Source: Bacteroidaceae bacterium
GTDB lineage: Bacteria > Bacteroidota > Bacteroidia > Bacteroidales > Bacteroidaceae
Direction: 5' to 3'
Assembly (NCBI GenBank): GCA_024401275.1
Contig: JAKSLJ010000029.1
Span: 1 to 46,565 of the forward strand
Length of the DNA stretch: 46,565 nucleotides
The position numbers were made by a program, and so were the translations under genes. The stretch's first letter is position 1; each line of letters begins with the position of its first letter. Positions 1 to 46,565 of the stretch are shown piece by piece. The notes under the pieces were generated by a model. That model was given only the letters and a program-made list of their open reading frames with translations, had not been told where the DNA came from and did not search any database.

Positions 1-80
1 GGATAAGCACCGTATTCCTTGTTTTTGCCTTCGAATACGATATCACACCATTTTCCCTGAATCAAATCTATTTGTGCCAT
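1..80 (-). CDS. tonB: TonB energy transducer, N-terminal fragment (cut by window edge)
   Basis: Only the first 26 codons are present, reading leftward from ATG at 80-78 and running off position 1. They begin MAQIDLIQGKW and continue to FEGKNKEYGAY, which resembles the cytoplasmic start of Bacteroidota TonB proteins, where a 'FEGKNKxYGAYxLR' phrase precedes the single transmembrane anchor. TonB carries proton-motive energy from ExbB/ExbD to outer-membrane receptors. It lies 33 nt downstream of the second exbD, on the same strand, which fits an exbB-exbD-exbD-tonB operon. The catalytic C-terminal domain is outside the window, so the call depends on the short N-terminus and context. Confidence 0.72.
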   Translation of the reverse strand, partial: MAQIDLIQGKWCDIVFEGKNKEYGAY

Positions 81-113
81 AGTTTCTTTTCTTTATATTA
101 GTTAATGGAGTGA

Positions 114-752
114 TTATTTAATGTTATTAGCTTCAAGCAACTTCTGGTCGTCATCAGTGATCTTAGAGAGCACGTATGTACCGATGTTGCAAATCTGCAT
201 TTCGTCAAGAGCGTCAACCATGTTCTTGTAGTTAGCATTGTCTGTACACTTGATGATGACAGTAAGAGGGTGAACTGTACGGCCGTCAACCTTACCGCTC
301 TTGATTTCCTTGAGCTTCTGCTGGTATTCAGCGTCTTCCATCTTACCCTTCTGCTTTTCAATGTCAAGCTTCATCTTTGCTTCCTTCATAAGGAGTACAG
401 GCTGAACGCCTTCACCAGTCTTATGAGTCAAGAACACTTCGCGAATACCTTCTTTACCCCATGTGGTCTTCTTCAGACATTCTGGCTCATTGTACTTAGG
501 CATACCAGCAACGTAAGCGATGCCGTTGTTACCTGAGATGTAGAGAGTGAATGTCTCAGACTCACGAGTTTCATTCTTGTTTTCCTCTTTTGTATCCTGC
601 TTGTTGCTAGGCAGAGTGAGCTGCATAGCCTGAGGCTTAGCGAGAGAGGTACAGAGCATGAAGAAGGTAATGAGGAGCATCATCATATCCACCATCGGCG
701 TAAAGTCGACGCGGGTCTCCATCTTTTTCTGTTTACTTTCTTTCTTAGCCAT
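114..752 (-). CDS. exbD: ExbD/TolR family biopolymer transporter (second copy)
   Basis: A 212-residue protein with the ExbD plan: a short basic cytoplasmic N-terminus, one transmembrane helix at about residues 20-38, and a periplasmic domain. The membrane motif is DFTPMVDMMMLLITFFML; Asp22 is in the place of the conserved proton-carrying aspartate. The periplasmic part is longer than in enterobacterial ExbD (about 140 aa) and carries a Lys/Glu-rich, probably helical insert around residues 120-150. Its ATG overlaps the stop of the preceding exbD by one base (TAATG), indicating translational coupling. The predicted role is part of the ExbB-ExbD motor that drives TonB. Confidence 0.9.
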   Translation of the reverse strand: MAKKESKQKKMETRVDFTPMVDMMMLLITFFMLCTSLAKPQAMQLTLPSNKQDTKEENKNETRESETFTLYISGNNGIAYVAGMPKYNEPECLKKTTWGKEGIREVFLTHKTGEGVQPVLLMKEAKMKLDIEKQKGKMEDAEYQQKLKEIKSGKVDGRTVHPLTVIIKCTDNANYKNMVDALDEMQICNIGTYVLSKITDDDQKLLEANNIK

Positions 753-1369
753 TAGAGTTCCTCCCCTGTTTTAAGAGTTGTAACAAGATAGTAACGGTCT
801 TCCGAGATATCCTGCATTTCTGACATTACTTTCTTTACGACTTTGTATGGAGTATCACAGTCAGCCTTGAGAGTGATCTTCATATCTTCGCCGAAATTAT
901 CACGAGCTGCGATTACCCAATCCTGGAACTGGCTCTGCTTACCGTCAACTGAGTCGGTAGGGAGACCCTTTTCAGCCTGGAATTCGTTGATTTGAGCAGG
1001 CTCCATAGCGAACATCTTAGAGAGCTGGTCCATTGGCACACCGATGTTAGTTGTACCTTCGGCAGTCTTGAGCTGTCCCTCTGTGAGGCTAACGCCATAG
1101 TCGCTTGCAACAGCTTGTACGAGGGTCTTTTGTGAACTTGGTCTGTCCATACCAAGGAACACTTTGCCCTGTTTGTCAATAAGAATGCTGAGAGCATTCT
1201 TCTCTGGAATCTTGATTTCCGATACAGAGCCAGGAGTGTTGACCTTCACTGCTTCATTCTTTGTAAATGTTGCTGTCAACATGAAGAATGTAAGCAAGAG
1301 GACCATCACGTCTGACATCGGAGTCATGTCAATCCAGACGGACTTCTTTTTAATTTTTACTTTACCCAT
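752..1369 (-). CDS. exbD: ExbD/TolR family biopolymer transporter (first copy)
   Basis: A 205-residue ExbD-family protein. The motif WIDMTPMSDVMVLLLTFFML gives one membrane helix with Asp20 as the conserved charged residue, followed by a periplasmic domain to the C-terminus. It lies 42 nt after exbB and overlaps the next exbD by one base. Two different exbD genes in tandem are usual in Bacteroidota TonB operons and may form a heteromeric stator. The N-terminal helix is closely similar to that of the second copy, but the periplasmic domains differ widely, which suggests an old duplication. Confidence 0.9.
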   Translation of the reverse strand: MGKVKIKKKSVWIDMTPMSDVMVLLLTFFMLTATFTKNEAVKVNTPGSVSEIKIPEKNALSILIDKQGKVFLGMDRPSSQKTLVQAVASDYGVSLTEGQLKTAEGTTNIGVPMDQLSKMFAMEPAQINEFQAEKGLPTDSVDGKQSQFQDWVIAARDNFGEDMKITLKADCDTPYKVVKKVMSEMQDISEDRYYLVTTLKTGEEL

Positions 1370-1411
1370 AGTTAGTTAAAGTTTTAAGTTAAACAATAGG
1401 GAAAAGCAAAA

Positions 1412-2242
1412 TTATTCTGCGTGTGTAGATTCGAAAGTCTTAGCGATTGAATAACCTACCTCATCAAGAGCGAATGTGAGCTTATCGATTCTGTTTGTGA
1501 AGAAGTTGTAAGCAACAACAGCAACCCATGAAGTCAAGATACCAGATGCAGTATTAACGAGGGCCTCAGAGATACCAGTAGAGAGCTCGAGAGAGTCACC
1601 ACCACCACCTTGTGCAAGTGCCTGGAATGACTTGATCATACCAACCACAGTACCGAAGAGGGCTGTAAGAGTACCGAGAGTTACGATAGTTGCGATGATA
1701 GGGAGGTTCATCTGGAGAGTTGGCATTTCAAGCTGAGTAGCTTCTTCGTGAGCCTGCTGGATACGAGAAACCTTCTGAGCGAGCTTGAGACCTGTAGCCT
1801 CGTCCATCTCCTTGTAAGCCTTGATAGAAGCGAGAACCACGTTAGCTACAGAACCCTTCTGCTTGTTGCAAGTAGCTTCAGCTGCAGCGAAATCGCCAGC
1901 AGCAATCTGTGGCTTAATCTGAGCAACGAACTTCTGGAGTGACTGAGTACCGAAGCACTTAGAGAGAGCGATTGTACGCTCAACAGAAAGAGCGATAACT
2001 GTGAAGAGGAGAGTGATGATCACTGGTACCACGATACCACCCTTGTACACTGTACCGAGGAGGTTGAGAGGAGCATTTTCGTTGCTACCGTCCTGGAAGT
2101 TAGCAGGATTACCGAGGAAGAACTGGTAGAATGCTACTGCAAGGAAGAAACATGCGATGATGATCCAAATCGCGTTACGAACACCCTGGAAGCCCGGATT
2201 AGTTGAAGCTTTCTTCTGGGCTGGTTTTTGTGGAGTTGCCAT
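1412..2242 (-). CDS. exbB: ExbB/TolQ/MotA family proton channel
   Basis: A 276-residue inner-membrane protein of the MotA/TolQ/ExbB family. After a basic, Ala/Lys-rich N-terminus comes a hydrophobic helix at about residues 24-44, a second near 70-90, a cytoplasmic helical region, and the two characteristic C-terminal helices containing LPIIATIVTLGTLTALFGTVVGM and the SGILTSWVAVVAYNFF segment. This pentameric channel partners with ExbD to use the proton gradient for TonB. It is the first gene of the operon, with a 5' leader of about 115 nt downstream of a consensus -7 box. Family length is usually 230-275 aa, so it is full length. Confidence 0.92.
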   Translation of the reverse strand: MATPQKPAQKKASTNPGFQGVRNAIWIIIACFFLAVAFYQFFLGNPANFQDGSNENAPLNLLGTVYKGGIVVPVIITLLFTVIALSVERTIALSKCFGTQSLQKFVAQIKPQIAAGDFAAAEATCNKQKGSVANVVLASIKAYKEMDEATGLKLAQKVSRIQQAHEEATQLEMPTLQMNLPIIATIVTLGTLTALFGTVVGMIKSFQALAQGGGGDSLELSTGISEALVNTASGILTSWVAVVAYNFFTNRIDKLTFALDEVGYSIAKTFESTHAE

Positions 2243-2363
2243 AATTTTTAAATAAGATTTAGTTATTAATAATTTAAGTTAAGTTTTTCAAATGGTTTTA
2301 CTATTTTATGATAATAGACTGATTTTCACAATTATAGGTGAAAAATCTCTATTATGCACATAG

Positions 2364-2371
2364 CAAAGTTA
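2364..2371 (-). promoter_or_regulatory. Promoter -7 element for the exbB operon
   Basis: TAACTTTG on the minus strand matches the Bacteroidota -7 consensus TAnnTTTG. No perfect TTTG sits at 19 nt upstream, although TTG words occur nearby. The expected start is near 2358, giving a leader of about 115 nt before exbB. The remaining gap (2243-2526) is AT-rich and shows no gene. Confidence 0.6.
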
Positions 2372-2526
2372 CAAATTTATTCCAAATCAACGAATAAAAT
2401 GCAACTTTTTTTTTATTTTTTTTGAAAAATAATTTATGAGAGTCTTTTTTGCTTTTGTTTTTGGGAGAGTTCTTTGAACGAATTTTGGGAACTAAAGTAC
2501 CCTCCCAAAAGCCATTTTTCCATCTT

Positions 2527-3720
2527 TTATTTCAGTTTTGCAAGTGTATCTGCAATGCGCTTGATAGCCTCTTTTATGTTTTCGTCGCTTGTAGCATAGC
2601 TCATGCGGAAACATTCTGGAGAACCGAAAGCATCACCACCGACAGTTGCTACATGACCAACTTCAAGAAGGTACATGGCAAGGTCTGTAGAGTTGTTAAT
2701 TACTCTGCCTTCATCGTCCTTCTTGCCGAAGAAACTGCTGCACTTAGGGAAGAGGTAGAACGCGCCCTGTGGCTTGTTTACTTCCAGACCTGGAATCTGA
2801 GCAGTGAGTTCTACGATAAGGTCGCGACGGCGTTCGAATGCTTTGCGCATTTCCTCCACACAGTCTTGTGAAGCTTGATAAGCCTCAAGAGCTGCTGCCT
2901 GAGAGATAGAGCATGGGCCAGAAGTGTACTGTCCCTGGAGCTTGTTACATCCATTGACGATCCATTCAGGAGCTGCGATGAAGCCGATACGCCATCCTGT
3001 CATAGCGTATGCTTTTGAAACTCCATTGACAATGATTGTGCGTTCACGCATGCCTTCAACCTTAGCCATGCTCGCGTGCGCGCCTATATAATTAATGTGT
3101 TCATAGATCTCGTCAGCGAGAACATAGAGGTTTTCGTGCTTCTTTATGACCTCTGCAAGAGCGGCAAGTTCTTCCTGAGAATAAACGCTACCTGTAGGGT
3201 TGCTTGGAGAGCAGAGGATGAGCATCTTTGTCTTTGGAGTAATTGCTGCTTCAAGCTGTTCTGGAGTGATCTTGAAGTCCTGCTCGATGCCTGCTTCAAT
3301 GTAAACAGGAGTACCGCCGGCAAGTTTCGCCATCTGTGGATAGCTTACCCAATAAGGAGCTGGAACGATAACTTCGTCACCATCGTTCACGAGTGCCATT
3401 ACAGTGTTTGTTACACTCTGCTTAGCACCATTTGACACAAGGATTTCCGATGCCTTGTAGTCAAGACCGTTCTCGTTTTTGAGTTTTGCTACAATTGCTT
3501 CACGAAGGTTAGCGTAGCCAGGAACAGGAGAGTAGGTAGTGATGTTGTTCTCAATAGCCTTCTTTCCAGCTTCTTTGATGTGAGCTGGAGTTGGGAAGTC
3601 TGGTTCGCCTACACTAAGGTTGATGACATCAATTCCTTGCGCCTTCATTTCGGCACTCTTCTGCGACATAGCCAATGTTGCTGATGGTGCCAATCTGTTT
3701 AGTCTGTCTGAAAGTTGCAT
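2527..3720 (-). CDS. aspC: Pyridoxal phosphate-dependent aminotransferase (aspartate aminotransferase type, class I)
   Basis: A 397-residue fold-type I aminotransferase. Visible landmarks are the N-terminal NLSVGEPDFPTP substrate loop, SPSNPTG (Asn174), LADEIYEH (Asp203, Tyr206), and VNGVSKAYAMTGWRIGF with the cofactor lysine at Lys236 and Arg244. The length and motifs match bacterial class I aspartate aminotransferases of the Thermus type, which swap amino groups between aspartate and 2-oxoglutarate; some accept aromatic amino acids or prephenate. It is the last gene of the LptF/G-ribBA operon, starting 5 nt after ribBA ends. The substrate range cannot be read from sequence. Confidence 0.88.
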   Translation of the reverse strand: MQLSDRLNRLAPSATLAMSQKSAEMKAQGIDVINLSVGEPDFPTPAHIKEAGKKAIENNITTYSPVPGYANLREAIVAKLKNENGLDYKASEILVSNGAKQSVTNTVMALVNDGDEVIVPAPYWVSYPQMAKLAGGTPVYIEAGIEQDFKITPEQLEAAITPKTKMLILCSPSNPTGSVYSQEELAALAEVIKKHENLYVLADEIYEHINYIGAHASMAKVEGMRERTIIVNGVSKAYAMTGWRIGFIAAPEWIVNGCNKLQGQYTSGPCSISQAAALEAYQASQDCVEEMRKAFERRRDLIVELTAQIPGLEVNKPQGAFYLFPKCSSFFGKKDDEGRVINNSTDLAMYLLEVGHVATVGGDAFGSPECFRMSYATSDENIKEAIKRIADTLAKLK

Positions 3721-3725
3721 AAAAA

Positions 3726-4928
3726 TTATAAATGTAGAGTATGTCCCATGCGCACCTTCTTAGTCTCGAGGTAGCGACGGTTGTACTCGTTTGGTGTTAC
3801 TTCTATTGGGATATTTTCTGTTATTTCGAGTCCGTAAGCTTCGAGTCCGATGCGTTTTACCGGATTGTTTGTGAGCAGGCGCATCTTGCGAATGCCAAGC
3901 TGACGAAGAATCTGTGCGCCGCAGCCATAGTCGCGCTCATCTGGCTTGAAACCGAGGTGGATATTTGCGTCAACAGTATCTTCGCCCATTTCCTGAAGCT
4001 TGTATGCGCGGATTTTGTTCATGAGTCCGATGCCGCGTCCTTCCTGCTGCATATATACTATTGCTCCCTTGCCTTCCTTCTCGATTGCCATCATTGCACG
4101 ATGGAGCTGCTCACCGCAATCGCATCGCTTGCTGCCGAGAATGTCGCCTGTTGCGCATGAAGAATGTACGCGAACCAAGATGGATTCATCCTCGTTCCAT
4201 TCACCTTTGATAAGTGCAAAGTGCTCAAGGCCGTTGCTTTTCTGGCGGAAAGGAATCATGCGGAATGTACCCCAATCAGTTGGGAGGTTTACTTCCTCAC
4301 CCTTTTCAACAGAACTTTCCTTTTGCAGACGATATGCAATCATGTCCTTGATGGAGATAAGCTTCATGTCATGCTCTTTCGCAAATTCTGCAAGCTGTGG
4401 CAGACGAGACATTGTGCCGTCTTCGTTCATGATTTCCATAAGGGCTGCTGCAGGGTAAAGACCAGACAACTTGCAGAGGTCAATAGCTGCTTCGGTATGA
4501 CCACTACGGCGTAGCACACCATTGTCCTGGGCATAAAGAGGGTTTATGTGACCGGGGCGACCGAATGTCTCTGGCTTTGAGTTCGGATCGGCGAGCGCCT
4601 TGATGGTTTCTGCGCGGTCGTATGCAGATACGCCAGTGGTACAACCTTCCAGTTTGTCAATGGTTACTGTGAATGGAGTACCGAGGAGCGATGTGTTTGC
4701 CTGCACTTGATGAGGAAGTCCGAGTTCCTCGCAGCGAGAGTTTGTTATTGGTGCGCAAAGCAAACCGCGTGCATTCTTGAGCATGAAGTTTACCTTGTCG
4801 GCATCAATTTTTTCGGCTGCGACAATGAGATCGCCTTCGTTCTCGCGGTCTTCATCGTCCACCACGATTACGAATTTGCCTTCCTTGAAGTCGGCAATCG
4901 CTTCTTCTATAGTGTTTAGTTTTATCAT
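3726..4928 (-). CDS. ribBA: Bifunctional riboflavin synthesis protein RibBA (DHBP synthase / GTP cyclohydrolase II)
   Basis: A 400-residue fusion of both entry enzymes of riboflavin synthesis. Residues about 1-200 are 3,4-dihydroxy-2-butanone-4-phosphate synthase, with [18 protein letters not shown] (metal and substrate acids), [10 protein letters not shown] and [12 protein letters not shown]. Residues about 205-400 are GTP cyclohydrolase II, with [18 protein letters not shown] (three zinc cysteines) and [18 protein letters not shown]. Both halves keep their visible catalytic motifs, so both activities are expected. It starts 3 nt after the LptF/G-type gene and ends 5 nt before the aminotransferase, so the three genes are very probably co-transcribed. 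Confidence 0.95.
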
Positions 4929-4931
4929 CGT

Positions 4932-6773
4932 TTATTGTTCGTTTTCTTCGTCGTTTATTTCATTTTCAGCGTTAGCTTGTCCGCTTTCTTCTTCGTTTAT
5001 TGTTTCACTTTCAGCGTTAGCTTGCTCGTTTTCAGCATTTGCTTTTTCGCTTTCAGCCATTGCTTGTTTGTATTCCTCGTCCTGTCTTGGCATGAAGCGG
5101 GTATGATACATAGGGAAGTCTATCTCCGATTCTTCCGGAATGTCTTTCAAGACGATGAAGTCCATCTCCTTTTCATCCGTAGTTACAATCTCATCCGAAG
5201 TCGCAATTTCACCCGCAGGCGTTATAGCCGCCATTGCTTTGCGTTTTCTTCTACTTACAATAGCTTTCTTTAGCGGGCGCAGAGGGTTTATTGTTCGCAT
5301 TACCTTCTTGAATGCGCGTTTGATGATATTGAACATTCTGATAAAGAGATCTTTGTTGAATACTGTCATGTCGTTGTTGGCACGGTAGGTAACTATTGCG
5401 GCAAGCGGAGCAAGTACCGCTGTGGCGAGTAGTTTTCCGAACCATACTGCCCAGAAATGTCCGCGGGCCATACGGTAACCTGTGTTGTCAAGGATAAAGT
5501 AGATGATGAACACGATTACCGAAATCAGTACCGGGATACCGAGACCACCTTTTCGGATAACGGCTCCGAGCGGTGCGCCGATGAAGAAGAAGATCAGGCA
5601 GGCAAGTGAGAGCGTGAATTTGTTGAATGTCTCCACTTCGTGCATTACAATAAAGTGGTCGCCTTCGTTTGTTACTGCCGCCTTGAACTCTGCCTCCATC
5701 TTGTTTCTGCTAGCTTCAGAAAGCGCCAACTGAATGACAGAAAGCTTTTTCTGTTCGGTTAGATTGTAATAGAGAGAGTCCGGAATTTTCTGCTTTGCTT
5801 TCTTAGCCTGGGCAATGGTCTCGTTCAGTTTTTTGAGCTGTTCCTTGGTTACAGTCGAGTCCTTCAGATGGATCATTTCCACTTTTGCGGCTTCCGTTCT
5901 GAGGAAAGAGCGACCGATGGAGTCGTATAGGCAGTTTACGGAGTCAACGTCAACGGCTATCTTCTTCAAGCTTTTTGAGCGTGCATCGTTTGCAATCCCG
6001 GCAGTTTCCACCATGTCGAAGTCGCTGTTGAAGTCAACGATAATCTTCTTCTCCGAGAATGTTTCGCGGCGGTAAGGCACATTCGCCTGGTCGCCGAGTC
6101 CCGACTGTCGCATGTTTTCAAACCATTCGCCGCTGTTGAGCGTTAGGAGAAGGTGCTTCTTGTCGGCTGTTGACTGAATCTTTCCGGAGTCGGCGAGAAT
6201 GATTGCCGCATCTTCGAAACTGTCAGTCATGCGGTAAATCATCAGTCCGTACAGCTCACCCTTTTCCAAATCCTTTTTCTGGACATATATGTTCGAACCC
6301 GGTATTCCGTCGTAGAAAACGCCTTCCGGGATCTCCAGTTCTGGGCTTTTCTGTTTCATAGAAAGCAGGAGCTGTGCAAAAGACAGGTTTGCGTTCGGTC
6401 CTATGACATTCTGGAAATAGAAAGAGACCCCCATGATGATGCAAGCAATCACGATGAGTGGTCGGAAAGCTTGCATGAGCGATATGCCGGCAGCTTTTAT
6501 TGCTGTGAGTTCCACGCTTTCGCCAAGGTTACCAAATGTTATCAGGGCGGCAAGAAGGATGGAGAGAGGCAAAGCCTGTGGCACGAGAATCAAGCCCATA
6601 TACCAGAAAAACTTGGCGAGTACATCCATAGGAATACCCTTACCAATGAGAGTATCGATATACTTCCAAAGGAACTGCATCATCAGCACAAACTGGCAGA
6701 TGACGAAGGCACCCATGAGCAGCGTGAGAAACTGCTTGGTGATGAACAAGTCTAGTTTTTTGACAATGCGCAT
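4932..6773 (-). CDS. LptF/LptG family (YjgP/YjgQ) lipopolysaccharide export permease with long acidic tail
   Basis: A 613-residue inner-membrane protein. The N-terminal helices (about 15-40, 55-80, 100-120) with the conserved ALPLSILLAALITFG...GESVELTAIKAAGIS section and the three C-terminal helices (about 385-480) are typical of LptF/LptG, the permease that extracts LPS together with LptB. Family members are usually about 350-390 aa. The extra length lies in an enlarged periplasmic domain with a helical insert (about 265-365) and a cytoplasmic tail of about 120 residues ending in a Glu/Asn/Ala repeat (units like ANAENEQ). LptF versus LptG cannot be decided. It is the first gene of the operon with ribBA and the aminotransferase. 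Confidence 0.88.
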   Translation of the reverse strand: MRIVKKLDLFITKQFLTLLMGAFVICQFVLMMQFLWKYIDTLIGKGIPMDVLAKFFWYMGLILVPQALPLSILLAALITFGNLGESVELTAIKAAGISLMQAFRPLIVIACIIMGVSFYFQNVIGPNANLSFAQLLLSMKQKSPELEIPEGVFYDGIPGSNIYVQKKDLEKGELYGLMIYRMTDSFEDAAIILADSGKIQSTADKKHLLLTLNSGEWFENMRQSGLGDQANVPYRRETFSEKKIIVDFNSDFDMVETAGIANDARSKSLKKIAVDVDSVNCLYDSIGRSFLRTEAAKVEMIHLKDSTVTKEQLKKLNETIAQAKKAKQKIPDSLYYNLTEQKKLSVIQLALSEASRNKMEAEFKAAVTNEGDHFIVMHEVETFNKFTLSLACLIFFFIGAPLGAVIRKGGLGIPVLISVIVFIIYFILDNTGYRMARGHFWAVWFGKLLATAVLAPLAAIVTYRANNDMTVFNKDLFIRMFNIIKRAFKKVMRTINPLRPLKKAIVSRRKRKAMAAITPAGEIATSDEIVTTDEKEMDFIVLKDIPEESEIDFPMYHTRFMPRQDEEYKQAMAESEKANAENEQANAESETINEEESGQANAENEINDEENEQ

Positions 6774-6784
6774 ATTTCAGGGCG

Positions 6785-6816
6785 CAAAATTACGAAGATT
6801 CTAAGAAATAAGCAAA
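6785..6816 (-). promoter_or_regulatory. Promoter for the LptF/G-ribBA-aminotransferase operon
   Basis: On the minus strand, TTTG (6816-6813) and TAATTTTG (6792-6785) are separated by 20 nt, close to the Bacteroidota consensus. The predicted start falls near 6779, only about 6 nt before the ATG at 6773, so the mRNA may be nearly leaderless. Confidence 0.7.
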
Positions 6817-6914
6817 AAAAGCGCCTTATTTTTTCAATAAGTAGTTTTACTACTTGATAAACTTATTTCCTTTGTCGTCAGTTCTGGCGTTAAAGGCACC
6901 ATATTGCCATGTTT

Positions 6915-7745
6915 TTACTCAAAGTAAGCCTCGTCTTCCTCTTCGTAAAAGTCGTGCTGCATATTGTCCGAATAACTGCGGTTGAGCGTCTGGTTGTCGA
7001 TGGTAAATGAGCGGTCAACGCGGCGATAGTCAAGCGAATGTCCCATCAGCCAGTAGTAAGTGTCGAGCTGATAGAACAGTCGGGCTGGTTTTCCGTGGTC
7101 TATTCCTGGCAATTCGCTGTATATGAGCAGATTGCCTCCAAAATTGCTTCTTATTCCGTTTACCACCTTCTGCGAAGCGCTTACCGGCACGAGTCTGTCT
7201 GCTGTGCCATGAACTATCCAGAGCGGAACCTGCGAAAGTCCTGCATACTGCTGGTCGCTGCAACCGCCACCCATAGCCATAGCCGCTGCTATTCGTTCCG
7301 GATGGGCATTTACGAAGTCCATCGTACCATAGCCGCCAAGACTCATTCCGATGACATAAATCCTGTTATGATCCACGCGATAGTATTTTTCCATGTAGTC
7401 CAGCAGCTTCACCAACTTTTCCGGATTCCATGGTCCGCCAGGATTCTGTGGCGCAAGGCACACTGCATCCAGTTCCAAACCTCGTTCCAAGGCAGCAATG
7501 GTGCCGTATTTCTTCACCTTGTTCAAGTCGTTTCCGCAGAGACTTTTGCCGTGCAGAAAAACCACCAATGGCATCTTCTCATTCGTTTCATTGAAGAAAT
7601 ATGGCGTCGAAACCCAGAAGTTGTAGTTGCCCGCCACCACGCCGCGCTTTGCCTCCAGCGTGTAGTTCTGTTGGGCAAGGCAGGCGGATGTGGTAAACAA
7701 TGCGGATGTTATGAATAATAATGTTAGAAAGAGAATTCTTTTCAT
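6915..7745 (-). CDS. Secreted alpha/beta hydrolase (esterase / PHB-depolymerase-like)
   Basis: A 276-residue protein. Residues 1-24 form a signal peptide (hydrophobic core LFLTLLFITSALF, ending in ACLA-QQ). The alpha/beta hydrolase landmarks are PLVVFLHG (oxyanion strand), the nucleophile elbow GMSLGGYG, a downstream Asp in HGTADRLVPVS, and a His in GIDHGKP, giving a plausible Ser-Asp-His triad. The pattern resembles the phospholipase/carboxylesterase, feruloyl esterase and PHB-depolymerase group common in polysaccharide-degrading Bacteroidota, but no substrate can be assigned. The final 40 residues are acidic (YEEEDEAYFE end). It follows the 1304-aa gene after a spacer made of tandem repeats. 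Confidence 0.8.
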   Translation of the reverse strand: MKRILFLTLLFITSALFTTSACLAQQNYTLEAKRGVVAGNYNFWVSTPYFFNETNEKMPLVVFLHGKSLCGNDLNKVKKYGTIAALERGLELDAVCLAPQNPGGPWNPEKLVKLLDYMEKYYRVDHNRIYVIGMSLGGYGTMDFVNAHPERIAAAMAMGGGCSDQQYAGLSQVPLWIVHGTADRLVPVSASQKVVNGIRSNFGGNLLIYSELPGIDHGKPARLFYQLDTYYWLMGHSLDYRRVDRSFTIDNQTLNRSYSDNMQHDFYEEEDEAYFE

Positions 7746-7750
7746 CTTAT

Positions 7751-7857
7751 CTTACAGTTCAATCTCTACTTATAGTTCAATCTCAACTTACAGTTCAATC
7801 TCAACTTATAATTCAATCACGACTTATAATTCAATCTCGAATCACAATTCAGTCACA
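7751..7857. repeat. 18-bp tandem repeat filling an intergenic spacer
   Basis: Five full 18-bp units and one partial unit, with the core AGTTCAATCTC or AATTCAATC followed by ACTTAT. They begin 6 bp before the esterase start and end inside the last codons of the 1304-aa gene. The units differ at a few positions, so the array is not brand new. No promoter or terminator is recognisable within it. Confidence 0.9.
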
Positions 7858-10800
7858 TTTATGTGTAGGGCATCCTTAAAGAGCTTGATGTCATTGGCAG
7901 ACTTTACCTTCTGTCCGAGACCGCCGCCCTGTTTGCGGAACTTATTGAATTTCGCCAGGAGTTCTTCCGGCACAATCTCGCAAAGGCAGAATTCGTTGAA
8001 TTTAGTCTCAGGGATAGTCATTCCCGGGTCGTTCATGTCGCCGTCGTGGTGCAGTTCTATAAGCTGCTGTATGTCGTCTATTCGTACGCAGAGCTCGTTG
8101 TGGGTGTTCTTCCACGCTGTGAGAACTCCGTCGTTTCGCTTTGCTGGAGCCGCGAAGATGGCGCGCTCGTGTCCGTTTCTAGGCAGTTTCTTGTTCAGGT
8201 CGTACATCATGAGCTTGTTCATTTCTACGATAAGCACATTGCCCGCCTCTTTGCCATAGCCAAGAACCAGATAGCCGTCAGTCTCGTCCTCGTGTATTGC
8301 AAGCGACAGGTGAGTGTCCTCGTAAGTCGGCTCGTCAGTAAGCTTATATTGTTCTTTCGGCAGGAAGTGCAGGAATCGTGGCGATGCAACAAAGTCCGCC
8401 TCGTAGTCGTAGAGCGTGTTGTTGCGCCATTTGCTTGTCGCTATCTCGTAGTAAGCCTTCTCTGCGATAGCCGGCTTTTCCTCCGTTTCCTCTTGCTCCA
8501 CAGCCACTTCCTCCACGATATCGTTCTTGTGCTTCTCCATGTATTTGTCGTAAGCGCGCTGGTGCATGAATCTGAAGCTCTCCAAGTCTTCCTCTGGCAG
8601 TCGGCGTTTCTCCGTGTCCTGTCTGATCCATACGGCACCTTTGTAGCGTATCAGTTCCGGCGCTGGTTTTACATGAACCACATACACCTTATAGCCTTCG
8701 TCTTCCTCCCATACCGAGTTCAGTGTACATTGGTTGGCTATCGTTCCCAGTTCGCGGTTTATCAGATTGTGTACATATCTGCCGTAACCGTCTTCGTTTC
8801 TGAGCAGATATTTCATGTCATTCTGCACACCGGTAGCCACACCGAGGTCAGACACACCGAGATAAAGCGTGCCGCCCTCGTCGCTGTTTAGGAATCCGCA
8901 GACCACCTTCATGATTTCAGCACCCTGCAGATTGGTTTCCGGCTGCATGTTATTGTCTGCCGGATAAACAATGGAAGTCTTGAACTCAACCGTTTGCGAT
9001 TCTATGCCGTAGTTCTTTCTTTCTGCGATGTAAGCTTTCACGCCGAGCTCTTCGTTGATAGTGTCCACGAGCTGTCGCTTCACGTTCGGCAGACCGAATC
9101 GCGAAGTGAGCAGAACGGAAATCGCCAGGTCGGCAGCATCGCGTATAGCCTCATTGTGTGTAGTGGAGCGAATCTGCAGCAGATTGTCTATGCCAGTGTC
9201 GTTCTTCAGTGAGTCCAGGATGCGGAACTTTGTTATGGCCTCGTTTATCATGTAGTCCGACTGAATGAGCTCATTGTCAGCCGTGTTTATGAACTCCGTG
9301 AGTTTCTCCTCGTCCACCTTGCCGCTCTTCTCGTAGTCGTAGAACATCTTCAGGATAGACTTTCTCTGCTCGTAGTATTCCATTTCGTCCTCATTGTTGA
9401 GCATCTTCGAGAGAATGCCCGCTATGGAAAGGTAAGCGTAAGTCTCCTCGCGGCTCTTTGAGAGTACGGATTGGCGGTCGAGTATGCCGATTATTTCCTC
9501 CACATATTCCGCAGACATCAGTTCGTCTGGCAGAGCATCCTCGTCAACATCGTCAAACTCGCTGCTGTCGTATCTCACATTGAGCATCAGTTCCTTAAGC
9601 GCTTCCAGAGAGTCGAAGTGTGCGCGGCTTGAGTCGCGGTATTTGCAGATGAATTGTCCCGTGTTCGTTCTGTCTATGATGGTCGCTTCCACATAGTCGC
9701 CAGCCTTCAGGAAAGGCGCATTGTTCACCGACATGCGGCACGACAAACCGCAGTCGGCAATGCCCACATAGTATCTATCGTGATATTCCTCGCCGGAAAC
9801 ATCTTTTATGTACATGGTAATCGAGCTGCCAAGTCCCCAGCCGTCGGAGTCTTCAAAGAAGAATTTCTTTATTTCCTCGAGCATGGAGAAGCGGTAGAGT
9901 CCCTCCTCGTCAGGTCCATCCATAACCCTGGCAGGCAAGTACATCGGCGCTCCGTTTTCGTCCATGAAGCAGCTCATGAGGTCGTCCGTGCGGTAGATGT
10001 TGTACTTTATTATTTCCTTCAGGCTGAGCCATCCTTCGCCCTCCACATGCTCATCTTGCAGACGGCAGTAGAAAGCGCTTTTGTCATCGTTGGCATAGAG
10101 CACTTTCACTGCATATCCCGACTTGTTCCTTTCCGGCTCCACCTTTATTATAGAATTCCTCTGGTCCTTTACGGTGTCGAGGCTTCGCTCTATTTCGCGC
10201 CAGAACATGGCGTGCTTGTTTATGTCCTTCTGCTTTTTGATTTTCGTTATTGGCTTGCTGTCGGTCAGTACGCTGAGGTTGTCCCAGCTGATGAACTTCT
10301 CCGGCAGACTGTTCACGAGCTTCTTCGTGAGTCGGTTTTCCGGTCTTATGCTGATGCCTTGCGGACGAACCAGCAGCGAGATGTTGTTGCCGTTGTATGC
10401 CTGCTCCTGTATTGACGGAAGGTTTTGCGCCTGCATCAGTTCGTCGCTTATCTGTAGGTACAGATGCTCCAGGTTGTTTATGTGGTGCCATTCATACTCC
10501 AGCTTTTCCTGGTAAGTGTGGAAAAGGCAGCGGTAGGAAGCACGCAGCAGTTCTTCCGAGTACATCCTCTTTATATATGACAGCATTTTGTAGAGCAGCG
10601 AGCGATTGTAGCGGCGATCCACATCGTCGTTCTCGTTTACCAGGAGCAGCTGTATGGCGATGGCTTTTATCAGTTTGCTGATGAGGGTGCCGTTGGAGTC
10701 GCGAGTGGCTTTTTTGCGATATGCGTTAATGAACATTTCGAGCATATCTACGAAAGCCGAGCGGAAAGGCTCTGCCTGCCAGTTGTCTTTCGTTCCGCCA

Positions 10801-11756
10801 AGGATGATTTGGAATATGCTCTCCATCTTTTCCGCCATGAGTTCTTCCTTCTGGTTGAAGATGCAGAGAATGGTTCGCAGTTTGCGCTCCGGCTGATAGA
10901 GATATTCCGACTCTTCCAGGTTCTGCAACTGCTCGGCTATGTAGTCGTTCTCCGTATTGTTGTTCAGATGGCTGAAGGCAAGCTCGTAGTCCTCCGTCTT
11001 GCGCAGAACAGCCGACAGCCTCTTCTGCCAGTCTTCGCGGTTTGTCTTTGCCAGGTTCTTCAGGTAGTTCGACTTTTCGAGCAGATAAAGGCAGATGTTC
11101 TTGAACACCGGCAGATAGATGTCGCAGTCGCTCTCTTCCGACCACAGCACCAGGTTGTCTATACATTCCACAAAGCTCAGCATCCATGCCTCGTCCTGTG
11201 AGTTGTATAGGTTCTTTGTCTCGTAGAGTGTGTCGTCGGTGTTTATGAGGTTTGAGATTTTTTCTTGCAGTTCCTCGCTCAGTTCGCATTGCTTGAATAG
11301 GGTTTCAAAACTGAAAAACAAGCTGTTGGCTATCTGTCTCTGCTGCTTTTCTTCCAGCTTCAGAAACATGTGGTAGCCATTCTTTATGCTTTTTACGCTA
11401 CATTTTACATGCTGTCCGATGAAAGGGTCGCTATCGTAGTCCGTCATCCAGAATCTCAGACCGTTCGTGTCGCTGACGATGTAGTTCGAGTTTTGTATTC
11501 CGACCACTTGAAACGGATAGGTTTCTCCCACCTTATATAAATGGTTCACTATAGGCACTAAGTCTTGCGTCAGCGTTATGTTTCCGTTTCCGTCGTCCTT
11601 TGCCATGCACTTTATTTCCGTTTCGTGGGTAGGCGACTTTGCTTGGAAATTAAACATTTTGACGTAAAATTCACGCCCCATATAGTTTACTGTGTAATAA
11701 CTTCGTGAGTTGTCCCTTCTCGTTCCAACTACTTTCAGTGTTACTTTTTGTTCCAT
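7842..11756 (-). CDS. Large protein with AlbA_2/Schlafen-type putative nucleic-acid-binding domain
   Basis: A 1304-residue cytoplasmic protein (no signal peptide or membrane segments). The best recognisable part is at about residues 915-1070: ESQTVEFKTSIVYPADN, then VCGFLNSDEGGTLYLGVSD, GVQNDMKYLL and a VWIRQDTEKRRLPEEDL end. This is the pattern of the AlbA_2 (divergent AAA_4) domain found in Schlafen-like and some defence proteins. The N-terminal 150 residues look like repeated small beta-barrel (OB/S1/cold-shock-like) segments, for example VGETYPFQVVGIQNSNYIVSD. The middle is mostly helical. Base composition resembles its neighbours. The function is unknown; RNA binding or stress defence are possible. 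Confidence 0.72.
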   Translation of the reverse strand: MEQKVTLKVVGTRRDNSRSYYTVNYMGREFYVKMFNFQAKSPTHETEIKCMAKDDGNGNITLTQDLVPIVNHLYKVGETYPFQVVGIQNSNYIVSDTNGLRFWMTDYDSDPFIGQHVKCSVKSIKNGYHMFLKLEEKQQRQIANSLFFSFETLFKQCELSEELQEKISNLINTDDTLYETKNLYNSQDEAWMLSFVECIDNLVLWSEESDCDIYLPVFKNICLYLLEKSNYLKNLAKTNREDWQKRLSAVLRKTEDYELAFSHLNNNTENDYIAEQLQNLEESEYLYQPERKLRTILCIFNQKEELMAEKMESIFQIILGGTKDNWQAEPFRSAFVDMLEMFINAYRKKATRDSNGTLISKLIKAIAIQLLLVNENDDVDRRYNRSLLYKMLSYIKRMYSEELLRASYRCLFHTYQEKLEYEWHHINNLEHLYLQISDELMQAQNLPSIQEQAYNGNNISLLVRPQGISIRPENRLTKKLVNSLPEKFISWDNLSVLTDSKPITKIKKQKDINKHAMFWREIERSLDTVKDQRNSIIKVEPERNKSGYAVKVLYANDDKSAFYCRLQDEHVEGEGWLSLKEIIKYNIYRTDDLMSCFMDENGAPMYLPARVMDGPDEEGLYRFSMLEEIKKFFFEDSDGWGLGSSITMYIKDVSGEEYHDRYYVGIADCGLSCRMSVNNAPFLKAGDYVEATIIDRTNTGQFICKYRDSSRAHFDSLEALKELMLNVRYDSSEFDDVDEDALPDELMSAEYVEEIIGILDRQSVLSKSREETYAYLSIAGILSKMLNNEDEMEYYEQRKSILKMFYDYEKSGKVDEEKLTEFINTADNELIQSDYMINEAITKFRILDSLKNDTGIDNLLQIRSTTHNEAIRDAADLAISVLLTSRFGLPNVKRQLVDTINEELGVKAYIAERKNYGIESQTVEFKTSIVYPADNNMQPETNLQGAEIMKVVCGFLNSDEGGTLYLGVSDLGVATGVQNDMKYLLRNEDGYGRYVHNLINRELGTIANQCTLNSVWEEDEGYKVYVVHVKPAPELIRYKGAVWIRQDTEKRRLPEEDLESFRFMHQRAYDKYMEKHKNDIVEEVAVEQEETEEKPAIAEKAYYEIATSKWRNNTLYDYEADFVASPRFLHFLPKEQYKLTDEPTYEDTHLSLAIHEDETDGYLVLGYGKEAGNVLIVEMNKLMMYDLNKKLPRNGHERAIFAAPAKRNDGVLTAWKNTHNELCVRIDDIQQLIELHHDGDMNDPGMTIPETKFNEFCLCEIVPEELLAKFNKFRKQGGGLGQKVKSANDIKLFKDALHINVTEL

Positions 11757-11810
11757 AATAAAATTGATTTTTTGCTGGGAATTTGCTCCCGTGGTTAGTT
11801 AAATTTCGTG

Positions 11811-11842
11811 CAAAGTTAGTCATTTCTTTCCATATATTCAAA
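11811..11842 (-). promoter_or_regulatory. Promoter for the 1304-aa AlbA_2 gene
   Basis: On the minus strand, TTTG (11842-11839), 20 nt, then TAACTTTG (11818-11811). The predicted start is about 50 nt before the ATG at 11756. Confidence 0.75.
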
Positions 11843-11925
11843 ACTGGCACTTGATTTTTCGTTTTTTTTAACATGTTAAAGCCATATATGTTACTGTTTT
11901 TCCGTTTCTAAATGAAAAGAAATAG

Positions 11926-12012
11926 TATCTTTGCAGCAAAAATTAAGGTATATATATACAATACTCAATTCTCAATTATCCATTCTCAATTTCTCAATTC
12001 TCAATTATCAAT
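11926..12012 (+). promoter_or_regulatory. Promoter -7 box and heptad-repeat leader of the ABC-F gene
   Basis: TATCTTTG at 11926-11933 is a -7 element; the -33 box is not clear. The leader that follows (about 11959-12008) consists of 7-bp words of the type CAATTCT / CAATTAT repeated seven or eight times, ending just before the ATG at 12024. No classical Shine-Dalgarno is visible. Confidence 0.6.
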
Positions 12013-12023
12013 AAAAAAAATAG

Positions 12024-13658
12024 ATGGTTTCAGTAGATGCTCTGACCGTCGAATTCGGCGGCACAACACTTTTCAAGGACATTTCGTTCGTCATAAATCC
12101 GAAAGACCGCATAGCGCTTATGGGCAAGAACGGCGCGGGCAAGTCAACCCTGCTCAAGATTCTTGCCGGAGTGCGAAATGCCACTCGCGGCAGTGTGTCG
12201 GCACCGAAGGACTGCACTATCTGCTATCTCCCGCAGCACCTCATGACCGAAGACGGCAACACCGTTTGGGACGAGGCTCTCAAGGCTTTCGCCCACATCA
12301 ACGCCATGGAGGAGGAGATAAACAGCATCAACGAGCAGCTTACCACTCGCACCGACTATGAGAGCGACGAGTATATGGCACTCATTGAGAAGGTCAGCAT
12401 GATGAGCGAGAAGTTCTACGCCATCGACCGCACCCATTTCGAGGAAGATGTTGAGAAGGCACTGCTCGGTCTCGGTTTCGAACGCACTGATTTCCAGCGC
12501 CAGACAGCGGAATTTTCTGGCGGTTGGCGTATGCGTATAGAGCTGGCGAAACTCCTTCTCCAGAAGCCCGATGTGCTGCTCCTCGATGAGCCAACGAACC
12601 ATCTCGACATCGAGTCTATCGGATGGCTTGAGCAGTTCCTTATGGACTCCCAGATGGCAGTTGTAGTCATAAGCCACGACCGCCGTTTCATCGACAATAT
12701 CACTACCCGAACCATCGAGGTTACGCTCGGCAGAATCTACGACTACAAGGCAACCTACAGCCACTATCTCGAACTCCGCAAGGAGCGTCGCGCACAGCAG
12801 CAGAAGCAGTACGACGACCAGCAGAAGCTCATTGCTGAGGCTAAGGAGTTCATCGAGCGCTTCAAGGGCACATATTCCAAGACCTTCCAGGTGCAGAGCA
12901 AGGTGAAATGGCTTGAGAAATTCGAACTTGTAGAGGTTGACGAGGAAGATACATCGGCTCTCCGACTGAAGTTCCCGCCGTCACCACGAAGCGGCAATTA
13001 TCCTGTCATCTGCGATGGGGTAGGGAAGTCCTACGACGGCAAGACCGTCTTCTCCGGCTGCTCGTTCACCATTGAGCGTGGCGAGAAGGTGGCGTTCGTG
13101 GGAAGGAATGGCGAGGGTAAATCTACTCTCGTGAAGTGCATCATGCAGGAGATAGAGCATGACGGCACGCTCACCATCGGTCATAATGTGCAGATAGGCT
13201 ATTTTGCCCAGAACTCCGCTTCGCTCCTCGACGAGAACAAGACCATCTACGAGACCATTGACGATATTGCTGTCGGCGATATGCGCTTGAAGATTCGCGA
13301 CCTTCTCGGCGCCTTCATGTTCGGTGGCGAGGAGAGTCAGAAGAAGGTTAAGGTGCTCAGTGGTGGCGAGCGCGTGCGACTCTGCATGATAAAGCTGCTG
13401 CTCGAGCCGGTCAATCTCCTCATCCTCGACGAGCCGACAAACCACCTCGATCTCAAGACAAAAGACATCCTCAAGCAAGCCCTCCGCGACTTCGACGGCA
13501 CCCTCATCTGCGTCTCTCACGACCGCGACTTCCTCAGCGGACTCACCACGAAGACCTACGAGTTTGGCGGTGGCAGGGTGAAGGAGCACCTCTGCGGCGT
13601 CGATGAGTTCCTTGAGCAGAAGAAGATGGACACTCTTGCCGAGCTTGAAAGGAAGTAA
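12024..13658 (+). CDS. ABC-F family ATPase (ribosome-associated, not a transporter)
   Basis: A 544-residue protein with two ABC ATPase domains and no membrane segment, the ABC-F architecture. Domain 1 has Walker A GKNGAGKST (34-42), signature FSGGWRMR and LLLDEPTNHLD. A charged helical linker follows (about 240-310, rich in Lys, Glu and Gln). Domain 2 has GRNGEGKST, LSGGERVR and LLILDEPTNHLD. ABC-F proteins act on the ribosomal E site in translation control or in antibiotic protection. The length and the absence of an extended tail suggest a housekeeping Uup/EttA/YbiT-like member rather than a resistance factor, but this is inference. Confidence 0.92.
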   Translation: MVSVDALTVEFGGTTLFKDISFVINPKDRIALMGKNGAGKSTLLKILAGVRNATRGSVSAPKDCTICYLPQHLMTEDGNTVWDEALKAFAHINAMEEEINSINEQLTTRTDYESDEYMALIEKVSMMSEKFYAIDRTHFEEDVEKALLGLGFERTDFQRQTAEFSGGWRMRIELAKLLLQKPDVLLLDEPTNHLDIESIGWLEQFLMDSQMAVVVISHDRRFIDNITTRTIEVTLGRIYDYKATYSHYLELRKERRAQQQKQYDDQQKLIAEAKEFIERFKGTYSKTFQVQSKVKWLEKFELVEVDEEDTSALRLKFPPSPRSGNYPVICDGVGKSYDGKTVFSGCSFTIERGEKVAFVGRNGEGKSTLVKCIMQEIEHDGTLTIGHNVQIGYFAQNSASLLDENKTIYETIDDIAVGDMRLKIRDLLGAFMFGGEESQKKVKVLSGGERVRLCMIKLLLEPVNLLILDEPTNHLDLKTKDILKQALRDFDGTLICVSHDRDFLSGLTTKTYEFGGGRVKEHLCGVDEFLEQKKMDTLAELERK

Positions 13659-13761
13659 GCCATTCTGTTGCAACAGCACAGCTCCAAGATTATATGTAGT
13701 TCAAAGAAACTGGATAAGAAATAAAAGAAACTTACTGAGCGACGAACCCTGCATTATAGCC

Positions 13762-13778
13762 GCCCCTTATCAAGGGGC
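13762..13778 (+). terminator. GC-rich hairpin after the ABC-F gene
   Basis: GCCCCTT/AAGGGGC with a 3-nt loop, about 100 nt after the ABC-F stop. The downstream T-tract is weak, so termination is only possible. The rest of 13659-13840 is AT-rich leader with repeated ATCTTTA words just before the next ATG. Confidence 0.4.
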
Positions 13779-13840
13779 TCTAAATCTTTGAGCAAAACAA
13801 AAGAAATCTTTAATCTTTAATTTTTAATATCAAATATAAG

Positions 13841-14830
13841 ATGCGCTTTTTTGAATCAATAAAAGAAACCGTAAGCAACAGTTTCAATTTCGACGGCCGT
13901 GCTGAAGCAGGCGAGAAAGGCAACTGGATAAAGTTTTCCGTTGCGTTGGCAGTAGTTGTAACACTCTTGGCAGTGTTCCTCATCTTCCCGTTCATCAAGA
14001 AGAACCTGCCCGAAGATGCACCCGTCAATCCGCTTTACATCTACTCCCTTCCGTTCGTCATCTATGTCCTCTTTGAAGTCGTCGTAACCATCGGACTCGT
14101 AGTGCGCACAAGCAACAATAAGCTTGCCGAAGACGAGGATAATCCGAATAGCATGGCGTTCACCATCGCTTCCATGTTCGTCTCTCTGCTGCTCTTTGTG
14201 GCCATCTGCTTCTCATGCTATATTTACGCCACAACATTCAATAATGTCAGCGAGCAGATTACCAAGCAGACCATCGAGAAGGTTGACCTCGGACTCTCCG
14301 TTTATTGGGGCAATAAGAACATCGGAGCTAAGACTGAGGCTGAGCCTGGCGACAAGTTCGCGTGGGGAGAGATAAAGACCAAGGAGGAATTCTACTACGA
14401 CGAGTGCGAGACTACCGAAGACAGCATCGCCGACTTGAAGAAGGATGGCTATGTTGACGATCGCGGTGTGCTTACTGCCGCTCACGATGCTGCCACAGTC
14501 AACACCAACGAGGGCGAAGGCTGGCGCACACCAACCGCTGCCGAGCTCAAGGAACTTCTTGAAAAGTGTACATGGAAGGCGGAGTACATCCACGATGTCA
14601 AGGGCTATCGCATCACAGGTCCTAATGGCAATAGCATCTTCCTCCCTGTCTGCGCACAGCATAAGCACATGCACAATGGCGACTGGAACTACGGCCACTA
14701 CTGGTCGTCAACGGCTTACAACGACGAATATACTTCCTCTGCCCTCTACTTCGACTTCACTGACGACTCCATCGCCAGCCGCGTTCATCGCGACTACGGC
14801 CTAAGCATCCGCCCTGTAAGCAACAAGTAG
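13841..14830 (+). CDS. Membrane protein with C-terminal FISUMP-like domain
   Basis: A 329-residue protein. There are three likely transmembrane helices, at about residues 32-52, 62-88 and 105-128. The C-terminal part (about 148-329) begins VDLGLSVYWGNKNIGA and contains GEGWRTPTAAELKELLEKC, then YWSSTAYND and ends YGLSIRPVS. This layout is widespread in Bacteroidota and Fibrobacter ('major paralogous domain', FISUMP) and usually lies on the outer face. Combining it with a multi-helix anchor is less usual. No enzymatic motif is visible. The last 30 bp overlap the 3' end of the convergent threonine aldolase gene. Confidence 0.75.
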   Translation: MRFFESIKETVSNSFNFDGRAEAGEKGNWIKFSVALAVVVTLLAVFLIFPFIKKNLPEDAPVNPLYIYSLPFVIYVLFEVVVTIGLVVRTSNNKLAEDEDNPNSMAFTIASMFVSLLLFVAICFSCYIYATTFNNVSEQITKQTIEKVDLGLSVYWGNKNIGAKTEAEPGDKFAWGEIKTKEEFYYDECETTEDSIADLKKDGYVDDRGVLTAAHDAATVNTNEGEGWRTPTAAELKELLEKCTWKAEYIHDVKGYRITGPNGNSIFLPVCAQHKHMHNGDWNYGHYWSSTAYNDEYTSSALYFDFTDDSIASRVHRDYGLSIRPVSNK

Positions 14831-15838
14831 CCTCTCCACATCCTCTTCCTTCGTCGCCCACGAGCAGACGAATCGCACTATGCTCTCCGTTTCGCCGCGA
14901 GGTCCCCAGAACTCGAATGTCGCCACCTTGAGCAGATTGTCGATAACCTCGTTAGGCAACTTGAAGAACTGCTGGTTCGTAGGCGAACAGATATATGGCG
15001 CGTAGCCTTTTGCGGCAAATCCGTCGCGAAGGGCTACAGCCAGCTTTACCGCATGCGCAGCAGCTCTGGTGTAGAGGTTGTCAGTGAAGAGAGCCTCAAA
15101 CTGCACACCCAGCAGTCTGCCCTTTGCCAGCAGACCACCGTGCATCTTCACCATCGTAGTGAAGTTCTTGAAGCGAGCCTTGTTCGTTATCACCACAGCC
15201 TCACCGAACAGCGCACCCTGCTTAGTGCCGCCGATGTAGAAAGCGTCAGCCAGTCGGGCTATGTCGGCAAGGGTAACATCATTCCCTTCAGCCACAAGAC
15301 CGTAGCCCAGTCGTGCGCCGTCAATGTATAGCGCCTTGTCCCATTTGTGGCACGCAGCACTGAGCTGCTCCAGTTCCTTCAGAGAGTATAATGTGCCGTA
15401 TTCCGTAGGAAAAGAGATGTACAGCGCACCCGGAGCCACCATGTGCTCGTAGGTCTCGTCGGCATAGAACGACGAAAGATACTGCTCCACGTCTGCCGCC
15501 TTCACCTTTCCTTCGTACGATGGCAGGGCGAGCACCTTATGTCCCGCGTTCTCGATGGCGCCGCTCTCATGCACATTGATATGTCCAGTCTCAGCCGCCA
15601 TCACGCCCTCAAAGCGGTCGAGTAGGGTGTCTATGACCGTCTTGTTCGTCTGGGTACCACCAACGAGAAAGTGTACCTGCGCATCGGGAGCATCGCAAGC
15701 CTGGCGTATAAGTTCCTTGGCATGAGCCGTGTGATCGTCGAAGCCATAGCCTACGGTCTCCTCCATATTCGTTTCCGTCAGTTTTTGGATAATCTCTGGC
15801 AGAGCACCTGCCATATAGTCGCTGTCAAAGTGTAGCAT
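14801..15838 (-). CDS. ltaE: Low-specificity L-threonine aldolase
   Basis: A 345-residue PLP enzyme starting MLHFDSDYMAGALPEII. The motifs are GYGFDDHTAHAKELI, FLVGGTQTNKTVID, AAETGHINVHESGAIE, YIDGARLGYGL and the cofactor lysine in YIGGTKQGALFGEAVV. Threonine aldolases split L-threonine or allo-threonine to glycine and acetaldehyde. The open frame runs upstream to 16078, but that extension passes through the tRNA-Cys gene; the ATG at 15838 begins the conserved enzyme and is chosen. The gene is 106 nt downstream of tRNA-Cys on the same strand, separated by a terminator-like hairpin. Its promoter is not evident. Confidence 0.92.
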   Translation of the reverse strand: MLHFDSDYMAGALPEIIQKLTETNMEETVGYGFDDHTAHAKELIRQACDAPDAQVHFLVGGTQTNKTVIDTLLDRFEGVMAAETGHINVHESGAIENAGHKVLALPSYEGKVKAADVEQYLSSFYADETYEHMVAPGALYISFPTEYGTLYSLKELEQLSAACHKWDKALYIDGARLGYGLVAEGNDVTLADIARLADAFYIGGTKQGALFGEAVVITNKARFKNFTTMVKMHGGLLAKGRLLGVQFEALFTDNLYTRAAAHAVKLAVALRDGFAAKGYAPYICSPTNQQFFKLPNEVIDNLLKVATFEFWGPRGETESIVRFVCSWATKEEDVERLLVAYRADA

Positions 15839-15865
15839 AGGTTTGTTCGGGTTTGGGGTTATTGA

Positions 15866-15896
15866 TGTAGGGCGAAGATTTAATGTCCGCCCTACA
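15866..15896. repeat. Short TGTAGGGCG foldback repeat
   Basis: TGTAGGGCG and its reverse complement CGCCCTACA enclose a 13-nt centre. It is a shortened version of the foldback at 40333-40406, and it lies between ltaE and tRNA-Cys. Confidence 0.75.
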
Positions 15897-15905
15897 AAAA
15901 CAAAT

Positions 15906-15934
15906 CCCAAACACTTGAATTTCAAGTATTTGGG
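15906..15934 (-). terminator. Terminator of tRNA-Cys
   Basis: A 12-bp stem (CCCAAATACTTG with one mismatch to CAAGTGTTTGGG) and 5-nt loop, followed on the minus strand by ATTTGTTTTTG. It lies 10 nt beyond the tRNA 3' end. Confidence 0.8.
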
Positions 15935-15943
15935 AGAATTTGT

Positions 15944-16018
15944 TGGAGGTGCGTTGCGGAGTCGAACCGCACTAACTGGTTTTGCAGACCAGGGACTAAA
16001 CCGCTCATCCAACGCACC
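15944..16018 (-). tRNA. tRNA-Cys (GCA)
   Basis: A cloverleaf can be folded on the minus strand. The acceptor is GGTGCGT/ACGCACC with discriminator T and encoded CCA, and there is a short D stem. The anticodon stem is CTGGT/ACCAG with loop CTGCAAA, giving anticodon GCA. The T arm is TGCGG-TTCGACT-CCGCA. It stands alone, with its own promoter and terminator. Confidence 0.96.
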
Positions 16019-16025
16019 AACTTTC

Positions 16026-16047
16026 GTTTTTGCGGGTGCAAAGGTAC
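16026..16047 (-). promoter_or_regulatory. tRNA-Cys promoter region, identical over 22 bp to the CRISPR repeat
   Basis: The minus strand carries TACCTTTG (16046-16039) about 20 nt before the mature tRNA 5' end. The whole 22 bp from 16026 to 16047 is identical to positions 4-25 of the 47-bp CRISPR repeat (27073 onward). No exact TTTG lies 19 nt upstream of the -7 box. Confidence 0.8.
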
Positions 16048-16179
16048 TAATATTTTTGCAACTTATGCCGCCTTGCATTGAGTTATTTTCAAAAAGTCAT
16101 ACTTTTCTTGATGTATGATTGGCGCTAGACATTCAGTGTACCATGTACGGTAAAGCGAATACCATTAAGAGAAAAGTTG

Positions 16180-16440
16180 TTTGTTTGTTTGCGTTTTCCC
16201 ACAGATCTCTCAGATTTACACAGATAGAGTGGGGGCAAAAGCCTTCGGCGAACGTAAATTATCGCAAATGTCACGTAAATTATCGTAAATTAAAAAATAT
16301 AAATTATCGTAAATTTACGTTTTATTTACGGCAATTTGCGTTAAAATAAATATATAATTTCATGTAAATCGCGTTAAAATTAAAAATCTCATCTGTGGTT
16401 ATCAGTGAGATCTGTGGGAGCCCCCAAGCTTCTCGGATTT
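16180..16440 (-). repeat. Dispersed mosaic intergenic repeat (copy 1)
   Basis: Read on the minus strand, it contains in order GGCTTGGGGGCTCCCACAG, ACTGATAACCACAGATGAG, TTTTAACGCGATTTACATG, several near-repeats of the AATTTACGATAATTTACG type, TTCGCCGAAGGCTTTTGC, CTATCTGTGTAAATCTGAG and a (CAAA)3 block. The same modules occur in the same order at 31683-32008. No gene lies in 16048-16536. Confidence 0.85.
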
Positions 16441-16536
16441 TGGAGAGAGTGTGTGAGAAAAAAGTAGTTTTTCGTTCATTGTTTTGAGAAATAACAATTA
16501 AAAGAGGCTATTTGATGCGGATTTACATCATAAAAT

Positions 16537-16567
16537 TTTGTCGTTTGATGGAAAATGTTTAATTTTG
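16537..16567 (+). promoter_or_regulatory. Consensus promoter for the ncRNA
   Basis: TTTG (16537-16540), exactly 19 nt, then TAATTTTG (16560-16567). The predicted start is near 16573. No start codon with a sensible frame follows before the terminator. Confidence 0.85.
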
Positions 16568-16572
16568 CAGCA

Positions 16573-16713
16573 TGAAGTCGTGGTCAATGCTCGGTGTAAT
16601 TCAATTTAGTGCGGAAGTCCCTGCCACGTGAAGCACCACTTTTTCTTCGGAATCTGTAAACCATAGCGACCGCGCGGGGCAGACTTAAGCGTTCCTATTT
16701 GGGACGCTTTTTT
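16573..16713 (+). ncRNA. Probable structured small RNA (6S-like or Bacteroidales-1-like candidate)
   Basis: About 140 nt between a perfect promoter and a strong terminator, with no ORF. The ends pair: AAGTC (16575-16579) with GACTT (16682-16686), and GTGGTC (16580-16585) with GACCGC (16668-16673), leaving an 8-nt bulge on the 3' side. An inner GTGC/GCAC hairpin is possible. The terminator is AAGCGTTCC/GGGACGCTT (16687-16709) plus six T. A long closed rod with an open middle is how 6S RNA looks, but I see no diagnostic motif, so the family is not settled. Its terminator overlaps the last codons of the convergent gene. Confidence 0.68.
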
Positions 16714-17321
16714 CGTTTGCGTACCTGCGACTTGTCGATAAAAGGAACATCCTCACTCGGAACAGTAATACTGTATTCCACTTTCTCCTGAGTTCGCTTT
16801 CTTACACCCACCAGCATCTTCACCTTACCTAGATCTTCTGACGAATAACGCATCATCAACATTTCTTTGAAGGGTTTCTGATTGCTGTTTTCTTTGACTT
16901 TCACCACACAAACTTTTGTTGCTTTCGCCATTACCTCCTCCATGTGAAGTACGGCTTTTGTTGATTGATAACGGTGGGCTGAATGAGTGACAGACTCGAG
17001 AAGGAATACCTGATTCACCTTGATGTATTCTTTTATATCCTCATTATACACGCGAGGATTCATCTCGTGGTCGGCTCTCCATTGCTGAACATACTGATGG
17101 ATTATCTCTCTGCGCAGGATCTTTTCCTCTTGCGTCTCACCCATCGGGATTCCTTCTGCATCGAGTACAATCGATGGTTCCTCTTTTACTTCATTGGTAG
17201 GATCATCCTCGCAGACAAGCCATTCGTACTCTTCTTCGTTTTGAATGTAAGAGTATTCGAACAACATTTCCACCAGTTCGTATTCATATTTATCTTCTGT
17301 GGTTGTCATACCGTTCATCAT
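16695..17321 (-). CDS. Hypothetical protein, acidic N-terminus and basic C-terminus
   Basis: About 208 residues from the ATG at 17321; the in-frame ATG codons at 17318 and 17309 are also possible. The longer frame from a TTG at 17375 is rejected because that TTG is part of the -7 promoter box. The protein is very acidic in its first third (YEYELVEMLFEYSYIQNEEE) and ends in KRKKRPK. No membrane segment or known domain is recognised. The stop codon lies in the loop of the ncRNA terminator at 16687-16709. A consensus promoter precedes it, so it is probably expressed. Confidence 0.65.
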   Translation of the reverse strand: MMNGMTTTEDKYEYELVEMLFEYSYIQNEEEYEWLVCEDDPTNEVKEEPSIVLDAEGIPMGETQEEKILRREIIHQYVQQWRADHEMNPRVYNEDIKEYIKVNQVFLLESVTHSAHRYQSTKAVLHMEEVMAKATKVCVVKVKENSNQKPFKEMLMMRYSSEDLGKVKMLVGVRKRTQEKVEYSITVPSEDVPFIDKSQVRKRKKRPK

Positions 17322-17372
17322 TAGAATATAATGTTTTTCATTCCTGTCTGGCTTTTGGTGGCTAAGACGCGG

Positions 17373-17403
17373 CAAAGTTACATATTTCCAGGCAATTCAC
17401 AAA
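17373..17403 (-). promoter_or_regulatory. Consensus promoter for the 208-aa hypothetical gene
   Basis: On the minus strand, TTTG (17403-17400), exactly 19 nt, TAACTTTG (17380-17373). The predicted start is near 17367, about 46 nt before the ATG at 17321. Confidence 0.85.
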
Positions 17404-17419
17404 CATGCAAGACATTTTT

Positions 17420-17447
17420 TTCGTTTGTTTGTTTGTTTGCGTTTTTT
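17420..17447 (-). repeat. (CAAA)n cassette
   Basis: One of seven copies in the window of a cassette with the core CG-(CAAA)n-CGAAAA. It has four tetranucleotide units here and lies just upstream of the 162-bp duplication. Confidence 0.8.
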
Positions 17448-17604
17448 CCGTACAACGAATGAATAAAGCGTACAGTTTGTGAAATTCACAGATTGTACGC
17501 TTTCTTTTCATATACTGTTTGCGAAACAATTTCAAAACACCCTACCTTTGCAGTGTCAAAAAACAAAAATGGCACTCAAAACTTTAACATTAAAAACTAA
17601 AAAC
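17443..17604 (+). repeat. 162-bp exact direct repeat, copy A (dyad, promoter, leader)
   Basis: Identical over 162 bp to 20058-20219. It holds a dyad (AAAGCGTACA/TGTACGCTTT, 17465-17503, with inner TGTGAA/TTCACA), then TTTG (17518-17521), 21 nt, TACCTTTG (17543-17550), and an A-rich leader made of TAAAAAC words. It drives lipoprotein A. The dyad may be an operator or a terminator; here no plus-strand gene lies upstream, so a terminator role is not needed. Confidence 0.9.
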
Positions 17605-17659
17605 TAAAAACCAAAAACCAAAAACTTAAAACATTAACTCATTAAAAACTCAAAACATT

Positions 17660-18265
17660 ATGAAAAAGTTTCTCTCAAAAATCATGTTCGCAACAGTAGC
17701 AGTTCTCTCAGTAGCAGGTTTCACATCTTGCAACAACGCAGACGATGATCCTATCGTTCCAGTACCACAGCCAACAGCTCAGGAGCAGCCTAAGTATCAG
17801 CAGGTTCCAGCCTATGTAACAGCCGTTTCCGAGAGCATCCTTAACATGTATGATGTGAAGGTTACTCTTCACAGTGGCGACAAGTCACAGGATGTCATTC
17901 TGGCAAAGGCAGATGGACAGGCGGTGGATGACAACAGCGAGGGCAAAACCGTAACTTGCTATAAGTTTATGTTTACCGAAATAGACGGTCAAAAAGGCAT
18001 CAGCGCAGCAGAAGTAAAGGTTACCCCAAAGGCAGATATCAAGACAACACTTGCCAGCATGCCGGAAAATGAGACCATCTATGTGATGTACGGCGCAGAA
18101 ATGCTCATGGCATCAATTGATGCTAATGGCAAGGTAGTGAATGCCCGTGGAGTGTTCATGCACCGTAACTATGTTGTTCCTACAAAGATGATGCAAGATA
18201 TGGGCAATGGAAAGTTTGTCTATGAAGCAGAGGCAGAGCTCTTAGAGACTTTCCTAAATAAATAA
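17660..18265 (+). CDS. Lipoprotein A (paralogue of 20260-20862)
   Basis: A 201-residue exported lipoprotein. The signal sequence MKKFLSKIMFATVAVLSVAG ends in the lipobox FTSC, so Cys24 or thereabouts is the lipidated residue. The mature part starts NNADDDP, an Asp-rich stretch compatible with surface export in Bacteroidota. It shares with lipoprotein B the blocks MYDV--(T/V)LHSGD, VTPKADIKTTL--MP and DANGK. No known domain is recognised. It has its own promoter (162-bp repeat) and a strong terminator, so it is a single-gene unit. Confidence 0.8.
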   Translation: MKKFLSKIMFATVAVLSVAGFTSCNNADDDPIVPVPQPTAQEQPKYQQVPAYVTAVSESILNMYDVKVTLHSGDKSQDVILAKADGQAVDDNSEGKTVTCYKFMFTEIDGQKGISAAEVKVTPKADIKTTLASMPENETIYVMYGAEMLMASIDANGKVVNARGVFMHRNYVVPTKMMQDMGNGKFVYEAEAELLETFLNK

Positions 18266-18285
18266 TTATAAATAATACAATCGTC

Positions 18286-18328
18286 AGCCATCCGCAACGC
18301 CCTCTTGTGATGCCTGCGGATGGCTTTT
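18286..18328 (+). terminator. Terminator of lipoprotein A
   Basis: A 10-bp perfect stem AGCCATCCGC/GCGGATGGCT followed by TTTTGC, 20 nt after the stop. The same stem follows lipoprotein B. Confidence 0.88.
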
Positions 18329-18403
18329 GCTATATAAAAAAAATGATAAAGTTAACGATAACAGAATTCGTTAAACAGAAATTGAAAAATTAAAACAACG
18401 ATT

Positions 18404-20047
18404 ATGAAACATTACAATCAATTAATTAGCTCAAAAGCCATGGTTTTTGCAGCTATCACAGGTATCTCATCAGTATTCGGTCTAACAAGCTGTCAGGATG
18501 ATGACGACTTCTACACTCCGACTCAGCAGATGGGTGAAAAAGAAAAGATGGATGGCGATGTAATAGAGATCGAACCTGAGGACTCGCTCGCCGTGACTGA
18601 CAAGAATTTCATGTACGACAATCTCGGTACATCTTCACCTAGCCAGTATGTGGAGGGCTTTGACTACGGCCGGAATAATCTCCCGACAAACCGCTTTGGT
18701 GCTGGAGAAGCATTCTGCCTGATGAAGGATATCGCAACCTATGCAGTATCGAACTACAAAGAAATCCTTGAAAATCCATTAAATGCTGTGAAGTTTACAT
18801 TAGGAAAGATATTTGAGGAAAAAGAGCCTGACATCATGGGTGAACTCCAGACCATGCAGAAACAGATCAATGAGGTGGAGAAGATACTCAAGGCTGCTGA
18901 CGGCAAACTCGACAACATAGAGTATGCACGGATATACAACGAACGTGTGAAGAACCTCGTCAGTCTCCGCTCTGCCAACTGTACTCACCTGGCTTCCTAC
19001 TACGAATATATGGCAAAGGGCGATACCGATAATGCAAACAAGGTGCTTGACGCTTGGAAGGGGAATGTGATAAATGGCAATAGCGTAGAGTACACCGTGA
19101 AGGAATTTCTTGAACTCACTCCACAGTGCAACAATATGGGACAGAAGTCAGTGACCGAGGTTTACGACTATTGGGTGTTCCAGACCACTCCTTGGGAGCA
19201 CATGGGCTACGACAAGCGCGACGCACTCCGCCAGGGTGACATCCTTACAGCATACGCTGGCTACGTACTCTTAAAAGCCTGCTACGAAAAAGACCTTCTA
19301 GTCAAGCGTAAAACCAATCTTTGCGAACTCAACCAAGCATTTAAGAATTTCTGCGAGTTCTACAAAGGTAGGGAGCGTGTAGAGCGCCACGACGACCGTA
19401 TCGTATGCCAGATCAAGGGTGCAAACATCGTGTTCCAGAAGAATATCAAGGTGCGCGACATGCTGAATCACCCTTGGCGTCCAGACAACTCTGTAATTTA
19501 CGGTATCGAACAGTTCATGTACGGTGACGGTATCTGGGAAAAGGGTAAAAAGGGAAAGTTTGACTTGATCGAAAGTTCCACTGTACGCAAGAATTCGCTC
19601 ACAAAGGATGAGGCAAAAGCAATCTATGACTACTACAACTCTGAGGACAGCAGTAAGATTCCTGGTATCAAGAATGTAAAGAGGGATGCCAACGGCAAGT
19701 ATTCACTTGAAAGCATCATGAAGAGTGCAGGCTTCAATCTCAACCAACTCGAGGAGGGCAAGAAGCACGTGATGACGCTCAACGATGACTGCCACATGGA
19801 GAACGAAAGCGTCTTCAACAACAACCGCCTTCTCTTCTTCAACAATGTGGTACTTGCAAACGATGCAGAGAATCCATTCCGCAGCGACTGGAAGGTCGGT
19901 GTATTGTGGTTAATCCACAAGTTACCGACCCAAACTAAAGGTTTTCGCGACATCTTCAAGCGCTGGGACAACTACGAAACTAAAGACGCTCAGTACTTCT
20001 ACACCAACATCGAGAAGCGCTACACTGACATGAAGCCTTTCAACTGA
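18404..20047 (+). CDS. Orphan 547-aa lipoprotein between two duplicated cassettes
   Basis: A 547-residue protein with a signal peptide (about 1-29) and lipobox LTSC, followed by QDDDDF, an acidic patch often seen in surface-exposed Bacteroidota lipoproteins. Residues about 140-175 (MGELQTMQKQINEVEKIL and following) look like a coiled coil. The rest is mixed, rich in Asn, Lys and Tyr, with no enzymatic motif that I recognise. A helical hairpin as in alpha-pore-forming toxins is imaginable but unproven. It is followed 33 nt later by the dyad of repeat copy B, which could serve as its terminator. Confidence 0.75.
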   Translation: MKHYNQLISSKAMVFAAITGISSVFGLTSCQDDDDFYTPTQQMGEKEKMDGDVIEIEPEDSLAVTDKNFMYDNLGTSSPSQYVEGFDYGRNNLPTNRFGAGEAFCLMKDIATYAVSNYKEILENPLNAVKFTLGKIFEEKEPDIMGELQTMQKQINEVEKILKAADGKLDNIEYARIYNERVKNLVSLRSANCTHLASYYEYMAKGDTDNANKVLDAWKGNVINGNSVEYTVKEFLELTPQCNNMGQKSVTEVYDYWVFQTTPWEHMGYDKRDALRQGDILTAYAGYVLLKACYEKDLLVKRKTNLCELNQAFKNFCEFYKGRERVERHDDRIVCQIKGANIVFQKNIKVRDMLNHPWRPDNSVIYGIEQFMYGDGIWEKGKKGKFDLIESSTVRKNSLTKDEAKAIYDYYNSEDSSKIPGIKNVKRDANGKYSLESIMKSAGFNLNQLEEGKKHVMTLNDDCHMENESVFNNNRLLFFNNVVLANDAENPFRSDWKVGVLWLIHKLPTQTKGFRDIFKRWDNYETKDAQYFYTNIEKRYTDMKPFN

Positions 20048-20057
20048 TCGTGGCAAC

Positions 20058-20219
20058 TTTTTCCGTACAACGAATGAATAAAGCGTACAGTTTGTGAAAT
20101 TCACAGATTGTACGCTTTCTTTTCATATACTGTTTGCGAAACAATTTCAAAACACCCTACCTTTGCAGTGTCAAAAAACAAAAATGGCACTCAAAACTTT
20201 AACATTAAAAACTAAAAAC
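20058..20219 (+). repeat. 162-bp exact direct repeat, copy B (dyad, promoter, leader)
   Basis: Exact copy of 17443-17604, offset 2615 bp. The dyad is at 20080-20118, TTTG at 20133-20136 and TACCTTTG at 20158-20165. It drives lipoprotein B, and its dyad, followed by CTTTCTTTTC, may terminate the 547-aa gene. Confidence 0.9.
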
Positions 20220-20259
20220 CAAAAACTCAAAACATTAACTCATTAAAACTCAAAACATT

Positions 20260-20862
20260 ATGAAAAAGTTTCTTTCAAAAATCATGTTCGCAGCAGTAGC
20301 AATCATTTCAGCTACAGGTTTCACATCTTGCAACAACGCAGACGATCCCTATGTTCCAGAAGCAGCAAACGCTCAGGAGCAGCAGGATAAGAGCAGCGCA
20401 GTTCCAGCTTATGGAGTAGTTCTGTCAGACAACCTCCTTGACATGTACGATGTAATGCTTGTTCTGCACAGTGGCGACCAGTCAAAGGAAGTAGCTCTGA
20501 CAAAAACCAATGCTCAATCACAAGAAAACTTAGATGCTAAAACTATTCGCTATAAGTATTTCTATACAGAAGTTAACGGAAGGCAGGGAGTTGACTGTGT
20601 AGAAGCCAAAGTCACTCCAAAGGCAGACATCAAGACAACCCTTGAAAACATGCCAAACGAAGAGGTTACCATGATCTACGGATCAGGTCCAATGAAGGCT
20701 GTATATGATGCTAACGGCAAATATATGGGTGATATAGATAAGCTGCTCATTACAGTTCGTTCACACATCCTTCCAAGCAAGATGCTGGTTGAGTACAACG
20801 GAACAATGGAGTATGACTCTTACACAAAAGTCATTGAAGCCGCTCTCTCACAGAAGAATTAA
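20260..20862 (+). CDS. Lipoprotein B (paralogue of 17660-18265)
   Basis: A 200-residue lipoprotein with signal peptide and lipobox FTSC like lipoprotein A; the first 11 residues are identical. The bodies have diverged strongly, keeping only blocks such as SGD, VTPKADIKTTLENMP and DANGKY. No known domain is recognised. The promoter and 5' leader are identical to copy A over 162 bp while the coding regions differ widely, so the regulatory part was either copied recently, conserved by selection, or homogenised by gene conversion. Confidence 0.8.
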   Translation: MKKFLSKIMFAAVAIISATGFTSCNNADDPYVPEAANAQEQQDKSSAVPAYGVVLSDNLLDMYDVMLVLHSGDQSKEVALTKTNAQSQENLDAKTIRYKYFYTEVNGRQGVDCVEAKVTPKADIKTTLENMPNEEVTMIYGSGPMKAVYDANGKYMGDIDKLLITVRSHILPSKMLVEYNGTMEYDSYTKVIEAALSQKN

Positions 20863-20868
20863 ACCATA

Positions 20869-20913
20869 AGCCATCCGCAACGCTCTCTTGTGAAGCCCGC
20901 GGATGGCTTTTTG
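20869..20913 (+). terminator. Terminator of lipoprotein B
   Basis: Stem AGCCATCCGC/GCGGATGGCT followed by TTTTTG. The stem is identical to that after lipoprotein A. Confidence 0.88.
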
Positions 20914-20955
20914 TGTTTGCGGTTTTGCCCCGCCCGAGCCGAAGGCAAAGGGAAT

Positions 20956-20984
20956 TTTCGTTTGTTTGTTTGTTTGCGTTTTTT
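20956..20984 (-). repeat. (CAAA)n cassette
   Basis: Four CAAA units within CG-(CAAA)4-CGAAAA, preceded on the plus strand by GCCGAAGGCAAAGGG. It lies between lipoprotein B and the tracrRNA. Confidence 0.8.
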
Positions 20985-21041
20985 CGGAAAAAACTGCGAG
21001 AACTTGATTTCTGAAGGAAAAGAGAGGATAGGGTATGGACA

Positions 21042-21121
21042 TTAAAAATGCCACCGTTAAGGACGATGGCAACCTAATGTTTTCACAACGGAATAATCCT
21101 TATTGTGAATTGCTTAGAAAT
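21042..21121 (-). ncRNA. tracrRNA of the type II-C CRISPR system
   Basis: About 80 nt transcribed leftward, away from cas9. The first part is the anti-repeat: 20 nt (21122-21103) exactly complementary to nucleotides 2-21 of the CRISPR repeat in crRNA orientation. It is followed by a short GGATTATTCC nexus-type hairpin (about 21100-21091) and a terminator hairpin TGCCA-C-CGT/ACG-A-TGGCA (21071-21049) with a run of five T. The predicted start (near 21121) coincides with the edge of the anti-repeat, so no leader precedes it. It pairs with crRNA for Cas9 loading. Confidence 0.92.
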
Positions 21122-21126
21122 TGCTG

Positions 21127-21158
21127 CAAAATTAGTGTATTTGAACGAAATACACAAA
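21127..21158 (-). promoter_or_regulatory. tracrRNA promoter
   Basis: On the minus strand, TTTG (21158-21155), 20 nt, TAATTTTG (21134-21127). The -7 box lies 5 nt before the anti-repeat. Confidence 0.85.
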
Positions 21159-21207
21159 TTTAACCAACTTTTTTTCTCTCTCTTGCTTTATTTTTATCAA
21201 AAAACAC

Positions 21208-21215
21208 TAACTTTG
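21208..21215 (+). promoter_or_regulatory. -7 element of the cas operon
   Basis: TAACTTTG, about 24 nt before the cas9 ATG. The nearest TTG lies 22 nt upstream, so the -33 match is weak. The leader would be about 18 nt. Confidence 0.65.
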
Positions 21216-21238
21216 CTCCCCAAATAAGCATAATTATC

Positions 21239-24200
21239 ATGAAAAAGATTATCGGTTTAGACTTAGGAACAAACAGTATTGGTTGGAGTGTAATCAACTC
21301 CACAGACGACAATATTCTCACAGGAATAGACGACGCAAATAGCCGCATCATTCCTATGACCGCAGATATTCTTGGAAATTTTGAAGCGGGAAATTCCGTT
21401 TCACAGACAGAAACCCGCACAATGAAGCGCGGTGCTCGCAGACTTCGTGAGCGTTTCCTTCTTCGCCGCGAGCGTTTGCTTCGCATTCTCAATCATTTGA
21501 ATTTCCTGCCATCTCATTTCGCAAAAGAACTTGACCGTTACGGCAAGTTCAATAAGGACTCTGAGCCTAAGATTGCCTGGAACAAAGAACAAGGTAAAAA
21601 CCAATTCCTCTTTATGGATAGTTTCCTGGAAATGGTGGATGATTTCGGCAAAGCGAATCCTTCATTAATTGAAGGCGGAAAACTCGTACCATACGATTGG
21701 ACATTATATTACCTACGAAAGAAAGCGCTTACTCAAAAGATTTCAAGGGAAGAACTTGCTTGGGTTCTGCTCAGTTTCCTTCAAAAGCGCGGATACTCGC
21801 AGGTTGCAGGGTTGGACGAAACTCTGGAGGAAGAGAAGCAACCGAAATCAAGAGAGTACTTCCACAAAGGCAAAATCATGAGTATTACAGATACGGGGCA
21901 AGAGTTCAAGAAGAACAAAATCTTCCTCGTAGCGCTTGCCGATGGTCTTAAAGGTAAGCTCTTCCGAAGAGAGAAACCTGACTGGGAGGGCGAGACAAAA
22001 GACATCATCGTTACCGTCGCATTGAAAGACGGCAAGGAACGCATGGACGAAAGTCTCAACATTCCGGATTGCAAGTTCAAGATTCCGACAGAAGCAGAGT
22101 GGAACGAGAAGTGGGAATTGGTAAAGAAACGCACACAGAACGACATCTCGGGCAGTGGCAAAACCGTCGGCTCTTACATTTACGATGCCATTCTTGAGAA
22201 TCCGTCGCAGAAGATTATCGGGAAACTTGTTAGAGTTGTTGACCGAGAGTTTTACTATGACGAACTACATCGCATACTGAAAGCACAATGCGACTTCCAT
22301 TCAGAGCTGCAAGACAGAAATCTTTACGAAGAGTGTATTTCCCTTCTCTATCCAACAAACGAAGCTTATCGCAAAAGCATTGAAGGCAGAAACTTCGAGT
22401 ATCTCATTGCCGACGACATCATCCTCTACCAACGCCCTCTGAAGACAAAGAAGTCCCTTATAGCCAACTGCCAATACGAAACCATGAAAGGCGTTGACGG
22501 CAAGCAATATGGGCTGAAATGTATAGCAAAATCTCATCCGCTATTTGAGGAATTCCGTCTGTGGCAATGGATAGCAAACCTCCGCATATTCAAGCGTGAA
22601 GATACTGTTGACGGAAAACTGACCATAGACCACGACATAACCGGCAATCTGCTTCCTAACAAGGATGCTTACGCTGAGCTGTTCGAATGGCTTAGCCACA
22701 AGGCTGATATTTCAATGGAAAACCTTCTTTCCTTCCCTGGTTTCAATCTGGAAAAGAGAAAGAGGGAGAAACTTGGCGCGCAGTATCGTTGGAACTATGT
22801 CGAGGATAAGTCTTTCCCTTGCTGCACAACAAGGGCTAAGATTGCAGACCGTCTGGACAAACTCAATATCAGCGAAGAGGTTCTAACGGACAGCCTCCTT
22901 GATAATCTATGGCAGATTCTTTACTCTGTTTCTAAGAAATCGGAGTTGGAAACTGCCATGAGGACTTTCTGCTTGAAGAATTTCCCACAGACAGACGCAG
23001 AAGAGTTTGCCAAAGTATTCTCGAGATTCCCTTCTTTTGACAAAGACTATGGCTCATATTCTGCCAAGGCTATCAAAAAACTTCTTCCACTCATGCGCAT
23101 GGGCAAATACTGGAATGCGGATACCATTGACAGCAACACTAAAGACCGCATACAGAAGATCATTGACGGAGAATTTGACGAAAGCATACAGAACCGCGTT
23201 CGTAAGAAGACCATAAAGCTCAATCAGGAAGAAGATTTCCAAGGTCTTCCTGTATGGCTTGCATGCTATGTCGTTTACAATCGCCACAGCGAGGCAGGAG
23301 AAGTACAGCGATGGGAGAAGCCGGAAGACATTGACGCTTTCATCAAGACTTTCAAATCGCAGTCGCTTCATAACCCTATCGTTGAGCAGATTACTCTCGA
23401 AACGCTCAAGACCGTCCGCGACATCTGGGCTACATACGGAAAGCCGAGCGAAATACACATTGAACTTGGTCGCGAACTGAAGAAGACGAACAAGGAAAAG
23501 GAACGCATCATGCGCCAAAACGCAAAGAATGAGATTGCCAATCTTCGCGCTAAGGCGATGCTCTTGGAACTTGCAAATCCGGATATGCATGTGGACAATG
23601 TGCGCCCATATTCGCCTTCTCAGCAGGAGCTCTATCGCATTTACGAAGATGGTGTGCTGAACGATTCTGACATCGTTATTCCTGACTATATTACGGAAAC
23701 CTTAAAGAAATACGAACAGTCAGACCGAGCAAAATGGCCTACTCATTCTGAAATCATAAAGTATAAGTGCTGGCTTGAGCAGAACTACCGCTCCCCATAC
23801 ACAGGCAGAGTCATTCCGCTCTCCAAGCTGTTCACTCCAGCCTATCAGATAGAACATGTCATTCCGCAATCGCGCTATTTCGATGACTCCTTCTCAAACA
23901 AGGTCATCTGCGAAGAGGAAGTAAACCAGCTGAAGGATTCGCAGCTCGGCTATGAGTTCATCAAGAACCATCACGGTCAGAAACTCTCTGGCGGCATTGA
24001 GATTTTCAGCATTGAAGCTTACGAGGAGTTCGTCAAGAAGCACTATGGAAATGATAAGCGTAAGATGACGAATCTTCTGCTTGAAGATATTCCGGAAAAG
24101 TTCATCGCGCGCCAGATGAACGACAGCCGCTACATCAGCAAGCTCATCTCAAACCTCCTGTCAAACATCGTTCGCGAAAAGGACGAGGACGGTGTTGTTT

Positions 24201-25732
24201 CCAAGAATGTCATTGCCGTCAATGGAAATGTAACCACACAGTTAAAGCGCGACTGGGGCATGAACGATGTTTGGAATCGCATCATTCTCCCTCGTTTCCA
24301 GAGAATGGAGGAGATAGACAGCGAACACAAGTACACTGCACTCTCTCGCGAAGGTCATCTCATTCCGCAGATGCCTATCCACATGAAACTGGAGAAGAAG
24401 CGCATAGACCATCGCCACCATGCTATGGATGCCATTGTCATAGCATGCTGTACACGCAGCCATGTCAACCTGCTCAGCAACGAGGCAGCAAAGTCTGGCA
24501 CTCGCTACGACCTTCAGCACAAACTCCGCGAGCACAGGATGGTAATTGTAAACGGCAGGGAGCGCAATGATTTTGGTGCATTCCTCAAACCTTGGGCTAC
24601 ATTCACTGAAGATGCCCAGCAAGTTCTTGAAAATGCCATCGTCAGCTTCAAGCAAGTAAACCGTATCCTTAACCGCACTTCAAACTACTATCAGCACTTC
24701 GTAGAGAAAGCTGATGGCAAGATGAAGAAGGAACTCGTTAAGCAGGAGAAGGGCGACCGCATGGCAATACGCAAGTCTCTGCATAAAGAGTCTGTTTATG
24801 GTCATGTCAATCTGCGCCGCATAAAAGAAGTTGCTCTTAAAGTTGCTCTCACTCGTGCAGCAGACATCGTTGACCGCGATATTCGTGATGCCATCACTCT
24901 TATGCTTGCTGAAGGCAAGAAACTCAAGGACATCAAGGCTTTCTTTGAGAAGGATAAGGACACCTGGGCAGACTTCAACGAGAAAAAGATTCCTATCTTC
25001 TATTTCTCTGATGAGGAAGACAAGAAATGCTATGCCATCCGAACTGCCATCGACGAAAGTTTCAACGAGAAGACCATACGCGAACAAGTCACAGATCTTG
25101 GCATTCAGGCTATCATGCTTCGACACCTTGCCAATCACGATGGCAAGCCAGCCGAGGCATTCTCTCCAGAAGGCATTGAGGAGATGAACCGCAACATCGT
25201 TGCTCTCAATGGTGGCAAGCAGCATAAACCAATCTATAAAGTTCGCAAGTACGAGAAAGCGCAGAAGTTTGCTGTCGGCGAAAGCGGAAACAAGAAGACC
25301 AAGTTCGTAGAGGGCGACAAGGGCAAGAATCTCTTCTTTGCAATATATGCTGACGAGGAAGGCAAGCGAGCTTTTGAAACTATCTCACTCATAGATGTCA
25401 TACATCGCATGAAAGAAGGACTGCCAGCCGTTCCTGAAGAAAGTGAAGGAAAGAAGCTACTTTTCTATCTTGAAGTGAACGACCTTGTCTATATTCCACG
25501 AGAAGAGGAAAAGGACAACATTGATTGGAACAATATTGACAAAACGAGGATTTACAAGTTTGTAAGTTGTGATAAAAAGGATGCTTATTTCATGCCTTGT
25601 CACTTTGCTAGTGCTATCGTAAACAAAGTTGAACTCGGTCCACTCAATAAGATTCTATCATTTAACGGACAGACAATTAAAAATACTTGTTTTCCATTCA
25701 AGGTTAATCGTTTAGGAATCATTCAGCCATGA
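21239..25732 (+). CDS. cas9: Type II-C CRISPR endonuclease Cas9 (large Bacteroidota form)
   Basis: A 1497-residue RNA-guided nuclease, large for type II-C and typical of Bacteroidota. RuvC-I is IIGLDLGTNSIGW with Asp8. The arginine-rich bridge helix is MKRGARRLRERFLLRRERLL. RuvC-II is IHIELGRE with Glu742. The HNH domain has YQIEHVIPQS with His873, and Asn887 and Asn896 in the usual later places. RuvC-III is DHRHHAMDAIVIA with His1061 and Asp1064. All nuclease residues are present, so both strands should be cut. The C-terminal 400 residues should hold the PAM-reading part; the PAM cannot be deduced. Its stop overlaps the cas1 start (ATGA). Confidence 0.97.
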   Translation: MKKIIGLDLGTNSIGWSVINSTDDNILTGIDDANSRIIPMTADILGNFEAGNSVSQTETRTMKRGARRLRERFLLRRERLLRILNHLNFLPSHFAKELDRYGKFNKDSEPKIAWNKEQGKNQFLFMDSFLEMVDDFGKANPSLIEGGKLVPYDWTLYYLRKKALTQKISREELAWVLLSFLQKRGYSQVAGLDETLEEEKQPKSREYFHKGKIMSITDTGQEFKKNKIFLVALADGLKGKLFRREKPDWEGETKDIIVTVALKDGKERMDESLNIPDCKFKIPTEAEWNEKWELVKKRTQNDISGSGKTVGSYIYDAILENPSQKIIGKLVRVVDREFYYDELHRILKAQCDFHSELQDRNLYEECISLLYPTNEAYRKSIEGRNFEYLIADDIILYQRPLKTKKSLIANCQYETMKGVDGKQYGLKCIAKSHPLFEEFRLWQWIANLRIFKREDTVDGKLTIDHDITGNLLPNKDAYAELFEWLSHKADISMENLLSFPGFNLEKRKREKLGAQYRWNYVEDKSFPCCTTRAKIADRLDKLNISEEVLTDSLLDNLWQILYSVSKKSELETAMRTFCLKNFPQTDAEEFAKVFSRFPSFDKDYGSYSAKAIKKLLPLMRMGKYWNADTIDSNTKDRIQKIIDGEFDESIQNRVRKKTIKLNQEEDFQGLPVWLACYVVYNRHSEAGEVQRWEKPEDIDAFIKTFKSQSLHNPIVEQITLETLKTVRDIWATYGKPSEIHIELGRELKKTNKEKERIMRQNAKNEIANLRAKAMLLELANPDMHVDNVRPYSPSQQELYRIYEDGVLNDSDIVIPDYITETLKKYEQSDRAKWPTHSEIIKYKCWLEQNYRSPYTGRVIPLSKLFTPAYQIEHVIPQSRYFDDSFSNKVICEEEVNQLKDSQLGYEFIKNHHGQKLSGGIEIFSIEAYEEFVKKHYGNDKRKMTNLLLEDIPEKFIARQMNDSRYISKLISNLLSNIVREKDEDGVVSKNVIAVNGNVTTQLKRDWGMNDVWNRIILPRFQRMEEIDSEHKYTALSREGHLIPQMPIHMKLEKKRIDHRHHAMDAIVIACCTRSHVNLLSNEAAKSGTRYDLQHKLREHRMVIVNGRERNDFGAFLKPWATFTEDAQQVLENAIVSFKQVNRILNRTSNYYQHFVEKADGKMKKELVKQEKGDRMAIRKSLHKESVYGHVNLRRIKEVALKVALTRAADIVDRDIRDAITLMLAEGKKLKDIKAFFEKDKDTWADFNEKKIPIFYFSDEEDKKCYAIRTAIDESFNEKTIREQVTDLGIQAIMLRHLANHDGKPAEAFSPEGIEEMNRNIVALNGGKQHKPIYKVRKYEKAQKFAVGESGNKKTKFVEGDKGKNLFFAIYADEEGKRAFETISLIDVIHRMKEGLPAVPEESEGKKLLFYLEVNDLVYIPREEEKDNIDWNNIDKTRIYKFVSCDKKDAYFMPCHFASAIVNKVELGPLNKILSFNGQTIKNTCFPFKVNRLGIIQP

Positions 25733-26637
25733 TAAAGAAGACACTTGCATTTGGCAATCCTGCCTATTTATCTCTCCGCGACCAGCAACTTGTCATCAAA
25801 TTCCCAGAGAAAGACAACAAGCCAGAGCGAACAATACCGATAGAGGACATCGGAGTAATCATCCTTGAGAATAAGCAGATTACTATTACGCATGGACTCA
25901 TATCGGCACTGGTAGATAACAACTGTGCTCTTATAACCTGCGACAACAACCAGCTACCTTCTGGTTTGATGATGCCACTATCGGTAAACACCGTTCAAAG
26001 TGAACGTTTCCATGACCAGATAACGGCTTCGCAACCACTGAAGAAACAGCTGTGGCAGCAAACTGTTCAATGCAAGATTCGCAATCAGGCTGCTGTGTTA
26101 CGAAAGATACATGGTCTGCCATGCAAGAACATGGCGGCATGGGCAAACGATGTTCGTAGCGGTGATGCTGACAATAAGGAGGCAAGAGCTGCTGCTTACT
26201 ATTGGAAGAACATGTTTCCTGACATTACAGCCTTCACTCGCGATCAGTTTGGAGAAGCACCTAATAACCTGCTGAACTATGGCTATGCCATACTGCGTGC
26301 AGTGGTTGCCCGTGCTCTCGTTTCAAGCGGAATGCTCCCAACCCTTGGCATCCATCATCATAATCGATACAATGCCTATTGTCTTGCCGATGACATTATG
26401 GAGCCATATCGTCCGTATGTTGATATGATAGTCCATCGCATCCATAGTAGTGGAATAAATTGTGAGCAGATGAATACAGAAATCAAACGCATGCTTCTGC
26501 AAATACCCACCACAGATGTAACTATAGAAGGCAAGCGAAGTCCACTGATGGTAGCTGTTTCTACAACAACATCCTCTCTATATAAGTGCTATTCAGGTGA
26601 ACTGCGCAAGATTCTTTATCCAGAAATAAGCGTATGA
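25729..26637 (+). CDS. cas1: Type II CRISPR integrase Cas1
   Basis: A 302-residue Cas1. The N-terminal beta domain (IPIEDIGVIILENKQITIT, then LVDNNCALITCDNNQLPSGLMMPL) is followed by the helical catalytic domain with LNYGYAILRAVVARALVSSGMLPTLGIHHHN and ADDIMEPYRPYVD, which supply the expected His and Glu metal ligands. Cas1 with Cas2 inserts new spacers. ATG overlaps the cas9 stop by 4 bp and its own stop overlaps cas2, so the three genes form one coupled operon. There is no csn2 or cas4, which fits subtype II-C. Confidence 0.96.
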   Translation: MIKKTLAFGNPAYLSLRDQQLVIKFPEKDNKPERTIPIEDIGVIILENKQITITHGLISALVDNNCALITCDNNQLPSGLMMPLSVNTVQSERFHDQITASQPLKKQLWQQTVQCKIRNQAAVLRKIHGLPCKNMAAWANDVRSGDADNKEARAAAYYWKNMFPDITAFTRDQFGEAPNNLLNYGYAILRAVVARALVSSGMLPTLGIHHHNRYNAYCLADDIMEPYRPYVDMIVHRIHSSGINCEQMNTEIKRMLLQIPTTDVTIEGKRSPLMVAVSTTTSSLYKCYSGELRKILYPEISV

Positions 26638-26975
26638 TAAGTGGCGAACGATTTTCCGAATATAGAGTTATGTGGGTTGTTGTATTCTTTGATTTGCCGG
26701 TTGACACGAAGAAAGCACGTCGCGAAGCAGCTCTCTTCAGAAAGAATCTTCTGAGAGATGGTTTCACCATGATGCAGTTTTCCATCTATGTGCGACATTG
26801 TGCAAGTAGTGAGAATGCTGCCGTACATACAAAACGCGTAAAGAACCTACTGCCAGAATACGGAAATGTCGTAATCTTCACCCTTACAGACAAACAATTT
26901 GCTCAGATGGAAGTCTTCTCCAGCAAACAGCAGAAAGAAAACAAATCTTACGGAGTACAATTAGAATTATTCTAA
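26634..26975 (+). CDS. cas2: CRISPR-associated Cas2
   Basis: A 113-residue Cas2 beginning MISGERFSEYRVMWVVVFFDLPV. It has the ferredoxin-like fold start with the conserved Asp in VVFFDLP, then FRKNLLRDGFTMMQFSIYVRHC and VVIFTLTDKQF. It forms the dimeric core of the Cas1-Cas2 integration complex. It is the last gene of the operon, followed 15 nt later by a hairpin terminator and then the array. Confidence 0.96.
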   Translation: MISGERFSEYRVMWVVVFFDLPVDTKKARREAALFRKNLLRDGFTMMQFSIYVRHCASSENAAVHTKRVKNLLPEYGNVVIFTLTDKQFAQMEVFSSKQQKENKSYGVQLELF

Positions 26976-26990
26976 ATCCCTATACCCAGC

Positions 26991-27021
26991 AAAAATGCCC
27001 GCCAAAAGGCGAGCATTTTTT
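26991..27021 (+). terminator. Terminator of the cas operon
   Basis: AAAAATGC-C-GCC / GGC-G-AGCATTTTTT: a hairpin with a GC-rich stem flanked by A and T runs, so it can stop the cas mRNA rightward and also transcripts arriving leftward from the array. Confidence 0.88.
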
Positions 27022-27072
27022 AATTCTAAATCCTTTGCAAGTACCTAAATATCACCTCATTACAGTAAGTCG

Positions 27073-28649
27073 GTTGTTTTTGCGGGTGCAAAGGTACGAA
27101 TTTCTAAGCAATTCACAACCTAAGTTGAACCGCTACGACAAGTCCCCTAGTTGTTTTTGCGGGTGCAAAGGTACGAATTTCTAAGCAATTCACAACAGTT
27201 TCTCAAGCCAGTTGTTCTTGGCGGTGGTTGTTTTTGCGGGTGCAAAGGTACGAATTTCTAAGCAATTCACAACGAGAAGGGATGATACTTGATATTGCAG
27301 TCGGTTGTTTTTGCGGGTGCAAAGGTACGAATTTCTAAGCAATTCACAACATGTTTGATGGTAGCCAGTATGACCGTATAGTTGTTTTTGCGGGTGCAAA
27401 GGTACGAATTTCTAAGCAATTCACAACACAACTGAGAAGACAATATCGCCGACTTTGTTGTTTTTGCGGGTGCAAAGGTACGAATTTCTAAGCAATTCAC
27501 AACAGCCTTGTGAGTGGTAACCTGGTTAATGTGTTGTTTTTGCGGGTGCAAAGGTACGAATTTCTAAGCAATTCACAACCAGATGAAAAGATGGCTAACA
27601 GTTCTTCAGTTGTTTTTGCGGGTGCAAAGGTACGAATTTCTAAGCAATTCACAACATACTTATATTGGTCAAGATGATGATATTGTTGTTTTTGCGGGTG
27701 CAAAGGTACGAATTTCTAAGCAATTCACAACCACTGTTTGCGCCGTTTGCTACTTTGCCGGTTGTTTTTGCGGGTGCAAAGGTACGAATTTCTAAGCAAT
27801 TCACAACAAAAAAACTTTTCATAGTTTGAACGAGTTTGTTGTTTTTGCGGGTGCAAAGGTACGAATTTCTAAGCAATTCACAACCATAACGAGAAGAAGG
27901 AATTGAGTTGTTGAGTTGTTTTTGCGGGTGCAAAGGTACGAATTTCTAAGCAATTCACAACCTAATTATGTGTAAATTAACTAATGGTGCTGTTGTTTTT
28001 GCGGGTGCAAAGGTACGAATTTCTAAGCAATTCACAACATTTATCGATATCTTGACCTCTCTTTTGCGTTGTTTTTGCGGGTGCAAAGGTACGAATTTCT
28101 AAGCAATTCACAACAATAGCTCCGAGGTTACTAATCTTGGCGAGTTGTTTTTGCGGGTGCAAAGGTACGAATTTCTAAGCAATTCACAACATTTGGTTTG
28201 AAGCTTGACCCCAGCCGCCGTTGTTTTTGCGGGTGCAAAGGTACGAATTTCTAAGCAATTCACAACTTGCAACACTAACTGTAGGTAACTTATCTAGTTG
28301 TTTTTGCGGGTGCAAAGGTACGAATTTCTAAGCAATTCACAACTAGATGAGGATTATACAACAGAAGGTCAAGGTTGTTTTTGCGGGTGCAAAGGTACGA
28401 ATTTCTAAGCAATTCACAACGTTGGAAGCGACAAGGTAACACTCTGCCGGTTGTTTTTGCGGGTGCAAAGGTACGAATTTCTAAGCAATTCACAACAGGA
28501 GCATGGCGATGGCTGCGATGACGATGTTGTTTTTGCGGGTGCAAAGGTACGAATTTCTAAGCAATTCACAACGAACAGCACCGGCGTAGTATTACCAAAC
28601 GGTTGTTTTTGCGGGTGCAAAGGTACGAATTTCCAAGCAATTCACAAAC
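27073..28649 (-). CRISPR. Type II-C CRISPR array, 21 repeats and 20 spacers, transcribed leftward
   Basis: Twenty-one 47-bp repeats (first 27073-27119) separated by 20 spacers of 29 or 30 bp. The first 20 repeats look identical; the last (28602-28649) has a T-to-C change and an extra A near its end. Read on the minus strand, each repeat starts GTTGTGAATTGC, complementary to the tracrRNA, which sets the crRNA direction. Each repeat also has TTG at positions 2-4, 19 nt, then TACCTTTG, a full promoter. All spacers look unique. The flank 27022-27072 is AT-rich and next to cas2; the right flank 28650-28800 has no obvious gene. Confidence 0.98.
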
Positions 28650-28812
28650 ATACAAGAGAATTATTGTTTGTTTGCTGTGATCTTCCAAGGTTCTTTAACT
28701 CACAGAGATGTGTAAAAATGGTCCTGACAAAGGTGATATAATCCGTTTGACCTGGTGTTATATTCTGTATTCTTCGGTCTAAGAATTCATCTCCTTTGGT
28801 GAAACAGTTCAT

Positions 28813-28894
28813 TTTCTTATAAGAAATAAAAATTTTTCTTATAAGAAAAAATATTTTTTCTAGTAAGAAACTATACCTGTTTCTAGTAAGAAAA
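28813..28894. repeat. Four short palindromes (TTTCTTATAAGAAA type)
   Basis: Two perfect palindromes TTTCTTATAAGAAA (28813-28826, 28835-28848) and two near-palindromes TTTCTAGTAAGAAA (about 28857-28870 and 28880-28893). They have centres about 22-23 bp apart, roughly two helical turns, which suits a cooperative DNA-binding protein. No gene starts next to them on either side. Confidence 0.7.
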
Positions 28895-28899
28895 TAGAT

Positions 28900-28965
28900 C
28901 GTCCGCCTTGGTGGGAGGTTTCGTCCGCCTTGGTGAAAGTTTTCGTCCGCCTTGGTGGGAGGTTT
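28900..28965. repeat. 22-bp direct repeat, three units
   Basis: Three adjacent 22-bp units, each starting CGTCCGCCTTGGTG; units 1 and 3 are nearly identical and unit 2 differs in its second half. The remainder of 28650-29095 shows no gene, only AT-rich sequence and CACGAATT/ATTCGTG words. Confidence 0.85.
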
Positions 28966-29095
28966 TGAGTTAAGGGACGGTTCTCTGTATCAACACGAAT
29001 TCTGGTTTCTCCTTATATTCGTATTATTCGTGAAAATTCGTAGTTAAAGCATTGCGGGGGACAACACATATATAGTTTCCAAATTCTAAAAGACT

Positions 29096-29134
29096 ATCCC
29101 CCGACAACCTTGAATTCAAGTGCTGTCGGGGGAT
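29096..29134. terminator. Strong bidirectional terminator
   Basis: An 11-bp perfect stem ATCCCCCGACA/TGTCGGGGGAT. Its 17-nt loop contains the palindrome CTTGAATTCAAG. It is followed by TTTTTG on the plus strand and by AGTCTTTT on the minus strand. It ends the unit containing the 55-aa peptide (minus strand). Confidence 0.85.
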
Positions 29135-29200
29135 TTTTGTTTATTATTCGCCAAAAAACGCAAACAAACGAAAAATCTCTTGTATGTTTGTTGGGTGAGT

Positions 29201-29368
29201 TTAATCGCCGTAGTTGTCGCCATCGCCGTCGTCAAACACTCCGGAGAATTGCTTGCTGCGAGCGTCTTCTGGGTTTACGGGAATGTCCGAGCCGGACAGT
29301 GCGACCAACAGTGCCTCTGCCTCTTGCTTTATTGTCTCTGTCAGTGGTTTTATATATTGCTTTTTCAT
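29201..29368 (-). CDS. 55-aa acidic peptide with MKKQYI leader (family copy 1)
   Basis: The ATG at 29368 gives a 55-residue peptide starting MKKQYIKPLTETIKQEAEAL and ending FDDGDGDNYGD. A longer frame to 29413 exists, but the paralogue at 32105-32281 starts at the same Met, so this start is chosen. The two peptides share MKKQYI-PL-ETIK-EA-(x)2-(L/I)L and then diverge into unrelated acidic tails. It lies downstream of the 600-aa secreted protein on the same strand. The pattern (constant N-terminus, variable C-terminus) resembles peptide precursors, but no processing enzyme is nearby. The function is unknown. Confidence 0.65.
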   Translation of the reverse strand: MKKQYIKPLTETIKQEAEALLVALSGSDIPVNPEDARSKQFSGVFDDGDGDNYGD

Positions 29369-29517
29369 AATCTTGTTTCTTTTTTTTGAACACGAATTAT
29401 CACGAATTACCACAAATTATTCATTAATTAATTTATGATAAAATTTATGGACATTTATGGAAATTCGTGTTTGCCGAAGGCCTTACCTTTATTCGTAAAT
29501 TCTTAAATTCTTGATCT

Positions 29518-31320
29518 TTACTTCTTCAAATATCGTTTTCCGTTCTTGATCACGATGCCGCGATAGTTCTCGTCAACCTTCTGTCCTGCGAGGTTGTAGT
29601 AATTCTGCATTCCGCATTCTGCATTCTGCATTAACTCAATGTTCGTTGCTTCGCCACCATCCACTGTGAAGCGCATAGCCTTTGCGCCAGCCTCGGAAGC
29701 TGGGAAGTAGCAGCGGAAGCCCCTCATCGTGCCCGAGTTCGCTGGGTTCACTGTTGTGCCGGAGCCGATGACCTTGCAGCCAGCGCCAAGTTCAGTTGGA
29801 CTATAGACACCCACGAAAGCTCCGTCGGTTGCAGGTTCACCTGTCTTTAAAGTTACACCATAAAACATTGGGTAGTCGATGTTACTGTCCACCCTTACAA
29901 TGTATGCCTTGCCAGCTTCGATAGCCGATACGGTTTTGAACTTGTATGTATCGCCCTCAATATTACTGAATTCAGCAACCTGGGCAAACATTGAGATGTC
30001 CGTCACATCGAATGGCAAGCAGAGAGAGTACCAGCCGTCGGCATCGAAACTGCGCATGAGTCTTACAGCGACAGGGGTGAAATCTACCGGAACGTTAAGT
30101 GCACAGTCGTCAATTAGTCTTAAATCGTCTTCATCAGGTGCAATCCATTTGCCATCTTGCTTTTCCAATACCACAAACCAGTATGGTTCCCCTGCCGTCC
30201 TTATAGCCTTCCTGTCTGTAGCGGGAGTGTGGCATTTGTCGCAGAGATACGAATAGAGACATGTTGTACCTTCGTCAGGATCCTCTGCCAGATGCTTCTT
30301 GTCGTAGCTGTGCTTACACTCAAAGTGGATTGTATATTCGTGATAGTTGTCTGCTTCCTCGCTGATGTTTTCTCCCTTGACTGTGATGGTCAATACGGAA
30401 GTTTCTTCATTGAATGATGTTTCGATTGTTGCTGCCTTGCCATTGGAAGTGAGATCGCCAAGAAGGCTTTCGTCATAATTCCCAGAAATTGTGGCAGAAT
30501 TATTTTCGTCAAAAGAAACAGTAGAACCGTTGTAAGTGGCTGATTCGAGCTCTGAGTAATAGAGCATCTTCATGTCGTCCACATACATGTAATCAGCTTC
30601 ATTGCCATCACCACCCGTTTCACAAGTGGCGATATTTACCAAAGAATAAGCTGGTGCAGATTCAGAGGAATAAGTGAAAGGAATCGTGTATTCTGTCCAT
30701 TTGTCTTTTGCAGGGATTGAGGCATTCTTAGCTCGTGCCACCAACTCTGCCGTATTGGCGTTTTCTGGAGACTGGAATCTTTTTTCCGTCATATCACCAA
30801 CAAGGTTTACCTCTACAAATCCCGGCTTTGTTCCGTTGAACTTTATCCATACGCTCACAGCATCAGGATGACCAGTAAACTTCATGGCCTGATTTTCACG
30901 AGCTGTGTTGATATAGTTATAGTTTTTTTTGGTGTCGCTAGGACTTGTGCCACCCATGTTGACACAGCCATTAGTAAGGTTGCCTTGAGAAACGAACAGA
31001 ACAGTATTGAACTGTAACACGTTGCGTGATGTAAGCTTCGCGCTATAGTTTCCACTTGAAAGTGGCGGCGTATCAGTTGACTGCTCCAACTGGATATAAC
31101 CTACCATAGACTTAAGGTTTCCTGTTCCATCAAGGTAAGAACTCCAATTCACTGGTTCTTGACCTGTTCTTCCACTGTAGGAGACATTTTCCCAAGTCTC
31201 AAAATCGGAATTTGCCAACTGATACTGCGCATTGGCAGTAGCGCTTCCGAGCAATGCCATAAGGAGAAGCATAAAGCTTCTGAGCTGTTTGAATTGCTTT
31301 GTAGTAAATAGTCTTTTCAT
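29518..31320 (-). CDS. Secreted PCMD-like protein with Prevotella-type C-terminal tail
   Basis: A 600-residue exported protein. The signal peptide is about residues 12-32 (FMLLLMALLGSATANA-Q). Residues about 33-255, from YQLANSDFETWE to YMYVDDMKMLYYS, follow the pattern of the putative carbohydrate metabolism domain (PCMD), a beta-sandwich in Bacteroidota surface proteins. A second beta-rich region and a WYSLCLPFDVTD module follow. The C-terminus YYNLAGQKVDENYRGIVIKNGKRYLKK resembles sorting tails of type IX secretion cargo. Just before this tail sits QNAECGMQN, encoded by a 7-bp DNA repeat. The leader of about 230 nt contains a dispersed repeat. Confidence 0.75.
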   Translation of the reverse strand: MKRLFTTKQFKQLRSFMLLLMALLGSATANAQYQLANSDFETWENVSYSGRTGQEPVNWSSYLDGTGNLKSMVGYIQLEQSTDTPPLSSGNYSAKLTSRNVLQFNTVLFVSQGNLTNGCVNMGGTSPSDTKKNYNYINTARENQAMKFTGHPDAVSVWIKFNGTKPGFVEVNLVGDMTEKRFQSPENANTAELVARAKNASIPAKDKWTEYTIPFTYSSESAPAYSLVNIATCETGGDGNEADYMYVDDMKMLYYSELESATYNGSTVSFDENNSATISGNYDESLLGDLTSNGKAATIETSFNEETSVLTITVKGENISEEADNYHEYTIHFECKHSYDKKHLAEDPDEGTTCLYSYLCDKCHTPATDRKAIRTAGEPYWFVVLEKQDGKWIAPDEDDLRLIDDCALNVPVDFTPVAVRLMRSFDADGWYSLCLPFDVTDISMFAQVAEFSNIEGDTYKFKTVSAIEAGKAYIVRVDSNIDYPMFYGVTLKTGEPATDGAFVGVYSPTELGAGCKVIGSGTTVNPANSGTMRGFRCYFPASEAGAKAMRFTVDGGEATNIELMQNAECGMQNYYNLAGQKVDENYRGIVIKNGKRYLKK

Positions 31321-31334
31321 ATTTTTGGGTTATT

Positions 31335-31530
31335 TTATCTTTATATAGTTTTAACGCGATTTACATGAAATTATATTTTTTATTTTAACGCGAAACGAAG
31401 TTCGGCGGCGCGAAGCGGAAAGTCAATTGCCGTGAATTAAACGTAAATTTACGATAATTTTAATTTTTAATTTACGATAATTTACGTGACATTTGCGATA
31501 ATTTACGTTCGCCGAAGGCTTTATCTTTTT
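31335..31530 (+). repeat. Dispersed mosaic repeat, partial copy
   Basis: Holds the TTTTAACGCGATTTACATG module, AATTTACGATAATTTTA repeats, GTGACATTTGCGATAATTTA and TTCGCCGAAGGCTTTATC, in the order seen in the full copies, but lacks the CACAGATGAGAT and (CAAA)n ends. It lies in the leader of the PCMD-like gene. Confidence 0.75.
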
Positions 31531-31554
31531 GCGCGCGTTATTATAATTCGCGTG

Positions 31555-31562
31555 CAAAGATA
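31555..31562 (-). promoter_or_regulatory. -7 element for the PCMD-like gene
   Basis: TATCTTTG on the minus strand, about 235 nt before the ATG at 31320. No good -33 box at 19-21 nt. Confidence 0.5.
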
Positions 31563-31682
31563 CAAAAAAGTTTTTTATATGGACATTGCAAAATGTACAA
31601 ATCTGCCGTAAAGCCTTCATTCTGTACGTTTTGCAAGCTTTTTCCGTACATTTTGCAAGCTTTCTCCCCCCACTTTTCCGAA

Positions 31683-32008
31683 AAAACGCAAACAAACAAA
31701 CGAAAAATCTCTTTGATCTCGGCTTGGGGCTCCCGCAGATCTCACTGATAACCACAGATGAGATTTTTTATTTTAACGCAAATTACCGGAGTCCGCGCAT
31801 TTGTGTTTGTTATTTTAACGCGAATTGCCGCGAATTAAACGTAAATTTACGTTAATTTATATTTTTTAATTTACGATAATTAACGTGACATTTGCGATAA
31901 TTTACGTTTGCCGAAGGCTTTTGCTCCCACACTATCTGTGTAAATCTGAGAAATCTGTGGGGAAATAGCCAAAACGCAAACAAACAAACAAACAAACGAA
32001 AAAAATGT
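31683..32008 (+). repeat. Dispersed mosaic intergenic repeat (copy 2, full)
   Basis: Begins with a (CAAA)3 cassette ending CGAAAAATCTCTTTGAT, then GGCTTGGGGCTCCCGCAGAT, ACTGATAACCACAGATGAG, TTTTAACGC modules, AATTTACG repeats, TTTGCCGAAGGCTTTTGC, TATCTGTGTAAATCTGAG, and a second (CAAA)5 cassette. The order matches the inverted copy at 16180-16440. No gene is seen in 31563-32104. Confidence 0.85.
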
Positions 32009-32022
32009 CTTGTTATAAAAGG

Positions 32023-32061
32023 AATCTCCGCACCGTAGCGATACGATGCGGAGATTTTTGT
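32023..32061. terminator. Terminator after the C10 protease unit
   Basis: A 10-bp stem AATCTCCGCA/TGCGGAGATT with a 14-nt loop, followed by TTTG on the plus strand; on the minus strand it follows the 58-aa peptide gene by about 50 nt and is followed by CTTTTATAAC. Confidence 0.75.
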
Positions 32062-32104
32062 TATTCCACTAGTTTTGCTTAAGCAAATTCCATCTCAGAG
32101 AGGA

Positions 32105-32281
32105 TTAGAACAAGTCCTCATCATCAAAGTCATCATCTTCCAAGAAGCTGTTGCGCTTGACAAGGCCGTCTTGTGAAGTATCAGAATAACCATTATCACT
32201 TATGGTAGGAGAACCAGCCAAGATGGTCTGCGCTTCGCTCTTTATCGTTTCAAAGAGAGGAGTGATATATTGCTTTTTCAT
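32105..32281 (-). CDS. 58-aa acidic peptide with MKKQYI leader (family copy 2)
   Basis: Reading the minus strand from the ATG at 32281 gives 58 residues. They start MKKQYITPLFETIKSEAQ and end NSFLEDDDFDDEDLF, followed by TAA at 32107-32105. It begins only 12 nt after the C10 protease stop, so it is almost certainly co-transcribed. The N-terminal third matches the 55-aa peptide at 29201-29368, while the C-terminal part is unrelated and strongly acidic. A regulator or inhibitor of the protease, or a peptide precursor, are possibilities. C10 proteases elsewhere can have inhibitor genes in the operon, but those known are longer. Confidence 0.7.
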   Translation of the reverse strand: MKKQYITPLFETIKSEAQTILAGSPTISDNGYSDTSQDGLVKRNSFLEDDDFDDEDLF

Positions 32282-32293
32282 ATCGTTGAGTCT

Positions 32294-34813
32294 TTATTTG
32301 TTGATGTAGAGTTTACCGTTCTTGATTACAAGACCGCGAGTATTGCTGTTCACACGCATACCGTTGAGGTTGTAATAATAATCCTGCATTCTGGATTCTG
32401 CATTCTGAATTTCCTTAATGCCTGTGGCATCGTCCGTAAACTTGAAGAACGAAGTGAGAGAAGAGCCTGCTTTGAGGTAAGCGCCATACTGACGAACTCT
32501 CTGTTCGCCATTGTTCTCAACCTCATAGAATGCAAGTCCGTCCTTTGCCTCAAGGTTCTGGAGTACATACGAAGCCTTTGGAGCGTATGTCTGAGCAGCA
32601 GTTGTGTTGCCTACGAGGAGACCATTCTTGAGGTTTTCTGCCTCTGGAGTCTCAGGACCTGTGAATGTATATTTATCAGGAGTACCTGTGATGAGGTATG
32701 GCTTGTTGCATTCAAGTGTAGAAACTTCTTCCTTCATGAGTTTGTTGCCCTCTGTTGCAGTCACGGTGTATGCTGTCAAACCTTCTGGCACTTCGGCATT
32801 GTATGGCAAGCAGAGTGTGCCCCATCCAGCAGATGTGAGAGTGTAGTCAATAGGCTTGTCTGCACGGAAGTAGAGAGGCATGTATGGAGAAAGGTTATTC
32901 CTAGTATTACCATCATGAACAACTATATAATAGTCCTTACCTTCTGCCAATGAGTTCTTTCCCTGTACGATATCTGACCAACCCAGCGAATAGTCTTTTT
33001 CCTCACCAACCTCAAACACCTCATTTCTGAAACCCCACATGCCTATGGTTCTATAATTATTATCAACCAACTCAAGCACATATATTACAAGGGTTCCTAT
33101 TTTATATGATGATGCCCCGTAATTCTTCAGAGCGAAATGAATCTCACCATTCGTCTTTGACATATAGCCGCCGTTGTCGATTACGAGTTCCTTCGAGAGC
33201 GCAACACCTGTAGGTTCAGTAACTTCGAGTACCTGTGGCTCCCAATTCTGTGGCTGTGGCATATCAACATATTCGCCATCGCTGTTCTCGTACATCATAG
33301 TCACATAGTAAGACTTGCCTGGCTCGAGAGAAAGAGGAGTGGTGAATGGTTCGTCCGACCCTGTACTGTAGCCAGGATAAATTTCGCTTGTAGTACGGAT
33401 GTATGAACCGATAATAACATCTGACTCGTCATCGGTATTTGTGTACTTCACCTTGAGGTTATAAGCCTGTGGCACCACGCTTCCATTGCCGCAGTAGTAT
33501 CCATCGATTGAAATGTTGCCTCCAGGAGTAGTAGAAGAAGTAACCAGCGTAATGCCTCGTGTGAACGCACTCTTCACTGGCTGGCTTGTTCCGTCACGGT
33601 CAGGAGTGATGCCAATGCCAATGTGCTGAGACATATAGTAGCCTTGGCCTGGCGCGCCACCACCAGAACCAGAGCCTTCAGGGCAGAGTGCTGTGCCAGA
33701 ACCTGCTGTAGGAGTAAGTAGGAAGTGGCCATTGCTGCCACCGCTCCATCCCCAGTTGATGTGGTAGAGACCATTCTCATAGCCATCGCACACGAAAGCA
33801 TGTCCACTGCCAGACACCTGCTGACCGCCATAGAGCACAGGGCGACCTGCGGCGAGTTCATCATACACCATGTCCTCCCACTGCTCATCAGAATAGTAAG
33901 CACGCTCGTGGTATGTGATGCCCTTGCTGTACTTGAAATAAGTCACAAGAGCTGTTGCAAGCTCTCTTGCATCAGCGCCTGAACCACCATTATCGAAACT
34001 ATTATATTTCATATTCACAGCCACGCCAACATGATACATCAATGTGCCGACGGCTTTATCTGCTGCATCTCCACTGTATTCCCAATACTCATATTCGTCC
34101 TTCATCTTGTCCCACTCGTAAGTTGTCTCTCCGAAGTTGGCAGATGGAGTATAGCCTTCGAATTTGTAAGAACCCGTACGACTTCCCACACCAGTATCTG
34201 GCCACTCATGATACTTCATGATTTGAGCACCCGCAGTTGCCACACAACCAGTTGCTACTCCATATTCATCATCCAAAATGCAATTCTCTTCTATGTTATA
34301 AGGATGCATACAGTTGAATGGTGCTCCCTGATCCCACTTAGTCTGTACCAAGTAGTCGATGTTTGACTTTGGAGCCTTGCGTGGAGCACGCTTTGCCTTT
34401 GCCACATCAGCAACAGAGATTTTGCCCTCCTTCACCTGCTTGATGACAGACGAGATCTGCTTGTCGTAGCAAGAGAGGAACCACTTCATGTTTTCAGGAA
34501 GCTTATCGTAGTCGAATGTTCCGCTGTCGGAATAACCGAGAACATCCTGTGCAGCTTCATCACCACCAATGATAATATAGCCGCCCTGGGCATTGTTGAA
34601 TACATAGTAGTAAGTTTCATCGCCCGCCTTGGATGTGTAGGCTAACGAGAGAGACTGAGCTTTGCCGTTGAGCGACTTGGCTTTGCGGCTTTTACTCATG
34701 AAGGCCTTTGCCTTCGACATGGCATCGTCAGGACTGACTGTTTGAGCCTTGACTGCCAGTGTGACTGTCAGCATCAAGAGTGCTAACAAAACGGAACTTT
34801 TCAGATGTTTCAT
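32294..34813 (-). CDS. C10 family cysteine protease (streptopain / interpain A-like)
   Basis: An 839-residue secreted protease. The signal peptide is about 1-23 (LLALLMLTVTLAVKA-Q). An N-terminal pro-domain of the Spi/streptopain type spans about 25-145 and is basic at its end (KRAPRKAPK), a likely cleavage site. The catalytic domain (about 150-400) has Cys190 in EYGVATGCVATAGAQIMKYH and His338 in GSGHAFVCDGY, with HINWGWSGGSNGHF following; these match the Cys-His dyad of streptopain. About 400 further residues of beta-sandwich type lead to a C-terminal tail GLVIKNGKLYINK like that of type IX cargo. It is flanked by a 33-aa and a 58-aa peptide gene. Confidence 0.93.
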   Translation of the reverse strand: MKHLKSSVLLALLMLTVTLAVKAQTVSPDDAMSKAKAFMSKSRKAKSLNGKAQSLSLAYTSKAGDETYYYVFNNAQGGYIIIGGDEAAQDVLGYSDSGTFDYDKLPENMKWFLSCYDKQISSVIKQVKEGKISVADVAKAKRAPRKAPKSNIDYLVQTKWDQGAPFNCMHPYNIEENCILDDEYGVATGCVATAGAQIMKYHEWPDTGVGSRTGSYKFEGYTPSANFGETTYEWDKMKDEYEYWEYSGDAADKAVGTLMYHVGVAVNMKYNSFDNGGSGADARELATALVTYFKYSKGITYHERAYYSDEQWEDMVYDELAAGRPVLYGGQQVSGSGHAFVCDGYENGLYHINWGWSGGSNGHFLLTPTAGSGTALCPEGSGSGGGAPGQGYYMSQHIGIGITPDRDGTSQPVKSAFTRGITLVTSSTTPGGNISIDGYYCGNGSVVPQAYNLKVKYTNTDDESDVIIGSYIRTTSEIYPGYSTGSDEPFTTPLSLEPGKSYYVTMMYENSDGEYVDMPQPQNWEPQVLEVTEPTGVALSKELVIDNGGYMSKTNGEIHFALKNYGASSYKIGTLVIYVLELVDNNYRTIGMWGFRNEVFEVGEEKDYSLGWSDIVQGKNSLAEGKDYYIVVHDGNTRNNLSPYMPLYFRADKPIDYTLTSAGWGTLCLPYNAEVPEGLTAYTVTATEGNKLMKEEVSTLECNKPYLITGTPDKYTFTGPETPEAENLKNGLLVGNTTAAQTYAPKASYVLQNLEAKDGLAFYEVENNGEQRVRQYGAYLKAGSSLTSFFKFTDDATGIKEIQNAESRMQDYYYNLNGMRVNSNTRGLVIKNGKLYINK

Positions 34814-34839
34814 CTTCTTTATTATTTAGTAATGTTATT

Positions 34840-34941
34840 TTAGAACAGTAATGACAATAAAGCAGCAATCAGTGAGAGCGCTATAAGTATCAGGCTCGCA
34901 TTCTGCAATATTCTGTGGTGAACATTATGCTTCCTTTCCAT
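34840..34941 (-). CDS. 33-aa small membrane peptide upstream of the C10 protease
   Basis: The ATG at 34941 opens a 33-codon frame. The peptide starts MERKHNVHHRILQNAS and continues into one hydrophobic helix (LILIALSLIAALLSLLF) that runs to the stop. The basic/His-rich N-terminus followed by a single helix is the typical layout of a small inner-membrane protein. It sits between the -7 box at 34989-34996 and the protease start (34813), so it is the first frame on that transcript. No strong ribosome-binding site is seen. It could be a genuine small protein or a chance frame. Confidence 0.5.
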   Translation of the reverse strand: MERKHNVHHRILQNASLILIALSLIAALLSLLF

Positions 34942-34988
34942 ATCAGTTTATCGGTTGTATGGTTATACAGTTGGACGGAATTCGGCTG

Positions 34989-34996
34989 CAAAGGTA
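34989..34996 (-). promoter_or_regulatory. -7 element of the C10 protease unit
   Basis: TACCTTTG on the minus strand, about 175 nt upstream of the protease ATG and about 48 nt before the 33-aa frame. No TTTG is found at 19-21 nt. Confidence 0.6.
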
Positions 34997-35114
34997 AGGA
35001 GAAAAATCAGCTTCTTTTTTATAAAACTGAAAGGAAAATACTATAAATTGTTATAAAAAGAGGGGCAATTGTTATAAAAACGGACATTTTGAACGTATTT
35101 ATAATAAATATTTG

Positions 35115-35122
35115 TATTTTTG
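35115..35122 (+). promoter_or_regulatory. -7 element for the AraC-type regulator
   Basis: TATTTTTG, with the start expected near 35128, which is 17 nt before the ATG at 35145. A TTTG occurs 23 nt upstream. This argues against the TTG start at 35112. Confidence 0.55.
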
Positions 35123-35144
35123 CATCAAAATTAGACGTCTATTT

Positions 35145-36380
35145 ATGCTTATATCATTTATACATTCCCTTCCGAGCATGGTCTCTCTGCTATGGTTCTT
35201 CTCCTTCCTGCTAAAGGTGAAGACACCTCGTCAGAAACTTTTCTGCTGTGCCGAAGGTATCGCTGTCATTTTCTATGCCATATTAGCAGTGTATTTCTTT
35301 CCTGCCGTTGACTACGAGACAATGGTAAAGATGGAAACAGCCAGCATACCGGCAGGCATTTCTCTTTGTGGCCTTGTCGTGGCGTATATGTATATGCATT
35401 ATTCGGGCAAGCGGATGAACGGCATCTATATATCCATTCTGCAAATTCCTGCAATCGTACTATGCACGGCGGTCGGTTTGCTGTGTTACATAATAGGATT
35501 TGAACAGGCTGCAGACATAAGCCGACAATTTGCGACACCAGAAGGGTTGGTAGGAGAATACGCCACAAAAATCAATCGTCTGTATTGCTTCTTTACCTAC
35601 GATATGTTTATGATGGAAGCGGGATTCTATGTGGCGCTTATCCTGTTTCTGTGCTTTGCAACACTCCGTAAACAAGGCTACCGTCTTGGAGATCTTTCCC
35701 GGTTTTTCTTTAAAGGCAAACCATCTACTCGTTCGCGAACCATAGCCGTGATGTATATTCTTGAAATGCTGCTGATGATAATGATGATGACTACGGGTAG
35801 TGTATTCCTGGCCAAGCACGCGATTCTTGGCGTCATGATCAGCATTGCACTTGCTGCAACAAAACACATCATAGCCTATCTGGAGTTTTATAGCGATGAC
35901 GACAAACCAGTAACATTGTACGAACTCTCGCACCTCACATTATATAACAAAGAGACCGAGCAGAACAGTATCGACAGCACGCAATATGATAACGATAGCG
36001 CACAGTCACCTTCGACATTAACGAGTGGTAATGCAAAAGTTGATGACAGAATAGAGCTGCTCCAGGAATTGATGGAGGTGAAGAAGATTTGGCGCAACGA
36101 GGAACTCACATCACAGCTTGTTTGTGAAATGATGAACATTGGCAAAACAACACTTTCCCAACTTGTCAACCAGTTTTACAACATGCCATTCCGTGACCTC
36201 GTCAACAAATACCGAATCGATGAAGCAAAGCGCTACATGAAAGCAAATCCTACTGCTACACAAGAGGTGGTAGCTCAACATTGTGGCTTTAAGAATGCCC
36301 AATATTTCAACACACAATTCAAGAAAATGGTAGGCGAAACACCTGCCGTCTGGTTGGTATCACTAGCAGGGGACAAATAA
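35145..36380 (+). CDS. Membrane-anchored AraC family transcriptional regulator
   Basis: About 411 residues from the ATG at 35145. The N-terminal 235 residues carry six or seven hydrophobic helices (for example VSLLWFFSFLL, GIAVIFYAILAVYFF, AIVLCTAVGLLCYII, ILEMLLMIMMMTTGS). The last 100 residues form an AraC/XylS helix-turn-helix pair: LVCEMMNIGKTTLSQLVNQF and then KYRIDEAKRYMKANPTATQEVVAQHCGFKNAQYFNTQFKK. The linker is rich in Ser, Asn and Asp. Such proteins sense a membrane or outside signal and act directly on DNA. It is divergent from the C10 protease unit with about 200 bp between, so that unit is a candidate target. Confidence 0.88.
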   Translation: MLISFIHSLPSMVSLLWFFSFLLKVKTPRQKLFCCAEGIAVIFYAILAVYFFPAVDYETMVKMETASIPAGISLCGLVVAYMYMHYSGKRMNGIYISILQIPAIVLCTAVGLLCYIIGFEQAADISRQFATPEGLVGEYATKINRLYCFFTYDMFMMEAGFYVALILFLCFATLRKQGYRLGDLSRFFFKGKPSTRSRTIAVMYILEMLLMIMMMTTGSVFLAKHAILGVMISIALAATKHIIAYLEFYSDDDKPVTLYELSHLTLYNKETEQNSIDSTQYDNDSAQSPSTLTSGNAKVDDRIELLQELMEVKKIWRNEELTSQLVCEMMNIGKTTLSQLVNQFYNMPFRDLVNKYRIDEAKRYMKANPTATQEVVAQHCGFKNAQYFNTQFKKMVGETPAVWLVSLAGDK

Positions 36381-36420
36381 GATATAGGGGATTTTTTGTT
36401 TCATAAACTTATCTGTCTAT

Positions 36421-36455
36421 GCCCAAACGCAAACAAACAAACAAACGAAAAATCT
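36421..36455 (+). repeat. (CAAA)n cassette with GGCTTGGGGC flank
   Basis: Four CAAA units followed by CGAAAAATCTCTTTTGATT and CGGCTTGGGGC, matching the left end of the repeat at 31683. Confidence 0.8.
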
Positions 36456-36498
36456 CTTTTGATTTCGGCTTGGGGCAGCGTTTCCATATCCGATCATT

Positions 36499-36520
36499 AA
36501 CGACGCTATGAGGCGTCGTT
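36499..36520 (+). terminator. Hairpin after the AraC-type gene
   Basis: AACGACGC/GCGTCGTT with a 6-nt loop, about 120 nt after the stop. The T tail is short. Confidence 0.5.
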
Positions 36521-36575
36521 TCCACACAAAGCTCAATCAAGGAAAATATATTTTGGGAGGAGCTGGCTAAACAGT

Positions 36576-36613
36576 CATCCCCATACTCCAAACGATGGTG
36601 GAATATGGGGATG
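36576..36613 (-). terminator. Hairpin after the sigma factor gene
   Basis: CATCCCCATA-T-TCC paired with GGA-G-TATGGGGATG, 12 nt beyond the sigma factor stop on the minus strand. No long T run follows. Confidence 0.55.
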
Positions 36614-36625
36614 GGGGTATGTCCG

Positions 36626-37219
36626 TTAAACTGCGAGCTGTATGTTGTGCTGCTTGGCGAGTTTGCGCATATTGATTATGCCGTAGCGCATGCGACCGAG
36701 GGCGGTGTTGATGCTTACGCCGGTGATCTCTGCGATTTCCTTGAACGAGATGTCCTGGAAGCAGCGCATGTAAACGACTTCGCGCTGGCTTTCCGGCAGT
36801 TCCATCATGAGCTTCTTGGCGTCCTTGAGCACCTGATGGCTGATGATGTTGTGCTCCTTTGAGTCGTCGAAAACGGACTGGCTGAAGCGCGACATGTCGT
36901 CGCCATAGTTTGAGTCGAAGATGTCGCGGCTCTTCTGGCGGCGGAAGACGTCAAGGATTGCGTTGTGTGCTATGCGGATTGCCCATGAGATGAACTTTCC
37001 GTTGTCGTTGTATCTGCCTTCCTGTAGGCGCACAATGATTTTGATGAAGGTATCCTGGAAGATATCTTCAGCGAGTTCCTTGTTGCGTGCGATAATAAGG
37101 ATATAGGAATAAATGTCGTCTTTAACTCGCTCAAGGAGCAAATCAAAGGCGTCATTATTGCCATTTGCGTAGGCAATTGCAAGCTCCTCGTTGGTGAGCT
37201 GCTGGAGTGCTGTTGTCAT
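36626..37219 (-). CDS. ECF-type RNA polymerase sigma factor
   Basis: A 197-residue sigma-70 family protein. Region 2 covers about residues 20-95: FDLLLERVKDDIYSYILIIARNKELAEDIFQDTFIKI and GKFISWAIRIAHNAILDVFRRQK. Region 4 covers about 135-185: LPESQREVVYMRCFQDISFKEIAEITGVSINTALGRMRYGIINMRKL. There is no region 3, so it belongs to the ECF group. No anti-sigma gene is adjacent, which is unusual for FecI-like systems and suggests another control. It lies downstream of the Nudix gene; its own promoter overlaps the end of that gene. Confidence 0.93.
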   Translation of the reverse strand: MTTALQQLTNEELAIAYANGNNDAFDLLLERVKDDIYSYILIIARNKELAEDIFQDTFIKIIVRLQEGRYNDNGKFISWAIRIAHNAILDVFRRQKSRDIFDSNYGDDMSRFSQSVFDDSKEHNIISHQVLKDAKKLMMELPESQREVVYMRCFQDISFKEIAEITGVSINTALGRMRYGIINMRKLAKQHNIQLAV

Positions 37220-37277
37220 TATTTACTTTTCGATTGGTAAAGTAAATGTGTGTCGATAGGCTAAGAATTTTTTTAAT

Positions 37278-37305
37278 GCAGAATGCGGAATGCAGAATGC
37301 AGAAT
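37278..37305. repeat. 7-bp microsatellite, GCAGAAT type, four units
   Basis: GCAGAAT-GCGGAAT-GCAGAAT-GCAGAAT in the leader of the sigma factor gene. The same word repeats occur inside the coding ends of the PCMD-like and C10 protease genes. Confidence 0.85.
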
Positions 37306-37352
37306 TAATTATGAATGTGTAATTGTTGTGATGAAAACCTATGTTTCGGGTG

Positions 37353-37383
37353 CAAAGGTATGATTATTTATCTAATTTTGCAA
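37353..37383 (-). promoter_or_regulatory. Promoter of the sigma factor gene inside the end of the Nudix gene
   Basis: On the minus strand, TTG (37383-37381), 20 nt, TACCTTTG (37360-37353). The -33 box lies within the last codons of the Nudix gene. The region around the -7 box shares CGGGTGCAAAGGTA (plus strand) with the CRISPR repeat. Confidence 0.75.
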
Positions 37384-37924
37384 GAAAATGGTCGATTAAT
37401 TGACGTGCAATGGAGTCTTTTGACGGAATTTGGGGCAAATTATCGGCTGTGAACCACCCTCCGTCGGCTATTTCTTCTTCCTGCAGCTTTATTTCGCCGC
37501 TCTCGTAATCGGCTGTGAATCCGACCATGAGATTGGTTGGGAATGGCCATGCCTGGGAGCCGAAATAGCGGATGTTCTTCACGCGGATTCCGGTTTCCTC
37601 CATAATCTCGCGCTGTACGGCTTCCTCAAGGTTTTCGGCTACTTCGACGAATCCGGCAACGAGTCCGAAGACTCCGGAGCGCAGCGTGTGGGCATGAACG
37701 AGCAGGAACTCCTCGCCGCGGCTCACGAGGGTGATGACGGCAGGCTGTATGCGTGGCCAGATCTGCTTGCCACAGCTTGTGCAGATGCGCGAATTGGCTT
37801 CTGCGGCTTCCATAGGGGCTCCACAAAAACCGCAGAACTGGTGGCTTTCTTCAAAGTACTCCAATTCTGCAGCTCTGCGTATTTCCTTGTTCGCCAGTAG
37901 GGTAGGGCGATCGTATTGTTTCAT
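37364..37924 (-). CDS. nudC: NudC-like Nudix hydrolase (NAD+ / NADH pyrophosphatase type)
   Basis: A 186-residue protein. An N-terminal zinc ribbon (CGFCGAP, 15 residues, CTSCGK) precedes the Nudix domain, whose box GFVEVAENLEEAVQREIMEETGI fits GX5EX7REUXEEXGU exactly. The SQAWPFPTNLM motif that follows is the NudC signature. NudC hydrolyses NAD(H) and in some bacteria removes NAD caps from RNA. It is shorter than E. coli NudC (257 aa), lacking the extra N-terminal domain. The ATG overlaps the stop of the DUF1573 gene by one base, so the two are coupled. Confidence 0.9.
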   Translation of the reverse strand: MKQYDRPTLLANKEIRRAAELEYFEESHQFCGFCGAPMEAAEANSRICTSCGKQIWPRIQPAVITLVSRGEEFLLVHAHTLRSGVFGLVAGFVEVAENLEEAVQREIMEETGIRVKNIRYFGSQAWPFPTNLMVGFTADYESGEIKLQEEEIADGGWFTADNLPQIPSKDSIARQLIDHFLAKLDK

Positions 37925-38307
37925 TACTTTCCTTCTTCCATATCGCCTTCGATATAGAGGCGAGTCATCTCTACCTTGCCGTTAGTGCGTACGGTGATGG
38001 TCTTCTTGAAATGGCCTGGGAACTTGCCTGCGCCGTTGTAAGTTACCTTGATTTCGCCCTTCTCGCCTGGCTTGATTGGCTTCTTGGTATATTCTGGTAC
38101 AGTGCATCCGCAGCTTGCCACAGCCTGGTTGATGATGAGTGGCTGGTCACCTACATTTGTGAACTTGTATGACACGGTCTGAGTAGGTGTTGACTCAGGG
38201 AACTTGCCGAGGTTCTGTGTGAGAGACTCGAACTTGATTTCTGCCTGTGCTGCAGCGAAGTTTACTGCAGTGAAGAGGAGAGTGAGTGCTATGAGAAACT
38301 TTTTCAT
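37924..38307 (-). CDS. Secreted DUF1573 protein
   Basis: A 127-residue exported protein. The signal peptide is about residues 1-20 (FLIALTLLFTAVNFAAA-Q). The mature part is a DUF1573/immunoglobulin-like (ASH/MSP-type) domain: KFESLTQNLGKFPE, YKFTNVGDQPLIINQAVASCGCTVPEYTKKPIKPGEKGEIKVTYN. The CGC motif is typical of the family. The role is unknown, perhaps periplasmic or cell-surface. It has a perfect promoter divergent to that of aspS and is translationally coupled to the Nudix gene. Confidence 0.9.
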   Translation of the reverse strand: MKKFLIALTLLFTAVNFAAAQAEIKFESLTQNLGKFPESTPTQTVSYKFTNVGDQPLIINQAVASCGCTVPEYTKKPIKPGEKGEIKVTYNGAGKFPGHFKKTITVRTNGKVEMTRLYIEGDMEEGK

Positions 38308-38369
38308 ATTTACGGATTTACAAATTTACGATTTACAATTTTGAGCCTCTAAGGGCTTTTTTCCTACTG

Positions 38370-38400
38370 CAAAAGTACATATATATTATATATAGTCAAA
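38370..38400 (-). promoter_or_regulatory. Consensus promoter for DUF1573-nudC
   Basis: On the minus strand, TTTG (38400-38397), exactly 19 nt, TACTTTTG (38377-38370). Confidence 0.88.
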
Positions 38401-38427
38401 GGAATTTAAAGATTTTTTACGTTTTTC

Positions 38428-38458
38428 TTTGTGATTTATTGATTTTTAAGTAATTTTG
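38428..38458 (+). promoter_or_regulatory. Consensus promoter for aspS
   Basis: TTTG (38428-38431), exactly 19 nt, TAATTTTG (38451-38458). The leader of about 75 nt contains repeated GTAAAT(C/T) words right before the ATG. Confidence 0.88.
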
Positions 38459-38540
38459 CAGCCATTATCGGATGGGAAATCCGAAAAATGAAAATAGAAA
38501 ATCCGTAAATTGTAAATCCGTAAATCTGTAAATAAACAAG

Positions 38541-40304
38541 ATGTATAGAAGTAATACCTGCGGTGAACTCCGCATCGAGAACGTCGGTCAGCAAGTGACT
38601 CTTGCCGGCTGGGTTCAGAAGAGCCGCAAGATGGGCGGCATGACTTTCGTTGACATCCGCGACCGCTACGGCATCACTCAGCTTGTCTTCAACGAGGCTG
38701 ACGACGCTGACCTCTGCGCTAAGTCGAACAAGCTCGGACGCGAATACTGCATCCAGATAAAGGGTGTAGTGGCTGAGCGCGAGAGCAAGAATGCCAATAT
38801 GCCTACTGGCGACATTGAGATTCTCGTTAAGGAACTGAATATCCTCAGCGAGAGTGTTACTCCTCCGTTCACTATCGAGGACAACACTGACGGTGGCGAC
38901 GATCTCCGCATGAAGTATCGCTACCTCGACCTTCGCCGTACTCCAGTGCGCAAGAACCTTGAGCTTCGCCACAAGATGACTATCCTCATCCGCAACTTCC
39001 TGGACAACCTGAAGTTCATTGAGGTGGAGACTCCAATCCTCATCGGTTCTACTCCGGAAGGTGCTCGCGACTTCGTGGTTCCTTCTCGCATGAATCCAGG
39101 TCAGTTCTACGCTCTTCCACAGTCTCCACAGACTCTGAAGCAGCTCTTGATGGTGTCTGGCTTCGACCGTTACTTCCAGATTGCAAAGTGCTTCCGCGAC
39201 GAAGACCTTCGCGCTGACCGTCAGCCTGAGTTCACTCAGATTGACTGCGAGATGTCGTTCGTTGACCAGGAGGATGTTATCCAGATATTCGAGGACCTCG
39301 CTCGCCATCTCTTCAAGGAGATTCGCGGCGTGGAACTTCCTGCCAAGCTCCAGCAGATGACATGGCACGAGGCTATGCGTCGCTTCGGTTCCGATAAGCC
39401 AGACCTCCGTTTCGGCATGGAGTTCGTTGAACTTAAGGAATTCTTCGACGGCACTGGCGTTGACTTCGCTGTGTTCAACCAGGCTAACTACATCGGCGGT
39501 ATCTGCGTGAAGGGTTGCGCAAACTATACTCGCAAGCAGCTCGACCAGCTCACTGACTTCGTGAAGAGTCAGCAGGTTGGCGCTAAGGGACTTGTTTATG
39601 TTAAGGTGAACGAGGATGGCTCTATCAAGAGTTCTGTTGACAAGTTCTACTCTCAGGAAATCCTCCAGCAGCTTGCTGAGAAGATGGAAGCAGAGAAGGG
39701 CGACCTCCTCCTCATTCTTTCTGGCGAGTTCGTGAAGAAGACTCAGGTTCAGCTCTGTGCTCTCCGTCTTGAAATGGCTGAGCGTCTCGGCTTGAAGGAC
39801 AAGGATAAGTTTGAGTGCCTTTGGATTGTTGACTTCCCTCTCTTCGAGTGGAGTGACGAAGAGCAGCGCCTCATGGCTACTCACCACCCATTCACTATGC
39901 CTAACCCTGACGATATTCCACTCCTCGACGAGCACCCAGAGCAGGTTCGCGCAAAGGCTTACGACTTCGTATGCAACGGCGTGGAAGTTGGTGGCGGTTC
40001 GCTCCGTATCCACGAGGGCGACCTTCAGGCAAAGATGTTCGAGATTCTCGGCTTTACTCCAGAGCAGGCTATGGCTCAGTTCGGCTTCCTCATCAACGCG
40101 TTCAAGTACGGCGCACCACCTCACGCTGGTCTCGCCTTCGGTCTCGATCGCTTCGTGAGCCTCATGGCTGGTCTCGACTCTATCCGCGACTGCATTGCAT
40201 TCCCAAAGAACAACTCTGGTCGCGACGTGATGCTCGATGCTCCTGGCATGATTGCCGACAAGCAGCTTGAGGAGCTCCAGATAAAGCTCGACTTGAAGGA
40301 CTAA
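38541..40304 (+). CDS. aspS: Aspartyl-tRNA synthetase
   Basis: A 587-residue class II aminoacyl-tRNA synthetase. The N-terminal OB-fold (about 1-105) contains [32 protein letters not shown]. The catalytic core has FIEVETPIL (motif 1), [19 protein letters not shown] (motif 2) and [15 protein letters not shown] (motif 3), with the bacterial GAD-type insertion between them (about 290-420). It charges tRNA-Asp with aspartate. Length and motifs are those of the bacterial-type enzyme. Whether it also charges tRNA-Asn cannot be judged here. Confidence 0.97.
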
Positions 40305-40316
40305 TTAAGTATTCGC

Positions 40317-40406
40317 TGTAGGGCGAAGATAATGTAGGGCGAAGATTTCTGAGCCGTTTGCGTGGGTATAAAACCCGAATCGCGGCTCGGAAATCCTCGC
40401 CCTACA
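40317..40406. repeat. TGTAGGGCG foldback element with an extra half copy
   Basis: A long inverted repeat, 40333-40406: arms of about 24 bp (TGTAGGGCGAAGATTTC against GAAATCCTCGCCCTACA, few mismatches) enclosing an inner GGGT/ACCC. A further TGTAGGGCGAAGAT lies at 40317-40330, right after aspS. Other copies are at 15866 and 41163. It may also serve as the aspS terminator. The rest of 40407-40593 shows no gene. Confidence 0.85.
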
Positions 40407-40593
40407 ATATTAAGTATGTGTGCAAAATTATTTATACAATCCTTGCATCGCCTACTGCGCATCTTCAGCATCTAAAAACACTCGAGTAGGAGTCACTACA
40501 CTCATTTATTTTAGGCACTGAATATGCATCACTAATCAACACAATCATTATAAAAATAATTTTGAACACCTACTTATCATTACTTTTTCTGTA

Positions 40594-41097
40594 TTACTGG
40601 CGATTGAGAACGATTGATTCGCCGTCAGCAGTGAGAGTGAGCTTGTCGCCTTCGAGAGTGTAAGTGAGCTTCTGTGTCTCCTTTGGCTTGTTGGTGAACT
40701 CCTTAGCAAATTCAGCCTTCATCTGATCTTCAGTCATTTCTGTTTTTTCTGCCATCTTCTTCATGAATTCTGGGAGATTGACCTTTGTAGCCTTTACATC
40801 AGTAGGAGTGACTGTGATCTCAGTGTCAGTCTTGGTGTAAGAGCATGTTGCCTCGATAGTCATGTCGAACGCCATTTCGCCTTCAAGGCTCATGTCGAGA
40901 GTGATGACAGCCTTGTCTGCCGTAATGTCAACGACAGCGCTTGTCTTGCCCTGTTCCTTGTCATTGCCCATGAGTTTCTCGAGGATAGCATCGTCAACCT
41001 TCCACTTTCCTTCAATAGAATCACCTCCGCAACTTGTCATTGCACACATTGCCATCACTGCCATGAGTGAGAGCACGAAACTTTTTACGCTTTTCAT
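40594..41097 (-). CDS. Small lipoprotein, lipocalin-like
   Basis: A 167-residue lipoprotein. The signal peptide ends in lipobox MTSC, so Cys23 is lipidated, followed by GGDSIEGKWKVDDAIL. The pattern 'I-G-K-W' near the start with later repeated beta strands (VDITADKAVITLDM, ATCSYTKTDTEITVTP, LTYTLEGDKLTLTADG) resembles lipocalin-like DUF proteins of Bacteroidota. No ligand can be inferred. A single gene with its own -7 box. Confidence 0.8.
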   Translation of the reverse strand: MKSVKSFVLSLMAVMAMCAMTSCGGDSIEGKWKVDDAILEKLMGNDKEQGKTSAVVDITADKAVITLDMSLEGEMAFDMTIEATCSYTKTDTEITVTPTDVKATKVNLPEFMKKMAEKTEMTEDQMKAEFAKEFTNKPKETQKLTYTLEGDKLTLTADGESIVLNRQ

Positions 41098-41151
41098 ACT
41101 GTTTTTGATTTTTTGGGGTTAGTAAATATGGTAATTATTAGATTGAGTGAA

Positions 41152-41176
41152 CAAAGATAATATGTAGGGCGAAGAT
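41152..41176 (-). promoter_or_regulatory. -7 element of the lipoprotein gene, next to a TGTAGGGCG repeat
   Basis: TATCTTTG (41159-41152, minus strand), about 55 nt before the ATG. A TGTAGGGCGAAGAT word (41163-41176) sits where the spacer to the -33 box would be. Confidence 0.5.
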
Positions 41177-41186
41177 AATGTGGGAT

Positions 41187-42503
41187 TTAGAAAGCCTCGC
41201 CAAAGTTGAATATAATGCTTGAAGCGTGGCGACCGAAACCGAAGTCAACGCGTATGTTCGTGTTCTTCTTCATTTCAAAACGCAGTCCGGCACCGTAGTT
41301 GGGCAGAATCTGGCGATTGTTGAAACTCTCGAAAGTCTTGAAGAAAGTTCCAGCTCCTGCCCACGCTACGCAGCCGAAGCGCTTGTAGATATGCTGTCGG
41401 ATTTCTGCTTGTGCGCAAATCTGGTTGTTGTCCATGTAACTTCCGGAATAATAGCCTCGCATTCTGCGGTCGTCGTAGCAAATCTGTTCGCGCAGCTGCC
41501 ATGGCAGTACGCCGTCAGTGATGTTTGTTTCGGCAAAGAAATCCCATGCCAGTATGGCGTCTTTCCAGATAGGATGGTATGCGTTGAACTGCATTGTTGC
41601 GTAGCCGACGTCGAAATTGTTCTGTCCGAGTTTGTTCGGATAGTAGATGTGGCGGAACATGAACAGCAAACCTTTCTTCGGATTCAGGATGAAGTCGCGA
41701 GTGTCATAGACAAGGCTGAAACCAAAGCCAGAAAAGAAGCCCTTTGTTGACTGTCCCTGCAAATATTCCTTTTTGTCAAGTTCTATTGCGCCGTATTTTA
41801 TTCGCACGGCAGCTCCCCAGAACCAGTTGCCGGCAAATCGCTGCTCGTAGTCGGCACTGACATTGACGCGATTGAATCGCACTTTCGTTGCCGGATTGTC
41901 AGCGCAGCTGTTGAAGTCTATACCCCAGAAATCACGGCTTTGGCTTAGGAACTCAAGAACATAGTTCATTCTTTTGCTTCGTGTCCAGTTGATGTGTCCC
42001 TGAACGCCGAGGGTGTAAGTTCCGTTGATTGAACCTCCGCCCATGAGGGTGAGGTCTGACGGCTGCATGATGGAGTCCTTGCGGTCAAGGCGATAGAGTG
42101 CGCTGAGCTGTCCGCCTACGCCGAAACTTGATTCTTGTGAGTAGTATGGTGCGAAGGCAAACGAAATGTCGGCTTTCTTCTCGAACGTCTTGTCTTCGTT
42201 GCCGTTGATGAGGCTTTCCCACCACTCTTTCAGTGCATTTGTGCTACCTTTTTGCGTGGTCAGTGTGTCGGCGATGATCTTTGAACTGTCAACGGTCAAT
42301 TCCAAGTCCGAATCATATTCGTTGGCTAAGTCATTGCTATACTTATTGTCTAAGTTATAGTCATACTTATTGTCTAAGTTATAGTCATACTTATTGTCTA
42401 AGTTATAGTCATACTTATTGTCTAAGTCATGGTCATATTCATTGGCTAAGCAAAAGGGTGTGGCGCTCAGTATCAGTACGATTATGGAGATGAATCTTTT
42501 CAT
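41187..42503 (-). CDS. BamA/TamA-like outer-membrane beta-barrel protein with octapeptide repeats
   Basis: A 438-residue protein. The signal peptide is residues 1-20 (ISIIVLILSATPFCLA). Immediately after it are six octapeptides of the form N(K/E)YDYNLD, encoded by 24-bp DNA repeats. From about residue 100 on there are alternating strands with the Omp85 barrel phrases GFGFSLVYDTRDFILNPKKGLLFMF and a C-terminal strand FGFGRHASSIIFNFGEAF ending in Phe. No POTRA domain is recognised, so it resembles short 'surface antigen' barrels rather than BamA itself. Confidence 0.82.
   Translation of the reverse strand: MKRFISIIVLILSATPFCLANEYDHDLDNKYDYNLDNKYDYNLDNKYDYNLDNKYSNDLANEYDSDLELTVDSSKIIADTLTTQKGSTNALKEWWESLINGNEDKTFEKKADISFAFAPYYSQESSFGVGGQLSALYRLDRKDSIMQPSDLTLMGGGSINGTYTLGVQGHINWTRSKRMNYVLEFLSQSRDFWGIDFNSCADNPATKVRFNRVNVSADYEQRFAGNWFWGAAVRIKYGAIELDKKEYLQGQSTKGFFSGFGFSLVYDTRDFILNPKKGLLFMFRHIYYPNKLGQNNFDVGYATMQFNAYHPIWKDAILAWDFFAETNITDGVLPWQLREQICYDDRRMRGYYSGSYMDNNQICAQAEIRQHIYKRFGCVAWAGAGTFFKTFESFNNRQILPNYGAGLRFEMKKNTNIRVDFGFGRHASSIIFNFGEAF
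42307..42450. repeat. 24-bp in-frame tandem repeat within the barrel gene
   Basis: Six units of 24 bp ending CTAAG; three consecutive ones (42355-42426) are identical. Each unit codes for eight residues (NKYDYNLD type), so a change in copy number would keep the frame. Confidence 0.93.
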
Positions 42504-42522
42504 TTGCTCATTTTATTTTCTG

Positions 42523-42553
42523 CAAAAGTACGAAGAAATTTTATATATAGCAA
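42523..42553 (-). promoter_or_regulatory. Promoter of the barrel gene
   Basis: On the minus strand, TTG (42553-42551), 20 nt, TACTTTTG (42530-42523); the ATG is about 20 nt beyond the -7 box. Confidence 0.8.
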
Positions 42554-42576
42554 GAAACTCCCCAAAAAATATGAAA

Positions 42577-42615
42577 AATAAACCCGAGACAAGGCTCAAT
42601 GCCAAATCTCGGGTT
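42577..42615 (-). terminator. Terminator of the beta-eliminating lyase gene
   Basis: A 9-bp stem AACCCGAGA/TCTCGGGTT with a 17-nt loop, followed on the minus strand by TATTTTTC. About 65 nt after the stop. Confidence 0.85.
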
Positions 42616-42681
42616 AGTTTTATGCGGGGATTGAAGCCCACCTTTATTGATATTAACGCTTTGCTTAGCGTATTGTCAGCA

Positions 42682-44130
42682 TTAGAGGCTGTCGCCGAAG
42701 TCCTTGCGGAACTTCTCAGCAAGCTCTTCCTGCCAGTAGCCGATTTCCTTCATGCGGCCGAAGAAGAAGCGGAGTACTGCTGGCTCTTCTGTCCACTCAA
42801 GACCACCGATGAGGTTGCGGTTGTCCCAAAGCCATTTAACACGGTCAGCAACATACTTGAGCTGTGAGAGTGTGTAAACACGACGAGGAACAGCAAGACG
42901 CTGGAGCTCGAGTTCTGCGTAACGCTCTGTGCCATCTGGTTCGCGCTGCTCAGAAACTGTACCACGCTCCATACCACGGATACCACCGGCGATGAAGAGA
43001 GCTGCACCTACAGCAGCAGCTGGATACTGGTTGTGAGGCATTTCTGGAACGAAAGCACCTGCGTTGAGGTGGCATCCGAGACCGCCAGGAGGAAGGATTA
43101 CTGGCACGCCGTAAGCATCGAGTTCCTTAGCGAGGTAGTTGATGAACTCAGGACCGTGAGAGATGTAGTCCATATCAAGTGACTCGTAGAGACCTACTGC
43201 CATAGACTCCATTGTGCGAACGTCGATACCGCCGTAAGTGAGGAAGCCTTCGTAGAGAGGAATGAACTCCATGAGCTGCTTGTACCACTTCTCGTCCTTA
43301 GAGCAGATGATACCACCCTTAGAGAATGAAAGCTTGCGAGCAGAGAAGTAGATGAGGTCGAAGTGATCAGCGAGGAGCTTGTAGATTTCGCCTACTTCCA
43401 TGTACTTGCAGCGAGCCTCGCGAGTCTTCATGAAGTAGATGTTGTCCTGGAGGAGAGAAGCATCGAGCACAGAGAGAACGCCCTTGTCGTGGCAGATGTC
43501 AGTAACAGCGAGCATGTTCTCGAGAGATACAGGCTGACCACCGATGAGGTTTGTACCAGCTTCAACGCGAACGTAAGCCACGTTGTCCTTGCCGATTTCG
43601 TCGATGCGAGTCTTAAGGAGATTGAGATCATAGTCGCCCTTGAAAGGATCGTTGCTCTGAGGGATAAGTCCCTTAGGCTGAACGAGTTCCTCTACTGTAG
43701 CACCACAGCGAGTAGCGTGAGCCTTAGTAGTAGTGAAGTGGAAGTTCATGATAGCCACCTTGCCAGGAGCACAGAAAGCCTCAGCGAGGATGTTCTCAGC
43801 GGCACGACCCTGGTGAACAGGAAGAACGTAGTTGCATCCGAAAACGTCCTTGATAGCCTTCTGTACGCGAAGGAATGTAGCAGAACCTGCGTAAGAGTCG
43901 TCAGCCTGGAAAGAAGCTGCGAACTGATTGTCAGACATACAGTTTACGCCAGAGTCAGTAAGCATATCGAGATAAACGTCCTTGTTCTGAAGAAGGAATG
44001 TGTTGTTACCTGCTTCCTGGATCTTCTTGAGACGTTCTTCTACAGGAAGAAGCGAAAGCTTCTGGATCATGCGCACTTTGTGCATTTCGAGTGGAACCTG
44101 GTTCTCACTCTGATAGAATTTTACTGCCAT
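42682..44130 (-). CDS. Tryptophanase / tyrosine phenol-lyase family beta-eliminating lyase (divergent)
   Basis: A 482-residue PLP enzyme of the beta-eliminating lyase family. The family's features are LTDSGVNCMSDNQF, DDSYAGSATF, LPVHQGRAAENIL, EAGTNLIGGQPVS, EGFLTYGGIDVRTMESMAVGLYE and LEWTEEPAVLRFF. The cofactor lysine is probably Lys266 in YFSARKLSFSKGG. Family enzymes cleave tryptophan to indole or tyrosine to phenol, with pyruvate and ammonia. This one differs: the usual S-(A/G)-K-K-D reads SARKL, and DA(T/S)R reads DASL. Arg389 in GMERG looks tyrosine-lyase-like. It would usually be labelled tnaA, but the substrate is open. The leader is about 185 nt. Confidence 0.82.
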   Translation of the reverse strand: MAVKFYQSENQVPLEMHKVRMIQKLSLLPVEERLKKIQEAGNNTFLLQNKDVYLDMLTDSGVNCMSDNQFAASFQADDSYAGSATFLRVQKAIKDVFGCNYVLPVHQGRAAENILAEAFCAPGKVAIMNFHFTTTKAHATRCGATVEELVQPKGLIPQSNDPFKGDYDLNLLKTRIDEIGKDNVAYVRVEAGTNLIGGQPVSLENMLAVTDICHDKGVLSVLDASLLQDNIYFMKTREARCKYMEVGEIYKLLADHFDLIYFSARKLSFSKGGIICSKDEKWYKQLMEFIPLYEGFLTYGGIDVRTMESMAVGLYESLDMDYISHGPEFINYLAKELDAYGVPVILPPGGLGCHLNAGAFVPEMPHNQYPAAAVGAALFIAGGIRGMERGTVSEQREPDGTERYAELELQRLAVPRRVYTLSQLKYVADRVKWLWDNRNLIGGLEWTEEPAVLRFFFGRMKEIGYWQEELAEKFRKDFGDSL

Positions 44131-44143
44131 AGTTTTATTTAAG

Positions 44144-44240
44144 GTTTTTAGTTTTTAGTTTTTGGTTTTTAGTTTTTGGTTTTTGGTATTTGGTATTTAG
44201 TTTTTGGTATTTAGTTTTTAGTTTTTGGTTTTTGGTTTTT
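44144..44240 (-). repeat. Heptad-repeat leader of the lyase gene
   Basis: Fourteen consecutive 7-bp words on the plus strand of the GTTTTTA / GTTTTTG / GTATTTG type, ending about 14 bp from the ATG. The minus-strand mRNA would therefore be A-rich and unstructured here, which could favour ribosome binding. No leader peptide with Trp codons is found. Confidence 0.9.
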
Positions 44241-44319
44241 AGTATCTTGTTTGTTTAGCTTGTTTGTATCTTTTTGTTTAGCTTGTTTGCAATATAGTGT
44301 TTGTTTTTCAAAGCGCTTG

Positions 44320-44327
44320 CAAAGTTA
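44320..44327 (-). promoter_or_regulatory. -7 element of the lyase gene
   Basis: TAACTTTG on the minus strand, with CTTT 19 nt upstream as a poor -33 box. It implies a leader of about 185 nt. The rest of 44246-44443 shows no gene. Confidence 0.65.
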
Positions 44328-44443
44328 AAGATTTTATTTGAAATAGAAAGAGAAAAGTGGAAAAATGTTCCGATTTTTTTGCATTTTTTATGAAATGAGT
44401 AATATTTTCGTAGTGTTCATACCTACTTATGCCCTAAATCAGA

Positions 44444-44481
44444 AAAGCCCCGCTTCTCGTTATTATGAGAAACGGAGCTTT
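44444..44481. terminator. Terminator after the large secreted protein gene
   Basis: AAAGC-CCG-TTCTC paired with GAGAA-CGG-GCTTT (single mismatches) around an 8-nt loop, about 60 nt beyond the stop of the 44542 gene on the minus strand, followed by TTTTC. Confidence 0.75.
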
Positions 44482-44541
44482 CGCTTATTTGTTCAACCTC
44501 GCCATGGTCAGGCTGGTTGATGAGATTCATTCATGTCGCGT

Positions 44542-46565
44542 TTACTTTACAACCTTACGAATTGTGCCGTCAGCCTTGCGGATGATGGTGATGCCAGACT
44601 TCGTTGAGCTGATGCGGCGACCGGAGATGTCGTAGTAAGCAGCTGGAGCCTGAACTTCAGGAGTGCTGCTGATGCCAGTAGTCTCTTCGTCGGTAGCGAT
44701 AAGGTAAGACGACTTAGGCGCTGCGCTGCTGCCTTTCTTTGCAAGGAAGAATGCGCGGAATGGCTTGAGAGTAATCTTCTTCGTAGCATGAACGAACTTG
44801 TCTGCCTGAACGCCGTAAACTTCGTAATCCTTGAGAACAGGGTCTGTTGCCACGTCATCAATGACTTTTGAAGAGAAGCTCTGAGCAGTAAACCAACCGT
44901 CAACGCCAGCGAGAGGCTGGATATTGAAACCTTCTGCGGTCTGTGCGATGTTGTTTCCCTTAAGAACTGTCTCGCCTAAATCCTGATTGCGGTAAAGGAT
45001 AACGTTGCCAGCAGCGATTGTTCCGCTTTCAACCTTTGTGAACACCATCTTTTCCGCGTCAACAGCAGTGAGCTGATAGATTTCAGGAGAACCTGCAGCT
45101 GCTACGTTAAGTTCGAATGGAAGAGCAATTGTTGCCCATTCTGTAGTGAGCTCGCGAGTGTAAGTGGCGCCGCCAACTGTGTTGAATGCGAATGGAGCGC
45201 GGAAGTCAAAACCGTCGTACAGATTAGTGCGATATGCGCTATAGCCACCAGAGTTCTTCACGAGGTTGCGAGTGGTCTCATTCCATGTGAATCCTACCTG
45301 ATTGTCTTCTTTATAGATAATCAAGCAGTTAGGGTTGGCTGTTGACAAGCTCCAAGGATTGATGTTTGTAAGTCCAGTAGCGTCAATCACGGTAGCATAG
45401 ACATCATTAAGAGCTGCCTGCGCTGCATCTGTAATGTGACCGGCACCAGTGATGTAGTAGTCTGCAACCTCAGTCTCATCGCCACTGCCGCTGATAAGAG
45501 TGATGCTTGAAACATTGACAGTCTGTCCCCATCCAGCCTTGATAGAGTTGAGGTGGAAGTAAGGATAATCCGAAAGATCAACAACAGCTTCACCACTAGC
45601 AAGAGTAGGATTCAACTCAGGGCAAGCTCCTTCCGCAGGACGGTTAAAGAGAATACGCAGCGAACCGCCGGTTCCCTTGATAATCATCTTATTGTAAGCA
45701 GAAAGGTCGGCGTAGTCGTTCGCTGCAACATTGCCAAGAAGACCAGCACCGAAGACTTCAGCACCATTGGTAACTTCTGCGTTGAGGCGGATGTTTGTGC
45801 CCGTAATCTCCTTGCTTGTCTCTGAATTGTACATTTTCACGTCAGCAAGGTTTGTTGCCTTTGAACCGGCGCGAGCTGTAATCTCGCTCTTGTTCAGATC
45901 CATCTTCGAAAGGGTGAAATAATACTTGCCTTCACGATTTGCATCATCTGAGCTAACAACAGTGTTAAGACGAATTCTACCTATCTTATTGCCCTCCTTT
46001 ATATAGTCAGCCAATAGCGTTTGCAGATCAAATGTTTGCTTTTTGGCATTCGCCACATCTGTTATACGAGTACCTGCATCCTCTGTTCCTATTACGTATT
46101 CGCCAGTAATAATTGATTTTCCGTCCTTGTCAAGGATCTCAATATCAAGACGATAGCCAATGGTTGCTTCACCAAGTTCTATTGTGAGCTCGGCACACTT
46201 TGTGAGCTCGGTTCCCTTGAACTGGTCAAACACAAATGAAGACCAAGTTGGAGTATAGAACTCATAACGTCCGTTCTTGTAAGCAGCATTACCCACAGCA
46301 GATCCCGTAGGGAGCTCTGGCTCTGGTTCAACTACCTCGCCGTATGGCACGCGGTCGCCACAAGCAAAGTCATAGAACCAGTCGAAGCAATAGCCCGAAC
46401 AAGCCTGACGCGCATCTGGATAGCCGTCTGCCTTCATGGCATCCTCAAAGGCAGGCTTTACTGTACCATTACTGATATAAGCATCCATGTCCACGTATGT
46501 GGTTGTGCCTTGAAGGGTGAAACTGATGTTAGGGTGCTTGTCAACAAGGTGACGGAAACGGAGTC
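44542..46565 (-). CDS. C-terminal part of a large secreted multi-domain protein (5' end outside window)
   Basis: The frame is open through the right window edge; the GTG at 46494 and ATG at 46488 are internal, because the upstream codons (RFRHLVDKHPNISFTLQG) continue the same protein-like sequence. The visible 674 residues contain a short domain ending YCFDWFYDFACGD, a beta-sandwich (about 46270-45880) that resembles a carbohydrate-binding fold, further beta-rich modules with EWATIALPFEL, and a C-terminal tail YYDISGRRISSTKSGITIIR like that of type IX secretion cargo. A role in glycan binding or degradation is guessed from the architecture only. Confidence 0.7.
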   Translation of the reverse strand, partial: LRFRHLVDKHPNISFTLQGTTTYVDMDAYISNGTVKPAFEDAMKADGYPDARQACSGYCFDWFYDFACGDRVPYGEVVEPEPELPTGSAVGNAAYKNGRYEFYTPTWSSFVFDQFKGTELTKCAELTIELGEATIGYRLDIEILDKDGKSIITGEYVIGTEDAGTRITDVANAKKQTFDLQTLLADYIKEGNKIGRIRLNTVVSSDDANREGKYYFTLSKMDLNKSEITARAGSKATNLADVKMYNSETSKEITGTNIRLNAEVTNGAEVFGAGLLGNVAANDYADLSAYNKMIIKGTGGSLRILFNRPAEGACPELNPTLASGEAVVDLSDYPYFHLNSIKAGWGQTVNVSSITLISGSGDETEVADYYITGAGHITDAAQAALNDVYATVIDATGLTNINPWSLSTANPNCLIIYKEDNQVGFTWNETTRNLVKNSGGYSAYRTNLYDGFDFRAPFAFNTVGGATYTRELTTEWATIALPFELNVAAAGSPEIYQLTAVDAEKMVFTKVESGTIAAGNVILYRNQDLGETVLKGNNIAQTAEGFNIQPLAGVDGWFTAQSFSSKVIDDVATDPVLKDYEVYGVQADKFVHATKKITLKPFRAFFLAKKGSSAAPKSSYLIATDEETTGISSTPEVQAPAAYYDISGRRISSTKSGITIIRKADGTIRKVVK

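Follow-up and report, generated by a model that had tools for sequence, protein, structure and literature searches.

Type II-C CRISPR–Cas systems are known to take in new spacers at the 3′ end of transcription, so that a promoter in the leader would face away from what it should read. How, then, is each spacer expressed? This question is raised by a CRISPR array in the window analyzed here, a 46,565-nt stretch of the Bacteroidaceae contig JAKSLJ010000029.1, for which an earlier note had proposed that every repeat carries a complete promoter of the Bacteroidota kind. From the comparisons below, we conclude that the locus is very probably a type II-C array whose repeats double as sigma-ABfr promoters, each serving the next spacer.

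Architecture and polarity of the locus

Three cas genes lie on the plus strand and overlap end to end: cas9 (21239..25732, 1,497 aa), cas1 (25729..26637, type II family TIGR03639) and cas2 (26634..26975). The array follows (27073..28650), with no further cas gene between it and cas9, and comprises 21 repeats of 47 nt and 20 spacers of 29 or 30 nt in minus-strand crRNA sense. The three-gene cas set together with the anti-repeat of a predicted tracrRNA points to type II-C. Judging by the relatives of the Cas9 and by the promoter type, the host would belong to the Bacteroidales. The probable tracrRNA (21040..21126, predicted ends) is encoded before cas9 on the minus strand and has a terminal hairpin and T-run. 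Its anti-repeat (21103..21122, minus strand) is a perfect 20-nt match to repeat positions 2–21, and its own promoter, TTG-N20-TAATTTTG (21127..21157, minus strand), leaves 4 nt between its end and the anti-repeat. Rfam gave zero matches in the window, so the tracrRNA call rests on pairing and folding. Because the tracrRNA pairs with the 5′ part of the repeat, the crRNA strand is the minus strand, which bears out the direction given in the earlier note. A search of the phage collection gave no match to the array, and a PAM therefore gives no confirmation of the strand.

Twenty of the 21 repeats are identical, and the single changed copy lies at the high-coordinate end (28604..28650, minus strand), where it is transcribed first. 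Its 5′ end is altered (TTTG for GTTG, and one A-to-G), and the promoter box described below is intact. Among 59 arrays, of which eight are truncated close to the 5′ end, 33 have an altered first copy (in crRNA sense) and one has an altered last copy (L046, altered at both ends). The altered 5′ copy in the window and in these 33 arrays places the entry of new spacers at the transcript's 3′ end; the polarity of the window's array would thus be that of II-C systems with repeat promoters. The newest repeat is then the one on the leader side (27073..27119, minus strand), whose putative promoter faces the leader, where the next spacer would go. In L046 (Prevotella ihumii), the array is inverted relative to the cas genes and lies several kb off; in its oldest copy, both nn letters have changed and TA and TTTG are kept.

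The leader between cas2 and the array (26976..27072) holds a hairpin with a T-run on both strands (26995..27022) that folds more strongly on the array's strand (−20 kcal/mol on minus, −15 on plus); it was found by folding, having been missed by a generic terminator scan. Hairpins with a T-run are present in 43 of 60 leaders on the array strand and in 35 of 60 on the cas strand, compared to 0 of 60 shuffled leaders. Of the 43 array-strand hairpins, 42 fall within +50 to +54 or +69 to +79 nt and the other is at +4. Hairpins at these two favoured distances from the array edge have stems of unlike sequence. The leader hairpin is probably a bidirectional terminator. It suits convergent transcription of the cas genes and the array and could also serve the cas genes alone; possibly it anchors spacer insertion as well.

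A promoter-like sequence in every repeat

The primary sigma factor of Bacteroidota is of the sigma-ABfr type, with a −33 TTTG and a −7 TAnnTTTG as promoter elements. On the minus strand, TTG-N19-TACCTTTG is present in 21/21 repeats, with TTG at repeat positions 2–4 and the box at positions 24–31, exactly as the earlier note had described. The box lies at 27089..27096 in the newest repeat, has an identical offset in all 21 repeats, ends 16 nt short of the repeat end and is entirely outside the tracrRNA-paired part; the 21 copies count as one observation, not 21. In the window, TTG-N19-TAnnTTTG occurs 23 times on the minus strand (21 of these are the repeats) and twice on the plus strand.

The repeat has the −7 TAnnTTTG of sigma-ABfr promoters. 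At −33, its TTG at N19 falls on one of two host spacing peaks (see below), yet the preceding base is G in 20 of the 21 repeats (GTTG), and TTTG is found only in the oldest repeat (28604–28650). In a 400-kb sample of the same genome, 17 of 24 native N19 sites have a T directly before the TTG. The −33 TTTG claimed for all repeats was therefore overstated. As judged from sequence, all 21 repeats hold a promoter-like element directed towards the next spacer. Promoter elements of this type are centred at −7 and −33 (PMC7366714), so the predicted start is about 12 nt before the spacer. The offset of about 10 nt in the earlier note was thus nearly right; its 21 start sites become 20, because repeat 27073–27119 points into the leader and 20 boxes precede a spacer.

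To compare the repeat with native promoters, 20 stretches of 20 kb (400 kb) were sampled from the same 3.2-Mb genome. TTG before TAnnTTTGC peaked at N19 (18 sites) and N20 (29 sites), together 47 of 146 sites, compared to a mean of 3.65 at 20 other gaps; TTG-N19-TAnnTTTG occurred 24 times in this sample, both strands combined. Across the whole genome, TTG-N17-22-TAnnTTTGCA was found 385 times, a count that takes in the 21 repeats, compared to 6 times for the motif in reversed reading. The repeat also agrees with the wider consensus of 57 native promoter sites, which have T at 15 and 3 nt and G at 1 nt before the box, followed after the box by CACCC and then A-rich sequence. Scored outside the fixed letters, repeat positions 22–47 exceeded all 57 native sites, all 20,000 random places and all 20,000 shuffles, and the whole repeat scored at the 84th percentile of the 57 native sites.

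The sequence TACCTTTGCACCCGCAAAAAC of the repeat recurs without a single difference in front of a tRNA-Cys gene 11 kb off. These 21 nt (16026..16046, minus strand), identical to repeat positions 24–44, stand 7 nt before tRNA-Cys (GCA; 15944..16018, minus strand) and are its probable promoter. Outside the array, 18 near-copies with at most three mismatches were found, compared to none in the reversed control. Nine of these lie 5–57 nt 5′ of a same-strand tRNA gene (Cys, Phe, Ser, Met, Val, Pro, His, Asn and Gln); of the other nine, one adjoins an abiF RNA, two are at contig ends and six are elsewhere. Given the tRNA-Cys identity and the near-copies before tRNA genes, the repeat appears to carry a promoter of the kind standing before many stable RNAs of the same cell. 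The abiF RNA on contig C26 of this genome (L122) adjoins a promoter-like sequence of the tRNA type.

A lone repeat-like promoter element (17372..17412, minus strand) precedes a 226-aa open reading frame without a Pfam match. It has TCTTGnATGTTTGTGAATTGCnTGGAAAT and 9 nt of 5′ flank in common with the oldest repeat, its box reads TAACTTTG, and it is either a stray repeat that came to serve as a promoter or the sequence from which the repeat's 5′ end was drawn. Another element, AAACGCAAACAAAC(AAAC)n, has seven exact copies in the window (16196, 17444 and 20981 on the minus strand; 29156, 31684, 31972 and 36425 on the plus strand) and three more in pieces L098 and L121.

The −7 box in relatives and in oldest repeats

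A Cas9 scan yielded a discovery set of 80 loci, mostly from Bacteroidota with some from Fibrobacter, and an array was found in 59 of these plus the window. We defined a strict box as TAnnTTTG 18–22 nt after TTG in crRNA sense. It was present in 38 of 54 distinct II-C repeats and in 0 of 54 on the antisense strand, compared to a mean of 0.21 and a maximum of 3 in 2,000 shuffles, a test that ignores common descent; among 33 representative repeats, it was present in 19. A second set, reached via Cas1 across the class, contained 36 repeats of GTTGTG type, of which 13 had the strict box (shuffle mean 0.15) and 27 had it with at most one mismatch (shuffle mean 2.4). The other 23 second-set repeats are without a strict box. 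Among the 33 representatives, strict boxes lie at repeat positions 23–27 and 14–18 nt from the repeat end. The box position therefore varies from both repeat ends, with no fixed ruler position. L049 and L037 have the box further along, at 31 and 32, N19 and N20 behind a second TTG at 9–11 (gap counted by hand). As a control, 23 arrays, of whatever type, found at the 30 Bacteroidia loci that best matched the type I-C cas1 family had TAnnTTTG on neither strand; their repeats are shorter (20–38 nt as found).

Sixteen of the 60 discovery arrays are likewise without a strict box, among them those of four Flavobacteriaceae (TATTTTTA and similar), two Fibrobacter, a Mucilaginibacter, a Niastella and L062. 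The TAnnTTTA variant of several Flavobacteriaceae repeats is not clearly enriched in the hosts (917 vs 806 in G008; 1,239 vs 1,116 in G010). For the two Fibrobacter arrays, a sigma-70 reading by eye (TTGTGA-N17-TACTTT or TAGTTT) is offered as a lead. Their tracrRNA promoters, also by eye, read TTGATT-N17-TATATT and TTGACC-N17-TATATT; counts of TTGACA-N16-18-TATAAT in Fibrobacter genomes are too few for a sigma-70 test.

A link between the box and the abundance of the motif in the host was strong in the discovery set, in which the strict box was found in 43 of 50 arrays where the host motif was enriched at least 1.4-fold and in 1 of 10 elsewhere. It failed in the second set (5/10 vs 10/28, p 0.47; 4/9 vs 9/27 with two hand-added repeats left out) and is no longer relied on. 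Enrichment as calculated here is a crude measure for AT-rich genomes, and samples of 0.25 to 0.4 Mb from three other hosts have too little power.

A TAnnTTTG box lies close to the tracrRNA anti-repeat in 42 of 54 loci. For 39 strict-box arrays with a clear anti-repeat, tracrRNA pairing ends before the repeat's box in 7, covers its first one to three letters in 27 and, in gapped alignments, crosses it in 5. Since pairing takes in the first letters in 27 of 39, TTTG, not TA, is free of pairing constraint; in relatives, TA may be held by tracrRNA pairing, and TTTG is not. At L060 (Niastella), which has many variant repeats, the anti-repeat is on the opposite strand relative to the other loci with a clear one.

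The oldest repeat has no spacer before it, no role in insertion and no need of tracrRNA pairing, and acting as promoter for the oldest spacer would therefore be its remaining function. Changes were counted in 36 arrays that combine a strict box with an altered terminal copy (28 from the discovery set and 8 from the second set). Such copies were recognized solely by the letters that follow the box, which makes the low change rate of this stretch uninformative. The box was intact in 33 of the 36. Its six fixed letters were changed in 4 of 216 cases, compared to 11 of 72 for nn (Fisher 7e-5) and 18 of 108 for the three bases before the box (1.8e-6); array by array, the box had changed at a lower rate than its neighbours in 14 arrays and at a higher rate in 1 (binomial p 0.001). 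In the second set alone, the box was separated from the three bases before it (p 0.04) and not from nn (2/48 vs 1/16). TTG, which in non-terminal repeats lies in the tracrRNA-paired part, was changed in 47 of 108 cases versus 200 of 624 for the remaining 5′ part. With TTG lost more readily than the bases around it, constraint in oldest repeats is visible in the −7 half only. The terminal-only count was used in place of a wider one that held 26 older repeats, two of them possibly due to chance (the second in L031 and the third in L058).

Individual copies have free letters swapped and fixed ones kept (TC to CA in L002, CC to AC in L026 and TC to AA in L046). Hybrid oldest copies with foreign sequence as far as the box occur in L016, L066, L078 and L162; since hybrids can be detected only through a retained 3′ end, the breakpoints did not serve as a test. 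In the L162 terminal repeat, a G+C-rich inverted repeat directly 5′ of the box replaces the 5′ half. The idea that the host's unusual promoter is built into the repeat, put forward in the earlier note, gains support from the native-promoter scoring, the conservation in relatives and the selective retention in oldest repeats, all of which point to a predicted promoter function.

Proposed expression route, alternatives and known systems

In the route that we infer, RNA polymerase with the primary sigma factor (sigma-ABfr type) would bind every repeat and start at about repeat position 35–36, 12 nt before the next spacer. The RNA would cross the spacer into the following repeat, positions 2–21 of which would pair with the tracrRNA, and Cas9 and RNase III would then trim the paired RNA. 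New spacers would join at the cas2-side end, that is, the 3′ end of transcription, each landing directly behind the promoter of the last repeat. Each stored spacer would then probably be readable by itself. What the sequence shows is the motif, its direction and conservation, the array's polarity, the leader hairpin and the retention in oldest repeats; polymerase binding, the start site and crRNA processing are predicted from these. If true, this route accounts for the entry of new spacers at the 3′ end of the transcript and provides a testable rule for the expression of every spacer in Bacteroidota II-C. It also implies that a Bacteroidota Cas9 array moved elsewhere would bring its own promoters, and it predicts the crRNA strand and 5′ end for II-C arrays, a subtype on which orientation tools disagree (PMC12638026).

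TAnnTTTG could instead be a motif by which Cas1–Cas2 measures repeat length at spacer insertion, its promoter likeness being accidental. Repeats do serve as integration substrates, and in the second set the box is about as frequent in hosts without clear motif enrichment as in hosts with it. A measuring motif would sit poorly with the variable distance of the box to both repeat ends, and the oldest repeat, far from the leader and past use in insertion, keeps the six letters while nn and the preceding bases change. The match in the window, moreover, goes beyond the box to take in the broader promoter consensus of the host and a tRNA promoter, and we regard this explanation as improbable. Less probable still, in our estimate, is a chance resemblance inherited with one repeat family, which we consider scarcely credible: the repeats share descent, which makes counts over them non-independent, but within single arrays the box is kept where nn or the preceding bases have changed (L002, L026, L046, L058, L047 and L028), and neither the exact 21-nt identity with the sequence upstream of a tRNA gene nor the 18 near-copies, with none reversed, fit with chance.

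Transcription of the whole array from a single promoter upstream of the oldest repeat, with internal boxes too weak to matter, is the mode of other CRISPR types, and candidate promoters do stand upstream of some arrays. L062, whose repeats are without the box and whose host has the highest motif enrichment among the 60 discovery arrays (ratio 10), has a complete TTG-N20-TACCTTTG 99 nt upstream of the array. L020 and L075 have CATCTTTG in the repeat and, at 77 and 46 nt upstream, a −7 box that lacks a TTG, and even the strict-box array L047 has TTG-N20-TATCTTTG 130 nt upstream. In the window, however, the 300 nt upstream of the array hold no TAnnTTTG. A box within 100 nt upstream that is not readable as a repeat remnant was found for 2 of 33 strict-box arrays versus 5 of 12 arrays without a strict box (Fisher 0.01), and the newest spacers would be at the far 3′ end of such a transcript. 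A single upstream promoter is thus very unlikely to account for the window's array. As to how repeats came to double as promoters, we can offer a tentative and rather doubtful suggestion, namely that in Bacteroidota, the II-C repeat was captured from among the host's stable-RNA promoters and has kept pace with the host since. The window's repeat would have acquired its exact core and first transcribed bases from one of the cell's tRNA promoters, the oldest repeat and its 5′ flank would share ancestry with the promoter of an unrelated gene 11 kb off, and lineages losing the box would compensate with an external promoter.

Repeat promoters as favoured here have precedents. In the II-C system of Campylobacter jejuni, a repeat-borne promoter for the next spacer was established by dRNA-seq and primer extension (Dugar 2013, PMC3656092), and repeat promoters of Neisseria are cited in PMC8092290, PMC10309648 and PMC5006608. 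The window's locus resembles that of C. jejuni in having a promoter per repeat (here read from the letters), a tracrRNA and only three Cas proteins (PMC3656092). C. jejuni uses an extended −10 at the repeat 3′ end and starts at spacer position five (PMC3656092), whereas the window's repeat has a Bacteroidota-type box in mid-repeat and a predicted start 12 nt before the spacer. For Flavobacterium columnare (Hoikkala 2021, PMC8092290) and F. psychrophilum CN46 (PMC10309648), a TTG 33 or 35 bp before each spacer was proposed as a repeat promoter, and transcription towards the leader was supported by eight reads and by RNA-seq, respectively. In the available portions of these two papers, TTG alone is named for the repeat and TAnnTTTG for the cas9 gene alone; the 36-nt repeat of L197, from the second set, likewise has no TAnnTTTG.

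When the printed Bacteroides fragilis II-C repeat (PMC9367070) is reverse complemented by hand, TTG-N19-TATCTTTG appears at the offset seen in the window, and the accessible text of PMC9367070 and PMC5704556 mentions no promoter in it. CRISPR1 of Riemerella anatipestifer (PMC5006608) has, as here, a 47-bp II-C repeat in a Bacteroidota host. In the open-licence PMC literature, as far as its accessible text goes, we found no paper naming a −7 box in a Bacteroidota CRISPR repeat.

A survey of 364 II-C arrays reported an altered oldest repeat in 60%, mostly in the first 15 nt (Microlife 2025, PMC12080349). Its authors read this 5′ decay as suppression of extraneous crRNA and state that repeats hold promoters. 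If the oldest repeat acts as proposed here, this would offer a reason for its decaying mainly in the 5′ part. The same 5′ decay is seen in our arrays, to which we add that the letters of the −7 box are kept.
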